Shown in pieces: positions 1 through 64,000 of a DNA stretch of 64,000 nt; the stretch's first letter is position 1; each line of letters opens with the position of its first letter. The DNA is taken from positions 1,014,501 to 1,078,500 of the forward strand of contig NC_060028.1 in NCBI RefSeq assembly GCF_021134715.1, written 5' to 3'. This DNA comes from Daphnia pulex. Its lineage: Eukaryota; Arthropoda; Branchiopoda; Diplostraca; Daphniidae. The notes under the pieces are model-generated. The model ran no database searches and was not told the DNA's origin. It was given only the letters and a program-made list of their open reading frames with translations. Both the position numbers and the translations under genes were made by a program.

Positions 1-998
1 GGTTATGAATAAATAAAAGAAAGAAGAGAATCCATACCCTTGCACTAAATAAAAGCTATTCCGGTATACTTATTGATAATGTGAATAATAGGGCCTATAA
101 GAAGAATTGCGAATAAGGAATAACCCATTGAATAATAAAAGGATTAATTAATCCTTCTACAATTAATTGTAATTGGTATGGCTTTAGGAAATATCCGACA
201 AACTGAATTGATCGTTTTTATCGATACGTGACAATTATCAAGTGGAGGAGATCAGATCAATTTGTTCGGTGATTTCACCAGTGGAATTAAAATAAAAACA
301 AAAATCGAAGAGTCGCTATATGGTCGTGAAAACTCGAACTGTCTATTTTGTTATAGATTAGGAAAATGAAAAACAAGTAAACAGAGGAGTGAAAGGAACG
401 CACTTGGCATTGACTTGACAGTTACCTACTTATTCGGAAACTCGTTTGCCCTAGTTCGTGATAAAATTGCAACCCGCTTCGGGATAAAAAGTAAAATTCA
501 AATTTTGTCTTTTCGTTCGTGGTAACGATTGAGATTGACCCAAACCAGAAATGTTATGCTCTAAAAGATTTCGCGACGTTAACGACGAGAAGCGATAGTT
601 ATATAATACCTTTTAAGAAAATTTTACGTTGCCTTATATAGGGAAATCGACGTGAAATTGAAATTGAAAAGGAAAGTCGATACCGACTCTATAGTTTTGA
701 ATTTGCAAAATAAGGATCGAAGATTTTGGAAGTTTAAAAAATAAAAGTACCTTTGAAAGGGAAAATTGAAAATCCGACACGAAAAGCGACAAAAAGGTCT
801 GCAGATTCCGCCGAAACGAAAGGTGGCAAAATTGCCTGTAGCTGAAACCGATTTGTCTGAGTTGTTTTATTTTTTTTTCTTCTTATTGTGACAGACAGAA
901 TGAAACCGAATAAATCACGTGAGTTGACTATCCTGGTTTTGCTGAGATTTACTGGAGTGTGGGTCAAGATTAGAATGTGCGTGCGCCGTTCCAATTCG
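1..998. other. Intergenic, upstream of cuticle gene
   Basis: AT-rich sequence without a convincing exon. Open frames here lack domain character and splice structure. The last part is the promoter region of the cuticle gene that follows. Confidence 0.6.
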
Positions 999-1006
999 TA
1001 TAAAAA
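999..1006 (+). promoter_or_regulatory. TATA box of RR-1 cuticle gene
   Basis: TATAAAAA lies about 32 bases before a TCAGAC initiator-like site at 1031, and that site lies about 33 bases before the ATG at 1064. This is a normal arthropod core promoter layout. Confidence 0.75.
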
Positions 1007-1063
1007 GAAATCGAATCGACGGGAAAGACATCAGACACTCGAAGTCAATCATCCAGTTCAAAC

Positions 1064-1756
1064 ATGAAATTGGTAAGTTCCCTGATTTGTTCTTACAATA
1101 ATTTCACTCATATAATGTAAAATGTAAAATGGTTGCATAATAATTAATTATTCGACTTATTCTATTTAATGACAGTTCGTCATCGCCGCTGTCTTGGCCG
1201 TCGCCGCCGCCGCTCCTTCGAGTTACGCAACGTACGAGAAGACGTACGAGAAGGACTACAAATATCCCGAGATTACCGTCACCAGCCAATCGGACGAGCG
1301 CAACTTGGACGGCAGCAGCAAGTGGAGGTGCGTCCAATTTCTTTTTTAATAAATTGACCACTAATAAAATATGAAAATTAAAAAAAAACAGCTACGCCCA
1401 GTCTGACTACACGACCCGTGACGAGACCCAGGAACAGAAGAAATTCGTCGTGACTCGTGACCACCGTCGATGATTACGGCAAAGAATACACCGAGGAGGT
1501 TTACGGAAATACCAACAAAGGATCTTCCTATTGGGTTTCCCCTGAAGGCGAGAAATTCACTTTGACCTGGGCCGCTGATAACGCCGGATTCCAACCCAAG
1601 GGCGACCACTTGCCTGTCGCTCCCGTCCACGTCTACGAGCTCCCGGTGGCTCCCGTTCACGAGTACGTCCTGCCCGTCGCCCCCGTCCACGAATACGAAC
1701 TCCCCGTCGCTCCCGTCCACATTCCGTTCAACGGAAAGGGATACAAAATCTACTAA
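1064..1756 (+). CDS. RR-1 cuticular protein, frameshifted in this sequence
   Basis: Likely a secreted chitin-binding cuticle protein. Three exons fit GT-AG rules: 1064-1072 (Met-Lys-Leu), 1176-1327 and 1392-1756. Exons 1-2 give a signal peptide of the MKLFVIAAVLAVAAAAP type, and the tiny first exon is typical of arthropod cuticle genes. Exon 3 holds the extended Rebers-Riddiford consensus, including YWVSPEGEKFTLTWAAD and GFQPKGDHLP, followed by four LPVAPVH-type repeats and the C-terminus NGKGYKIY. The reading frame breaks in exon 3: TCGTGAC is repeated in tandem at 1448-1461. Counting only one copy makes exons 2 and 3 a single frame (KFVVTTVDDYGKEY). With both copies the frame ends at a TGA soon after 1461. 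It could be a true null allele, a young pseudogene or a sequencing or assembly error. The family call is strong; coding status is uncertain. Confidence 0.85.
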
Positions 1757-1835
1757 ATATTTAATTTAATTTGCTAAATTATTCTTAAATTATTTGTAAT
1801 GTCTTTTGTATATGGAATGATGAATGGTTTGTGTA

Positions 1836-1841
1836 AATAAA
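1836..1841 (+). terminator. Polyadenylation signal of RR-1 cuticle gene
   Basis: AATAAA about 80 bases after the TAA stop, in AT-rich 3' flank. Confidence 0.65.
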
Positions 1842-2020
1842 CACAATAGATGACTTATTATTGAGTTGTACAACATTTACTGGTGGGAGTTTGCCTCTTC
1901 TATAAGACTCGGTAAAAGACCAGACGGAAGCTGAATGTTGGTATTGATCTACTTAAAAGTTGCACACGTTCTAGTTATTTTAGGTTGGTTGTGTATCAGA
2001 TATTGTTTTAATTCTTGACA

Positions 2021-2094
2021 GGGGGCAACCGGTGTCGAGCAGGAGACTGCCCGATCTGCAGTCGGATGCTCGTCTGCCACTGAGCTATACCCCC
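2021..2094 (-). tRNA. tRNA-Cys (GCA), T-arm degenerate
   Basis: Read on the minus strand this folds as a 74-base tRNA. The acceptor pairs over seven positions (GGGGGTA with TGCCCCC), the D-stem is GCTC/GAGC with a perfect TAGCTCAGTGG A box, and the anticodon stem TCCGA/TCGGG closes the loop CTGCAGA, giving anticodon GCA (Cys). The T-arm is poor: two of five pairs fail and the usual TTC of the loop reads CTC, so box B is weak. The D-loop is also long. It may be a decaying copy. Its 3' end and upstream flank recur at 8.48 and 16.48 kb at matching places in the duplicated module. Confidence 0.7.
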
Positions 2095-2217
2095 ATATAG
2101 GCCATGATTAAAATTAGAATTTAATTTCAGTAATAGAAAATTATTTGGGCAATGTAAATAAATGCAACAGACAACCGATTTGCTAGCCGACAAGTTCTAT
2201 GGTCTGGAATTAGCTGT

Positions 2218-2860
2218 GAATCAGAAAAATTGCTAGATAGATAATTAATTGTTTCTTTGCTGTTCTCTACGTCCAGGTCCAACAGACCCGTTTCGTGCGA
2301 TAACTTATCTGATCTACCCGGAATCAACTTTTCTAAAATGTTGCCTCTTTAACCAATTTATTCAAATCAGGCGGTCTCAATTTGAAACAATTACATTCTA
2401 ATGATTGCTTTCATTGACAAATTAAAGGTGAAGGGCAGGTGTCAGGATTGATGGAAGTTCTAATACATTTACAACACCGTCTACTTGTTTAATCAAATTT
2501 ACTTAAACTGTTTCTGCGACGAGTAATGTGCGTACGACGTCACGCGAAAGCCTCTTGAATCTAATTACGACATTTTCACAGACGAAACAGAGGAGAGAAA
2601 TGAAATAACCTGCGATCAAGACGTAAAATGCACCGCTAAAATTTTTCAAATTGATTCACTTTTGGTTGTTGAATGATGGCGACTTTTTCTGCTGCAACTT
2701 CTTCCCTGCCACGTTCAAACAATGATTGGCATTTCTGTTATTCTGCACTTCCTTTTGAATCCAAAAGTCAATCAGTCCGGCTTGATGCAGTTCCATGAAT
2801 CTTTCAACAGGACAATAAATAATCCCTAAACTCCAAATTTCAATGAATCAGCTATAACAC
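2218..2860 (+). pseudogene. Duplicated 3' end of heme peroxidase gene
   Basis: This stretch is nearly identical to 12258-12895, the last exon and 3' flank of the complete peroxidase gene. The copied exon is 2277-2352 after a CAG acceptor, encoding the C-terminal SNRPVSCDNLSDLPG type end and the stop. No upstream peroxidase exon is present, so this is a truncated duplicate. It runs directly into the 3' side of a broken ionotropic receptor copy on the other strand. Confidence 0.85.
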
Positions 2861-4324
2861 CAACCCTTTGGTGAATAATTGGGTGTACGTAGGGGCTCTT
2901 ATTCTTAGCCAGTGCCCAACCTAATGATCCCTGCATCGGACTGATTTTTTGGGCTAAAGCGAAGTGACAAATTTGAGTATCCTTAAAATCTTGATCGATG
3001 ATGTCGATCGCTACATATATTGCCTGTTTTTATTGATTGAAAAAAAAATGGGGAATATTATTCGAAATATTTTAATAGCTGGATATTATAGACTTATTCT
3101 ACCTGTTGATAGGCGTAAGATTGGTGTTTCACCAGGTCAAGGCAATCTTGACTTTTTAGACAACGGGATTTCGGATTCGACCGTAGCTTATCGCTCAGTT
3201 GCTTGTAAAGTCCGTCTTTGGCACCCTGAACACAAATTAAAATGTCATGCGCATATCCTATATAACAAGCGAGTACGATATAAATCTTAACGGAAAGGAT
3301 GACATCCACGCCAAACCCTTTGTCGATGACCAGCTGAACTTTGGAATTGTTTGCAAGTTCCTCGAGGGAATGAACTATCGCTTGCGCGTTCGATCCCAAG
3401 ATGTAGGAAATCAGGACGCTGTTGTACGCGCAGACGAATGCGGCCAGACATCAAGAACCCACCACGAAATAAGCCACTTTTCGTTTCATTGTCTGAAATT
3501 TCGCTCCTTTTGTGTTTATAAACGAATTTTTAATGAAGAGCCTATAATGTTATAATTTGAATTGCGACGGGTGTGATGATAAGGATAAAATGAAATACCT
3601 GCATTTGAAAAGGGTAGGCGATAGCGGCCGAATTACCAGATGACTCAGGCATTGGGATGATGATGACAACGTTCGTGTAAGCATATCCTTCTGCGAAATC
3701 CATATTAAGGAGACGTTTAATCGTCATCACAAGGGGTCCGATAACCAAATCACATTTCTGAAATGTGTCAAAAAGAAATTGAATGAAAAAGTCCTTTCAT
3801 ATTAATTTATTAACAATTGATAAATATTTATACCCCTTTCGCTAGGTGATAAGCAAGACCTGGCAAAGAGTCGCTTTGTTTTTCAATCAAACTGTCGTTG
3901 ACCTGCAGACTAGAATACCTATTATTATACCAAAAAAAATCAAAGCCTTAGTTACATAATGTGTATTTGTTCTAAATTTAAAAAAAAATGCAAATAAACG
4001 AAAGATTTGACTTGCGTGAAACGATAGCGTTTTGACAGCGCATCTAAAGCGTTGACTGCTACACCTTCTATACGGATTACATAACCGGAGACATTTCGGA
4101 TCAATTTGACGTGAGAAAAGCCAGCTGAAATCTTTTTCCGGCAAAGTGACATCAGGATATTCGTTGATTAATCAAAACTATATTATACATGAGAAACGCA
4201 CGTATTATTATTATATTACCTGTGACCCAACAATCCAATGTTTTCCTTCCAGCGAAGTCAAATAACTGGAAATAACTAGTCCCGTCACGACTAACAAGAA
4301 TATCACGTGAACGAGTCCCTTCAT
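2826..4324 (-). pseudogene. Ionotropic receptor pseudogene lacking the pore region
   Basis: Seven minus-strand exons resemble a divergent ionotropic glutamate-receptor-like protein: 4220-4324 (signal peptide, MKGLVHVIFLLVV type), 4012-4131, 3834-3902, 3599-3757 (KCDLVIGPLVMTIKRLLNMD, S1 lobe), 3292-3492, 3103-3225 and 2930 downwards (LGWALAKNKSPY, S2 lobe). All listed introns have GT/AG ends and phase 0, though the 4012 donor (GTCAAA) is weak. The first transmembrane helix and pore segment expected between S1 and S2 are absent. The residue that is Trp in the intact paralogue (GSWCLM) is an in-frame TGA here. The last exon is missing; the frame runs into duplicated peroxidase flank and stops at 2826. 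The intact paralogue is at 41.4-43.3 kb. Confidence 0.8.
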
Positions 4325-5417
4325 TCTGATGTGAATGATGCGAATATTTGACAAATTAGCCTATAGTCTCGATTGTGCAAGACATATATGCAACAGCAGT
4401 GCAGTTCACGGCGGCCAGCTCCGCGCGTTATGGCAAATCGAGGAGGAGACGAAGCTTTTTCTATATCTCAACAGTCGCCAGGGAAACGTTGTGACGAGAA
4501 ACAAAACGAACAAATTCAGAAATGATAAAATTCGATTTGTGCTGGGGATATGCGGAATGCCATCAACTTTAGCTGTTCCAAAAACATTTTTAAAACACGG
4601 GGATATATAGTATAAGGTTGTCAGGGTAAACAAAAATACACAAGACACAAAATCACGATAAAATTGTGAGTGACGACGAAGATTTCTAAAAGCAACATTA
4701 CATACAATTTCGACAATCGACAGCAGCAATATAATACGAGAAGTACAGAACATTAATGTTCAATTACCTCGTCAGTCTGTCACTAATAATACCGAACTCG
4801 TAGTGTATTCGCCGTATTTATGAAGTTCATCAGCAATTCTGTTGATTCAAAAGAAATGGAACTTCAACTATTATTTAACAAGTTGAATTTTTAAAAATCG
4901 CGCCAATAAGAGAAGTCCCTTTTTCACCATAAATCTGACATTTCTGTTTCTGCGCGGATGTCTGTTCGCGATAGCATAAATATTTAAAAAAGACACATAC
5001 ATACATCTGACCATCTGACCATCTGACATTTTTACCAAGTATTGGGAGCCACCTCTCCATACCCCTGCATGAACTGATGAAAGAGCCATAATAGATCCCA
5101 ATCATGAAAAATGCTATATTTGTTTAATATATATTTTTTATTTCACCCCATTTCGCGAACATTTATTTAGTTTTTGCTTTTTTGCCTGTTTTTGTGGTTT
5201 TTTATTTGTTTATTCATTTTTTGATCTAGTATTTGTTTTTGAAGATTTGGCACCCCTGGCGATGATTTTTCTAAAATCTGAATCGGTAGTTAAATTTCTA
5301 AACCGATCGAACGTTCGTCCGTTTCGTCCCTCTTAGTCTGTGGTTTCGTACTTTGAAATTTTAACGTACACATTAAACAGGCATTGTGTAACGAAAAATA
5401 GATTCAGATAAAAAAAA
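4325..5417. other. 5' flank of IR copy and F-box promoter region
   Basis: No gene seen. Roughly 4325-5000 recurs, diverged, at 16583-17095. The part from about 5078 to the F-box start recurs at 13356-13669, so it is the upstream end of the duplicated F-box block. Confidence 0.7.
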
Positions 5418-7816
5418 ATGAGTCTTCTTTCTTTGTCTAAAAAAGTTTTGATATGTTACATCTTTTCACTGGACACTATTTCCATATCTGACTTGCAAAG
5501 TCTTATGGTTTCCTGTCGGCCTTTATACAATATTATTCGAGAATCAGATGAGCTATGGAGGCTCAAGTTCATTCAAAGGTTATTAAACTATTAATGTTTT
5601 TGCTTTCTTTTTACAATTAAAAACTGTTGCACAGGTGGGGCAATTTTCTTTCGCAAACTCCCAATAGCTGTGAAAATGTTTGGTTTGAGTGGACAACTAT
5701 GAGATTAAAGAAAGCAAAAGAAGTCCAAAAAGCTGTTCAAAACATGTCCTCTGTAGCTTATCCATTGGGTCAATCTCCCCTCATTGTGATCAACGAGTTG
5801 ATTGCGGGGTCATATCCCATTCCTGAATATGTGCAGAATGAACTTGAAGAAATCATCGATGACAAGAAAATGTGACTATCAATTAATTCATGTACTTTAT
5901 TAGAAATTTAAACATAACCAAAATTTGAATTTCTTTAGAAGAGAAAATAAAACCACACTTCACTATGCCAAAGATGTATTAGTCAAAGTGAGGATCTCTA
6001 TACTGGACAAAAAGTGGAGAGATTTTATGGCCCAACCAGAATCTCGAAAGTCTCTGTTTGAGGGAGTTGCACTTATATCACAGTGGTCAACATTGAAACA
6101 TGGAAAACAACAAACTTGTTTGAAAGACCTGGAAATATCCATTGATGAAATAACTGATAGGGTGAAACAAGTGCTAGAATTGGATGTGGGAAAGGTATCA
6201 CGTGCTAGCACTGTTGAGCTAAAGAAGAACAATCTTAACATTTTGGATTCCATAAACCAAGTTATGTTCAATGAATTGGGTTTTAAAAAATTTCCAGATT
6301 TTGATACTGATTACAATCTCTATTGTAATTTTCGACAGGTATGCCTTGCAACTTTATCAATTTGGCTAAAATGCAATGCTGATCAAGGTCTAATGTTATT
6401 TATTTATATTTTTCTTTCTCCATACTTTGAAGGCGTTTGAAAGAAAGGAAGGTTGCCCAGCAGTTTTGTGTGCCATCTATCAGGAAGTGGCTAGGAAAAT
6501 GGGCATTGTTTGTGAGGCGGTTTTATGTTACCAGAATGATAGAGAAGACGAAAATAGCCTCTGGGATTTCATGATGAACTTTCCAAAGCTTCTTCTTAGA
6601 TGGAAGGATTCAGCCGGGTAACAGCATAAACTATTGCTTTACGGTTTAACATTGTAAGATTCTTTGGTTTCCTTTCGTTAGGTCAGAGGACGATAGTATT
6701 TATATTGACGTCATTCCTGGAGGGTATTTAAACCCGTCAAGTTTGTATCCATCCCTCAGAGAACAACCAGCAGCGTCAGTCGACTCTGTTTTGTTTGAAA
6801 TGCAAAACGTTTTAACGTATTTTAGGGGGCACCAATTTGATGATTTTGGGCTGGAAAGGGTGAAAAACGATTTGCCATTCTATATACGATTGGAGTGCTC
6901 CATGTCGCCCCAAGACCCAAACATAATCACGCGCTACGCAAAAGACTGTATCGACTTGGGCATCCAATTAGACGATGCAATCCAACTACTTCAAGTATGA
7001 TATCCACCTACTGTATAAACAAATTCATATGATTAATTCTTGTTGTTGTATTTGTAAAATTAATTTCAGTCTCTAGAATATGGACCTTTTATTGGTGATT
7101 TATATTATCGGAGTCCATCGAAAATGTTAGAGAAATGCATCAGTAAGCTCAACGAACAAAAAGCTGAAATCGCTGCAGCGGTGAGGTTACATCTTGAATG
7201 TGCAAAGTTTTCCCTTTCATTAGTGTTTTGTCTTTTTCAGAAAACTGTTCATCATCGGCCGTCCTCGTTAAAATTTTCAGTTGGTCTCGTTGTGATTTGC
7301 AATTACAAAAAATGGGGAAGAAACTTTAGGAAGCCTTGCGTTATTGTGTCTTGGAATGTGAAGTTCCAAGAATCGAATGAATGGATTTGCAAGGTGACAA
7401 GCGATGATGATCGTTATAATTCGGACGAAGAAGATTTGGACGATGTGATAGTTGATGAAGACGAAGCTTGTTCCCGAACAAAGAAAGTCATTCCCAGCCA
7501 AGATCAGCCGCACTATCATATCTTGATGGTTGATAGTGATGAAGATAACCCCCAATTTCAATTAAACGTTCCTGAAGGTAACCAATTATGCGTTTCTGGA
7601 TCAATAAGAATTAATATCAAATAACCATCCAAATATCTTTTTTTGTTTTGTTTTCCTAAAGAAACCTTGGAGCTCCTTCCTGCGGCTGTTCCCATCGGGC
7701 ATGATAAAATTTGGTTTCATTTTGAGAGATTCGACGGCCGTAGGTACTTGCCGAATGCGGAGAAAAGAGCCCAGTTTCCAGAGGATGAAGCAGTCACCTT
7801 ATCATTGATTGGATAA
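5418..7816 (+). CDS. FBXO21: F-box only protein 21-like, copy 1
   Basis: Probable substrate adaptor of an SCF ubiquitin ligase. Eight exons keep phase throughout: 5418-5578, 5635-5871, 5939-6338, 6433-6617, 6682-6994, 7070-7180, 7241-7577, 7662-7816, giving 632 aa, very close to vertebrate FBXO21. Residues 1-50 form an F-box (MSLLSLSKKVLICYIFSLDT and LYNIIRESDELWRLKF). The middle holds the SirB1/transglutaminase-like region with YAKDVL, LFEGVALISQW, VLCAIYQEVARKMG, FPKLLLRWK and YIDVIPGG. Exon 7 begins a YccV-like C-terminal domain (FSVGLVVICNYKKW, CVIVSWNVKF, QPHYHILMVD) interrupted by an acidic loop. The start is the first ATG before the F-box. The intron-2 donor is weak (GTGACT), but the frame demands it. 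Function follows from the family; the identity of the copy's targets is unknown. Confidence 0.9.
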
Positions 7817-8810
7817 CTCAAACTGGTCAATATTTCTTTCTTTTTTAATGGGTTTTACGGACCGTTCACTTTTATTTCTGATTATTTTTTCTCTTATAAC
7901 TTGGAAGCTTCTTTTTGTTGTGAAAGTTGAACGTCGTCGGCTTGAAAGTTCCGTAAAACTTGAATTCCGTTAAATTAAACTTTGTGTGTTGCAGAACTCC
8001 GAAAAGTTGCTTCATTAATATCCATATTGATTGGATTCTATTATCGCACATTCCTGAAACACATAGCCAGTATTAGATATTTTATTCATTATATATTTCG
8101 TTAGAATTTGTTGCCAAATAGTTTCATCCGTATACAGCGAAGCAGAGTTCAATTACTTTTGAATTCCAGTTATTTAGAAGACAAAAAAAAACACTGTAAT
8201 CGAATAGATTCCCATAATGAAAATAAGAGTCTTCATCCGCAATCACGATTAGCTGAGGAAACCCTGTATAGTGGCGGCCTAGTTTTTAGTACCTTTTAGT
8301 ATTTACATTTCCCCTAGCTTCAAGCATAACATGCTTTTATTCGAATATATACTAAAAGTAAAAAGCTCTAGTTTTGCTTAAATTATGAATTGTTGATTTG
8401 TTTGTATTGAAAAAAGTTGCACATGCTATATTTATTTAGGTTGGTCGTAAATTAGAAATAAATTGAATTCTTGACAGGGGGCACCTGGAAATTTTCTATA
8501 GCTGCATAGTGCATACGTATTGTCGAAACAGTCCACACGTCAGTAGATCTCTTCCAACGAAATGGTGCAATTAACTCTATCTAGGCTACATAAAAGTGAT
8601 TGTATTTCTTCTGTCTAGCACAGATGTAACAAAAGCCAACGACCTGCTACAGTCTATTATCGATATAGCTCTTCGATTATTGATATGATAGATGCATGAA
8701 CTCCCGACACTTTGGCATTATTGAGTTCTATATTTCTTCTATGTGGGGTATATATTCTCACACACGGAAACGGTTCCAAACAGTCAAGAAGGAACAAGCA
8801 TAGTGACTTC
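7817..8810. other. F-box 3' flank, tRNA-Cys relic, peroxidase promoter region
   Basis: Bases to about 8487 recur at 15827-16493 with high similarity. The shared stretch ends with GGGGGCACC at 8477-8485, matching the 3' end of a tRNA-Cys on the minus strand. After it the sequence is unique and leads to the peroxidase start. No gene seen. Confidence 0.7.
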
Positions 8811-11800
8811 ATGGCTCTCTTCGTTGTACGCCATTTTTCAGCCATGTTTATTCTATTGGCATTTTCAGCTCCCCTATTGTTTTGCCTCGCTAATGAAGAA
8901 GATTCTTCACAACTTGGAACTCGGCAAGACAATTCTCATGTGAGTAAAAATCTTAATTTCAATTCTTTTCCCGCCATATGTATCCGTAATAGCTATATGG
9001 GAATCTCTCTTGAGGTTTCACAGCTATAGTTATTTCTTTTAGGATATGTTTTAATTCACTATTATTTTGTACGTTTATTTATGGCCATTAAAAGTCAGAC
9101 GCTTTTTCCAACGACTCCGAAGGTATGTTATAATGCTAAACAATTATAAGTTTATGACGAATCATTTAAACATCGATACTTACTAGGCATAAGCTTCTTT
9201 GAAACACTGGTCAAACGATTGGAATCTGAGTCGTCATCACCACGCATGAAACCGGAGACAATTGCAGCAATTCCAGAAGAAGAGCTTCAAGAAGCTCTAC
9301 GCATTGGCCAAAACTACGTGGAAAAATGGGATCGACTGGAAGAGCAGATTTTCAAACAGAATCGCACTTTCAGCGGATATCCCAGGTATATGCGGGAAGC
9401 GATAGCCCAGTCAAAAGAAGCTGCCGTTTATTTGATGGCCCGGAAACACCTAAGCCAAAAGTGAGTGTAAATACCATTATAGACGATGTATAATCATTTT
9501 TATTGACGAGTAAAACCCAATTGATATAAAATAGATGCAGTTGCGCACTAATAAATAAATAAAGCCGAGCTATATTAATGAATGAATTAAAATTGAAAAT
9601 TGTTGTGAAAAGGTTAAGAGTCTCGCCTGACAAAATCGGAGATATCGATCGTCTGTTGAGCGTTCGCCAAAAGCCTCAATCGACTTCAATGCCATTATGC
9701 GATTTCAATTCAAAGTTTCGGTCTATCGATGGAACTTGCAACAGTAAGGAGCAAGCACAATACGGAAAAGCTGGCACCATTTTCAATCGATTATTAAATT
9801 CCAACCAATTCTACAACGACGGTTAGTAAACTCTAAATCATCATGATCTAATTATTTAACCTCATGATTAATCATAGAAATGTCATTCTCTTGTTGAGTG
9901 AATTACTATAGCGTGACTATGATAACCGCATCATTGAATGAAATACAGGTGTAGAGACAATCCGAAAAAGCCAATTAACCGGAAGCGAATTGCCAAGCGC
10001 TCGTCTCGTCTCTGCCACCGTTTTGAACAGCGACGACGCATTTCTTATTCATCCCAAAGCCACTCTTCTGTCGATTCAGTGGGGCCAATTCCTCGGCCAT
10101 GATCTGAGCCATACTCCGTCGTTCTCTCAAAGTAAATTGAGATATTTCGGGGAGAATAAATCAGCAGTTTGAGATTGCGCATTAATTCAAAACCTTGCGG
10201 GAAAATAGGAGACGGATCTTCCTACGACTGCTGCTCGACAACAATCGAAGACGGGCATCCTGAATGTCTTCCCATTGCCATTCGCAGTGACGATCCGATT
10301 TACAGTCTACTGGGCAGCAGTCGATTGACCTGCATGAATTTCATCCGGTCGGCGTATGGAAACAATTTGGACGGGACTTCTCCTGGAATGCGATCGCAAG
10401 TATTAATTCTTCTAAATCAAAATTTAATAGAAGGGAATTCATTTGCTGGTAATTGAAACGCAGATTAATAGTGTGACGCACTGGATTGATGCTTCTCATG
10501 TGTACGGGAGCACAATTGAAAAAGCAAATGAGTTACGAGACACGACGTCGGGTAGAGGACGGCTGAAGACGTCCGTGGACAGCAACGGACGCCAAATGTT
10601 GCCTTTGGGTAACAGTTCTTACTTATCCTACAAAGCGGGTCTGTTTATATTATTGAACGTTATCTACCGTTTTCATTTTAATTTGACGGTTTTTCTTCTC
10701 ATTCACAGGTGATTTCCGGGTGAATCAACATCCATTGCTGACTCTCTTGCATACCGTTTGGCTTCGGGAGCACAACCGCATCGCCGAAAACTTGTACAGG
10801 GCAGCTCCGGGAAAGGCGGACGAATTTTACTATCAACACGCTCGGCGTATTCTGATTGCTCTGATGCAACACATCACCTACAACGAATACCTTCCCGTCA
10901 TGATAGGTCCTCTTACTAAACTTAATGTCCACTTTTGTTTTGTCCTAATAATCGATAATTCTTTTTTTAAAAGCAAATTTAGTTTCCTGGTTGTGTTGTA
11001 ATAATAATTTCAAATTGCATCAAATTTCTATTGATAGGTCCCGCACTGGCAGCCCGGATAATGTGCCCGAAGAATGGTTATTTGAAAAGTGGCAATCCGG
11101 CGATATTTACCGAATTCTCAACGGCTGCCTTCCGCGGAGGCCACTCTCAGCTAAGAAGCCTCATAAGGTATGTATAAATGTTATAAGTACATCTGTTGTG
11201 ATTTAAGGTGTAATTTAATATGTATAGGCCTCTAGTTCCGTGACGCAATTACCGAATTTTAAAAAATAAAGTAACATTGCTTTTGCTTGTAGAATAGTGG
11301 AAGAAGACGTTAACAAGGTCGACAGAGGCCTCAAATTTGATTTGAGGGTGGAGCTGCCATCACTAGAATATTTGCCTCCTGCCTTGAAAACCGGTTTCAT
11401 GGATCAGGCTCTACATGGTCTCCTTCAGACGCCTGTGCAGACTGTCAAGTCCAGTCTGCAAGATGATTTAAAAACCCAAATTGTCAAGTAAATAACGAAA
11501 CACCAAACCAATCAGCATATTTTTTTGTTTTGTAAGTTACAGATTAGAAAATGATGTCGTATTATTTTCACAGGCCGAAAGCAGAGCCATTTGATTTGAT
11601 ATCGTTAAACATTCAACGAGGTAGAGACCACGGTCTTCCTTCATACACCAAAATGCTAAGTTATTTCGATCGCAATAATGTGCCATCGAATTTCGACGAA
11701 CTACTCCCACTCATACCAGAAGAAGTAAGCAATTAAATACCCCTTTAATGTTGAAGGGCATTAACCTTAAATTTTTATTTTACGGTTGCTGTATCTTTTT

Positions 11801-12377
11801 AATTGTTGCTTAATTACTGCGTCTAGGCTGTTGCTGCAATGAGATCCGCGTGTACAAATCGGTGGACGACGTTGACTTGTACGTCGCTGGACTCGCAGAA
11901 AAGCCTCTGCCCAATGCCGCACTGGGCCCCACATTTGCTGGCATTTTCGCGGCGCAATTTTTGAATTTGAGGCGAACGGACCGCTTCTTCTACGACCACA
12001 ACGTTGACGGAACTACCGGATTCAGTTCAAGTAAAAACATATCCGATATTTTTATTATCCAGCGAATTATTATACCCGTCATTTGCTTTTTGTATCAACA
12101 GATCAAGTGGTGGAAATTCAAAAAGTTTCTTTGGCGCGTATCATTTGCGACAACAGCGACGGCACCATCACACGAGTCCAACCCAAGGCCTTCCTCGCTC
12201 CCGAAGGGTAAATTTACGCAATGCTTTAATTAAATTATTATTTTTTTAGATTGATAATTAATTGTTTTGTTTTTCATATCTCTGCTGTTCTCTACGTCCA
12301 GGTCCAACAGACCCGTTTCGTGCGATAACTTATCTGATCTACCCGGAATCAACTTCTCTAAAATGTTGCCTCTTTAA
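8811..12377 (+). CDS. Secreted animal heme peroxidase (peroxinectin type)
   Basis: Likely an extracellular peroxidase acting in immunity, adhesion or crosslinking. Fourteen exons join in phase: 8811-8939, 9095-9122, 9187-9460, 9613-9821, 9949-10131, 10209-10399, 10464-10638, 10709-10906, 11038-11167, 11293-11487, 11574-11724, 11844-12030, 12102-12207, 12302-12377, giving 743 aa. It has a signal peptide, DGTCN, QWGQFLGHDLSHTP (distal His about 264), THWIDASHVYGS, REHNRIA, FSTAAFRGGHS (proximal His about 498), NIQRGRDHG and a C-terminal PVSCDN. Two oddities: the residue before the distal His is Gly where the family has the heme-linking Asp, and exon 12 keeps frame only if its acceptor is the AG at 11842-11843. 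The stronger-looking AG at 11825-11826 would shift the frame. The 3' end is duplicated at 2.2-2.9 kb. Confidence 0.88.
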
Positions 12378-12895
12378 AACTTTAACCAATTTATTCAAAG
12401 GAGGGTGGAGTCTCAATTGAAACAATTACATTCTAATGATTGCTTTCATTGACAAATTAAAGGTGAAGGGCAGGTGTCAGGATTGATGGAGGTTCTAATA
12501 CATTTACAACACCGTCTAATTGTTTAATCACATTTACTTAAACTGTTTCTGCGCGACGAGTTATGTGCGTACGACGTCACACGAAAGCCTTTTGAGTCTA
12601 ATTACGACATTTTCACAGACGAAACAGAGGAGAGAAATGAAATAACCTGCAATCAAGACGTAAAATGCACCGCTAAAATTTTTCAAATTGATTCACTTTT
12701 GGTTGTTGAATGATGGCGACTTTTTCTGCTGCAACTTCTTCCCTGCCACGTTCAAACAATGATTGGCATTTCTGTTATTCTGCACTTCCTTTTGAATCCA
12801 AAAGTCAATCAGTCCGGCTTGATGCAGTTCCATGAATCTTTCAACAGGACAATAAATAATCCCTAAACTCCAAATTTCAATGAATCAGATATAAC
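12258..12895 (+). repeat. Segmental duplicate of 2218-2860
   Basis: Last intron, last exon and about 500 bases of 3' flank of the peroxidase gene match 2218-2860 almost base for base, with only scattered changes. The flank holds no gene. It marks equivalent points in two copies of the module. Confidence 0.88.
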
Positions 12896-12899
12896 ACTG

Positions 12900-13078
12900 A
12901 AAGGATTAAAAACAAATTTCTCACCGATCCGACTATTTAAATAGGCTCCAAACAATGCGTGAAACAGGACTCTATTCTCAAATTAGTACCCAGCGGTATT
13001 TGAAGCCGATCGACAAGTGTTTAACGAGGGAGGCCTACCGACCGAAGAAAAGCCAATTAACTCTTTACGACATGTGAT
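12900..13078 (+). pseudogene. Orphan last exon of an ionotropic receptor
   Basis: This plus-strand piece closely matches 43041-43200, the start of the last exon of the intact IR gene, including MRETGLYS and QRYLKPIDKC, then EAYRPKKSQLTLYDM, after which it stops. A small insertion disturbs the frame near ISTQRY. No other IR exon lies nearby on this strand. It occupies the place where the first module has a minus-strand IR copy, which implies inversion as well as deletion. Confidence 0.8.
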
Positions 13079-13669
13079 AAAATTCTGCCGTATAGCATTG
13101 TTTTGATGCTCAATTGAAAACTTCATTTAAACCAATGTTGTAATGTCTAATTTATGGAGTCCTATCCTATATCTGTACAGATAGGGTGACGACGTCGTCA
13201 CCTCAATTCAAGTTGAATTGAATTCAAATTGATTCGAATTAATTCTAGCCCTACTCCAACTTTCCATCAAATTGTTCCAAACTTCCATTCCCATCCTACT
13301 CCTAGTTCCAATCTTCCAAACAAGTTCCTAAGTCCAAACTTCGAAATTCCAATACCATGAAAGAGCCATAGATCTCAATCATAATAAATGCTATTTTTGT
13401 AATATTTTTTTAATTTCACCACATTTCGCGAACATTTTTTTTTTAGTTTTTGCCTGTTTTTGCGCTTTTTTATTTGTTTATTCATTTTTTTATCTAGTAT
13501 TTTTTTTGTGAAAATTTGGCACCCTGGCGATGATTTTTCTAAATCCAAATCAGTAGTTAAATTTCTAAACGGAGCGAACGTTCGTCCGTTTCGTACTTAG
13601 ATATTTGAACGTACACATTAAACAGGCATTGTGTATTTCAGGTTGAAAAATAGATTCAGATTTTAAAAA
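13079..13669. other. Spacer with palindromes, then duplicated F-box flank
   Basis: No gene. A perfect 16-base palindrome GTGACGACGTCGTCAC sits at 13186-13201, next to ATCTGTACAGAT. Then comes a simple AATTC-rich tract to about 13350. From about 13356 the sequence matches the upstream flank of F-box copy 1. Confidence 0.65.
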
Positions 13670-15826
13670 ATGAGTCTTCTTACTTTGTCTAACGAAGTTT
13701 TAATATGTTACATCTTTTCACTGGATACTATTTCCATATCTGACTTGCAAAGTCTTATGGTTTCCTGTCGGCCTTTATACAATATTATTCGAGAATCAGA
13801 TGAGCTATGGAGGCTCAAGTTCATTAAAAGGTTATTAAACTATTAATGTTTTTGCGTTCTTTTTACAATTAAAAACTGTTGCACCTTAGGTGGGGCAATT
13901 TTCTTTCGCAGACTCCCAATAGCTATGAAAATGTTTGGTTTGAGTGGACAACTATGAGATCGAAGAAAGCAAAAGAAGTCCAAAAAGCTGTTCAAAACAT
14001 GTCCTCTGTAGCTTATCCATTGGGTCAATCTCCCCTCATTGTGATCAACGAGTTGATTGCGGGGTCATATCCCATTCCTGAATATGTGCAGAATGAACTT
14101 GAAGAAATCATCTATGACAAGAAAATGTGACTATCAATTAATTCATGTAATTTATTAGAAATTTAAACATAACCAAAATTTGATTTTCTTTAGAAGAGAA
14201 AATGAAACCACATATCACTATGCCAGAGATGTATTAAACAAAGTGAGGATCTCTATACTGGACAAAAAGTGGAGAGATTTTATGGCCCAACCAGAATCTC
14301 GAAAGTCTCTGTTTGAGGGAGTTGCACTTATATCACAGTGGTCAACATTGGAACATGGAAAAGGACAAACTTCTTTGAAAGAACTGGAAAACTCCATTGA
14401 AAAAATAACTGATAGAGTGAAACAACTTCTGGAATTGGAAGTGGGAAAAGTATCGTGTGCTAGCACTGATGATGAGCCAAAGAAGAAAAGTCTTAAAATT
14501 TTGGATTCCATAAACCAAGTTATGTTCAATGAATTGGGTTTTAAAAAACTTCAAAATTGTTATAATTCTGATTACTATCTCTATTGTAATTTTCAAAAGG
14601 TATGCCTTACAACTTCATCAATTTGGCTAAAATGCAATGCTGATCAAGGTCTAATGTTATTTATTTATATTTTTCTTTCTCCATACTTTGAAGGCGTTTG
14701 AAAGAAAGGAAGGTTGCCCAGAAGTTTTGTGTGCCATCTATCAGGAAGTGGCTAGGAAAATGGGCGTTTGTAAGGCGGATTATTGTGACCAGAATTATAT
14801 TGGAGCCCAGTCGGTCGACTCGGTTTTGCTTCAAATGCTAGACCATTTAACGGATTTCATGTGGAGCCAATATGATGAATATGGGCGGGACTTTATGAGA
14901 GACGATTTGTTATTCTATGTACGATTGAAGTGCTCCATGTCGCCCCAAAACCCAAACATAATCACGTGGTACGCAGAACACAGTATCGGTTTGGGCATCC
15001 AATTAGACGATGCAATCCAACTACTTCAAGTATGATATCCTTTATCCACCTACTGTATAAACAAATTCATACGATTAATTCTTGTTGTTGTATTTGTAGA
15101 ATTATTTTCAGTCACCAGAATATAAACCTTTTATTGGTGATTTATTTTCTCGGAGTCCATCGAAAATGTTAGAGGAATGTATCAGTAAGCTCAACGAACA
15201 AAAAGCTGAAATCGCTGCAGCGGTGAGGTTATATCTTAAATGTACAAAGTTTTCCCTTTCATTATTGTTTTGTCTTCTTCAGAAAACCGTTCATCATCGG
15301 CCGTCTTCGTTAAAATTTTCAGTTGGTCTCGTTGTGATCTGCAATTACAAAAAATGGAGAAGAAACTTTAGGAAGCCTTGCGTTATTGTTTCATGGAATG
15401 TGAAGTTCCAAGAATCGAAAGAATGGAAGTCCAATGTGACAAGCGATGATGATTCGGACCATGAGGAAGTTGATGAAGACGAAGCTTGTTCCCGAACAAA
15501 GAAAGTCATTCCCAGCCAAGATCAGCCGCACTATCATATCTTGATGGTTGATAGTGATGCAGATAACCCCCAATTTCAATTAAACGTTCCTGAAGGTAAC
15601 CAATTATGCGTTTCTGGACCACTAAGAATTATAACCATTCAAATATCTTTTTTTGTTTTGTTATCTTAAAGAAACCTTGGAGCTCCTTCCTGCGGCTGTT
15701 CCCATCGCGCATAATAAAATTTGGTTTCATTTTGAGAGATTCGACGGCCGTAGGTACGTGCCGAATGCGGAGAAAAGAGCCCAGTTTCCCGAGGATGAAG
15801 CTGTCACCTTATCATTGATTGGATAA
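13670..15826 (+). CDS. FBXO21: F-box only protein 21-like, copy 2, shortened
   Basis: Tandem duplicate of the 5418-7816 gene. Exons in phase: 13670-13830, 13890-14126, 14194-14599, 14694-15029, 15112-15222, 15283-15595, 15672-15826, giving 572 aa. F-box and YccV-like regions are intact and very similar to copy 1. Exon 14694-15029 fuses the start of old exon 4 (KEGCPEVLCAIYQEVA) to the end of old exon 5 (SVDSVLLQ onward), removing the intron and the coding part that holds FPKLLLRWK and YIDVIPGG. The frame survives, so the protein may still be made but has lost the core of the SirB1/transglutaminase-like region. The acidic loop in the YccV domain is also eight residues shorter. It could be a working variant or an early pseudogene. 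Confidence 0.87.
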
Positions 15827-16495
15827 CTCAAACTGGTCAATATTTCTTTCTTTTTTTTAATGGGTTTTACGGACTGTTCACTTTTATTTCTTGATTTTTT
15901 TCTCTTATAACTTGGAAGCTTCTTTTTGTTGTGAAAGTTGAACGTCGTCGGCTTGAAAGTTCCGTAAAACTTGAATTCCGTTAAATTAAACTTTGTGTGT
16001 TGCTGAACTCCGAAAAGATGCTTCATTTATATCCATATTGATTGGATCCTATTATCGCACATTGCTGAAACACATGGCCAGTATTAGATATTTTATTTAT
16101 TATATATTTCTTTAGAATTTGTTGCCAAATAGTTTCATCCGTATACAGCGAAGCAGAGTTAAATTACTTTTGAATTCCAGTTATTTAGAAGACGAGAAAA
16201 AAAAACACTAATCGAATAGATTCCCATAATGAAAATAAGAGTCTTTATCCCCAATCACGATTAGCTGAGGAAACCCTGTATAGTGGTGGCCTAGTTTTTA
16301 GTATCTTTTAGTATTTACATTTCTCCTAGCTTCAACCATAACATGCTTTTATTCGAATATATACTAAAAAGCTCTAGTTTTGCGTAAATTATGAATTGTT
16401 GATTTGTTGGTATTGAAAAAAGTTGCACATGCTATATTTATTTTAGGTTGGTCGTAAATTAGAAATAAATTGAATTCTTGACAGGGGGCACCCGG
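15827..16495. repeat. Duplicated F-box 3' flank ending in tRNA-Cys relic
   Basis: Matches 7817-8487. It ends with GGGGGCACCCGG at 16484-16495, the exact 3' end expected for tRNA-Cys on the minus strand, preceded by the same TTCTTGACA flank seen at 2010-2020 and 8468-8476. The rest of the tRNA is missing. Confidence 0.78.
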
Positions 16496-16496
16496 G

Positions 16497-17095
16497 GCAA
16501 ATGTTTTCCTTCGATCGAAGTCAAATAACTGGAAACGAGTCCCGTCACGACCGATAACAAGAATCACGCGGAGTCCCTTCATTCTTCTGTGAATGATGCG
16601 AATGTTTTACAAATTACAGTCTCGATTGTGCAAGACATATGCAACAGTGTAGTTGACGGCGGCCAGCTCCGCTATATATGCCAAATCGAGAAGTAGAAGA
16701 AACTTTTTGTTACCTCAACAGTCGCTAGGGAAACGTTGCGACGAGAAACAAATCGAGAACAATTTCAGAAATGCTAAATTTCCATTTGGTGCTGGGCGGA
16801 TGATGCCATTAAACTTTTTAAAAATATTTTAAAAATACGGGGAAAGTAGCCAGCTTCTCAGGGTACATTGTGCACACAAAAATAAAATTAAAGCGATAAA
16901 GATATAACGTTAAAAAAATGTCAACGACATGAATTCGAGTAATGTAACATTAATGTTCAATCAGGCCTACCTCCCACAAATGTACCGAGCTCGTATAGTG
17001 TTCTGTATTCATGAAGTTCAGTTTGTTGATTAAAAGGAAATGGAACTTCAATTATTATTTCGTGACAGCATAAATATTAAAAAAGACAAAGCAAT
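16497..17095 (-). pseudogene. IR first-exon fragment and its 5' flank (third partial module)
   Basis: Similar to about 4235-5000. Read on the minus strand it starts with the IR signal-peptide exon (ATG at 16582, MKGLRVILVIG), which drifts out of frame, and continues into the former promoter region. It has no downstream exons and begins abruptly at the tRNA-Cys relic. Confidence 0.72.
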
Positions 17096-18180
17096 CTGAT
17101 AGTTTATACCTTACGTAAAAGGTGGATGGTTTCGTATTTTTTTGGCACATTGGTTGCCATCGTGTGTCGTGCTGTTCGGTTTGATTCGCGCACTGATTGG
17201 ACTCTTTAACTTCACGCACGCATAACTAAGTCAAAGTTGATGAGGGATGCCGTGAAACTGACATGTCGCCACGTCACGAGGTTGCGCTGAGTCATAGAAC
17301 TAACAACTGCTGTGAATGGCGATAGGAATCAAACAAAACAACAAACCAGTTTTCACCTGTTGTATGTTTCACTCGAAATCTAATTTTGTTTTGTTCTTAA
17401 TTTTGACGAAAGCGCCTACGCAGTATACAGCTAGAAGTTTGGTGGTTTTCAGCCGAGTGCTGAAGCGGAAGGACACTGTTATTTCCGACTGTTGGGTCTT
17501 ATGGAGGACAAGGATTATTGCACCACCACCAGAAATAATGCGCTGAATTATTCACGGCCGCGGAAGTCGCCATCCAAGTTGCACCGTAAGTGTCGTGATT
17601 AGTCTGGAAAAGCTACTACATCAGGTAGAGAGACTTATGTGGAACTGACTCCGTCGAAATACAAAAAAAAAGAAAAACCTCCAACTGGTGTAATATAAGA
17701 TATTTCTGTAACATTACGTCTTTTATTATTATGTCACGGGAAAAAATCAAAAAGAATAATTTTCCATGTAGACATAATGGAGGCTCTACCATCTACAAGG
17801 ATACAATCACGCAATGTTGCAAATGCGCATTCGTAGAAATGACGAAATAGGGAAATCCCATTATATCTTGTTGTGAAGGGGCCGCGATACTATCAGATAT
17901 TATGCGTTTCTCCTGCTTGTGGGTTTTGATTGATTCGACGGACTCGACAAGAAAATGTAGGGCTTTCTATATAATCCACGTCTAATGGCTAATTTAAGAA
18001 TTCCAAGGAAAAACGGCAGTCTGGAAAGACCCCAACATTCCATGTCTTCCGGTGCTGCCGGGATCAGGGTATTCCCATTTTCAGGTGATCGGCACTACAG
18101 CGATTAGCCAGAACCGGTTTACATTTATAATACCAGCGCTTCAAGGCTTCATGGCTGTAATACCATACACGGGCTTTTGA
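17096..18180. other. Intergenic
   Basis: No convincing gene. An open frame at 17316-17546 lacks any domain or splice support. The end of the stretch is the upstream region of the next gene. Confidence 0.6.
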
Positions 18181-18187
18181 TATAAAA
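18181..18187 (+). promoter_or_regulatory. TATA box of secreted peptide gene
   Basis: TATAAAA followed about 30 bases later by a CATCAGTC initiator-like site. Confidence 0.7.
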
Positions 18188-18286
18188 CTGGGAGGAAGAG
18201 TTTTAATTCGGCATCAGTCTTTCATCTCACCGACAATCAACAACTGACAAAAGGAAAGAAGTTGTACCGTAGGAAAACGCATTTGA

Positions 18287-18773
18287 ATGACTCGTCTTCA
18301 CATTTTGGTTAGTTTTAATTTAATAATTTATTTTTATTTAACTTTAAAAACTTTAACACAATTGCATTGGCATTTTCAGGCAGTTCTTTTGGTGTCTGTT
18401 TACGGTGTCGCTTCCCGGCCGACCGAAATGACCAACAACCCTGCAACCGAGTCCGTGAATGACCGTCTAACATTTGGAAATCTGAATGCTGAACTACCTG
18501 GAAGTTCTCCCTTGTCGATTCGCTTTAAAAGTAATTGAATTTTTAAAAAAAATTTATAATTGCCAAGATGAGAATTATTAACTAAAATATTTTTACTTAA
18601 AAGGAGCCGATCAAACAGCGCAAAGTCACAACGGTATTCGATATAATGGAATGACTATTAAACTACCGGAAGGCGAAGGATACCTCAATCAACTGGCTGC
18701 CTCCAGCAGCAGTACAGAAAAGCCTAAAAAGCCAATCAACCGGATGGCGCGGATACACATCCGGATTGGATGA
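18287..18773 (+). CDS. Small secreted protein, unrecognised
   Basis: Not recognised. Exons 18287-18307, 18380-18530 and 18604-18773 join in phase to 113 aa. The N-terminus MTRLHILAVLLVSVYGVAS is a good signal peptide, and the gene has its own TATA box, initiator and AATAAA. The rest is low-cysteine and polar, with NGIRYNGMTIKLPEGEGYL and a serine/lysine-rich end. A second open frame in exon 3 would give WRGYTSGLDEMFTVVPYIKH before its stop near 18812. It would be entered if splicing used the AG after CTGCCTC near 18700. So two C-termini are possible. Secretion is inferred from the signal peptide; function is unknown. Confidence 0.65.
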
Positions 18774-18944
18774 AATGTTCACGGTCGTTCCTTATATCAA
18801 ACATCCTATGTGATTTTATCTCAACTGTCTATAACTATAGACGACTTTATATTTTATGACAAACTTTGATAGTATTATACCTATACGTAATCATGTTGAC
18901 GAACCGCAACCCCATTTATATCGCCTGTGTACAGTTACGCATTA

Positions 18945-18950
18945 AATAAA
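18945..18950 (+). terminator. Polyadenylation signal of secreted peptide gene
   Basis: AATAAA about 170 bases past the stop. Confidence 0.6.
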
Positions 18951-19450
18951 ACGAGTGTTTAGCAACGAAAGAAATGGACTGCAATGTGTACAGGAATTAT
19001 TTGGAAATCCGACGGTTGGATTGTTGCAGCTTGGTTGAAAGAGTTGTTATGTTCATAATTTGACCTAATTTGAGCAGCCAATGAAATTGACGGATGCGGT
19101 GGTTCGATTACATCTGCTGCCAGCTAGTTTAAACAGTCCCATCTGTAAGCATACCAGTTTCTAGGGGTTTCCCATCGAATTAAAGCAGATGTGTCCTAGC
19201 ATAGGCGATGACAACAAGCCTATATTGACTAGCCCGAGTAACCTACATATAGACTTTAATTGTACAGCATCATCAAATAATTATTCAGGCTATTTACTTA
19301 CAAGCAATTGTGCCTTGTGTCAACAGAGACTAATAGAATACATGGCCATAGAAGTATAGACCTACATAAGTAGGGCGCATCTGTGCCTCAAATGACCAAG
19401 CTTTCCAACACAATAATGAAATATATAGGCGAAAGTCAATATTAAGGCAC

Positions 19451-19458
19451 TATATAAA
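19451..19458 (+). promoter_or_regulatory. TATA box of six-cysteine peptide 1
   Basis: TATATAAA lies about 70 bases before the ATG at 19527. Confidence 0.7.
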
Positions 19459-19526
19459 GGGCAGCCTCTGCCTATAACTGAACATACAGCACCTTCGCTT
19501 AACAACGAAATCAACACCATCCGAAA

Positions 19527-19896
19527 ATGTTCAAGAAATTCTTTGTAAGTAACTTCATAATATTAAATCCTATGTTGTTCATTATATTCGAAAGACAAAG
19601 CTTTTATTTTATTGTTTCCGGTTTAATTTTTAATTAGCTCCTTGCCTGCGTCTTGGCTGTGATGGCCATCGTCTACACCAACTCTCTACCCACCGAAGAG
19701 GGCGAAAATGACGAAACCTTCTGCAAACCTTTTTGTAAGTTGTCCTTTATTGGATTCCCCTTATTACAAATTCACTACTTAATTTTCAATGTCCCAAAAA
19801 ACAGCATCCTGCACGAATAGCACCGACTGTTCCAGCAATCTGATCTACAAGACCTGCCGCGCTAACCTCTTTGGCAACAAGCAATGCTGCTTGTAA
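19527..19896 (+). CDS. Secreted six-cysteine peptide 1
   Basis: A 68-aa precursor from exons 19527-19544, 19638-19734 and 19805-19896, all in phase. Signal peptide MFKKFFLLACVLAVMAIVY, then an acidic propeptide-like stretch (LPTEEGENDET), then a C-terminal cysteine-rich domain with spacing C-x5-C-x5-C-x8-C-x9-CC and core CTNSTDCSSNLIYKTC. The length, signal peptide, acidic spacer and disulfide-rich end are typical of small secreted effector or antimicrobial peptides, but I do not recognise the family. A paralogue with the same exon structure and core lies on the opposite strand at 22314-22757. Confidence 0.82.
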
Positions 19897-22313
19897 ATCC
19901 TCGAAACAACTTCAAGTCGAAATTTCTCCTTATGAAATTTATAATTCTTAGTTTTTTCACTTATATTAGCATATGTCTCGATCCTTTTAATTAAATAATT
20001 AAATGAGGTAATAATAATAATAGCGGGTGTTTCAATGCATTTGTTGTTCGTTACGAGCTTCAAATAGAAATACACTTTCACAGTTTCACCACACAAAACT
20101 ACTGTTGCACTCGCTCTAAACGTTATACAGCATGAAAATCAAAGCTACGCTCTATTATTGAGAACGAAAAAGTGAAATGGAACTAAAGGCCGGCGTAGTT
20201 TTGCAATGCCAGTGTGAATAATGCACGAACGCATCACCTTGACAGTCCATATTCGTGTCCAGAAATGTTTACTTTCCCGGCAAATTGGGCAAATTATGCT
20301 ATCGTTATTTACAACACTAGTGTTGAACCAACCATAAAAAAAAATGAGTCAGATTAATTATATTGGTAGAAAAGTAATTTCCAACATTTCTCAAAATATT
20401 ATTTAGTTAGCAAGTTTGTTTAGTTAGTTGGATAATTAATAAGCAGCATCAGAAGCAGCATGTGTGCCAATGTATGCATTGAGTTATTCGAACGGTGGCT
20501 AGATTAATGACGAGTTGCAAATTATATACATGCTGTTGACTAATTATTTCCTCATTTATTGACTGTCAGCCAATAAACAGCATCAGCTAATTAAATTTGA
20601 TGACGCATCGGACTCAATAAATCTTTACACAAATGACGGTAAATGATAAAGAAAAAAAGATTCGAATTTCAAATTATTTTGGGAAGAATATTATTTACAT
20701 TTTTACCAAGAAAAATGCGCGTTGATATTAAAATCTGGAAGCTGTGGTTATATTTTCAACACTTGCGTAACCGTTAGTTATTTTCGTCTGCTTGACTGCT
20801 TTCGTGGCTCGGTGGCTGCACGAAAAATACCAAATAAAATTACAAAATGTGGTCGTCGTGTAAAAACTCCTGTCGGCTCTCCATGCTGTTTGGCAGGTAA
20901 TTAAAAGTAAGAATTCAAATGGAATGATTTATGAAAGCTCAAATAGAAGAGTTAATCCTGTTCAAAATTTTGGAAATATTAGTTCCTGACACGGAGGTTC
21001 CTGACTAGCATTTAGGTGATTTAGCATGTATAAGCCCCAGCCCCAGCCCCCTTGTTGATAGCTACATATGACAGTTTGTTTGCACTAATAAGATGTTACC
21101 TATCCATTCGTCAGATCTGAGGCCTGAGCTGATTCAACTGTCAGGACAACACAATATATGAAAGTTTTTCTTGCGCTGGTATTGACTTGTCATCAACAAA
21201 CAATCTCACTGATTGCTAGGATAATCTCATTTGTGTTACTTTTGTATTCCTGCGACCTGCTATGTTTGAATGTATTATGCAGAATAATCAGACGGACAGA
21301 AGGATTCAGACAAATCAGACAAATGAATCAATGCAATGTATTACATGGAAGCATTCAATCATTCCATTTATTAGCAATTAGGAGTTATATTAGGACCCTA
21401 GCTGTCTCATTTTCAACATTTCCTTGCTTGTTATTGTTTCTTTCAATATTTTTCGTAACCCATTTCTAAAATTTTTATTTAGATAAAAAGCATCCAGTTT
21501 GACTGGAGAAACTACGTATGTCGTCATGTCGATCGAATTTCGTCTCTCTTCTTCCCCTTTCTTTAATCTTTCTTTAATTGTCCTCGTGTACACTGTACAC
21601 CCACGTGACTGTAGGTGTATTCACCAGGACACCCTTTTTGGCCTTTTCCTATCCCGACCAGATGGATTCAACTTTTCTGCAAATGGGATATGGAATGGTT
21701 GAAGCATATTATGGGGGATGGATGCCAGATGCCTGGCCGTATTTCCCTGGCTTGAAGTTAGGATAAAAGTATTTCTATTCTTCCTTTTTTAACTATTTGA
21801 TGGCGTTGATTATTAATCGTTACGCCTAAATAGTACAGAATACGATTATTCTTGAGCTATGGCGTTTGGGACTGTTTTCTCTTGTCAGTTTTGGTTTACT
21901 CAGTTAGGGTTCATTAGTTAACTCCTTTGAAAAAAGACTGTAGATCAGGCTTGTTTTGTACCTCACAACTTTGTGTGTATGTGGATCAAATTCAAAAATA
22001 TTTTAACTTTATAAACACCAAAATTTCTTTACCAAGAGGGACCTGTCACCACATTGGCACCCCTTCGTTGGTAAAAGAAGCCAGCTATTATGTAGAACGA
22101 AGATGAATTTTGAAATTGAAAATGGTATTTATTTTTTGCTTAACTGAGATTCATACAAAAGAGATGGACATGACAACTCTTGATAGAACTCAATTAATAA
22201 AACTTGGGATGTAAAAGGAAATGGGTATAATTAGAAACTCGAAAAATATATCGGTTTTCTTAAAAGTGGTCCGTGTCAGAAAGCTTTCGTTACTAGGTTA
22301 CACCTCATTATGT
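19897..22313. other. Gap between the two six-cysteine peptide genes
   Basis: AT-rich sequence with no gene I can support. An open frame at 20722-20904 ends in a cysteine-bearing tail (KCGRRVKTPVGSPCCLAGN) that loosely recalls the peptides on either side, but it has no signal exon. Another at 21578-21766 is tryptophan- and tyrosine-rich without support. Confidence 0.5.
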
Positions 22314-22757
22314 TTAACCTCTACAGCAACGGCCACCGTTGCAGGTCTTGTAGATCAGATTGCTCGAGCACTGGGTGCTGTTGCTGCAAGAAGCTATAAC
22401 AAACATAATTCCATTAGTCGTTTCCAAAGCGTTGAGATTTATAGATTTCGTCAAGCCTTGATTGTTGTCTCCAGCGTCATTTATAACTTATTTTTAAACG
22501 AAGAGCGTGGTAACTTACTGAACCAGCGACAGTAGAACAAGAACTGGTCTCCCGGCTCGTCGGAATTAGCGGGTTCATCTTCAGTGGGTGCCGAGTTGGT
22601 GTAGACGACGGCCATCACAGCCAAGACGCAAGCAAAGAGCTTTAAAAATGTAACCGAAAAAACAACAAAAACACAACATTTTCAAGAGATTTGAAGAAGA
22701 GATTGAACTAATTTAGTTATTGTGGAAATTAATACTTACAAAAAATTTCTGGAACAT
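22314..22757 (-). CDS. Secreted six-cysteine peptide 2
   Basis: A 72-aa precursor on the minus strand from exons 22740-22757, 22519-22639 and 22314-22393, in phase. Signal peptide MFQKFFLFACVLAVMAVVY and an acidic spacer (PTEDEPANSDEPGD) resemble peptide 1. The cysteine domain is C-x5-C-x5-C-x8-C-x4-CC and shares CSSNLIYKTC exactly. The last loop is five residues shorter, and the end is RCCRG rather than CCL. Intron positions and phases are the same, so the pair arose by duplication with inversion. The genes are convergent, 2.4 kb apart. Confidence 0.82.
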
Positions 22758-22821
22758 TTTGGGTTATCGCTGCAACTGATATAGGACGAATTGTGATGAT
22801 AAGTCCAGAGAAAAAGCCGGC

Positions 22822-22829
22822 TTTTTATA
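22822..22829 (-). promoter_or_regulatory. TATA box of six-cysteine peptide 2
   Basis: TATAAAAA on the minus strand, 65 bases before the ATG, the same layout as peptide 1. Confidence 0.7.
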
Positions 22830-23861
22830 CTCGTATTTTCTCTACTCAGGTCCCACAGACTGAATATTTCATTTACATTTAATCACTAATACCAATATTT
22901 GTTTATCCCTTGTAATTAGGGCAGAGCTGCTGCTCATATATTGTCTATGTTGATTTAACGAATATTTATTAACGCACAGCACGTATCTAGATATATATTC
23001 TATCTACTAACACCAATCTAATCTAATACGCATGTCTATCCTCTTATTAAACAGCTTTCCGGATCCAGGTGCCAGGGGTGTCTGTGCTGACGTAGTGACG
23101 TGACATAGACTTGCTGAAGGCCTCCGCTTATTTGTCTGACCAATTTAGCTTTGCAAACAAAACAAAAAAATTACCGAAGGCTGCTTTTTTTTTGTCGTCA
23201 TAGTATGGAATGGATTAGTCGTCGATTGCCTTTTCTCTCCGATTTTGATAATAACGAGAGGGCGGCACGCAATCCTACAACTCACAGGTATGTCGCCCTC
23301 CTCGTCTCTCCCCCCAACAGCCAAAACTTGTTGCTCTTTTGCGTCTGAGATACATATCTTGTTCGTATTTTCTAGATGAAGTCAGAGGAGAAATAGAATG
23401 AAAGCTCGAAAAATTGATGGGACAAGGTGTCGAACTCTACTCTCGCCAGCCTTTAGCGTCGAACGTTATCATCCTTAAACCTCTCAGCGCATCTCCACTG
23501 CCGAGTTAGTTAAAAGGTATTTAACTATTTAATCTCGTTCAAAAAAAACAAAACAAAAGAAAATTAAAAACGTTTTTTCGTTCAGGGTTCGCCATCTCTC
23601 ATACCGGTCTATTACAGCAGTAGCCAACCTTCGAGTACTACGGCGTACAAGAATGTCCCACGTCTTACGATGATAATCGATTTGACTTGCCCCAACGAGT
23701 TTATCTCAAGTTTTTTTTTTAATTTTCAATATGCCGTGCATATCAATTGTTAGTAGTATTGTTAGTAACTGGGGTTAGTAAGGGTTAGTACATACATAGT
23801 TATATTATACAGGGCGATATGGGGAACATCAATGGGATACAATGTGGTGGAGGGCGGGGGG
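22830..23861. other. Intergenic
   Basis: No gene I can support. Short open stretches around 23150-23510 read plausibly (WISRRLPFLSDFDNNERAAR; MGQGVELYSRQPLASNVIIL) but cannot be joined into a gene. They may be a relic. Confidence 0.45.
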
Positions 23862-23944
23862 ACAATGTGGCGGAAGTGGGGATCGAACCCGGGACAATTG
23901 AATACAACGCTAGATGCTATAACCATTATATCATGGTCGCATAT
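23862..23944 (-). repeat. tRNA-like relic or SINE head
   Basis: On the minus strand it has an A-box-like TGATATAATGG and a perfect GGGTTCGATCC B box at tRNA spacing, with an overall resemblance to tRNA-Gly. Acceptor and anticodon stems do not pair, so it is not a working tRNA. A tRNA-derived SINE head or pseudo-tRNA fits best. Confidence 0.5.
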
Positions 23945-24032
23945 CCTCACCAAACTATTTCCGGAAGTAGATCATATCCTAAAAAAGTATTGGCTGAGCA
24001 TATCTAACAATATTTCATTTCTAGGTTGCATT

Positions 24033-24105
24033 ATTTAATAGCCCAGTGGTATAGTGTTGGATTGACACGCCGGAGTCCAGGGTTCAAATCCCATCAAAGA
24101 CATTT
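24033..24105 (+). repeat. tRNA-like relic, Val-like anticodon loop
   Basis: TAGCCCAGTGG (A box) and GGGTTCAAATCCC (B box) at tRNA spacing, with the loop TTGACAC (GAC). The acceptor stem does not pair and the T-stem is short, so this is a relic. It faces the other way from the one at 23862-23944. Confidence 0.5.
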
Positions 24106-27100
24106 TTTCACTAGGTCATTCTACCAATTTGCGCAACAAGAAATCTCAGAGTTACCTCATAAGAAAAGAAGAAGCGAAAGCATATGGGGTTTTTAATTCA
24201 TTCTTAACAAAACCAGAGTCATCTTGGTTGCAGCAGGAGATGAGTTAAATTCTATTTTTTAAATTTTTATTCAAGTTTAAGGAAAACAAAATTACAAACA
24301 AAATAATCACAAACTACCTTGCTAACGCAGGCTCTGAACGCAGGTAGTTGACATGGATATGTGCGTTGGGGCATTCCACCGCTAGGTGACTCTACTACTA
24401 CCAACGGAAAATCGTCTGCTCGTGCTCGTACGTCAGTTCCAAACTTGATGGGTTGGCAAGTTCAAGTTGGGAACCATAATTCGTGTTTAGATGATATAGC
24501 ATGATAGATTCAAGGTGAAATAAAAATTAAAGATGATTTCATTTCTTAGGTATGGGTAAGGCCATTCGAAGGCCACGAGTTAATGTTTCCGCCGGTGGAT
24601 TTATTTGAAGATTTTATTTGATTTCATCTGATTAGAACTACTCTTCATTTCCTGTGACATTGGAGGAGCAGCCAGGAGAATCGAGACACCATCTCGGACA
24701 TCATGGCCCTTTGATGAAGATCAGGTGATGGAGTTATTCAAAGGTTAGCATCCATGTTTCTTCTGCTTTAGCGCCTGCCATTACTTCAGTTGTGTCTCCT
24801 TGTGTTTTAATTGCATTACAAGTTTCATAATCAGGGCTTCTCAATGTATGACCTAACAGTGGCACATGACTTACTTAAAAGAAAGAATGTTATGATGTTG
24901 AACGGGAATGGACCTTCTTCATTAATTGAATATATTGAAATGGAAACTCCTTACCCTTCTATAGTTTTCTTTTCACTGGGTACTCGTGTACATTCATGTG
25001 AGGGTGAATGTATTCACGGGGACGTTATCCTTACCCCTTCCCCTCCTGATGTCGCCACTTTTACCCACAAAAACTCGTTCAAAATTACATTATATTCTTT
25101 TCAATTAGGTACGTAAAAGGAGTTGGCTTAAAAACAGGAATCAGAACTAATTAAAATTGTCGTCTTAGTACATTTCTGAATAGGGATGGGGACTACTAAT
25201 GGTATTTTTCTGCATTACGTTGTTACGTACTGATTCGTTGAACACATTCTGAAAAATATTTTCTTTATTATTTAAAATAGTAACTAACCCTTTTTAAGTT
25301 TAAGTGTTGAACCATGAATTCTGTTTTATTTCTTTTTATTTTTAACAGGTCCATCCAAACTTCCTAAGGGACTGGCTTAACAAAAAGGACACAATGGAGG
25401 TTTTCATGGAATCCCCATAATGGGTATCAACTATAAACTAAACATTTGTTTACTACTAATCAGCGATGCAATAGTATAGTATACATGATTAATTCACTTT
25501 TTATTAATTAGGCAACGAAATAATTTCGTCATGGATATGCAGACCGAGAGAGCAGTGTACCCAATTAGTAAAACCGGTCGACGAAAAGAAGTTTAAATTC
25601 ACCATTCCGGTAAAGTTGAACTTGAAACGAGTATAATATTTATTGTTTCTTTTTTAAAGCATTGTACTTTCTGCGGAAGTGGAAACCGTAAGATATATTA
25701 CCGCAATTAGCAACTATATTATTAATCCTGTAAGTCGGTACTCAGCAAATGCGAATTTGTTGGATTCGGAACGATAAAACGTTTAGGTACAGGATATAAA
25801 ACTGTAGAAGGTCTATTTTCTCATGGGGTTCATCTTACGCCGTATTTTTCAGGCCGCCAGGCGCCAGCTATCTGTGCATTGGCTCGATGGAAATTTTTGC
25901 TAATCTGATCTAATGACAGTCAAGAGTGGGAGAATTGCATTATTATTTATATAATAGGCTAAGGCCATAGGAAACATTTCAGCTCTTATTGGTCGACGTA
26001 ATTCGAAAGAGAAACATGCCAAGAGGCAGAGCAGATTCGCTTACATCCGACTCTGATCCGGATTTGATAATTTGTTCACCTCCGGTATACGTTCGTCATT
26101 CTGGACCACACCCTATACATGCAACGGTAACGGTGTCATTGGTACTTTAAAGTAATAGAAAAGAAAAAAAGTTTGGTGCGATGAAAAGTTTTCACCATCC
26201 AGGTTCAGCTCATTTTCGGATAGTAGCACTTGTGTTCAATATAAATTTGTTTCCTTCTTGAAGTTGAAACTTTAGACGGATGTACTGGCGTTTCGTTGTT
26301 TTTCGATTGTACAATAGAGATCACGCCACGAAAGTCTTCGCTCATTAGAAATATTTTTGATAACATTTTAAAACTTGGCGTCCTAAAAAAAAATTAGATC
26401 TTGTCGTGTTGGTGTGATGTGTGAATTGTGCGATGTTGGTAGACAATTTGTAGAGGGAGCAATTTTGGCAATCGTGTGTGGTCTTATCTTATCCACGGCA
26501 AACACCTTCAATTTCCTTTCTATTTGCCATTCGTTCGTATTACTGTCCAGGGCAAAGAAAATTGAAAAAGGGAAAGGTTTTTTTTTTTTCCTTTATTCCA
26601 TGAAAGTTCTTGTATGTGCGGTGTAAATCACTTCAAAATTGTTTCTTTTCACTAACCCACGTTACTCGGTTTTGTTTTCTTTAGGGCAACTCGTTTTCCC
26701 TGTTGTTTGGTGCTGGCTTGCGACACTGACCGGCATTTGAACAACATGTTGAGCTGTTCGCTTTTGCTGTTAGCATTAAGCAACTCTGAAACCTATGCAA
26801 GGAAATATTTCACCTGTACAGTCACCTTGAACCTTGGTAATTATGTTAAGGTCATCAATAATATTGAATTCAAAGGATATTTCATAAAAAGGAAAATTTT
26901 TAAACGTTAGTTTATTGTAGATTGCCAATCACAAAAGAGTATCAGGTCATGCCAGAGATGCAACGTTTTTGCGTAAAAAACTAAAAATCCTTATGGGCCT
27001 TCGTAAGACAACGATTCGAGAAAGTTATTTGGCGGTAAACAATTAATAGTTCCCGTTGCACTGATTTCTCGTTTTGCATTCGATCTAATACCAATACTGA

Positions 27101-27200
27101 TATCTAAATTTGTGGTCTGTTGGTCTAAATTTGTTACCTTCACCTTCTTTTTTACCTGCAGCCCCACCCTCATATTGGCATATTGGTCGTCTCTTTTTCG
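24106..27200. other. Mostly noncoding, with scattered exon-like stretches
   Basis: Several short stretches look coding and border splice-like sites: about 24640-24745 (RRIETPSRTSWPFDEDQ), 25350-25419 (VHPNFLRDWLNKKDTMEVF then a stop), 25512-25610 (SSWICRPREQCTQLVKP) and 26017-26128 (MPRGRADSLTSDSDPD). Their phases do not join, so they may belong to an unrecognised or decayed gene. Nothing else stands out. Confidence 0.35.
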
Positions 27201-27207
27201 TATAAAA
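27201..27207 (+). promoter_or_regulatory. TATA box of RR-2 cuticle gene
   Basis: TATAAAA with a TATCAGTTT initiator-like site about 30 bases later. Confidence 0.75.
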
Positions 27208-27276
27208 TCGTGGAGGAATGACTTGGAAAGTATCAGTTTTCTAGCTGTTTCAAACAAGTCAACTACTGCTCCCAAC

Positions 27277-28278
27277 ATGAAGGTAAAAATCGTAACAACT
27301 AAATTGCATGTTTCACAAGCTGAACAACTAGAAGAAAGTCTTACTTGACGATGAAAGACTTCCGTTCATCATTATTGCTGAGAGTTGAGACTCAAGCGAT
27401 AAATATTTTAGTTACTTAAAATAATTTTAATTTTTTTAAATTCCAGTTCTTCATCCTCGTTGCCCTTTTCGCCTTCGCTGCTGCCGATTCCTACAAGGCT
27501 GCTGAGTACAAAGAACTAAAAAAAGAGGCTCCTAAATACGAGGTCCCCAAGTACGAGGCCCCCAAATACGAGGCGCCCCCTAAATACGAGGCTCCCAAGT
27601 ACGAGGCTCCTAGATACGAGGCTCCTAAGTACGAGACCCCTAAATACGAGACCCCTAAATACGAGGCCCCCAAGTACGAGGCTCCTAGATACGAGGCTCC
27701 TAAGTACGAGACCCCTAAATACGAGACCCCTAAATACGAGGCTCCCAAGTACGAGGCTCCTAGATACGAGGCTCCTAAGTACGAAGAAGTGACATACGTA
27801 AGTTTTCATTTAACTAATTAACTCAGATGACGCAAATTAATTTTCATCCATTGAATTACATTTTCAGGCCCCCCAACCCTACAGCTTCGGATACGATGTC
27901 CAGGATAAAGAATCTTACAATGACTTCGAGCACAACGAGAAGTCTGACTACAACGTAGTCACTGGATCCTACCGTGTTGTTCTCCCCGATAGCCGCATTC
28001 AGATCGTCACCTACAAAGCTGACGCAAACGGATACACAGCTGATGTGAAATACGAAGGCGAAGCCATTTTCCCTGAGAACGCTGAGCCCCAATATAAAGC
28101 TGATGCTTCCTACTCCCCTCCATCCTACAAGGCTCCCCAATACCCAAAACCGGCCTACGTCGCCCCCGCTTACGCCGCTCCAGCCTACACTACTCCAGCC
28201 TACACTACTCCAGCCTACACTACTCCAGCCTACACTACTCCAGCCTACAAAGCCCCTGCTGCCAACCCGAAATATTAA
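27277..28278 (+). CDS. RR-2 cuticular protein
   Basis: Secreted chitin-binding cuticle protein, 255 aa, from exons 27277-27282, 27447-27797 and 27868-28278. The signal peptide MKFFILVALFAFAAAD is split after two codons by the first intron, as in the RR-1 gene. Exon 2 is a run of KYEAP/KYETP/RYEAP pentapeptides. Exon 3 starts with a complete RR-2 domain: YSFGYDVQDKESYNDFEHNE, then VVTGSYRVVLPDSRIQIVTY, then KADANGYTADVKYEG. It ends with AYTTP repeats. The repeats are nearly identical at DNA level, so length variation between individuals is likely. The conserved aromatic residues of the chitin-binding fold are present. Confidence 0.93.
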
Positions 28279-28336
28279 TTTCCGTCAATTTTCGTTTTCT
28301 TCTTTTTGAGTTATCTTAATTAAAATCTTATTATTT

Positions 28337-28342
28337 AATAAA
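28337..28342 (+). terminator. Polyadenylation signal of RR-2 cuticle gene
   Basis: AATAAA about 60 bases after the stop. Confidence 0.65.
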
Positions 28343-30504
28343 GTTTTTAAAAGGTCTTACTTCTCAGTTCTCAACATCCTTTGGCAATTTTTGTAATAAC
28401 GGTGCCATCGTCGAAATCTACAATGTAGAGACAAATAGTTAGCTATATCTAGCAAACTCGAACTGCTAGTGCCGAACATGCAATTGCAATGATAGGTAGA
28501 AGTTTTAACAACCGGGAGTAGGTAATGTTATGCTCACTGACGGTAAGTCAAATTTATGAACGAACTCAATTCAATTGTTACCAGAGCGAGTGAGCGGATA
28601 AAAATAATTCTTATAATTTGTGCTTAAACAATTAACACAAATGATTTGATTAGGTTGATGTTGATTTTTGATTTGGTAGCTGTCACAAAATAAAATAATA
28701 GTATGTTAGTAGCCTTAATTTGTACTTGGCAGTAATTTTTTAAGTCAGAACTCAGAAAGTTGCGCATGAAATTTTTTAATCTTCTCTTCGGTTCTTCTCC
28801 AGTCTCCATAAACGCCATAAATAAATTGGGTAAAATGGTATGTTCGAAAGAAATTTGATGTCGCTAAAATCGCATTGTTTTCTTCTCAATTCTCACGTCG
28901 AAAGATCTAAATAATAGAGTTCGATTCACCTGAAGAATTACACGATATAATTTATTAAATTTGTTATTGCTGTTAATCAACGCGTCGAGCTTTCTAAATT
29001 GGCATCGCCGCTTCTCGATTAGGGAAGTTCGTCTGCAGCGAGTACAGGCCGACAACGCGCCAACTGCCAAGGTGTGATTAATTGTTTTTTTGTTTTTTTT
29101 TTTGTTTTTTGTTTTTTAAATAGTGAGATTATACTGAACTAAGCCTTTATTAAACGAGACTGTAGAATTGTTATTTACCCAATCGAAATACCCAGTGTTA
29201 TTCATGGACCTACCGTCCCCGTTGAACTTGCACGAGGTTGAAAGTCAAGGATACATTTGAAACAGCCCACATCACATCGGTGTGAATAGCAAATAGGAGG
29301 TATTTAACTGTTTATTGTTTCACCCACATTTAACTCTCTAAACTTGTGGAAATAATGTTTCTTTTTACACATATCTCAGTAAGCCCAACACAAAACTTAT
29401 TGGTACATTATCGTTAGGTGATACATTAGTGATTATTGGCACATCAAACAAATTTATGACAACGAGATGTAGTACAGGCTCCCTTCTAAATTTACAGTCT
29501 AGAGGTCAGCTTCAAACTTATCTTTACACAGAATTCATCAAGTGACGTGTGTTTCAATTATTTTGGAAAATTTCAGATTTTGTCAGACTGAACGAAAATC
29601 TCCTTCCCAGTAAAAGAACAACATGGTTAATGAGGATTTGTTGTTTGTAAAATGTTGGCTGCTGTAAACTCTGGTTTTAGTTCCTTTTTGTTTCTTGATT
29701 TGAGGTATCAAATTGGTGTCACTGCAATGTTGTTTGAAAATTGTTGGTATCTTACTAAATTTCCATTCTCCATTCAGGTTAATCATAATCCCTCACAGCT
29801 GTTTTGTGGACTGGTTTCTTACAGCACTATTTGTTACGTCACTGAGAGCGCGAGTAGGCTGCCTACGTCAATAATCTAAAACGCAGTGTGTTTATTGAAA
29901 TTGTGTGGTCCTGGCTCGGTGATCCTTGAGCCAATGCTGGCCTTCGTCCATGACAGAAGAGTGACTTAACTATGGCCTGTAACGACGACCTCTAACTACG
30001 AAACTTCGGCCTGTAACTACCCAACACGAGGTCACTGGGCACTAGCAGTCAAGAGGAACTATGCAACCTTCCACGGCAGTTGCAGACCCCCAAGATCTCC
30101 TGGTCATTCCTTGAGCCCGGTTAAAAGCAAGTCCCTGACAATTATCAGATCATCAAGGATTGTATGGTCTTTGGTTGAGACCCGGATTGCAGAGAGACGT
30201 TTTCAATAACTTGTGAAGTTTATTACCAACATCGTCAAGATTACCCATTAATTTAATAGTGGGTAAGTGTAATGTGTATACTTGAATTGTTATACTGCAA
30301 TCGAAGAGTGGTAGTGCGTAAAGTGACACCTAATAGAAGATATTCGTACTCTTTACTGTGTTGATGATGGAGAAAGAGTCGAACACTCGTTATGGTTACT
30401 TAACTTTAGATTGTCAAGTTAAATTTAGGTATATTTTCAACATGTTCCAACTGATGCAGTGTTTATTAATTATTTTTCAATTACCATAGTAGAGTTCAAC
30501 CTGC
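28343..30504. other. Intergenic with a dispersed repeat
   Basis: No gene seen. The stretch 29881-29967 is about 80 percent similar to the reverse complement of 34743-34828, so it belongs to an unnamed dispersed repeat. Confidence 0.55.
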
Positions 30505-31118
30505 AGACGGGCCTGACAGTTTGCATGTCCTTCACGCTTGAAGGTCACGAGAAACATTACGTAAAACTGGCATGCGGTGGTATAGAGGTTGGGTGAGAAT
30601 GATGCGTGTTTCATCATTAACAAAGCAGGTACAATAGCCAAGCAAGGGTAAGCTATATTTGGTATTCATTTTGATTTTGGTTATTGTAGACCCATCCCCA
30701 GGAACGTCCACCTAAAGAAGGAAAGGCCAGTTTGCATTTTCTTCACGCTCGAAGGTCACGTAAAACATGTCATACGACGGGGGAGAGGTTGGGTGAGGAC
30801 GACACGTGTTGCTTCATTATCAAGCAGGTACAATAGCCGCAAGGCTTAAGAGGTGGGTCAGGGTGAGAAAAAGAAAAAGGCGAGAGAAAAAGCTTCGGAA
30901 ATCTGATAATTTGATATTGGTTTTGTAGACCCATCCCCAGCAACGGAAACCTGCAGAAGGAAAAGGCCAGTTTGCATGTCCTTGACGTTCGAAGGGAGAT
31001 CATTACGTAAAACGTGTCATGCGGTGGTTAAGAGGTTGGGTGAGAATGGGAAGTGTTTGCTTCATTATCAAGCAGGTATAATAGCCGCAAGGCTCAAGAG
31101 GTGAGGGTGAGGAAAAAT
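30505..31118 (+). repeat. Triplicated promoter-like repeat
   Basis: Three head-to-tail copies begin near 30517, 30728 and 30968, about 211 and 240 bases apart. Shared landmarks, in order: CAGTTTGCAT, a GAAGG site, ACGTAAAAC, AGAGGTTGGGTGAG, CAAGCAGGTA with ATAGCC. Copies 1 and 3 carry ATTACGTAAAAC, a PAR-bZIP-type TTACGTAA site. Only the last copy leads into a TATA box. This looks like repeated upstream promoter DNA of a tyrosine-rich gene. Confidence 0.7.
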
Positions 31119-31120
31119 CG

Positions 31121-31128
31121 TATAAAAG
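31121..31128 (+). promoter_or_regulatory. TATA box of tyrosine-rich gene 1
   Basis: TATAAAAG, with a CTCAGTC initiator-like site about 30 bases later. Confidence 0.7.
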
Positions 31129-31221
31129 GAAGGGAGAAAAGGCTATGGGAACTCAGTCGAGTGAGCACCTCCGACACGGCAACAACTGCAGCTCACTATT
31201 TGTCACCAACTGCCTTCTTCA

Positions 31222-31903
31222 ATGTTATACCGGTTCGCAATCACGGGTAAACATTCATTTTTATTTCGAGTCGTGCATTAATTTTATCTTGTCTTCACTT
31301 GATATGACCAGTTATATTCGATAATTAATTTTCAAATAGTTTATAGTACAGTTAACTATGGCGCCATGCTGCTGTTTGGTGTCGCATGGTTAATGGTTGG
31401 GTCGACCACGGGTGTACCGATGTCTTCTGGACATGGTGGATACCAAGCAACAGCAGCAAAATAATAGTACACCACGTCGCCGCCTTACTACACAACAACG
31501 TCTAGATACGCAACATCTACTTACTACGCCGTGGCTCTCAAGTACTACAGCACGGAGTATACGTATACTGTCCCAGCCTACTACACCGAAGTCCCCAAGT
31601 ACTACACGACTACGATTGCTGCCCCATCTTACTACACCGAGGCTCCATCTTATTTCAATACCAAAGCGGTCGAGTACTACACCGAACCGCACGAGTACTA
31701 CTCTGCCCCGAACTACACAACCACAACTGAGGCGGCCAAGTACTACTTAGCCCAGACTTACAACACAGCAGCTGTTCCTTCCCTCTACGTTTAACTGTAA
31801 TACTACACCGAGGATCCAGTCTACTACACCACAACCTACGCTACACCTAGATACTACGACGAAGCCCCCAACTACTACTACACCGAAAAGGCCACATAAC
31901 AAA
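31222..31903 (+). pseudogene. Tyrosine-rich repeat protein, decayed copy 1
   Basis: Exon 31222-31246 joins exon 31352 onward to give a signal-peptide-like start (MLYRFAITVNYGAMLLFGVA, then STTGVPM). The frame meets TAA and TAG at 31462-31467, then runs open in the same frame through YYTEVPKYYTTT and YYTEAPSYFN type repeats to another stop at 31794, and on through YYTEDPVYYTTTY to 31903. Promoter and splice sites look sound while the reading frame is broken, so this is a young pseudogene, or stops are bypassed by unseen splicing. The intact family would be secreted tyrosine-rich proteins suited to crosslinking, an inference from composition. Confidence 0.65.
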
Positions 31904-32131
31904 GTACACTGCCCCAATTTACTTCACTAAGTGTAACTCTGCTCCAAGCTACTACCAAACTGAGGCTCCCGTCTACTACACCAGTACACCAAGACCATCG
32001 AGTATTACACTACAGCCAAATGGTAAATATTCTGTTTCTACACGGAGTTTTTTATTACTTTATTTTTTTTTTCTGTTCGTTTATATGCCAGTTATTATTG
32101 GAAATTGATGTTAAAATTATTTACCGTTTAG

Positions 32132-32815
32132 TTAACTATGGTGTCCTGCTGCTGTTGGTTGTTGTTTCCTTGATGGTCAAGTCGACCACTGGTGTACCGA
32201 TGTCTCGGGTGAATGTGGATATCAAACCCCAACGCCGCCGTCTTATAACACAACAACATACGCAACAACCGGTTACTTCCCCACCAATTCTCCAGAGTAT
32301 AATCCATAACTGATTATGCCCCGAACACCGAAGATACAAAGTATAACTCTGCCCCGAGTTACACCACCAAGGCACCGGAGTACTACACCACCAAGGCACC
32401 GGAGTACTACACCACCATGTATGCTGCCCAGCCTTTTACACCGAGGCCTAAGTACTACCCGTTCCCAGCTACTTCACCGAGGCTCCAGCTTATTACGCTA
32501 CCAAAGCGGTAAAAAACTACACCGAAGTGCCCTTGTACTACTCTGCACCGAATTACTATACAGCGGCTGCTTCCTCGTACTACGTTTGATCGAAATACTA
32601 CACTGAGGTTTCAGTGTACTACACCACAACACACGCTGCCTTCAGCTACTATATCGAGACTGCGCTCCCATACCGATGCTCCTAAGTACTACACAACCAA
32701 GGCACCCGACTATTATATCACTACTTAGGCTGTTCCAACCCACTGCATCGAATCTGCGAAGGATTTCACTGCCCCGAGTTACTACACCATTAAAGCACCT
32801 GAATGTTAAATTTAA
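32132..32815 (+). pseudogene. Tyrosine-rich repeat protein, decayed copy 2
   Basis: The exon after the acceptor at 32131 starts VNYGVLLLLVVVSLMV and STTGVPM, parallel to copy 1. The frame then shifts before the YNTTTYATTGY and YYTTKAPEYY type repeats, which are further broken. No first exon or promoter is obvious. It is a tandem duplicate of the gene 800 bases upstream. Confidence 0.62.
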
Positions 32816-33317
32816 ACCTTCGCTTGTCCAGTTAACTACATTTATCCTCTTGAATACTAGGACCGAAATTTTTGATTGATGTAATTTTGTTCAGATTTGT
32901 CGGTAAAACTTAATAATTCCTAGTTACTTGGAATCGATGATCCTAAATGAGAAAATAAAATTTTTTATGGTAATCATCTTCTACGATTTAACACCTTCAA
33001 GCCTTTTGACATTGCGACTATTTAATATGTTGGAGTTGCTACTATTGCCCAAGTCAATTTGAATTACGAAACATACGTACCGTTTAATGTTAACTCTAAA
33101 TTTTTGAATATAGCTCCATTTTAACTTAAATGTGCGTGTCAGAAGTTGCAGATAATGTTTAGCACTTCATTAGAGTCTGGAAATGATTAATCACTTGGCT
33201 ATAAGACACAGCAAACACAAAACTTAGAAAAGGAATTGCTTTATTGTCCCACCTCCACCCACAATTCCACCACATTTTACAATCACATACACACATAAAT
33301 ACATACATACACTTGAG
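32816..33317. other. Intergenic
   Basis: AT-rich, nothing recognised. Confidence 0.6.
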
Positions 33318-33321
33318 TTAA

Positions 33322-33580
33322 CCCGTTGGCTGCCACGCCATACAACCCGTAGGTTGCTCTCTACTACTCTACGTGCCACGTCTGAAGGATCTATGACCAA
33401 GGTGGGACTTGCCATTGCTGACAAGTCCGTGCTGAAAAGGGGGAACTATGGTGCATTGCCTTGTAACAGGCGCCTTGCGGCAGATTTTGGGCTGGTGCGA
33501 CTTTCCAACCACGAGGCCGAACAGCGCACGCAGCCCGTGCTAAGGAGCTAGGGGAGAACAAAGGCGTGGCAGACAACGGG
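33322..33580. mobile_element. piggyBac-like non-autonomous element (MITE)
   Basis: A 259-base element with terminal inverted repeats CCCGTTGGCTGCCACGCC and GGCGTGGCAGACAACGGG (one mismatch), directly flanked by TTAA on both sides (33318-33321 and 33581-33584). CCC/GGG ends plus TTAA target duplication are hallmarks of the piggyBac superfamily. It is GC-richer than its surroundings, has no transposase and looks whole. Confidence 0.85.
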
Positions 33581-33846
33581 TTAACTAACACTCACAAACA
33601 TATTACCAACAACAAACGATGATGTGCGCCGACATTTTGGAGATACCGACGACGTTTTGGTGTCCACCTTCTCGACGTTCCTTCTGCATTACCTGAATAA
33701 AGATAAAACAATTCTTATTTAGTGACATTCCAATAAAAGTTACATAATACAGATAGAAACAATAATCAGGTTTTTTAGCTCAAAGATTTAAAGATGCAAT
33801 TTTTTAAACTTAAAATCAAGCTTGCAATATTCAGAACTGTTAACTG

Positions 33847-34238
33847 AACAAAGCTCACTTGCTAGTTTTTCGAAAAAAATTCCGGAAGTATACCGGAAGT
33901 AACCACAGCACCTCAACCATTGAGCTGTCATCAAAATAAACCACATATTCGTGATCTCCATGAAATTTGGGGTCGATTGGGTGTGATTTAAACGAAATCC
34001 AAAATTTGGCCAAAATCGAGAATTTTCCTGAACTATAGTTCAGGAAAATTTTCGAAACCGGAAGTACGCGTACGTAAAAAACATAACATGAACTTTACCA
34101 CAAATTTTACGAGGATCACGAATATGTGGTTCTTTTGTGCGTCAGAAGAATATTTACTGAACTACTGACTGAAATGTGAAAACCGGAAGTAGGAAAAAAA
34201 AAAAGCAAATTTCGAAAATTTAACAAGTGAGCTTTGTT
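33847..34238. mobile_element. Fold-back inverted-repeat element
   Basis: The ends are inverted copies (AACAAAGCTCACTTG and its complement), and the similarity continues inward through CCGGAAGTA and ACCACATATTCGTGATC arms. At the middle, 34021-34050 is a perfect 30-base palindrome. So the whole 392 bases could fold into one imperfect hairpin. There is no coding sequence and no clear target duplication. A MITE or fold-back element is the best class. Confidence 0.72.
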
Positions 34239-36728
34239 GGGGGAATAGTTATCGTCAGTTATCACGAAATATTTCAAAAAAATAACTGCCAATAAATGTT
34301 CAAAGAGATGTGCAAAACAACTGAAACTGACTGTCTGACTGTTTTGACAGCTGCAAATTATCAAAAAGCCATCTAGCGTTAGAAAAAAGAAACGTCCAAG
34401 TAAAACTTCGTTTGCGTGTAAGAACTAAGAAGGGCCTGATTTTGGAAACTATTACACAGACAGAGTTACACAGACAGAGTTTAACGAAACTACTCAAACT
34501 AGACTATTAATAGATAACCTACGAAAATAAGTCAATTGTTACCCAACAATCTGGGCATTACCTGGTCATAATCCCGTAGTGAATGATTACAGCTGTGTCA
34601 CAGCGGGCGGAAGCGAAGTTAGCGAACACTGAAGGGATCCAACTCGTCAATGAAGAAAGACAAGTTGTGTAGTAGTTCATACAAAGCAGTGAAGCTAGAT
34701 GAGCGGACGTCGCGAAGATAAGGATGGAGAAGACATTGGTGGAAGTCCCTCTTCCGTCATGGACAAAGGTCAGCATTGGCACAAGAATTTCCGTGCCAGG
34801 ACCACACGTGTCCATAAAGACACTGCGTGCTCTGTAAAAAAAAAAAAAAAAATGTTGTACATTAATTGAAATATAAAAATGAATAAAGCATATCAATCTT
34901 TACCTTTTCTAAGAAGCACACTGAAACATTCATGATGAAAAAACTGTAAAAATAGAATTCACGGCAACCCATGTTCAGCACTCACATGTTGAGATAAATT
35001 TCCTGATGCTAAAGACAGTGTCATGAAGTATTGCAGTGGCGTGGTGATAAATTGTATTGATGCTTACCTTTATCATATGGGATATGAATTTATGAAGCCA
35101 TTTGACTTTCATCAAGCAGATCTGGTACAAACATGGCAGGTCACTTCACACTTTTCACGTCTCTGAAACTCTAAGTGGAAATGAGACAAGGAAATTATCT
35201 TCATTATTTAAAAATTTACACAAATTTACTTTACCCATGAGAAATAAAACTCTATCTATCTCTTAGTTGAATGACCTTCTAAACAGAAGTAAAAACAGCG
35301 ACAAACATGCTGTTGCAGGGTACATCACCAAAATTGCGAGATTCAGAAAAGATCCTATGGTTCATGAGCAAGAATACCTATGTTGTATGAAAATCTGAAT
35401 TGTAATGGTCTGGTAGCAATAATGGGGAAATACCTTATCTCAGAACATTTGTATTCCAGTATATGTGTGCTTCAAACATGAGTTTTAGGCTTTTGACAGC
35501 ATGAGGATCTAATGGATGGAAAGTGACTGAGCGCGAAATCAACTTGTTGGAATGACTGACAGTATGCATCTAGAATTTGAAGAAATAAATTGGTACAGTA
35601 TTAAAATAAGGAAACTAGGTAAAGATAAACCTACAAATGATACGAAATTAAATTTGGTATATGAAATCACAGAATATAAGTATAAATTAGCTACAATTTG
35701 AATTTGTTTCGCTCTTTTTCTTTTCTTTTTCGTAAGTTATGACTTATGAGGCACTGGTGAGGAACAACATGGGCGACACTGGCGACATCTAGTAATGAGT
35801 TTTGAATCATGGATTGAAGACCGCAGACGACGAAACTCTTGGTCGAAATCGCAACCTCGCGCTAGGAACAGATTGGCGCTGAATCGTTAAACCTCATTGA
35901 AATAGCATAACGGCGTAACAACGATGTAGGTTGAATCGGAGACACTAACAGTTTTTTATTAATTTTTACCTGGTTACCGACACATGTTGATGTTTTTGCA
36001 TAGCGATGTTTGGGTAGCCATCCTTCAGTCCACTGGTTACAGGTTTGACCGTGCTTCCGGCGCCACTGTCAAAGAAACGATAAGGTTTGCTTTGCCTCGG
36101 CAACAAGTTTTCTACAATACCAATTATGAGATGACAGATGCATTTTGATAATCATTGAAATAATTAAAAAATTTATATAATACATTTGCGATCTGCATTC
36201 CCATACGCTCGCGGTGTCAATCGAGTTCTGTAGGTACTAGCCCACTACAGCACAAGATTTTTTCCCTGACTTTCACATCTCTTGACAATAAACGACACTA
36301 GAAACATCTGAAAAACTAGAAAACAAATTAGACTTGGGTGTGGCTGTACATGAATGTTGAAAAGCACATTTACTGTAATGTTTTACTTTGAAAAATGAGT
36401 TGGGTTGTGGTTACTTCCAGAAGAGACCCCAGTCGTGTTAATTGAACACAATCATGTCAATTAACACATTCAAACAAAATCAGCTCAAGTTGTTAACAAG
36501 CAGCACCGGGAACAACTAGGAACCTTTCTTTAGAATCCAATTTAACTGCTTAATTTCCTTTTTCGTTCCGCATACGAAAACGGACACAAAAATGTTCTTG
36601 GTTGTATTAGCTTGAAAACACTTTTAAAAAACATGAAAAACAACTCTTGGTTTTGAAAACGAACAGGAAACACGTGAAAGCCTAACATTCAGTTAACTCG
36701 TTTAAAACAGTCCATCCATTGAATCCAA
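34239..36728. other. Intergenic with repeat relics
   Basis: No intact gene. 34743-34828 (minus) belongs to the repeat also seen at 29881-29967. Near 35270-35345 the plus strand reads SDKHAVAGYITKIARF, which recalls the AGYxARK end of some DNA transposases, but nothing joins to it. Confidence 0.45.
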
Positions 36729-39700
36729 TCAAACTTTCTTGCAATCCATTTTATGCTGAGCCCAGTGTTGACGTTGGCATTCCTCGCAGCAATAAACAGT
36801 GCTTCGGCAACGGCTGCAGCGTTTTAGACTTTGGGAAACTTTCTTGCAAGCGGCGCAGCAGTTGTTGTCATTCGTGGTACTGTTTGAAGCATCAGCAGAT
36901 TCAACATCCAAAAGTGGGTTATCGCTGTAAAGTGGTGAGACGAATGTAGCCATCCACGGACTGTTTTCTCCCAACGAAAGGTTTTCTTTCTGCCAAGTGC
37001 TGGGTGTGATCTTGAGTCTGTTAAGCCGCAAGACGAATCTCAAGAGCTGCGAATCTTCAGTCGTATTAATCGGAATGATTGTTACTTTCTCGTTAGCGGA
37101 GGAATCTCGCTTTAAATTCTCTACAAACTTTTTATGGCACCATTTGCCGCTTGCAACAAGTTTTTCTGCCAATCGGAAATCAAAAGCCGAAAGCAAAAGG
37201 AATGGTCTGCCCGTCGGAGTTGTTGAAACAGGACGATGGACTAGAAAGAACCAGTCGGGTGATGGTGCATTCTCCCGCTGGATGGTGACATAACGAGGAC
37301 GAGAGGGATCCAAAAACAGAACAATCATAACGCGTCGAACAACATTCAAAGGGAATTTTTCCATTAGTGAAGTATTCTCCAGATGATTTATGTTGAACTG
37401 GCTAATAATGTGAGTTTTCAAGGACCGTTGGAGTGATTCTTCTTCTTTCCAAGGTTTTAGTTGATCAGGATCTAAGACGCTGAGCAAATTGTCAGCAGGT
37501 AGGTACTCACACGGCCATGGTTCCCACAATGCTTTCTTTAGCACTAAATAAAGATGGCGGCATTTGAGATAAAAGGTAGCCCGGAATTCATCGACAAGGA
37601 TAGTATACGGAAATGACAGCGAAAACGACTTGAAATTTCCAGGCTGGTTAAGTTCCACAGTAATTTCGTGGCAGGATTCACAAGGCGCCTGATGATTTCT
37701 TCCGATGTTTAAGCCTAAAAAAAAAGGCCCATTAACCGAAGAAATTAAAAAAAAAAAAAAAAAAACGTTCAGAAACCCACCGCAGGCACATTCGGATAAA
37801 ATAACATTGATTTTCAGATGGAACTGATCTTCGGACTCGACGCAACTTTCGACCTTTATGTGAAATCCTCCAGGAGCGGGAATCTCTGGTTGGATTTTTG
37901 AAGGAATAAACGGGAAAGGAAAACTCCAGTCTTCGACCTGCACTGATTCAAACGAATCAAAGACGACACATTCTGATCCATCCAGTATATCCACGAGGAT
38001 AGCACGATGAGTTTTTTCGAGCCCGTGATGAGGTATCAGGAGAAAGGAAATTGATGCGTCTTCAAATCCGGTTGAGAAGTTTTCCAGTTTCAATTGAAAG
38101 TTGTCGATGAAATGGACACCTGGTCCAGAAAAGTCGCAACAGTTCACTTGCTTCGCTTTCGGAAGGAGTATCAATCGAATGCTTGGAATTCCTGATAGAG
38201 AAGCCATCTTGTCACATGACGAAGAAGGAATCTTTGCGGATAACTTAAGAATCTTCTGGCCATTTTTCCAAGCTTCAAGTGTTCGTCTAGCCAATTGAAA
38301 ATTGGGGTTCATCTCCGCCGGCCTGACATCATCCTTCAGCCAATGGTCTCCTCCAAGCCGTTGAATCATCGAGTTAACTACGTAGCTGAACGTTTGCGGG
38401 GTATACAGCAACATGCCACATCCGGCTCCGGGAGGGACACCAGTGATTCGTAAAGGAAACTTGGCATCAAAGCAAACGTTCGCTAGTTGATCCAGGAACT
38501 CGCTCAGTGCAGGAGAGGCTGACATGACAACGTTACGAAAGGGAGGTGCTTTTTGCCAGCAAACCTCAACAGGGAGAGACGTTGGGCATCGCAAGTCAAC
38601 ATATTCAGGCAATCCAAGTTCGATGCGGCTTTTGAGACGCAATCCATAAATAGTTGGGATCATGCTCAATGGGCAACAAAGGACTTTCTCGAGGTAAAAC
38701 TTGACAGATTGAAATTCGAACCATCTTAAAGTGTTGGTGAACAACATTGCTGATGGGTGATCGGACAACTTTCCGCTGCAAGCCAGGATCAAATTCGCTA
38801 ACCCAACATGATCTGCCATGTTGGAGCAGTCAATGACGTCGAACTTGTTGACGTTTTCGGAATAGCAGAACTCAATGGCATCCTCCAAGTAGAAGAATAA
38901 TTCAAAGGTTTTTCCGTCAATGAGGCGTCTTCGATAGAAAGAAAGTAGGTTTTCGAGAATTTTCTGGCAGGAACGTATCATCATCTTGTCCTTCATTGAA
39001 GTGACCAATTCTTCTTTCAGGAGCGGCATGTATCCGTCAAATGGGCACAGGGAATAATGGAGTGTCCAGCGGAGCGTTGCGTGGTCAAGCATTGTTGGAT
39101 TAAGACAAACGATCTTGATATCGTTTTCAAGTCGACAGCTACCTTTTTCAAAATATTGCTTAACCTCTTCATGGATATTCTGCATCGACGAATCGTCCAA
39201 CACTTCAAAGTTACAAGCTAGATCATCAATGGCCATCGAAAAGGAATCGCAGTTTTTCGCGTTTTCCATTGCTTCTCGATTCAAAAGTTCCCAGTGTTTA
39301 GAAATAAACAGTTTCCTGAAAAATTAAGGAAGATAATTTACTACATCAATCTAGTTATAAACTGGAATACAAATTTTACCTTTCTAAGCCAACTTTTTCC
39401 ATTAAAACTCTAGCTTCAGATTCAGTTTTTGACGAAACAGAAAGCCAAGAACTCCACACTTTCTTCAACATTTCAGCCTGACTAGTTTTTGGAACTGAGA
39501 CATTTTCAGGGTACAAATCATTCAGCAGGTCCTTCAAAACCCCTCGAAATCTCTTATGGGTGACTTCTGGCCATTCAAGATTATACCAAACATCCCAAAG
39601 GAAAGCAAAGTCTTCTTCATCTTCTGGATTGAAATCAGGCGCTGATATTATTTTCAAAATTGTGATGTTGCGAGCTACCACTGATGGATTCAGGTCATTT

Positions 39701-39992
39701 AAATGGATTTGCATGTGATTGAAACTTTCGTTTTCTGCAATCTGGAGAGCATTTCTCAGGTCACCACTACCCAGAAAGAGAACCTAAATGCACACAGTTC
39801 AATTCAGAAATTATTTATCAGTTTATCCAAACAGAATACTCTGCTGAAGGTTACCTTCAAGGATGAACTGCATAGGTTAAAACCACCTGCTTCACAATTG
39901 AAGTCTTGCAACACATTCTTACTTCGGGTATTGCCAAAAGGGTAAGTTATAGGATTAGCTTCAATTACGGTTTGTTGTACAGAAGTCAACAT
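36729..39992 (-). CDS. DUF4470 and MYND zinc-finger protein
   Basis: Four exons in phase: 39855-39992, 39380-39783, 37781-39315 and 36729-37714, giving 1020 aa. The N-terminus holds a DUF4470 domain (NPITYPFGNT, VLFLGSGDLRNALQIAENE, HLNDLNPSVVARNI). The C-terminus is a MYND finger (CCAACKKVSQSLKRCSRCRS, VYCCEECQRQHWAQHKMDCK) with the expected Cys/His spacing, ending two codons later. This pair of domains is known from arthropod proteins of unclear role; MYND fingers usually bind proline-rich partners. The last intron (37715-37780) is 66 bases, stop-free and in frame, with a long T run, so retention would add 22 residues. The start is the first ATG upstream of the DUF4470 region, and no earlier in-frame exon is evident. 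Confidence 0.88.
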
Positions 39993-41370
39993 TGCAGCAA
40001 TGATTTTGTGTTTTCAACTAACGACCACAATCATGTAGTAAAAGAATTAGGGCAATGAACATTAAACCACCTTGAACATTGGTTGTTCCTTTGTTCGTGA
40101 TTGATTCGTTTTTTTTCTACTTACTGCATGTGCCTGCATGTAGCATGTCTCTACATCACACGTGACCACGCGCATACTAGGGGGCAGAAGATGCGCTTGA
40201 CGACGACACAACGAGTCAGCACACCATCTAGCGGTCGGCATCCAACGACTTACGTGGAAACAAAGGGGGGAAATTACGATTTGAATTCTAGGAATTTTAG
40301 AGTTTTTGTATTGACCTGCGCACTGCGGTGGACTGTTTAAAAAATGCCACAATATGTGAAAATTATAGGCTCCATAACGTATTAATTCACACAAATATTT
40401 TACAACCAGAAACTTTAAGAAATCTAAATAAAAATCGAAAAAATTACCATTTTTAATTTGAATCATGTAAAATAAAAATAATGTCAAGAAATTGAGCAAC
40501 ATGCATATTTCACTCGGTGTCTCAGCGAAAAATGGCGGGATTCCTTTCCTCGCGAATACAATCGCGCTACCTGTTACTTTAGACATATTTTTAGGCACCT
40601 AGTAACATTTAATGTTGGCGGCATTGCTTTCAGAGAGCTCAGCATTATCTAACTAATAAGGTATTCTATAAAACGAAAAAAAATCATTAGATGCAAGTAA
40701 AATCTTGTGTTAAAGATATTAAAATTTTAAAACGAATATTTAAAAAATAAACACAAACACCAAACCGAATCCAGAAGGTTGGCCACAATGTGGTGTTATT
40801 TACTTCTTAATGGTAGTGACTGTATCAATTTCGTTAAGCTATTGCATTTAAGGTCGATTTGTAGCCGTGATAGAAATTATTATGAGATATTGATTTATTC
40901 GATAGATACATTTGATGGACCCAAAAATCCGATGGGCATCGAAAATCATATAATACAACAGCCCTTCAATCAAAAGCACTTTTTCGTCTATGGCTTACAG
41001 AACTACGCCGTACCGAACAATCTCAGTCTGGCACGTGCGATCAATAGTTCGCCAGGAACCAAGAATTATTTAACTATTAACAGAATTAGCAATGAAGTAA
41101 ACGAGAGGTACAGTTAAATAAGACAATATAATACGGTTTAACGATCGAAATATCAATATTATTTAATCATTTGATCAAATGCTCATTCATTTATGATACT
41201 AAGCCCAGTCAGTCTAACTAACATTTTGTCCCTCCTGGCGTACGTGCATCATTTGCTGCGAGTCATGCCGTATCTTCATCAGTTATATAGAACTAATAAA
41301 GGAGCTGGACTTGTCATACTTCAATAGGAACCTATTGAGGAAAGACGTCGCTGTGAAAAAACGGGAAATC
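39993..41370. other. Divergent intergenic region, MYND gene and IR
   Basis: Holds the promoters of both flanking genes. Open frames at 40062-40598 (minus, starts MPKNMSKVTGSAIVFARKG) and 40779-41117 (plus, GIENHIIQQPFNQKHFFVYG) read reasonably but show no domain or splice partner; I cannot support them as genes. Confidence 0.5.
40173..40234. promoter_or_regulatory. Pair of CTCF-like sites upstream of MYND gene
   Basis: CATACTAGGGGGCAG at 40173-40187 and, reversed, CCGCTAGATGGT at 40223-40234. Both fit the CTCF core (CTAGRKGGC). They face each other 180-245 bases upstream of the MYND gene start. Binding is inferred from the motif only. Confidence 0.5.
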
Positions 41371-43336
41371 ATGTTATTCATTCGCGGTTTAATTGTCGCT
41401 AAATTATTAGCTGTCGCTTTTGCAGCCGGAAGTATCACCCAGGAAATCGCAATAACTAAATCTATTACCGGCGCACACGTAAGAATCCTCGCCTATCACG
41501 TAAGTTTTCAAGTTGAAAAATTATGTTAAAGCTATAATATATAATATTGAAATTTCAAATTTGAATACTTTACAGGAACCGCCGATTTTCAACATAATCC
41601 GCAATCCGGCTAATCAGAGCTTGGTCCGCTTCATCGGATTTCCCAAAGATGTTTTTGATGTTTTGTCAGCCAGTTGGAATTTTACGTGAGTTTGATTTTC
41701 AAATTTAATTATGGAATATTTAAATGTTCTTATTGTTTGCTAAATAAAATGAGCCTCCAGGTATTCTTTCGTCGAAGTCACGCCAATTATGGTGAAGAGC
41801 AAAGGATCAGTCGACGCAGCCATGATCGATCAACTTTTGCTAAAGGTCATATAAGATTTAATTGCATTGCATTAATTTAATTTTTGAAGTATCATTTCCT
41901 ACCCAATTAAAAGAACGCTGATTTAAATGGACGTCTTTCTTCGCCAACTGCCGAACTTTTGACCCACATAGACTATACCGTCGCTGTGTCCGTCTTTACT
42001 TTCGCCATCATCCAGCCGATGCCACAAATCCACTATGGATTTTCAGCTCCGATCAAACCCTTTCAGCCAACGGTGTGTGATAGTTCTGGATATTTTTGCG
42101 GCATTTCCTATACCAAATGTAAACTTTATTGGTGAATTAGGTGTGGTATTTGATAATTGTGGTTTTCGTCGCCACCGGGTTATTTTTGAGCGCCATTACA
42201 AAAGCCACTGGATCGAACGGACTCATTCGAGTACAAAGTAACACGCGAATCATTTGGGACAACATCTGGTACCCTTGGATTGTTCTCATGACGCAAGGTA
42301 CAGCCTAAATGACGTCAAGGAATCAATTAATAGACAATTATAATTTAAGAAAAAAGGTTATATTCAATTACCATCGTCATGTTAGGAGGACATTTGCTAT
42401 CCAGCCGTTTGCCGCTCCGTTTCGTGGCCGGTTCCTGGTGTCTAATGGCCGTCGTCCTCGTCTACGCTTACACCGGAACGCTCATCTCCCACATTTCTTT
42501 GTCTAAATACGAATCGGTTATCAACACCTTTGACGATCTGGCGGCCAGCACAAAACTCCGCATCATCACCCAAAGAGGAAGCCTATCCGCCGAAATCATT
42601 TTGGTAAGTAAAATTATAGAAAAATATTTAAAAAAAAGAAGAAAACTAATTAATGTACATGTAGAACTCGAAAATAGGTGCGCTGAAAACCCTCGGCGAC
42701 TCGCTCAGACAGAATCCTGAAGATCTTCTCCTTTCGTTACCCGGAGAAACTGAAAAAATTCTGCTCTCCGGTTGCTGCGCTTACGTCGAAGTTGATTCAA
42801 TTCATTTCCATTACAAGATTGATAGAATGGATTCTACATCTTTTTGATTGGGTTTCATCAGGTCAAGAGACTTGGGGAGTTGCTGGTGTACAAGAGCATG
42901 GCGGAACATGGCGGCGAATGCAAATTGACCTTTGGAAAAGAATTGGATTATTCACAAGTTTGGAGTTTCGGCGTAGCTAAAAACTTTCCTCATTTATCCA
43001 AAATTAATAGAGGGTACATTACGTCATTTTGAAGGAATTAAGACAAATTTCTCACCGATCCGACACTTTAACAGGCTCCAAACGATGCGTGAAACGGGAC
43101 TCTATTCTCGAATTACCCAGCGGTATTTGAAGCCGATCGACAAGTGTTTAGCGAGGGAGGCCTACCGACCGAAGAAAAGCCAATTGACTCTTTACGACAT
43201 GACCAGTTCTTTCATTGTCCTCGGCCTAGGTGGCGGCTTTTCTTTCCTGGTCTTTCTATTGGAGCTGTTGGTTTCATCTCGTTTCTTCAGGACGAAACCA
43301 CCCGCTGCTCCGGAACTATCAGTTTCCACGGTGTAG
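41371..43336 (+). CDS. Ionotropic receptor (divergent IR)
   Basis: A chemosensory-type ligand-gated channel subunit in the plasma membrane. Nine exons in phase: 41371-41499, 41576-41685, 41761-41845, 41914-42072, 42141-42297, 42386-42603, 42665-42790, 42862-43013, 43075-43336, giving 465 aa. Signal peptide (MLFIRGLIVAKLLAVAFAAG); S1 lobe with HEPPIFNIIRNPANQ and GFPKDVFDVLSASWNF; TM1 WYLIIVVFVATGLFLSA (about 163-180); pore segment with WYPWIVLMTQ; TM2 GSWCLMAVVLVYAYTGTLIS; S2 lobe FDDLAASTKLRI to VWSFGVAKNFPHLSKINRG; TM3 SFIVLGLGGGFSFLVFLLEL near the end. There is no amino-terminal domain, and the Arg that binds the glutamate carboxylate in iGluRs is not evident, as in divergent IRs. Broken relatives lie at 2.8-4.3, 12.9 and 16.5 kb. 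Confidence 0.9.
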
Positions 43337-43882
43337 TAACTGTGTAACTGGTTAATATTGTAACCTATATTATTAGTTAGAAAATGTCTTATTTTATCCT
43401 AAGATGTAGTCGCCATCGTTTTGGAATAGAAAATGATCAAATGGGATAATTTAATTGATCAAAGTATTTCAGTAATTTCTCAACTTACTGTATTTAACTT
43501 TACATTCGTCCATTAGAATTGTTTTGTCCAGTGTGCAGTATTTTTGTGATGGAACATAAAAAAAGGCAATTCCACATTTGGTTATTCACAGGTATGTAGT
43601 AAATTCAATTTAAGAGAAAAAAAAGTAAGTGAAAATATAATACACCTGGTGAGTGACAATACAATCCCCGTTTAAACTAGATTCTAACCTTGTTTGGGCT
43701 CACAACATTTCCAAATTTAAAAACAATTGCGATTTTCGGTGCATAACTTTGAAAAAAAAAAAAAAAAAAAGATCCGGTCAGGGAGATGCGAGATTATGCA
43801 TGGCGTAGTTTTGAATTCATTTCATCTTGCAAAACAAATTTGTTGAACTCAGCTGATTCAGTGGCAAAAAAGGTTGCGCGCG
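43337..43882. other. 3' region between IR and aminopeptidase genes
   Basis: The two genes converge here. AT-rich with an A run near 43750; no gene seen. Confidence 0.6.
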
Positions 43883-46800
43883 TTAACTCATCAATGGGGC
43901 GACGGCCAGCAGCTGGACGGAAACTAAAACGGTCGCAATGAATTGAAAAGTTAACGACGAGGTGCTGATGATGGATCCTGTGGCTCCGCTCCTACTCCGG
44001 TGACACGGTTCGGTGATGTGACGCGTTTTGGACATGAGCCAGTAAAACGCTCGCTGCAAAAATATCAAACACACACAAATGGCCCGATAATGACGTGAAC
44101 CATCAGTTGGTGACCCATTTTTATCCGAACAAGTATAAAATCAAACGATAAAAGCTTGTAAAAAGATGAACGTACCATTCTGTTTTGACGTTTCAATTCC
44201 TCTCCTACTTTTATCCTCACCATGGCCTGGTAGTGGTTCAACCAGTGAAGCTGTTTGCGGAAATAAACCAACAAAAAAAGAAGTAAACAAAAAGTAAACG
44301 GAAATAGAGCAATAATAATGAAATAGATTACCTGTTTATGTGTCATTAATTCAGGAACGATCAAGTACGGATCGAAGGGCACCAACGAAACCACCTCGAA
44401 CCCCAAATAGCGGCTGTCTCGCTCATGCTATAAATAAAATAGCAGGGTTCACATGGCAACCAAACGTCCAAAACGATAAATGCTGTGACCTGAACATTTT
44501 GAAAAATACCTCGAATGTTTTACGGATGACTCGCAGAATGGATTCCAAGCGGATGCCGTATTCGTTTTCCTGGTAAAATCCAGGCTCTGTTCACATGTTT
44601 CAATTATAAGCGTCAACTCGTATTAGATGAACAGATTTAATGAGGAAGACGTACCGTCGGAGAAAAAGTAATTTTCTTCGAAATGATGACCGACTTTACC
44701 GTAAATTCTGATCTGAATGGGACCTGCGAAAAAAGTCGTTTTTAGACTGAACAAGGAATATTTAATTCTTGGGCGTAGGCTATAGCCTATAGGCTACTTT
44801 CGTGAACGTTGAGGAAAGAGCCGATTCCATGGCCGGTTCCGTGAAGGTAGTCCAGCCCAGCGCTGTAAAGGTGTTGACGAGCTATAACATCGATCCGGGT
44901 GTCATCAATCGAGTCCGGAAAAACCAGTGTGGCCAGATCAATGGCTCCCATCAAGACTCGAGTGTAAATTTCCTTTTGGAGTTGCGTGGCTCTTCCAAAA
45001 TGGAACGTTCGAGTCACATCCGTCGTTCCATCTACAAGAAATACAAGACGTTACATATCAAAACGAATCCATCATCTCGGGCCGCAACGGCCCAAACTGG
45101 ATGACGCACCGAGATATTGGCCACCAGAGTCGATGAGCAAAAACGAGGAATTGTCAATGACCCGATTGGTTTCCACCGACGGCCTGTAGTGGATGACGGC
45201 GCCGTTGGGTCCAAATGCGGCGATCGTACTGAAACTGGGCCCTCGATTCAAGTCCTGCTGGGCGCGATACTCGTCCAAGCTGTGCACCACTTTCAACTCG
45301 TCCCATTGCTCCTTGCCCTCTTGCACCTTTAAAAGGACATGTCCAATTCAATCAGAGGAAAAGAAAAAACAAGAAAACCGAAATAGAATTCGAGTGGAAC
45401 CTGTTCTTGGAGCAGCGAAATAAAATCACAAAGGGCCACGGCGTCTTTCAGGTGGGCGTTTCTCATTCCTTCCACTTCAACCGCATTTTTCGTCGCTTTC
45501 AATAAAATCAGTGGCGAAGGTGACGTCCGTCTCTTGTCCGCCGGAATCTGTCGGGAAACAACATTTTTTACTCAATAAGAACAGACGACCAAAAAGGGGC
45601 AAATTGAATTGGAGTTTACCGTTTCGTAGATGGCGAAACTGACTCCGCCGCTGTAGGCGTATCTGGACGGAAGAAGGATCGAATTGGCTTTGGCCGTTAA
45701 ACGAGGCAGATCGGTGAATACATTCTCGTATCTCCTTATCCTTTAAGTTCCACCGATGGAATCCATTCACACACACACACCAAAGTAATAACAATAAAAA
45801 CGAATAAATATTGATGGCTTTTCAAAATCCGTAAATGGGACGAGTGATTAGATACAGGGGCACCTCCCCATCATTATTTTTCATTGTTGTCCATCACCGA
45901 AAACAAAGCGAGAGTGTTTCGCTTGAACACAAGTCCCGCAACATCACAACCAACAACCACAACAAAAAATCTTCCGGCGTGAAGGGCGTGGCCCGCAGCC
46001 TATGCGGCCGCCGTGCATATAAATCAATAACCGCGCATCTTTTTTTTTCCATCCGCTCAACCAACAAAAATAAAATAAAAATAAAATAAAAAGAGAAAAA
46101 GGCTAAATGGATTGTTGGCTATGCCGCGTGTGCTATCGACAAAAAGGAATCTCTGCCGAGACTTTCACAGTCATTAGCGGCCCCGTCGTGACGTTTGTGA
46201 TGAATGATGAGCGTTACCTTATATGTCATTCCCCCCCCCCCCCTCTCTCTTCTTCTTCACAGGCCCGTAAATAACAGCAGAGTCGCCTTATCAGGGACGA
46301 TGGCCAGAGGCTTTTGACACACCCTCGTTGCATCCGACGTTTTTTAAAAAAAAAGCGCCGATGGAAGGAATGAAAAATAAAAGAAATTGCGCGCAACTTA
46401 CTCGACGCAAAGGTCAACGGACTGCTCCCGGGGACAGCGATCGCTGTCCAGGTGCTCCCTGATGGGCGCCACTTTCAATTTGAGCGGCTCGACGAAGAGG
46501 ACGACTTGATGCAGGGACACGTAGGCGTAGCTCTTGACCAGCGGACTGTAAGGCACGTCGGCCCCGCGCAGATTCAGCAGCCAGGCGATTTCGTCCAGGG
46601 CCGTCACGACAATTCCGTCAAGGCCGAGCTCCTTCAACTCGTTTCGCACCACGCCCACCTTCTCCTGCCACGACTGGCCTGTGCCACCCAAACCAAAACA
46701 TTTCTATTCATTTCACAGTTTTTATGTTTTTAAAAAGGTTTTTTAAAAAATCTGTTAAAAACCTGCGTGAACAATGTCGTGAATAAAGGCGGGACGAGGA

Positions 46801-48762
46801 TTGGGCTTGGGTCTTCCGTTGTCCTCGTTCCAAATCGAGTCGACTAAATTGGCCTGAATCGCATCCAGTTTGATTCCGCTTTCGGCTAAAATCAGAAAGA
46901 AAACAAAATTAGACATATTCTGAATTAAAGATGAGTTGATTGAATTTGAAAAAGTTACCGAGTTCAGAGCGCCATTCAAGCCACTGATCGGCGCTAACTA
47001 ATTTGGGATCGGCCCCGACGCGGTCGCCGGAAGAGAGAACCGATTTGAGCCACTCGCTGATGCTGGGCACTTGTTCCTGACCAGATTTCATGACGATCCA
47101 TTGGCAGTCGAGTTGCTGGTCGGCCTGCAGGTGATAGCGGCCGTCCACCCAGAGAGCGGCCGAATTGAGCGTCACGACCGCCGTTCCGGCGCTTCCCGTG
47201 AAACCCGTCACGTACTGGCGTCTCCTGTCGCTCGGGGAAACCATTTCAGTCTGCACAAACAACAACAACATCAACAAGGTAAACACGAGAACATGAATCG
47301 CGTCAAATTTTGTCCGACATTCCTGAAACAGCCATCAGTTTTGAGCGGGAAAGTTTGAAACGTGTCCAACCCAAACATCACATAAGATGCTCAACCAACA
47401 ACTCACAAAGATTCCTCGTTACGCTGACAAGGAAACTCCCCCCCAGGGCTGTATGATAGGTTCAAAATATGGGTGTTTTGAATTACTAAATACGGCTGAC
47501 ATTATTATTCCATCATAACGGATTCCCCGAGGCCCGTCAGCCATTGATTAGGCATAAATTATTATCCCGCGTATACAATTAATCAATTGAATGGATATTT
47601 GCAAATCATTTTGATTTACCTGATGCTCGTCGTCACTGGTGATGATGTAGGCCTTGAGCGGGGCTCCTCTGACCAATTTGGTGGCCGACATGGCGACCCG
47701 CAGCTGCTGCAGCCGCAGCGTCGTATTGACGCGGTTGATGGGCTGCTGCTCCTGGACGATGCCGTCCAGGCAACCCAGTCGATCGGGCGTGATGCGTCCA
47801 CCGCCGCCGCCACCGCTTGCCGCCATCATCCAAACGCCTTTCGTCGCTATTTAAAAAAGAAAAAATTCTCAACCAGATGCTGCCGTATCAAATCTGATGT
47901 GGCGTTAATAGCCTTTTGGGCGTCTTTTTAAAAATAGGCGCCGTACGGGGGCGTCCAGTGACACGCCGACATCAACATAAAAAGCCAACGTTGGCGGCAT
48001 AGCACACACACACAAATTTAAAAGGAGGAGATTCTTCATGGGGAAATAGTTGTCTTTTAGTTCAGCATGTGTGGTCGACCTTTTTTCTAACTATGCCGAC
48101 TGCCAGTGTGTGTTACAAGGTGTACACCAAAAACCATCAACTCGATTATCTTTTTTGAGATTTTCTGGGGAATTCTTACAAGATGCATGGGTTTGGCGGA
48201 GTGACTCATCACCTATAAAAGTGCACTCCTTTTTTCTTTTATTTTTGGTTGGGTTACTGTTCCCTATCTGTTCGCTAACGAGTTTTTCAGACAACACCAG
48301 CACACATCCCCAAGGCCGAGTGATGGATCTGCAAAGTCTAGAATTTCCATCTGCCAACTGTCTCTCGTTGCTACAAGTTACAACAAATGTTGATATCATT
48401 TTTGATGATTTCCCACCTTGATTCAAAATTTCGGGAATGTCTGACGCGCTACACATCTAATCGCGGGAGAAACATTTCTCCACCGGAGTGAATTTTGTCG
48501 GTTCGACATTTTTTTCCCCTCACGACAAAATGTTTTTGAAAATAAAAGTAGCGGTGGCGCTAAAAATAGAAATTTTTCAAATCCTGCGAGTAGCGGCGAT
48601 CGGAAGTCAAAATGATTTACGCGCCATTGTTTTTTGAATTATTTTTCTAAAGCAAACATCCGGTAATGTCCAATGGGATAAGCGAATAAGAAGAAATATT
48701 TAAAAAGTAAATTTTGTCCTACCGTAGAGGATGAAGAGGACGAGAAATTGCGCACGAAACAT
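43883..48762 (-). CDS. XPNPEP2: Xaa-Pro aminopeptidase (aminopeptidase P), copy 2, probably membrane-anchored
   Basis: Metalloprotease of family M24 removing N-terminal residues before proline. About 14 exons run from 48762 ([14 protein letters not shown], signal peptide) to the stop at 43883. N-terminal creatinase-like region: [55 protein letters not shown]. Second domain: [19 protein letters not shown]. Catalytic domain keeps all five metal ligands: Asp in [10 protein letters not shown], Asp in [11 protein letters not shown], His in [14 protein letters not shown], Glu in SDEPGFY and Glu in YGIRLES. The protein ends in [20 protein letters not shown] and a few more residues, a hydrophobic tail like the GPI signal of XPNPEP2. 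Three central exons (about 44800-45665) are nearly identical to those of the neighbouring copy. Confidence 0.9.
44800..45665. repeat. Near-identical block shared with 50885-51752
   Basis: Introns as well as exons match almost perfectly at an offset of about 6085 bases, whereas exons on both sides are clearly diverged. This is a probable gene-conversion tract between the two aminopeptidase genes. Confidence 0.82.
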
Positions 48763-50041
48763 TTTGCGTTGAATTTTTGAAGAAGTAGAGAAAAGTGTTC
48801 AGTCGATTGTCGATGAAGAATGACGAGGCATGAAAGATGACGCCACTCGAAACACGTTGAAAGAGAAAAACAAAATGCAAATGCTGTTTTTTTTCCCGCA
48901 CGACTTTTTCGACACGTTTTTTGACAAAAGAGCAGAGAGAACACGTTGGTGGCAGATGATGATGATGATGTGCGAGCTGCTGGCGCCTCACTGAGCCTTC
49001 GGGACCAACAGCAGCGGCTCGTCATGTGTATTCAATCCCTCCCATGACTAGGGCTTCTCTCTTTGCGTGTTTCTTCATCTCTCACTCCTTCCTTCACCCA
49101 ACCCCCCCTCTTTTTTTCTCCCTTATATAACAAACTGCAGCGCCCGCCGTCTAATTTCGGTCATCGGCTCCCAACGCTCCATACCTCAATAAATACATCT
49201 AAATTTAGATAGTTTTTGTCTTCTTCTTCTTCTATTTTCAAATTTCGTTTAGTGGGGGGATTTTTTCAAGTTTTGTTTCTTGATTCGATTGTTCAAGTTT
49301 CGTGTTCTTCTTTAGATTGGGACGATTGTCTCTGGGCATTCAATCAATGGCAGGGGGAAATTCGACTATTCAGAGCTCTGCGAAATGGGCGCGGTCGCCG
49401 TGTGGATCGTTGTGAACAAGAAAAAGTAAAAAAACATTTTCTGCGTATTTTCTAATCTCCGGTAATATAGCGCGTTCGTGCGTGTACCGCATTACAGGGG
49501 GGCGTTGTCGTTTTTTTTCTTTTTTCGTAACTTTTGCGATGCCAATCTGCATATATATTTCCTCCACCCCTCCACCAGCACTCTTCTTTCTTCTTTCGCA
49601 GATGTAGTATACAAAATGTTGAGATACTCAATACGCCTCTTTTTTCCTTATTTTAAAAAAGAATCAAGCCTTGTTTTTATACTGGTCGGAGGATTTATCG
49701 ACCTCTGCTCCAGGGGGTTACACACACATCCACCAGCCATAACTCTTGTAATATGTTGAGATATCTCGACCATCGAGTGTATAGACATTTGCAGCCACTT
49801 TTTTCTTGTTCTTCTTTTTCAAATATAAATATTCAGACGATGTATTTTCGGGAGTAACCAATTGTCTTGAACGGAGAATGTCGGGAATGTGAACGACTCC
49901 ATCCGTCAGGATTTCTTGAGCAAAAAGAAAAAAAAAGCGGATCGAATGTAAAAGTAATAAGCGAAATTTTCGGTTACTTGGTTAAAAATGAGATAGTTCT
50001 AAGAAAGAAGCGTGTCGAATGCGATGCTGGGGGGGAATATC
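48763..50041. other. Spacer between aminopeptidase genes
   Basis: Promoter side of copy 2 and 3' side of copy 1. It contains poly-pyrimidine and GAT/TTC microsatellites; no gene seen. Confidence 0.55.
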
Positions 50042-53000
50042 TCAAAGGGGTAGCGGACGAGTTTTGGACAGGAGCCAGGGCAAGCATCCGCTTGTTTTGG
50101 AGGAAGTGGCGGATGTTTTCCCTGGCGGGTTTTGTTGTTGTCGTCGTTGCAACTCGGCGACGACATTCTGCCGGACCAGTTGGTGGTAATCGTTCAGCCA
50201 CTTCATCTAGACACGGGAAAACAAAATGGGAAACCCAACAAAATATTACGAGATAAAAATGGCAATTCTCTCCAGTCGATTGTTTAGTTTGGCTTGACTG
50301 GGCAAGAAAGAAAAAGAGAAAGGTACACATCAGAAAAAGATGATGGGTTATGTAGAGGTGATGATGGGCGTTTTTGAGGGGACTCACTTGTTTGGAGGTC
50401 ATCATGTCGGCTAGAATCAAGTCGCTCTCGAACGGAACCATCGTCACAGGCTCGAAGCCAAGGAATCTATTCCCGCCGCCCTCCTGTTGTTTTGCCATTT
50501 GTTGTCATCCATCAGTGACCCACCCGACGCAACAGCCGAAAAGAAAAACAACAAAAGTAACAAACGAAGACGAATCGTTAGGTAAACAAAACCGCAATCG
50601 CGTGTGTGTGTTTAATATACCGTCATGTTTAGGTCGACGACGCGCAGGATCGTTTCCAATCGGATTCCGTACTCGTCGGCCAAGTAATAACCCGGTTCTG
50701 CAAATATAACCAAGTGAAAATGTTTAGCGGGGTCAATGGTGAAAGCAAAATATTACCGTCCGAGAAAAAGAAATTGGGCTGGAATTTGTGCGGCTCTTTG
50801 CTGTTGATTCGCAGTTGAATTGGACCTGTTAAAAGAATAGATGATGAAAGGGAATTAAAATTGGATTCAAAAGGACACGCACTTTCGTGAACGTTCAGAA
50901 AGGAGCCGATTCCGTGGCCCGTTCCGTGAAGGTAGTCCAGTCCAGCGCTGTAAAGGTGTTGACGAGCTATAACATCGATCCGGGTGTCATCAATCGAGTC
51001 CGGAAAAACCAGTGTGGCCAGATCAATGGCTCCCATCAAGACTCGAGTGTAAATTTCCTTTTGGAGTTGCGTGGCTCGTCCAAAATGGAACGTTCGAGTC
51101 ACATCCGTCGTTCCATCTACAAGAAATACAAGACGTCACATATCAAAACGAATCCATCATCTCGGGCCGCAACAGCCCAAACTGGATGACGCACCGAGAT
51201 ATTGGCCACCAGAGTCGATGAGCAAAAACGAGGAATTGTCAATGACCCGATTGGTTTCCACCGATGGCCTGTAATGGATGACGGCGCCGTTGGGTCCAAA
51301 TGCGGCGATCGTACTGAAACTGGGCCCTCGATTCAAGTCCTGCTGGGCGCGATACTCGTCCAAGGTGTGCACCACTTTCAACTCGTCCCATTGCTCCTTG
51401 CCCTCTTGCACCTTTAAAAGGACATGTCCAATTCAATCAGAGGAAAAGAAAAAACAAGAAAACCAAAAATAGAATTCGAGTGGAACCTGTTCTTGGAGCA
51501 GTGAAATAAAATCACAAAGGGCCACGGCGTCTTTCAGGTGGGCGTTTCTCATTCCTTCCACTTCAACTGCATTTTTCGTCGCTTTCAATAAAATCAGTGG
51601 CGAAGGTGACGTCCGTCTCTTGTCCGCCGGAATCTGTCGGGAAACAACATTTTTTACTCAAAAAGACGCAGGACCAAAAAGGGGCAAATTGAATTGGAGT
51701 TTACCGTTTCGTAGATGGCGAAACTGACTCCACCGCTGTAGGCGTATGTTGATGGAAGGAGGACCGAACTGACATTTTGTGCCAAAACAGCCAAGTCTTT
51801 GAAAACGGCTTCGTAGGCTCTGACTCTGTCAACAAAGGTTAATTTTAAAAAGGAATTCCAAACAAGCCAAAGTTGGGATCAGCAAAGAGACGGAACGCCC
51901 AACGCGTTTCTGTTGTCTGTATAATCAAACCAACGCACTCGACACAAATAGGTTCCTCTTGACAGCGGTCGCTGTTCAAGTGCTCCCGGATCGTCCCCGT
52001 GACTTTCTCCGGCTGGATAAAGAGCACAATCCGATCCAACGATAAAAAGACGTAGCCCTCCACCAGCGGGCTGTTGGCTACATCGGAGCCACGTACGTTG
52101 AGCAACCAGGCGATCTCGTCCAGCGTCGTCACAACCACCGCGTCGACCTTTTGGGTCATCAACTCCTTCCGCACCGCACCCACTTTGTCTTGCCACAATT
52201 GACCTGCAAAAATTAAAAGAAAAAGAAAATCATTTCAATAACGAGATGGACTTTTTTAAAAAACATCAAACGAACTCAATGGCCTCCCTATCTTTTTTCT
52301 ATAAGGTAGACGTATAAATTATATGACCGAGATAGAGTGCACAATAAATATAGCCAACTACATACCAGCGAAGGCAACGTCGTGAACATAAGCGGGTCTT
52401 GGTTTAGCGTTGCTGCTGCTGCTGTTGCTGCTGCATGTCGGTTTATTAGAGCTTTCGATTTTGGCGTCGTTCCAGACGTCGTCGACAAGATTGGTTGGCA
52501 AAGCATCCAGCCAAATGTCGCTGACGGCTGCATAACCGGGAGAGAGAGACAGAGAGGTGGGGGGAAAAACCCAGACAGAAGGGGAAATAAGGTTTTAATA
52601 GCAGCTCACATGAATAGGTGAAAACTTTAACAAAGGTAATATTGTTAAGGCAATCTGCTGGGATGTTGCCGAACGAAAAAGTGGATGTCCCAACAGACGC
52701 ACAACACCTGTGCAGAGTTTCCTATACTTTATACCTAGATCGTTTCGCCATTGGAGCCAAAGATCGAAACTGACCAATTTCGGATCGGCCGCCACTCGAT
52801 CACCCGGTGACAGGGCGGACTTTAGCCAATGGCTAATCTCCGTTACCTGCGCACGATGAAGACGAAATCATCGACAAAATTAACTCCGCATTCTCTTTTT
52901 GGCGATGTGGGAAAAAACAAATTTACATTGAATATTAAAAAAAAACGGCAAACCTTGTCGTCTCCGGGTTGCATGAGGGTCCACTGGCAATCCAGTTGCA

Positions 53001-53602
53001 GATTGGCCTGCAGATAGTAGCGGCCGTCTGTCCATAAAACGGCTCGTTTGTCTGTCACGACAGCTGTCCCCGAACTGCCCGTAAAGCCGGAGACAAATTG
53101 CCGCCTGTCTTTGTCGGGAGAAATGAGTTCTGTCTGTTAATGGAACAAGCCACAAAAAAAATATGGAGTATCAAATCAATCGTCAAAAACAATCATAACA
53201 TGTTGGGGCAGACTGGGTAGACCGTTTGCGCTCTGAGTGGAATACCTGATGCTCGTCGTCTCCTGTAACGATGTAAGCGTCGACTTTGGACAAAGTCATG
53301 GCCTTTCTTAACATTTCCAGACGCTGCGACGTATTCACTCGGTTGACTGGCTCATGTTGGCCATTATCCGGCGGACAGGCCAGTCGATCTATCATTTCAT
53401 TCCGGTAGACGCTGGTTGTAGCCTTGCTGGTGGCTACTGGCGAGACTGAAGCAGCCAGAGCTCTTTCGGTCATCAACCAAATAATAACAACTATCCGGGA
53501 CAAAAAAATAAGAAATTGGAACTCGTGAGATTTATTAGGTACTGCAGTAATCATAGAATATGACTTACTTGTGATGAAATGAAATGTGCTTGAGGCCTCC
53601 AT
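50042..53602 (-). CDS. XPNPEP2: Xaa-Pro aminopeptidase (aminopeptidase P), copy 1, secreted
   Basis: Tandem paralogue of the gene downstream. Starts at 53602; [11 protein letters not shown] splices to [18 protein letters not shown], giving a signal peptide. Then [77 protein letters not shown]. The exon encoding [17 protein letters not shown] contains a CAG-type run of serines absent from copy 2. Metal ligands are complete: [49 protein letters not shown]. The last exon gives [20 protein letters not shown], a glutamine-rich stretch and [15 protein letters not shown]; it lacks the long hydrophobic tail of copy 2, so this form is more likely soluble. Confidence 0.9.
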
Positions 53603-54225
53603 ATCTCTTACTTCTTACTCTTGTAAAAAGAGCGATGAAACTGGACTTGAAAAACTGGACTCAGCAGCTATTATTTGCACGGTCGGATGAACCCTGGGAG
53701 AAGAATGAATAAAGAAAATGTTGAAACAACTGGGAGATGACCAGCGGCACTTATTTTATCAAATCAAAACCACTGGGAGATGATGGTGACAATCAATTTT
53801 GTAACTGTATACGTACTTGTCGGATTAAGAGGCTATATTTACACATGATGGTCGAGGATGGTGATGGTGATGACTGATGACCTTCAATTTCTTACCTGTG
53901 GTTTTCTTGGCCTTCACCTGTCCGTCGTGGAATTGGTACTTACTTTTCTCCTGGGAAAGCCAAATGGTCGATAAAAAAACAGAGCAAGAAATACATTTTG
54001 CCTTAATTTTGCAATTGAATTTCAAATCACTTCTTGAAATATCGATTCAAAGTTGTATCGATTACTAAGACAGACTTGTCGTCTGCTACGTTTGTTTAAA
54101 TTTCGTTTGTATGTTGTCAGTCGCCCTGTCAATTTGGGTATAATATCGGTAGTGCTTTCTTGTTTCTAACTGGAGATCAGTAGAATTAGATTTAACAGTT
54201 CCCGGATTCTCTTTGCCAGTTGGTC
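53603..54225. other. Divergent promoter region, aminopeptidase and DFFA-like
   Basis: The two genes are transcribed away from each other from this 620-base stretch. No TATA box stands out for either. Confidence 0.55.
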
Positions 54226-54828
54226 ATGGATGCAAACAAGAAACCTTTCAAACTCGTCAGTCAAGACCGAAGAATCAAAAAAGGTGCTGTGGCGGGAAGC
54301 ATGGAAGAGTTGATGCAAAAAGGTATTAGTCGTTAGTTTTAAGATATGTTTTGAGTCTAACGAACTTTTCCCTTCAATTTAGCTAGAACACTTTTCAACT
54401 TGGGCTCAGAAAATATCCAAATTGTACTGGAAGAAGATGGGACAGAAGTTTTGGAGGATGAATACCTATTGTTCCTAGACAACAACACCAAGCTGATGAT
54501 TCTTCCATCCAACAACCAGTGGAATCCCCCTATCCCTGCATTTGATGTGACTGACTGCCCAGGAACGGAGAACTCCAACTACAACCCTGTGAAAATCCTG
54601 CAAAAGCTTGTGCGAAGTCCTGGGTGTATTGCTCTGCTCAGCGAAGAAGAACTGGATGTGGTTTCCTCCTTCACCAGCCATCAAAACATTGGCATACCAC
54701 AGACTGAAGTGGAGTACCTGATTGGAGCATGTCAGAGGGAGTTGGAACAGAAGAAAAAAATCAAAGATGCTTTGGACCTGGTGGAATTGTATCAAAGAGC
54801 CAAAGAGCAGTCAGAATTACATCCTTAA
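54226..54828 (+). CDS. DFFA: DFFA/ICAD-like protein (CIDE-N plus DFF-C)
   Basis: Likely inhibitor and chaperone of the caspase-activated DNase. Two exons, 54226-54322 and 54383-54828, give 180 aa. Residues 7-75 form a CIDE-N domain (KPFKLVSQDRRIKKGAVAGS; the acidic LEEDGTEVLEDEYLLFLDNN; TKLMIL). The C-terminal half resembles the helical DFF-C domain (ALLSEEELDVVSSF, EVEYLIGACQRELEQ, ALDLVELYQRAKEQSE). A DVTD sequence at residues 87-90 sits in the linker directly after CIDE-N, where vertebrate ICAD has its first caspase site. At 180 aa it is much shorter than human DFFA (331). It converges with UTP11, with 25 bases between stops. Confidence 0.87.
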
Positions 54829-54853
54829 AAATCCGTGTCAAAATACCCCGAAT

Positions 54854-55927
54854 TCATCGTTTTCGTTCAGCTTTCCACTTGTAAATCGGCGCTGTGCTCT
54901 TTGTACCAGGTGTAATTCGAACTGGCTTCGTATCGCTTTTTCCCTATAAATAAAAAGGGTCGATTAAATTACATTTCTTTAAGTTTTGTCGAATCAATTT
55001 GTCATACTCTAAGCATTTTCTTGAGTTCCATTTTCTGCTGGGCAACCATCAGTTGCTTCTCACGGGCGATTCTTTTCTCGAGTTGGCGGTAAGATTTCAT
55101 TCGCTCCTCAGCCACATTCTGCCATCAAAAGGGAATTTATCAAAATATCACAAGCACAACAATAAAAGCATTTTACCTCAGCTGTTTCATTGGTCAACAT
55201 TTTGCTGAGATCCATCTTTTTCAAGTCTTCAAGCTTTGGACGATTGGATTTTCTCGAAAGAAGAGATGGATGTGTTTGAAGTCTCTCGGCGACATCAAGA
55301 TTTTTAGCTGCAAACAAACACACATATTTAAAATCATTTTGACTTGGAATAGATTGAGTTGTTTTACCTTCTTCTTTTGTGTCGACGAAAAACACATGAT
55401 TGTTTGATTTTTCTGCATCAATGAGGTGAAGCTGGGACTGAAGCTTGTCAATCTTTCTGGACTCTACCAGACGTTTGTGTGAAATGTATTTCAGGTCCTG
55501 AGTCTGCATCAACTTGAGTTGCTCTGGAGTGCATTCTTCCTCCTTTGGTGTGTCAATGTGCTCACCATCCTCCATGCGGGACCTGATCATGTGAAAGTAG
55601 AACTCATCCGGATTCTTGTCCAGCACCCGTCTGTGGAGTCCCTTTAACGCTGCTTTCTTGTTGTTAAAGTCCCTGTGGGAACGAATGCATTTAACAGAGC
55701 AGGCAAACAAAAGTAAAGATAATGCCAAAACTTACTTGGCCCTTTCGCGATAGTCTTTCTTTTTCTCCAAGACACCCAAGTGAGCTCGGGCTTCAGGCTG
55801 TGAGGAAATTCAACATTCATTTCATTTGAATCCAGAATCTTGGCATTACATCGAAAATTTGGAATCTTACCTGATGTCTTTCCCTGTGGGCTTTATTTGT
55901 CTTGAAAGCATTTCTGAGTGAAGCCAT
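54854..55927 (-). CDS. UTP11: U3 snoRNA-associated protein UTP11
   Basis: Component of the small-subunit processome in the nucleolus, needed for 18S rRNA maturation. Six exons in phase: 55871-55927, 55736-55797, 55368-55672, 55177-55307, 55008-55118, 54854-54943, giving 251 aa, essentially the family length. Conserved stretches: MASLRNAFKTNKAHRERHQ, ARAHLGVLEKKKDYRERAKD, NKNPD-type KNPDEFYFHMIRSRMEDGEH, DLKYISHKRLVESRKIDKLQ, NHVFFVD, KMDLSKMLTNETAE and the basic C-terminus APIYKWKAERKR. The last intron donor (GTATGA) and acceptor (TATAG) fit. CTCF-like sites lie just upstream. Confidence 0.95.
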
Positions 55928-56039
55928 TTTTCCCGCTTAATTGTCTAAAATTATCTTGGGAACTGCTTCAACTGTCGTCTTGTCGTAAACACGTGAAGAA
56001 GCAGAAGAAATTTTGTTTCCATTTTCCACCACGTGCAGA

Positions 56040-56094
56040 GCCATCTAGCGGTGAAAATAAATAAAATTCGTAAAATGGCTACTAGGTGGCGCTG
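56040..56094. promoter_or_regulatory. Pair of CTCF-like sites upstream of UTP11
   Basis: Reversed ACCGCTAGATGGC at 56040-56052 and forward CTACTAGGTGGCGCT at 56079-56093, the latter a full match to the CTCF consensus. They lie 113-167 bases upstream of the UTP11 start. Confidence 0.55.
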
Positions 56095-56949
56095 ACCGCA
56101 ACGTGTCCAATAAATCACGGAAGCGTAACGATGGCGCAATAAGTCCACCACACAGTTAGATATTGTGAAGAGGAGGGGGGATTTCATGTTCACGGTTAGT
56201 TAAACTCAATCTCTCGTGAAAAGCCTGATTTGCCTTCATCTCTCCCCGTTTCACCGCACAACACCACACCCACTAATAACACGCAATAACCACCGTCGTA
56301 GACTTGTCAACCTTTTTTAAATTGACTCGCATATAATAAACACGAATGAATAAAATTTGATTTAAATTCAAGTCAGACATCGGAAAAATCTTCTTTCGAC
56401 TTTTGCTAAGAAAGTCTGTCGATTTTCACGCGGTGCTTTTCTCACTGTCTAGAAAATATCTGCATAATATCTCGACGGGGAATGAAATAATAAATTTTTT
56501 TAAAAAAGAGGATCTCTTCTTCTTCTTCCTCTTGTGATATCGTCATAATAATAATATCGACGCTGCGGATCATGCAAAACAGTCCATCAGTCGATCCTAC
56601 CGTTTGCAGAGCCGATGTCTCGCAGGCTCCTGATGCGCCAAGGAGAATTTATAAGCCGATTGGGCCCCGCCATCGGCCAGCAAAAGGAAAAAAAAAAAAA
56701 TGTTCTTATATGCAACAAAAAATGGCATAGAATTTTATATAGATATAGGCCTCGTAAAAATTTCAAATCGAATCAATCTAAATAGAGCTCGATGTGTTCT
56801 ATTGTGGAAATAAATCAACCGGATCTAAAGAGCTATAGGCATTATATCGTTCATTACGCGTTCAATAGGAGGTCATTTATAATTCTAAAGCCCATGATAT
56901 AAAGTACGTGCAGTTTAATCTCCTATCTCTCCCCCCCTCCACCCTTCTA

Positions 56950-57675
56950 TAGGAGCCGCGTAGGAAATTTCTCATTTTAATAGCCCCCCACCACCACCAC
57001 CCACACATCCACCCATAATTTTAAAATTGGATTTCCTCTTTTTTGACTGCTCCTCCTGTATATACATATTCACCCCCTTCAAAACCATATATACTTAACT
57101 TGTGTGCGGCTCCTAAAGTCTGTACAGTTTCTGTTCTTGTATATTTGAAACGTTCCCCGAGGACTAGGAGCCGAGTGAGAGAAACGATAGAAAGAAAAAA
57201 GAAGAAGAAGTCTCATACATCAGGATCCTGGCGCAGGAGCTCTTTTGATGCGTCTCTCGGGATAGTTTTCCTTCACGCCCTTTGGGCTCCTTTTGGCTGA
57301 TGTGGCTCCTGCGCCACAGCCCCTGTGTTGGCTGCTGGCTCCTATTCTGGCCCAGCACCCAGAAACATGGGGGATGCTGGGCTCCGTCTCCCCATAGCAG
57401 TTTCTCTCTTTCCACTTTCTGGCTGTCTGCCTCCTCTCCCTTTGACATGCAAATGATATGGAAAGGAACACACACACATATATATATATAGGAGCCGTAT
57501 AGACTACTACTACGGAGGAGTGCTGGATATTTACCATGTAAGGGACAGCTAGGAGATGTATAGGATCGAGTCCCTTTTTCGCCCGCCCTTATTCCAGTAA
57601 TTGATGTAAGGTGGAAACTATGCTGTCAAATGACGTAACGAGCCGTCATTCAACCAGCTCCTGCCCTGGCTCCTA
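56950..57675. promoter_or_regulatory. Cluster of TAGGAGCC motifs
   Basis: The octamer TAGGAGCC occurs six times in 726 bases on either strand (56950, 57108, 57165, 57337, 57489, 57668), and the core GGAGCC nine times (also 57285, 57304 and 57380), with a tenth near 58400. Two copies share the wider TATAGGAGCCG. It is a candidate binding-site cluster; the factor is unknown. Confidence 0.55.
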
Positions 57676-60391
57676 GATTCAATTTCTCCTCACAAGCATT
57701 TCAACTCTACACATCTATACATTTCAAAATAATCTACGAAATAATACAATCAAATACAAGGCCTATTATTTATTACTAAATTTATGAAATTAATCGATTG
57801 GAAAAAACCCAATCGCTCGGAAGATTGAGTCTATCCAGCATCAAAGTTGAGTGTAGTTTCATTATCGGCCTTGTATATATATAATACAGGGTGATGCTGG
57901 GTGGGGGATATATATATGTCCGTGACGAAAGCGGTTGGCCACACGACCGTCGCTGGGCTTTCCGATCCGCCTGTCAACGCCACACACACACACAGCCCAG
58001 CCCAGTACACAACCCTGTCTATATATTCTTTTTTTGGGTAGAAATGTGTGTTGGCAGTCCAGCATAGCAGCAGCCAAAAAGGAACTCGTCTCTCTATATA
58101 TTTCTTGCTGATGCAGCTCCTCTTTATTATATATTCTTTTTTTTTTTAGTTTTTATTCTCTAGTATATTTTTCTGTATGGATATGATAACAAACGAGCTG
58201 CTGTGCCGTTGTTTGGCTCAACCCCCCCACAGCATAGTGGAGAGAGACTGTGGGAGGAGGACGCCCTCCGTCATGTTTTTGGCTCGTGGATCGACCCCTA
58301 ATATATTATACACATCTTTTTCTTTTCTTTTCTTTTCTTTCTTTAGGTTGGAGAGAGAGAGAGATATTTTTCTATAGGCTGTGCTGGCCATCACGTCCAG
58401 GAGCCCAAGCCAAAAAAGGATCCACCACCCTACCATCACCCTTCGGCCGATGATGATGACCAGCAGCAGTCAAAGAGGGTCATCGATATCATCCATATAA
58501 GACAAGTCCCAAAAGGGGGGGGAAAGAAATAAAAAAAGACAAATCACAGCATCTATTGTAGAGATCGTACAGCCTCCTTTGATAATAATAATATCGACGA
58601 AAAGAATTTGATCGGCTGCTCCTGTGACTGAAAAGTAGGCTGAGCTTCTTCTCTCCATCATTAATACGTCATCGCACACCGCAGAAACATGTATAACAAA
58701 ACAACACAAAACATACATTTGATGGCATTTAGATTTGATCACCATAAAAGCTACTGTATAGCTACAACCCAAAAATATAATCTGCATAGATAGATGAATT
58801 TAGAAAAGGCCCCCCTTATGTTTTTGATGTGTGCTGGATATATCCACACACATCCATCAGCGGCTGTGGCTGGGCTGGAAGCAGGTAGTATATATATCCA
58901 TCCAGCCACTGTGTGTAGCTACTGCGCATATCTTCCTGTGGGCTACTGCGTGGCTGGCCATTAGCATAAGATGATGCGGTATATACATCTACAGAAATAT
59001 GTGCGTCCGATGAAACGAATGAATGTTGAAAAGAGAAGTTGAGATGATGATGATGAAAACCGTATCAGTCCAAGAATGTGCCGCTTTTTCTTTTCAACAT
59101 ATAGGCGGCCGGCAAAGACATGAAGGATCGACTTGTTTTTCTACAGCACACACACACAAAAAGATGTATATAATTATATGCAATTACCAGACATGTATTT
59201 TCGATTGACTCGAATCGCTGCTCCATATTTTTGATATTATTTCCTATTATGATTTGCGAAAGCTATATAACAGTAGTTTCCATCGTCCGTCTTATTCCGA
59301 CTGTCACGAGAGCTATATGCTAGCCGGGCGCGCATCAAACCGGCAACCAACATCATTGTTGTTGTTGTTGTTGCTCGGCTCGAGCCCAAAAAGCCTTTCA
59401 TCCTCCTATACCCCAAGAAGAAGTAGAAGAAGAAGAGGGCTAGTCTTGTGTGTAGCGTGTGTGCCAATCAAATATATGCGCATTTTTGATGCGGGAATTA
59501 TACACGCTCTAGACCGTATAGAGAGAGTCTACATACTATACAGCAGCAACAGTATACTATATAATATAGGCTCTATATCTCTCTATATATTTAACGAAAT
59601 GATTTCAACTTGAAATGTTGTAGAATTCTTTTTTGTATTTCGCGGGAGTTTGACAATTGAATTTAGCGCGCGCGTCAATTTCAAAAAATGGAAAAAAAGG
59701 TTCCATGTCTCACCCTCCTAGCTCCTAGCTCCTTGAACACATGAAATAAATTTGAAAGCATTCGACACATATTCAACGAACCGTCCATAGTCCATAGACA
59801 GACCGCAGCGCAATGGTATCAGCACCATGTGTGTCTACACACATCTCATATTCAATAGTTGTATGTATAAATCTTTTAGATTGCAACAACCACCGTCATT
59901 TTCTTTCTGGAATATGAAAGTGTTGTACAATACAATAGAAAAAAAGTGCTGAAATGTGTTAGTGTATTAAACAAATAACACGTCGAGAGATATTGCATTG
60001 TAGAGAGCAGCTCAAATACAATCAGAATAAGAAATAAAAAAAGGTTTTTTTCTGGGGGGGAGATGTATCGACGCTGCTGTGAGTAGGCGTCGTCGTCGTA
60101 TTCTCTGCAAAGTTCACCAGAGTGAAGAGATGGGGAACGATCGACGTCGATGTATCTAAAGGTCTTAAAGGATGCGCCAGCAGAAAAGAAAAGAAAAGAA
60201 GGAAGAAGGAAGGAAAAAGGGGTCGACGTCGTCGAATATAAAATAAGAAACATTTGCAATTCAAATGAGAATGAAGCCCAGCAACGAGTCATCGCGTCTC
60301 TCTCTCCACCCTTCTCTCCTATTTCTAGACGTCGTCGTCTCCAACATTTTTCGTCTATACACGAGCCGTCGCTTCCGATCTATACATCCAA

Positions 60392-60443
60392 GGCGCGCCA
60401 AACTAAAAAAAACTAAATTTAGAACTTTTAAATTTGGCGCGCC
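60392..60443. promoter_or_regulatory. Two inverted E2F-type sites
   Basis: GGCGCGCCAAA at 60392-60402 and TTTGGCGCGCC at 60433-60443 form an 11-base inverted repeat around an AT-rich loop. Each contains TTTGGCGC, the E2F/DP consensus. Confidence 0.5.
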
Positions 60444-62844
60444 ATTTTTATTTTCTTTTTCAGCGCGGGAATTTCGAAAAATAAAAAAAGATTCATTTAT
60501 TTTTTCATGCGCAGAGTCTAACGGATCGATATTACATTCAGCCGCATAATATGTAACAATGTCTAATCATATCACAAAGAGAATATAGTAGAATAATAAA
60601 AAGATGATAGATCGACGACATTTGATGACGCGGCTGTTGCTGAGCTCGCGCGCGGGGGAGATAAGAAAATCAGAACAATCAAATCACATACACAAAAGAG
60701 AAAGAAAGAGAAAATAGATACAAAGATGTGTGAATTAATCGAAAATTAAGGACTTTCCAATGCGTCTAAACGGCACGTTCTATAGTCTACACAATAACCA
60801 AACGATTGAAATCTGCTTTTGATTTTTCGCTGAATGTTCATAATAAAACGATTGAATAACTTGCTTTTGTGATATCAATGAAAAGCTGCTGGCCATCTGT
60901 CGCTGCCTTCGCCCCCACTGTGTCGCCTATAACTGCCAGTAACCGCGGTGTCTATTTCACCATGCAGCTATAATGCTATATAGAGATTGACACTTTTATA
61001 TAAATAGGCTGTTTATAGATGGTCGCCATTTTGCCAATAGCCATCATCGAAAGTCGAATTTCAAAATTGCGCGCGAATTAGTTCATTTTCATCTTATAGG
61101 ACTATTACATCTAAATGTACAGGAGAAAAAAAAAGACGAGCTGGGAAATGGTTTTTCGACGCTGCCGACGCTATAAAAGAAGAATAAAGAAAGAAAAAAG
61201 AGATTTATCACCAGCGATCGCTTTCATCTCGCCCTTCAATCTTTTGATACATTTTTTGGTTCCCTATATTCGTTGCAGTAGTTGTATAGGCCATAGAAAA
61301 AGAAAGAGAGGGTCTAAGGATAGAATGTATACAATGGCAAATTTACTCCCCCTCCTCCCCATTAGCCCTCAGAGCGTCTATCCACCCCCCTGCTGACGCC
61401 CGCCCCGTGACTGCGGTTTTTCCACCCGTCGACACGGCGTCAGTCAGGCAGCCAACAGCCAATTCAACACCCCCAAACACCCAAAACGACTTTTCACATA
61501 TAGACAAATCTGTATTACATTCCGTGTTGTAGAAAATACAGACAAAATCTTGTGTAGATTATTCATTTAAACATGACTAAGATATTAGACCTGTTGATGT
61601 CATTGATAACATAGGTAGGATAGGAAATTCAGGATGGACACAACATGTTTTGAGCCAACGAAATAAAAGGACAAACATCTCCAGTGGCGCCAGTTTCAAA
61701 TAACCCAAATGGTCACACAATCAAAACCCAACAACGAACCAAGGAAAATAGAAATCCGTGAGAAAGTTGTAATAACAATTGATATAATAATGCTCTATTC
61801 TATTCTATATGATGTTTGATGATGAAATAGGCAACTACTGCTGTACTGTGTACACAAGGAAATAAACAAGGATCTAATATACACACAAGTTCGATTCTAC
61901 TGTTTGGGCTGGTGGATGGTGGCTGCCGGGGGGGGTGTCGAATAGATTGACAGTTTTAAAGGTGACGCATCATCACATTGGGTAGGGTAGGGGGCGGTTG
62001 TGATAATAGGACACAAATACGAACGGACCGTGTTGTCATTTCAATCATTTCACGCTCCAACGGATTTCCAACGCCCCCCTCTACCACCACCAGCCACCAA
62101 CGCCACCCACACACTTTGATTGTTGTTTTGATCTGCCCAGCAAAGTATCAGAGATGCATTTAAATTCTGCACACAGCAGTTGGAAATAAATAGAAATCAA
62201 AATCTAGCCTAGCCTACACACACACATAGAGGAGGAGGAGGAGGAGCTGGTCTAGGTTCTTATTGGCCAGTTTCCCGGCCCGTGTGTGTGTGTCTTATAT
62301 CTCCCCCCCACCCGCCGCTTTGGCATTTCCGCGCATAATAGACGCAGCAGCATGCACACATATAGGAGCTTAGAAATATATGTATTCAGCGGGAAAATGT
62401 CTAGAAGATGGTGGCGGCCATCTTGGCTCACACGAACTCGGCGTGAGCTGTGCTGCTAGAGGCATTCACGCTGAGATCTCACGTCTCTCAGCTGCTAGGG
62501 CACCACACGGTCGCCATGGTAACCTCTAGCTACATATCAATGCTGCACGCACACACACACAAAAGAGATAGATATGAAAGGGGGGGTTGGACTGAGCTGC
62601 GGCTGCTCCTGCGCGTGACTCCCGCACGCATCTCATTGCCCCCCCCCCCCCATGATACATCGAAATGATACACACACACACACACCGCCCATTTTTCCCC
62701 CCACCCCCCACCCATGTTGTATGAGAAAGGGTGGAGTGTGTATGAATGCAGGAAGGCCGAGGCTTTGGGGAACAACTCACGGTGGGCGTGACTAAATCTT
62801 TTTGTTTTTTCTAGATCGATTTGAAATTTTCCAAAAATAATTAT

Positions 62845-62856
62845 TTTGGCGCCAAA
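62845..62856. promoter_or_regulatory. Palindromic E2F-type site
   Basis: TTTGGCGCCAAA, a perfect palindrome carrying the E2F consensus on both strands. Confidence 0.45.
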
Positions 62857-64000
62857 TTCAAAAAATTATTCCACAAAATCACTGACAGATGCGACAGTCA
62901 ATCAAGTCTTGGGTCGTCTAAATTCCGTTGTACACCAAATGGAATTCCAAATTGTTTTATTTGAAATTAGCAGAAAAATTGGTGTGACGAGTTGTAAAAC
63001 TGAGAGAGCTGTGGATGCTGGCGGTTCACGATTAGAGCAATGACTGGCGACGTCGGTCGAGTCGCCCTCCTCCTTTTATACATATGGCCGTCGTCTAGAA
63101 TAGAATATACTCGACTCATTAGCATACCGCACTAATATATACCAGGCCAGCATCGCAAATCGGGACTATGTGAGAGAGAGAGGGGGGGTTTATAAATAAA
63201 AATAAATGTAATATAAATACATATATAGCTGCTATAGACTATATAGCAGCAGCGATAGTAGAGAATAATAATCGAATAGACGACGAGAGCGGGACATCCA
63301 TAGTAGATGAGGTGGGGCCCCTGCGTATAGCACAACCACGGGCAGACATATATAATCGAAGCCCATCATATTCATTTATTCACCATTTATACAAGCTTGC
63401 AGCTATAGCTGGATATGTAACATTCATGCGACCTTGGCAGTAGTAGACGATTCGATATATCGACCAACAACAACAATTGATATTCCGTCTACGTTTATAC
63501 ATAGGAGAAGAGGCCAGCAAAGAAGAAGAGGACCAAAGCACATGTATTATGGAACACACACACACACTACTATAGCTATACTAGATGGTCTGGGTTGTGA
63601 TGATGATGTGTGACATCACACAGCCCAAGAGTTCATTTGCCTTGCTGATTTGTTAGATATATTATTATAGCCGGGGTTGTTGCTACTACTATACTAGCTG
63701 GCCCTGATGAAATATGTATCACGCCACCATGTGCGCAATCAGTTGAGGGGGGGGGAGGACGACTTTTGCTCGCGCCATTACATCAATAGACGACCAAGTT
63801 CAAGGCCGTTGTATAATACATCTCGCCCATGATTTATTTATAAATTTTAAAATCTCAGCCAACATTCGGCGATGGCCTACATTTCGAGTTATTGGCCGAT
63901 TCAAATGCTGATGAGAATTGTGTGTGTAGATGTACGTACACGTCACATCATTTCGAATGCGGAATAATTTCCAGTCCAGTTATAGACATCCCAACAGGTG

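What the first reader, a model, noticed from the sequence alone, without database searches (positions are those of the whole stretch)
19527..22757. Convergent pair of unrecognised six-cysteine secreted peptides
Two short genes on opposite strands share exon structure, signal peptide, acidic spacer and a C-terminal domain C-x5-C-x5-C-x8-C-x(4-9)-CC with an invariant CSSNLIYKTC core. Only the last loop differs in length (9 versus 4). I know no named family with this pattern. An acidic spacer before a disulfide-rich end suggests a processed secreted peptide, perhaps antimicrobial or hormone-like. This is the best candidate in the window for an undescribed peptide family.
Basis: partly seen in the sequence, partly recalled or inferred. 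Interest (0 to 1): 0.75.

Follow-up and report, generated by a model that had tools for sequence, protein, structure and literature searches.

The report
Daphnia family of six-cysteine secreted peptides
Two small genes that face each other in what looks like a water-flea genome belong to a family of at least twelve gene copies for short secreted peptides with six cysteines; natural selection has kept much of the peptide unchanged, the searches made here found no named family for it, and it is most likely a defence peptide, though its function is untested.

Summary
Both genes have three exons with GT-AG introns, a TATA box 72-76 bases before the ATG, a signal peptide (by eye), an acidic spacer and C-x5-C-x5-C-x8-C-x(9 or 4)-CC. 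They belong to a family of at least 12 loci, all found on contig C12: 11 intact, one broken. Three places on C12 each hold an x9 and an x4 gene, so the pair looks like an old unit; five further x4 copies are recent. Selection is the strongest evidence: gene 1 and its copy at 9.496 Mb have identical cysteine domains despite 15 synonymous differences, while introns and flanks are 44-58% identical. No Pfam, NCBIfam or PDB match is convincing. The cysteine order is that of beta-defensins and lobster panusin, but the loops break the published beta-defensin and cystine-knot rules; weak fold matches of a fragment lean to knottins. Best reading: a secreted three-disulfide defence effector (0.45); signalling (0.25) and inhibitor or channel ligand (0.2) are rivals. 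No dibasic processing site and no NF-kB enrichment were found. Expression and other species could not be tested. Side finding: a gene with a strong Pfam big-defensin match on C7.

The parts
19451..19458 (+). TATA box of gene 1 (TATATAAA, 76 bases before the ATG)
19527..19544 (+). gene 1 exon 1, six codons, phase 0 intron follows
19638..19734 (+). gene 1 exon 2: rest of signal peptide, acidic spacer, first cysteine of the domain; phase 1 intron follows
19805..19896 (+). gene 1 exon 3: cysteines 2-6 (loop 4 of 9 residues) and stop
22314..22393 (-). gene 2 exon 3: cysteines 2-6 (loop 4 of 4 residues) and stop
22519..22639 (-). gene 2 exon 2: rest of signal peptide, acidic spacer, first cysteine of the domain; phase 1 intron follows
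22740..22757 (-). gene 2 exon 1, six codons, phase 0 intron follows
22822..22829 (-). TATA box of gene 2 (TATAAAAA, 72 bases before the ATG)

Best explanation
The two genes are members of a multi-copy family of secreted, basic, six-cysteine peptides. Close to shown from sequence (about 0.95): real genes with three exons, a TATA box, a signal peptide, an acidic segment and a cysteine domain kept by purifying selection. Inferred, with the overall odds given here: the acidic segment offsets the basic domain during folding or storage; the domain is a small beta-hairpin tied by three disulfides, most likely C1-C5, C2-C4, C3-C6; it is released as a defence effector against microbes at a gut, body surface or in haemolymph, and copy number raises output.
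For: 11 intact genes of 12 loci with one architecture. Gene 1 / L010 cysteine domain: 15 synonymous, 0 amino-acid changes, neutral minimum 5 in 3000 runs. TATAAA at one position in 10 of 11 promoters. Acidic segment (-3 to -6) followed by basic domain (+2 to +4), 11 of 11. Five recent extra x4 copies. Cysteine order and close loop lengths of panusin, an antimicrobial lobster peptide (6,4,9,5 against 5,5,8,4; PMC10301333, passages and table). The published D. pulex immune survey could not recover antimicrobial peptides (PMC2685406, abstract and passages), so such effectors remain to be found.
Against: No expression or activity data. Strong conservation of the domain is not what fast-evolving immune effectors usually show. 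kB sites 1 observed, 0.4 expected. Whole secreted chain is acidic (-2) in 10 of 11 and no dibasic site would free the basic part. No homology to panusin by profile comparison: only 4 columns aligned, probability 3%.
Confidence: 0.45

Rival explanations
1. A hormone-like or other signalling peptide with a receptor; x9 and x4 types are paralogous ligands and extra x4 copies raise dose.
For: Identical cysteine domain in gene 1 and L010 at dS about 1.9, with a faster-changing acidic segment; small TATA-driven secreted genes.
Against: No dibasic processing site in 11 members; the core varies among members (L011, L012, L040); many near-identical copies are unusual for hormones. No hormone family of Pfam matched.
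Confidence: 0.25
2. A knottin-like inhibitor of proteases or ligand of ion channels (digestive or anti-parasite), with a disulfide-tied hairpin as the working surface.
For: AlphaFold fragments show a hairpin carrying cysteines 4-6, and in gene 1 a short helix at cysteine 3. Foldseek rows are mostly cystine-knot or other small disulfide-rich peptides (5-6 of 6, 7 of 11 titled CKP, read as cystine-knot peptide from memory).
Against: All Foldseek E-values are 0.77 or worse, and the fragments lack cysteine 1. Loops 8, 9 (x9 type) and 0 break the published knot rule.
Confidence: 0.2
3. A true descendant of beta-defensins or big defensins in a crustacean.
For: Same order of cysteines with a final CC; a phase 1 intron close to the cysteine region; a big-defensin-like gene exists elsewhere in this genome.
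Against: Loops 1-3 outside the beta-defensin rule and no G/A-x-C; intron lies after cysteine 1, not before the cysteine region; Pfam beta-defensin search of the genome gave 6 weak rows, none a family locus; no alignment of the cysteine domain to panusin or to the C7 protein.
Confidence: 0.07
4. Relics: decaying or unexpressed gene copies without function.
For: One of 12 loci (L023) is broken, with a shifted frame in exon 1 and a stop in the core. Constraint is not shown for L026 / L040. No RNA evidence was available.
Against: Purifying selection in 6 of 7 pairs, splice sites kept in 11 of 11, TATA boxes in 10 of 11.
Confidence: 0.03

Closest known systems
[quoted passage not shown]
   Same: Crustacean, secreted, basic, six cysteines in the order C-C-C-C-CC; loops 6,4,9,5 against 5,5,8,4 (PMC10301333, passages and table).
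   Different: Each of the four loops differs by one; no acidic-segment comparison was possible; profile comparison aligned only 4 columns around the CC.
Vertebrate beta-defensins
   Same: Cysteine order, final CC, basic domain.
   Different: Loops 2 and 3 outside the printed rule, no G/A-x-C before cysteine 2, x9 type also fails loop 4.
Inhibitor cystine knot peptides (knottins)
   Same: Loops 1 and 2 fit the rule; weak fold matches of fragments.
   Different: Loop 3 is 8 (rule 0-7), last loop 0 (rule 4-13), x9 type fails loop 4.
Pfam AtDEF-like (PF25052, plant defensin-like)
   Same: Signal peptide, spacer and first three cysteines align in 2 of 11 members (E 0.0021 and 0.012).
   Different: Both below Pfam's cut-off (18.7 and 16.3 against 25 bits); the match ends before cysteine 4.

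Membership tests
beta-defensins (incl. panusin) | six cysteines in the order C-C-C-C-CC | tested here: met
   11 of 11 members
beta-defensins (incl. panusin) | spacing CX5-7(G/A)XCX3-4CX9-13CX4-7CC (PMC7304343, passages) | tested here: not met
   Loops 5,5,8 in 11 of 11; loop 4 is 4 (fits) in 7 and 9 (does not) in 4; no G/A two before cysteine 2. The printed rule is strict for loop 1: three or more peptides in the same paper's table and panusin have 6 residues there, so I give loop 1 little weight
beta-defensins (incl. panusin) | disulfides C1-C5, C2-C4, C3-C6 and three-stranded sheet | not testable with these tools
   fold tool was given exon 3 only, without cysteine 1
beta-defensins (incl. 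panusin) | profile match to Pfam Defensin_beta or to panusin | tested here: not met
   no Pfam row; genome search gave 6 sub-cut-off rows, none a family locus; hhalign to panusin 4 columns, probability 3%
big defensins | N-terminal hydrophobic domain before the cysteine region | tested here: not met
   only an acidic segment of about 11-19 residues lies between signal peptide and first cysteine
big defensins | phase 1 intron at the 5' end of the cysteine region (PMC7203481, section 9) | tested here: inconclusive
   phase 1 intron present in 11 of 11 but between cysteines 1 and 2
inhibitor cystine knot | CX3-7CX3-8CX0-7CX1-4CX4-13C (PMC4942781, passages) | tested here: not met
   loops 5,5 fit; 8 and 0 do not; 4 fits, 9 does not
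cis-defensins (CS-alpha-beta) | C2-X3-C3 and C5-X1-C6 (abstract of PMC5234102 in the listing) | tested here: not met
   C2-x5-C3 and C5-C6 adjacent in 11 of 11
antimicrobial peptides (function) | kills or inhibits microbes | not testable with these tools
   needs folded peptide and an assay

The most novel reading that the evidence does not exclude
The family is an undescribed class of animal three-disulfide peptide, with a spacing that fits neither the beta-defensin nor the cystine-knot rule, and it is one of the secreted defence effectors that the Daphnia immune-genome survey could not find.
Probability: 0.35. Interest if true: 0.75.

Novelty: new variant of a known kind. Interest (0 to 1): 0.5.

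Why it matters
[quoted passage not shown] A conserved, TATA-driven, multi-copy family of secreted six-cysteine peptides is a concrete, testable candidate. If it is a signal instead, it is an unrecognised ligand family. Either way it would add a cysteine framework to animal peptides.

Tried and rejected
Pfam: 0 families for the two window proteins at E up to 10; over 11 members only AtDEF-like, in 2, below its cut-off. NCBIfam: three bacterial families, best E 0.0048 in one member, taken as chance; the matched stretch was shown for one member only and was the signal peptide region. PDB sequences: 9 rows, best E 4.2, sodium channel segments; profile search 4 rows, best E 0.33, PET hydrolases: taken as chance. 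Viral contigs and bacterial/archaeal genome contigs: 36 and 86 pattern matches, none a relative by tblastn. Whole-genome search with PF25052 gave nothing, but no control rang either, so it shows nothing. Promoter motifs in 600 bases upstream of 11 members: strict kB 1 (0.4 expected), loose kB 1 (1.8), GATA 17 (23.3), C/EBP 14 (21.9), half EcRE 6 (11.6), heat-shock 2 (2.3), metal 3 (3.5), STAT 0 (2.2); TATAAA itself is not clearly enriched over the whole 600 bases (12 against 9.6), only in position. Viral structure models: 8 rows, best E 2.5. Kinship with the C7 protein: 7 signal-peptide columns only.

Literature (open PMC papers only; listings unless said): core strings of the peptides, 0 papers; 'daphnia' with 'beta-defensin', 29 papers, 28 listed, no title about a Daphnia beta-defensin; 'big defensin' with 'daphnia', 5 papers; other Daphnia searches, of which only parts of 87, 91 and 257 papers were listed in the last three. 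Passages were read of PMC7203481 (and its section 9), PMC2685406, PMC10301333, PMC7304343, PMC11042267 and PMC4942781. Gene databases and subscription journals were not searched, so 'undescribed' rests on these searches only.

Not available: RNA-seq, other Daphnia or crustacean genomes, a fold of the complete spliced peptide, a signal-peptide program. The script stopped with an error after seven members; one search repeated its counts for all 11.

Full report
What was checked. The window is C12:1014501-1078500 of an assembly of 133,188,837 bases in 13 contigs. From size and contig number I take it to be Daphnia pulex, assembly KAP4. That is recalled, not tested: PMC11042267 names KAP4 as the North American D. 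pulex reference (passages) but the passages give no size. They are convergent, 68 and 72 residues, with GT-AG at all four introns. Parts of exons 2 and 3 match between the genes as inverted repeats of 64 nt (89%) and 55 nt (84%).

A family on one contig. Protein searches of the whole genome with exon 3 of both types, exon 2 of both types and two divergent members found 11, 11, 11, 5, 9 and 11 rows; their union is 12 loci, all on C12. The tool calls its counts lower bounds. Positions in Mb: 1.034 (gene 1, L009), 1.037 (gene 2, L020), 1.150 (L021), 1.189 (L022), 1.905 (L025), 2.356 (L023), 2.369 (L024), 7.293 (L040), 7.331 (L011), 9.492 (L026), 9.496 (L010), 9.506 (L012). Eleven have intact three-exon models: an 18-base first exon, a phase 0 intron, then a phase 1 intron between cysteines 1 and 2. 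L023 has a shifted frame in exon 1 and a stop in the core; it is left out of all counts of 11. Four intact members have a last loop of 9, seven of 4.

History. Three places (1.03, 7.29-7.33 and 9.49-9.51 Mb) each hold at least one x9 and one x4 gene. In the unrooted tree gene 2 and its recent copies group with the x4 gene at 9.49 Mb (support 94); adding L040 has support 65, and other deep nodes are weak (39, 78). So the x9 / x4 split is probably older than the spread of the pair. The x4 copies at 1.15, 1.19, 1.90, 2.36 and 2.37 Mb are recent: in the five pairs compared among L020, L021, L022, L024 and L025 exons 2 and 3 are 98-100% identical, and similarity runs into the flanks, also for L023.

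Selection. Gene 1 and L010 are 44-58% identical in flanks and introns, yet from the first cysteine on they differ by 15 synonymous and 0 amino-acid changes (dS about 1.9, Nei-Gojobori count). Random placing of 15 changes gave on average 10.8, at least 5, changed codons in 3000 runs. In the other six pairs the changed codons were: gene 2 / L026 1 (neutral minimum 5), gene 1 / L011 6 (10), gene 1 / L012 8 (9), L010 / L012 8 (9), gene 1 / gene 2 10 (11), L026 / L040 17 (14, mean 21.7). So 6 of 7 pairs lie below every run, three of them narrowly, and L026 / L040 does not. The pairs are related, so these are not independent tests. The acidic segment has a higher dN than the cysteine domain in 9 of the 9 diverged pairs, one of them only just (0.15 against 0.14); the five recent pairs have too few changes to say.

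Expression signals. TATAAA starts 62-76 bases before the ATG in 10 of 11 members (not L040). Chance is 0.012 per promoter, and 6 of 7 lineages have it (binomial P about 2e-11). I took those lineages as independent because upstream identity is 41-51% in the pairs compared. Motif and range were chosen after seeing the sequences, so the figure is optimistic; TATAAA is not clearly enriched over 600 bases as a whole. Third-position GC is 0.51-0.76 against 0.26-0.33 in introns; no genome-wide average was computed. There is one kB-type site, upstream of gene 1, with 0.4 expected.

The peptide. Signal peptide about 22 residues (by eye), acidic segment -3 to -6, cysteine domain +2 to +4; the whole secreted chain is -2 in 10 of 11 and +1 in L040. 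No member has a dibasic site before the first cysteine; 9 of 11 have an N-S-T sequon in loop 2. Invariant in the domain: six cysteines and the S-T of loop 2.

Fold. The fold tool got only exon 3, so cysteine 1 is missing. Gene 2: mean pLDDT 71, pTM 0.34, hairpin YKTC / RCCR. Gene 1: pLDDT 81, pTM 0.40, short helix around cysteine 3 and a hairpin. Foldseek against the PDB gave 6 and 11 rows, best E 0.77 and 3.3: cystine-knot and other small disulfide-rich peptides, two plant defensins and one unrelated complex, no beta-defensin. This leans away from a beta-defensin fold but is weak. The pairing I propose is inference from the cysteine order.

Comparison. By published rules the family is not a beta-defensin, not an inhibitor cystine knot and not a cis-defensin (abstract in the listing). 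The beta-defensin rule as printed is stricter for loop 1 than that paper's own table, so loops 2 and 3 and the missing G/A-x-C carry the weight. Its order of cysteines is nearest to panusin, but no homology was shown. [quoted passage not shown]

Verdict. A real, conserved, multi-copy peptide family that these searches could not name. I commit to a defence effector at 0.45, since charge layout, duplication and cysteine order fit it, with signalling (0.25) and inhibitor or channel ligand (0.2) as rivals. Novelty: new variant of a known kind, secreted disulfide-rich peptides. Whether gene databases already hold these genes as uncharacterised proteins was not tested.

Noticed in passing
L041, L042, L053: G000 C7:11898907-11899213 and upstream, minus strand: A gene whose joined exons match Pfam Defensin_big over its whole model (E 4.4e-20, 71.9 bits against a cut-off of 25), with a phase 1 intron (by eye) and eight cysteines in an unusual order. 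A 2020 review says no trace of big defensins was found in crustaceans (PMC7203481, passages). One copy found.
   Followed up: partly
L023 (oriented minus-strand locus, 1773-1816), C12 near 2.356 Mb: A 44-base perfect palindrome directly follows the broken core of this family member; it is absent from the other 11 family loci and from the window.
   Followed up: partly
window 2020-2094, minus strand: A tRNA-Cys gene (anticodon gca) found by both ARAGORN and Rfam (34.9 bits, gathering score 29).
   Followed up: no
window about 23860-23945, minus strand: By eye a tRNA-like stretch with a T-loop-like box; neither ARAGORN nor Rfam reports it, so perhaps a tRNA relic or tRNA-derived repeat.
   Followed up: partly
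window 19805-19896 and 22314-22393: A conserved N-glycosylation sequon (N-S-T) between cysteines 2 and 3 in 9 of 11 family members, unusual to keep in a small basic peptide.
   Followed up: no
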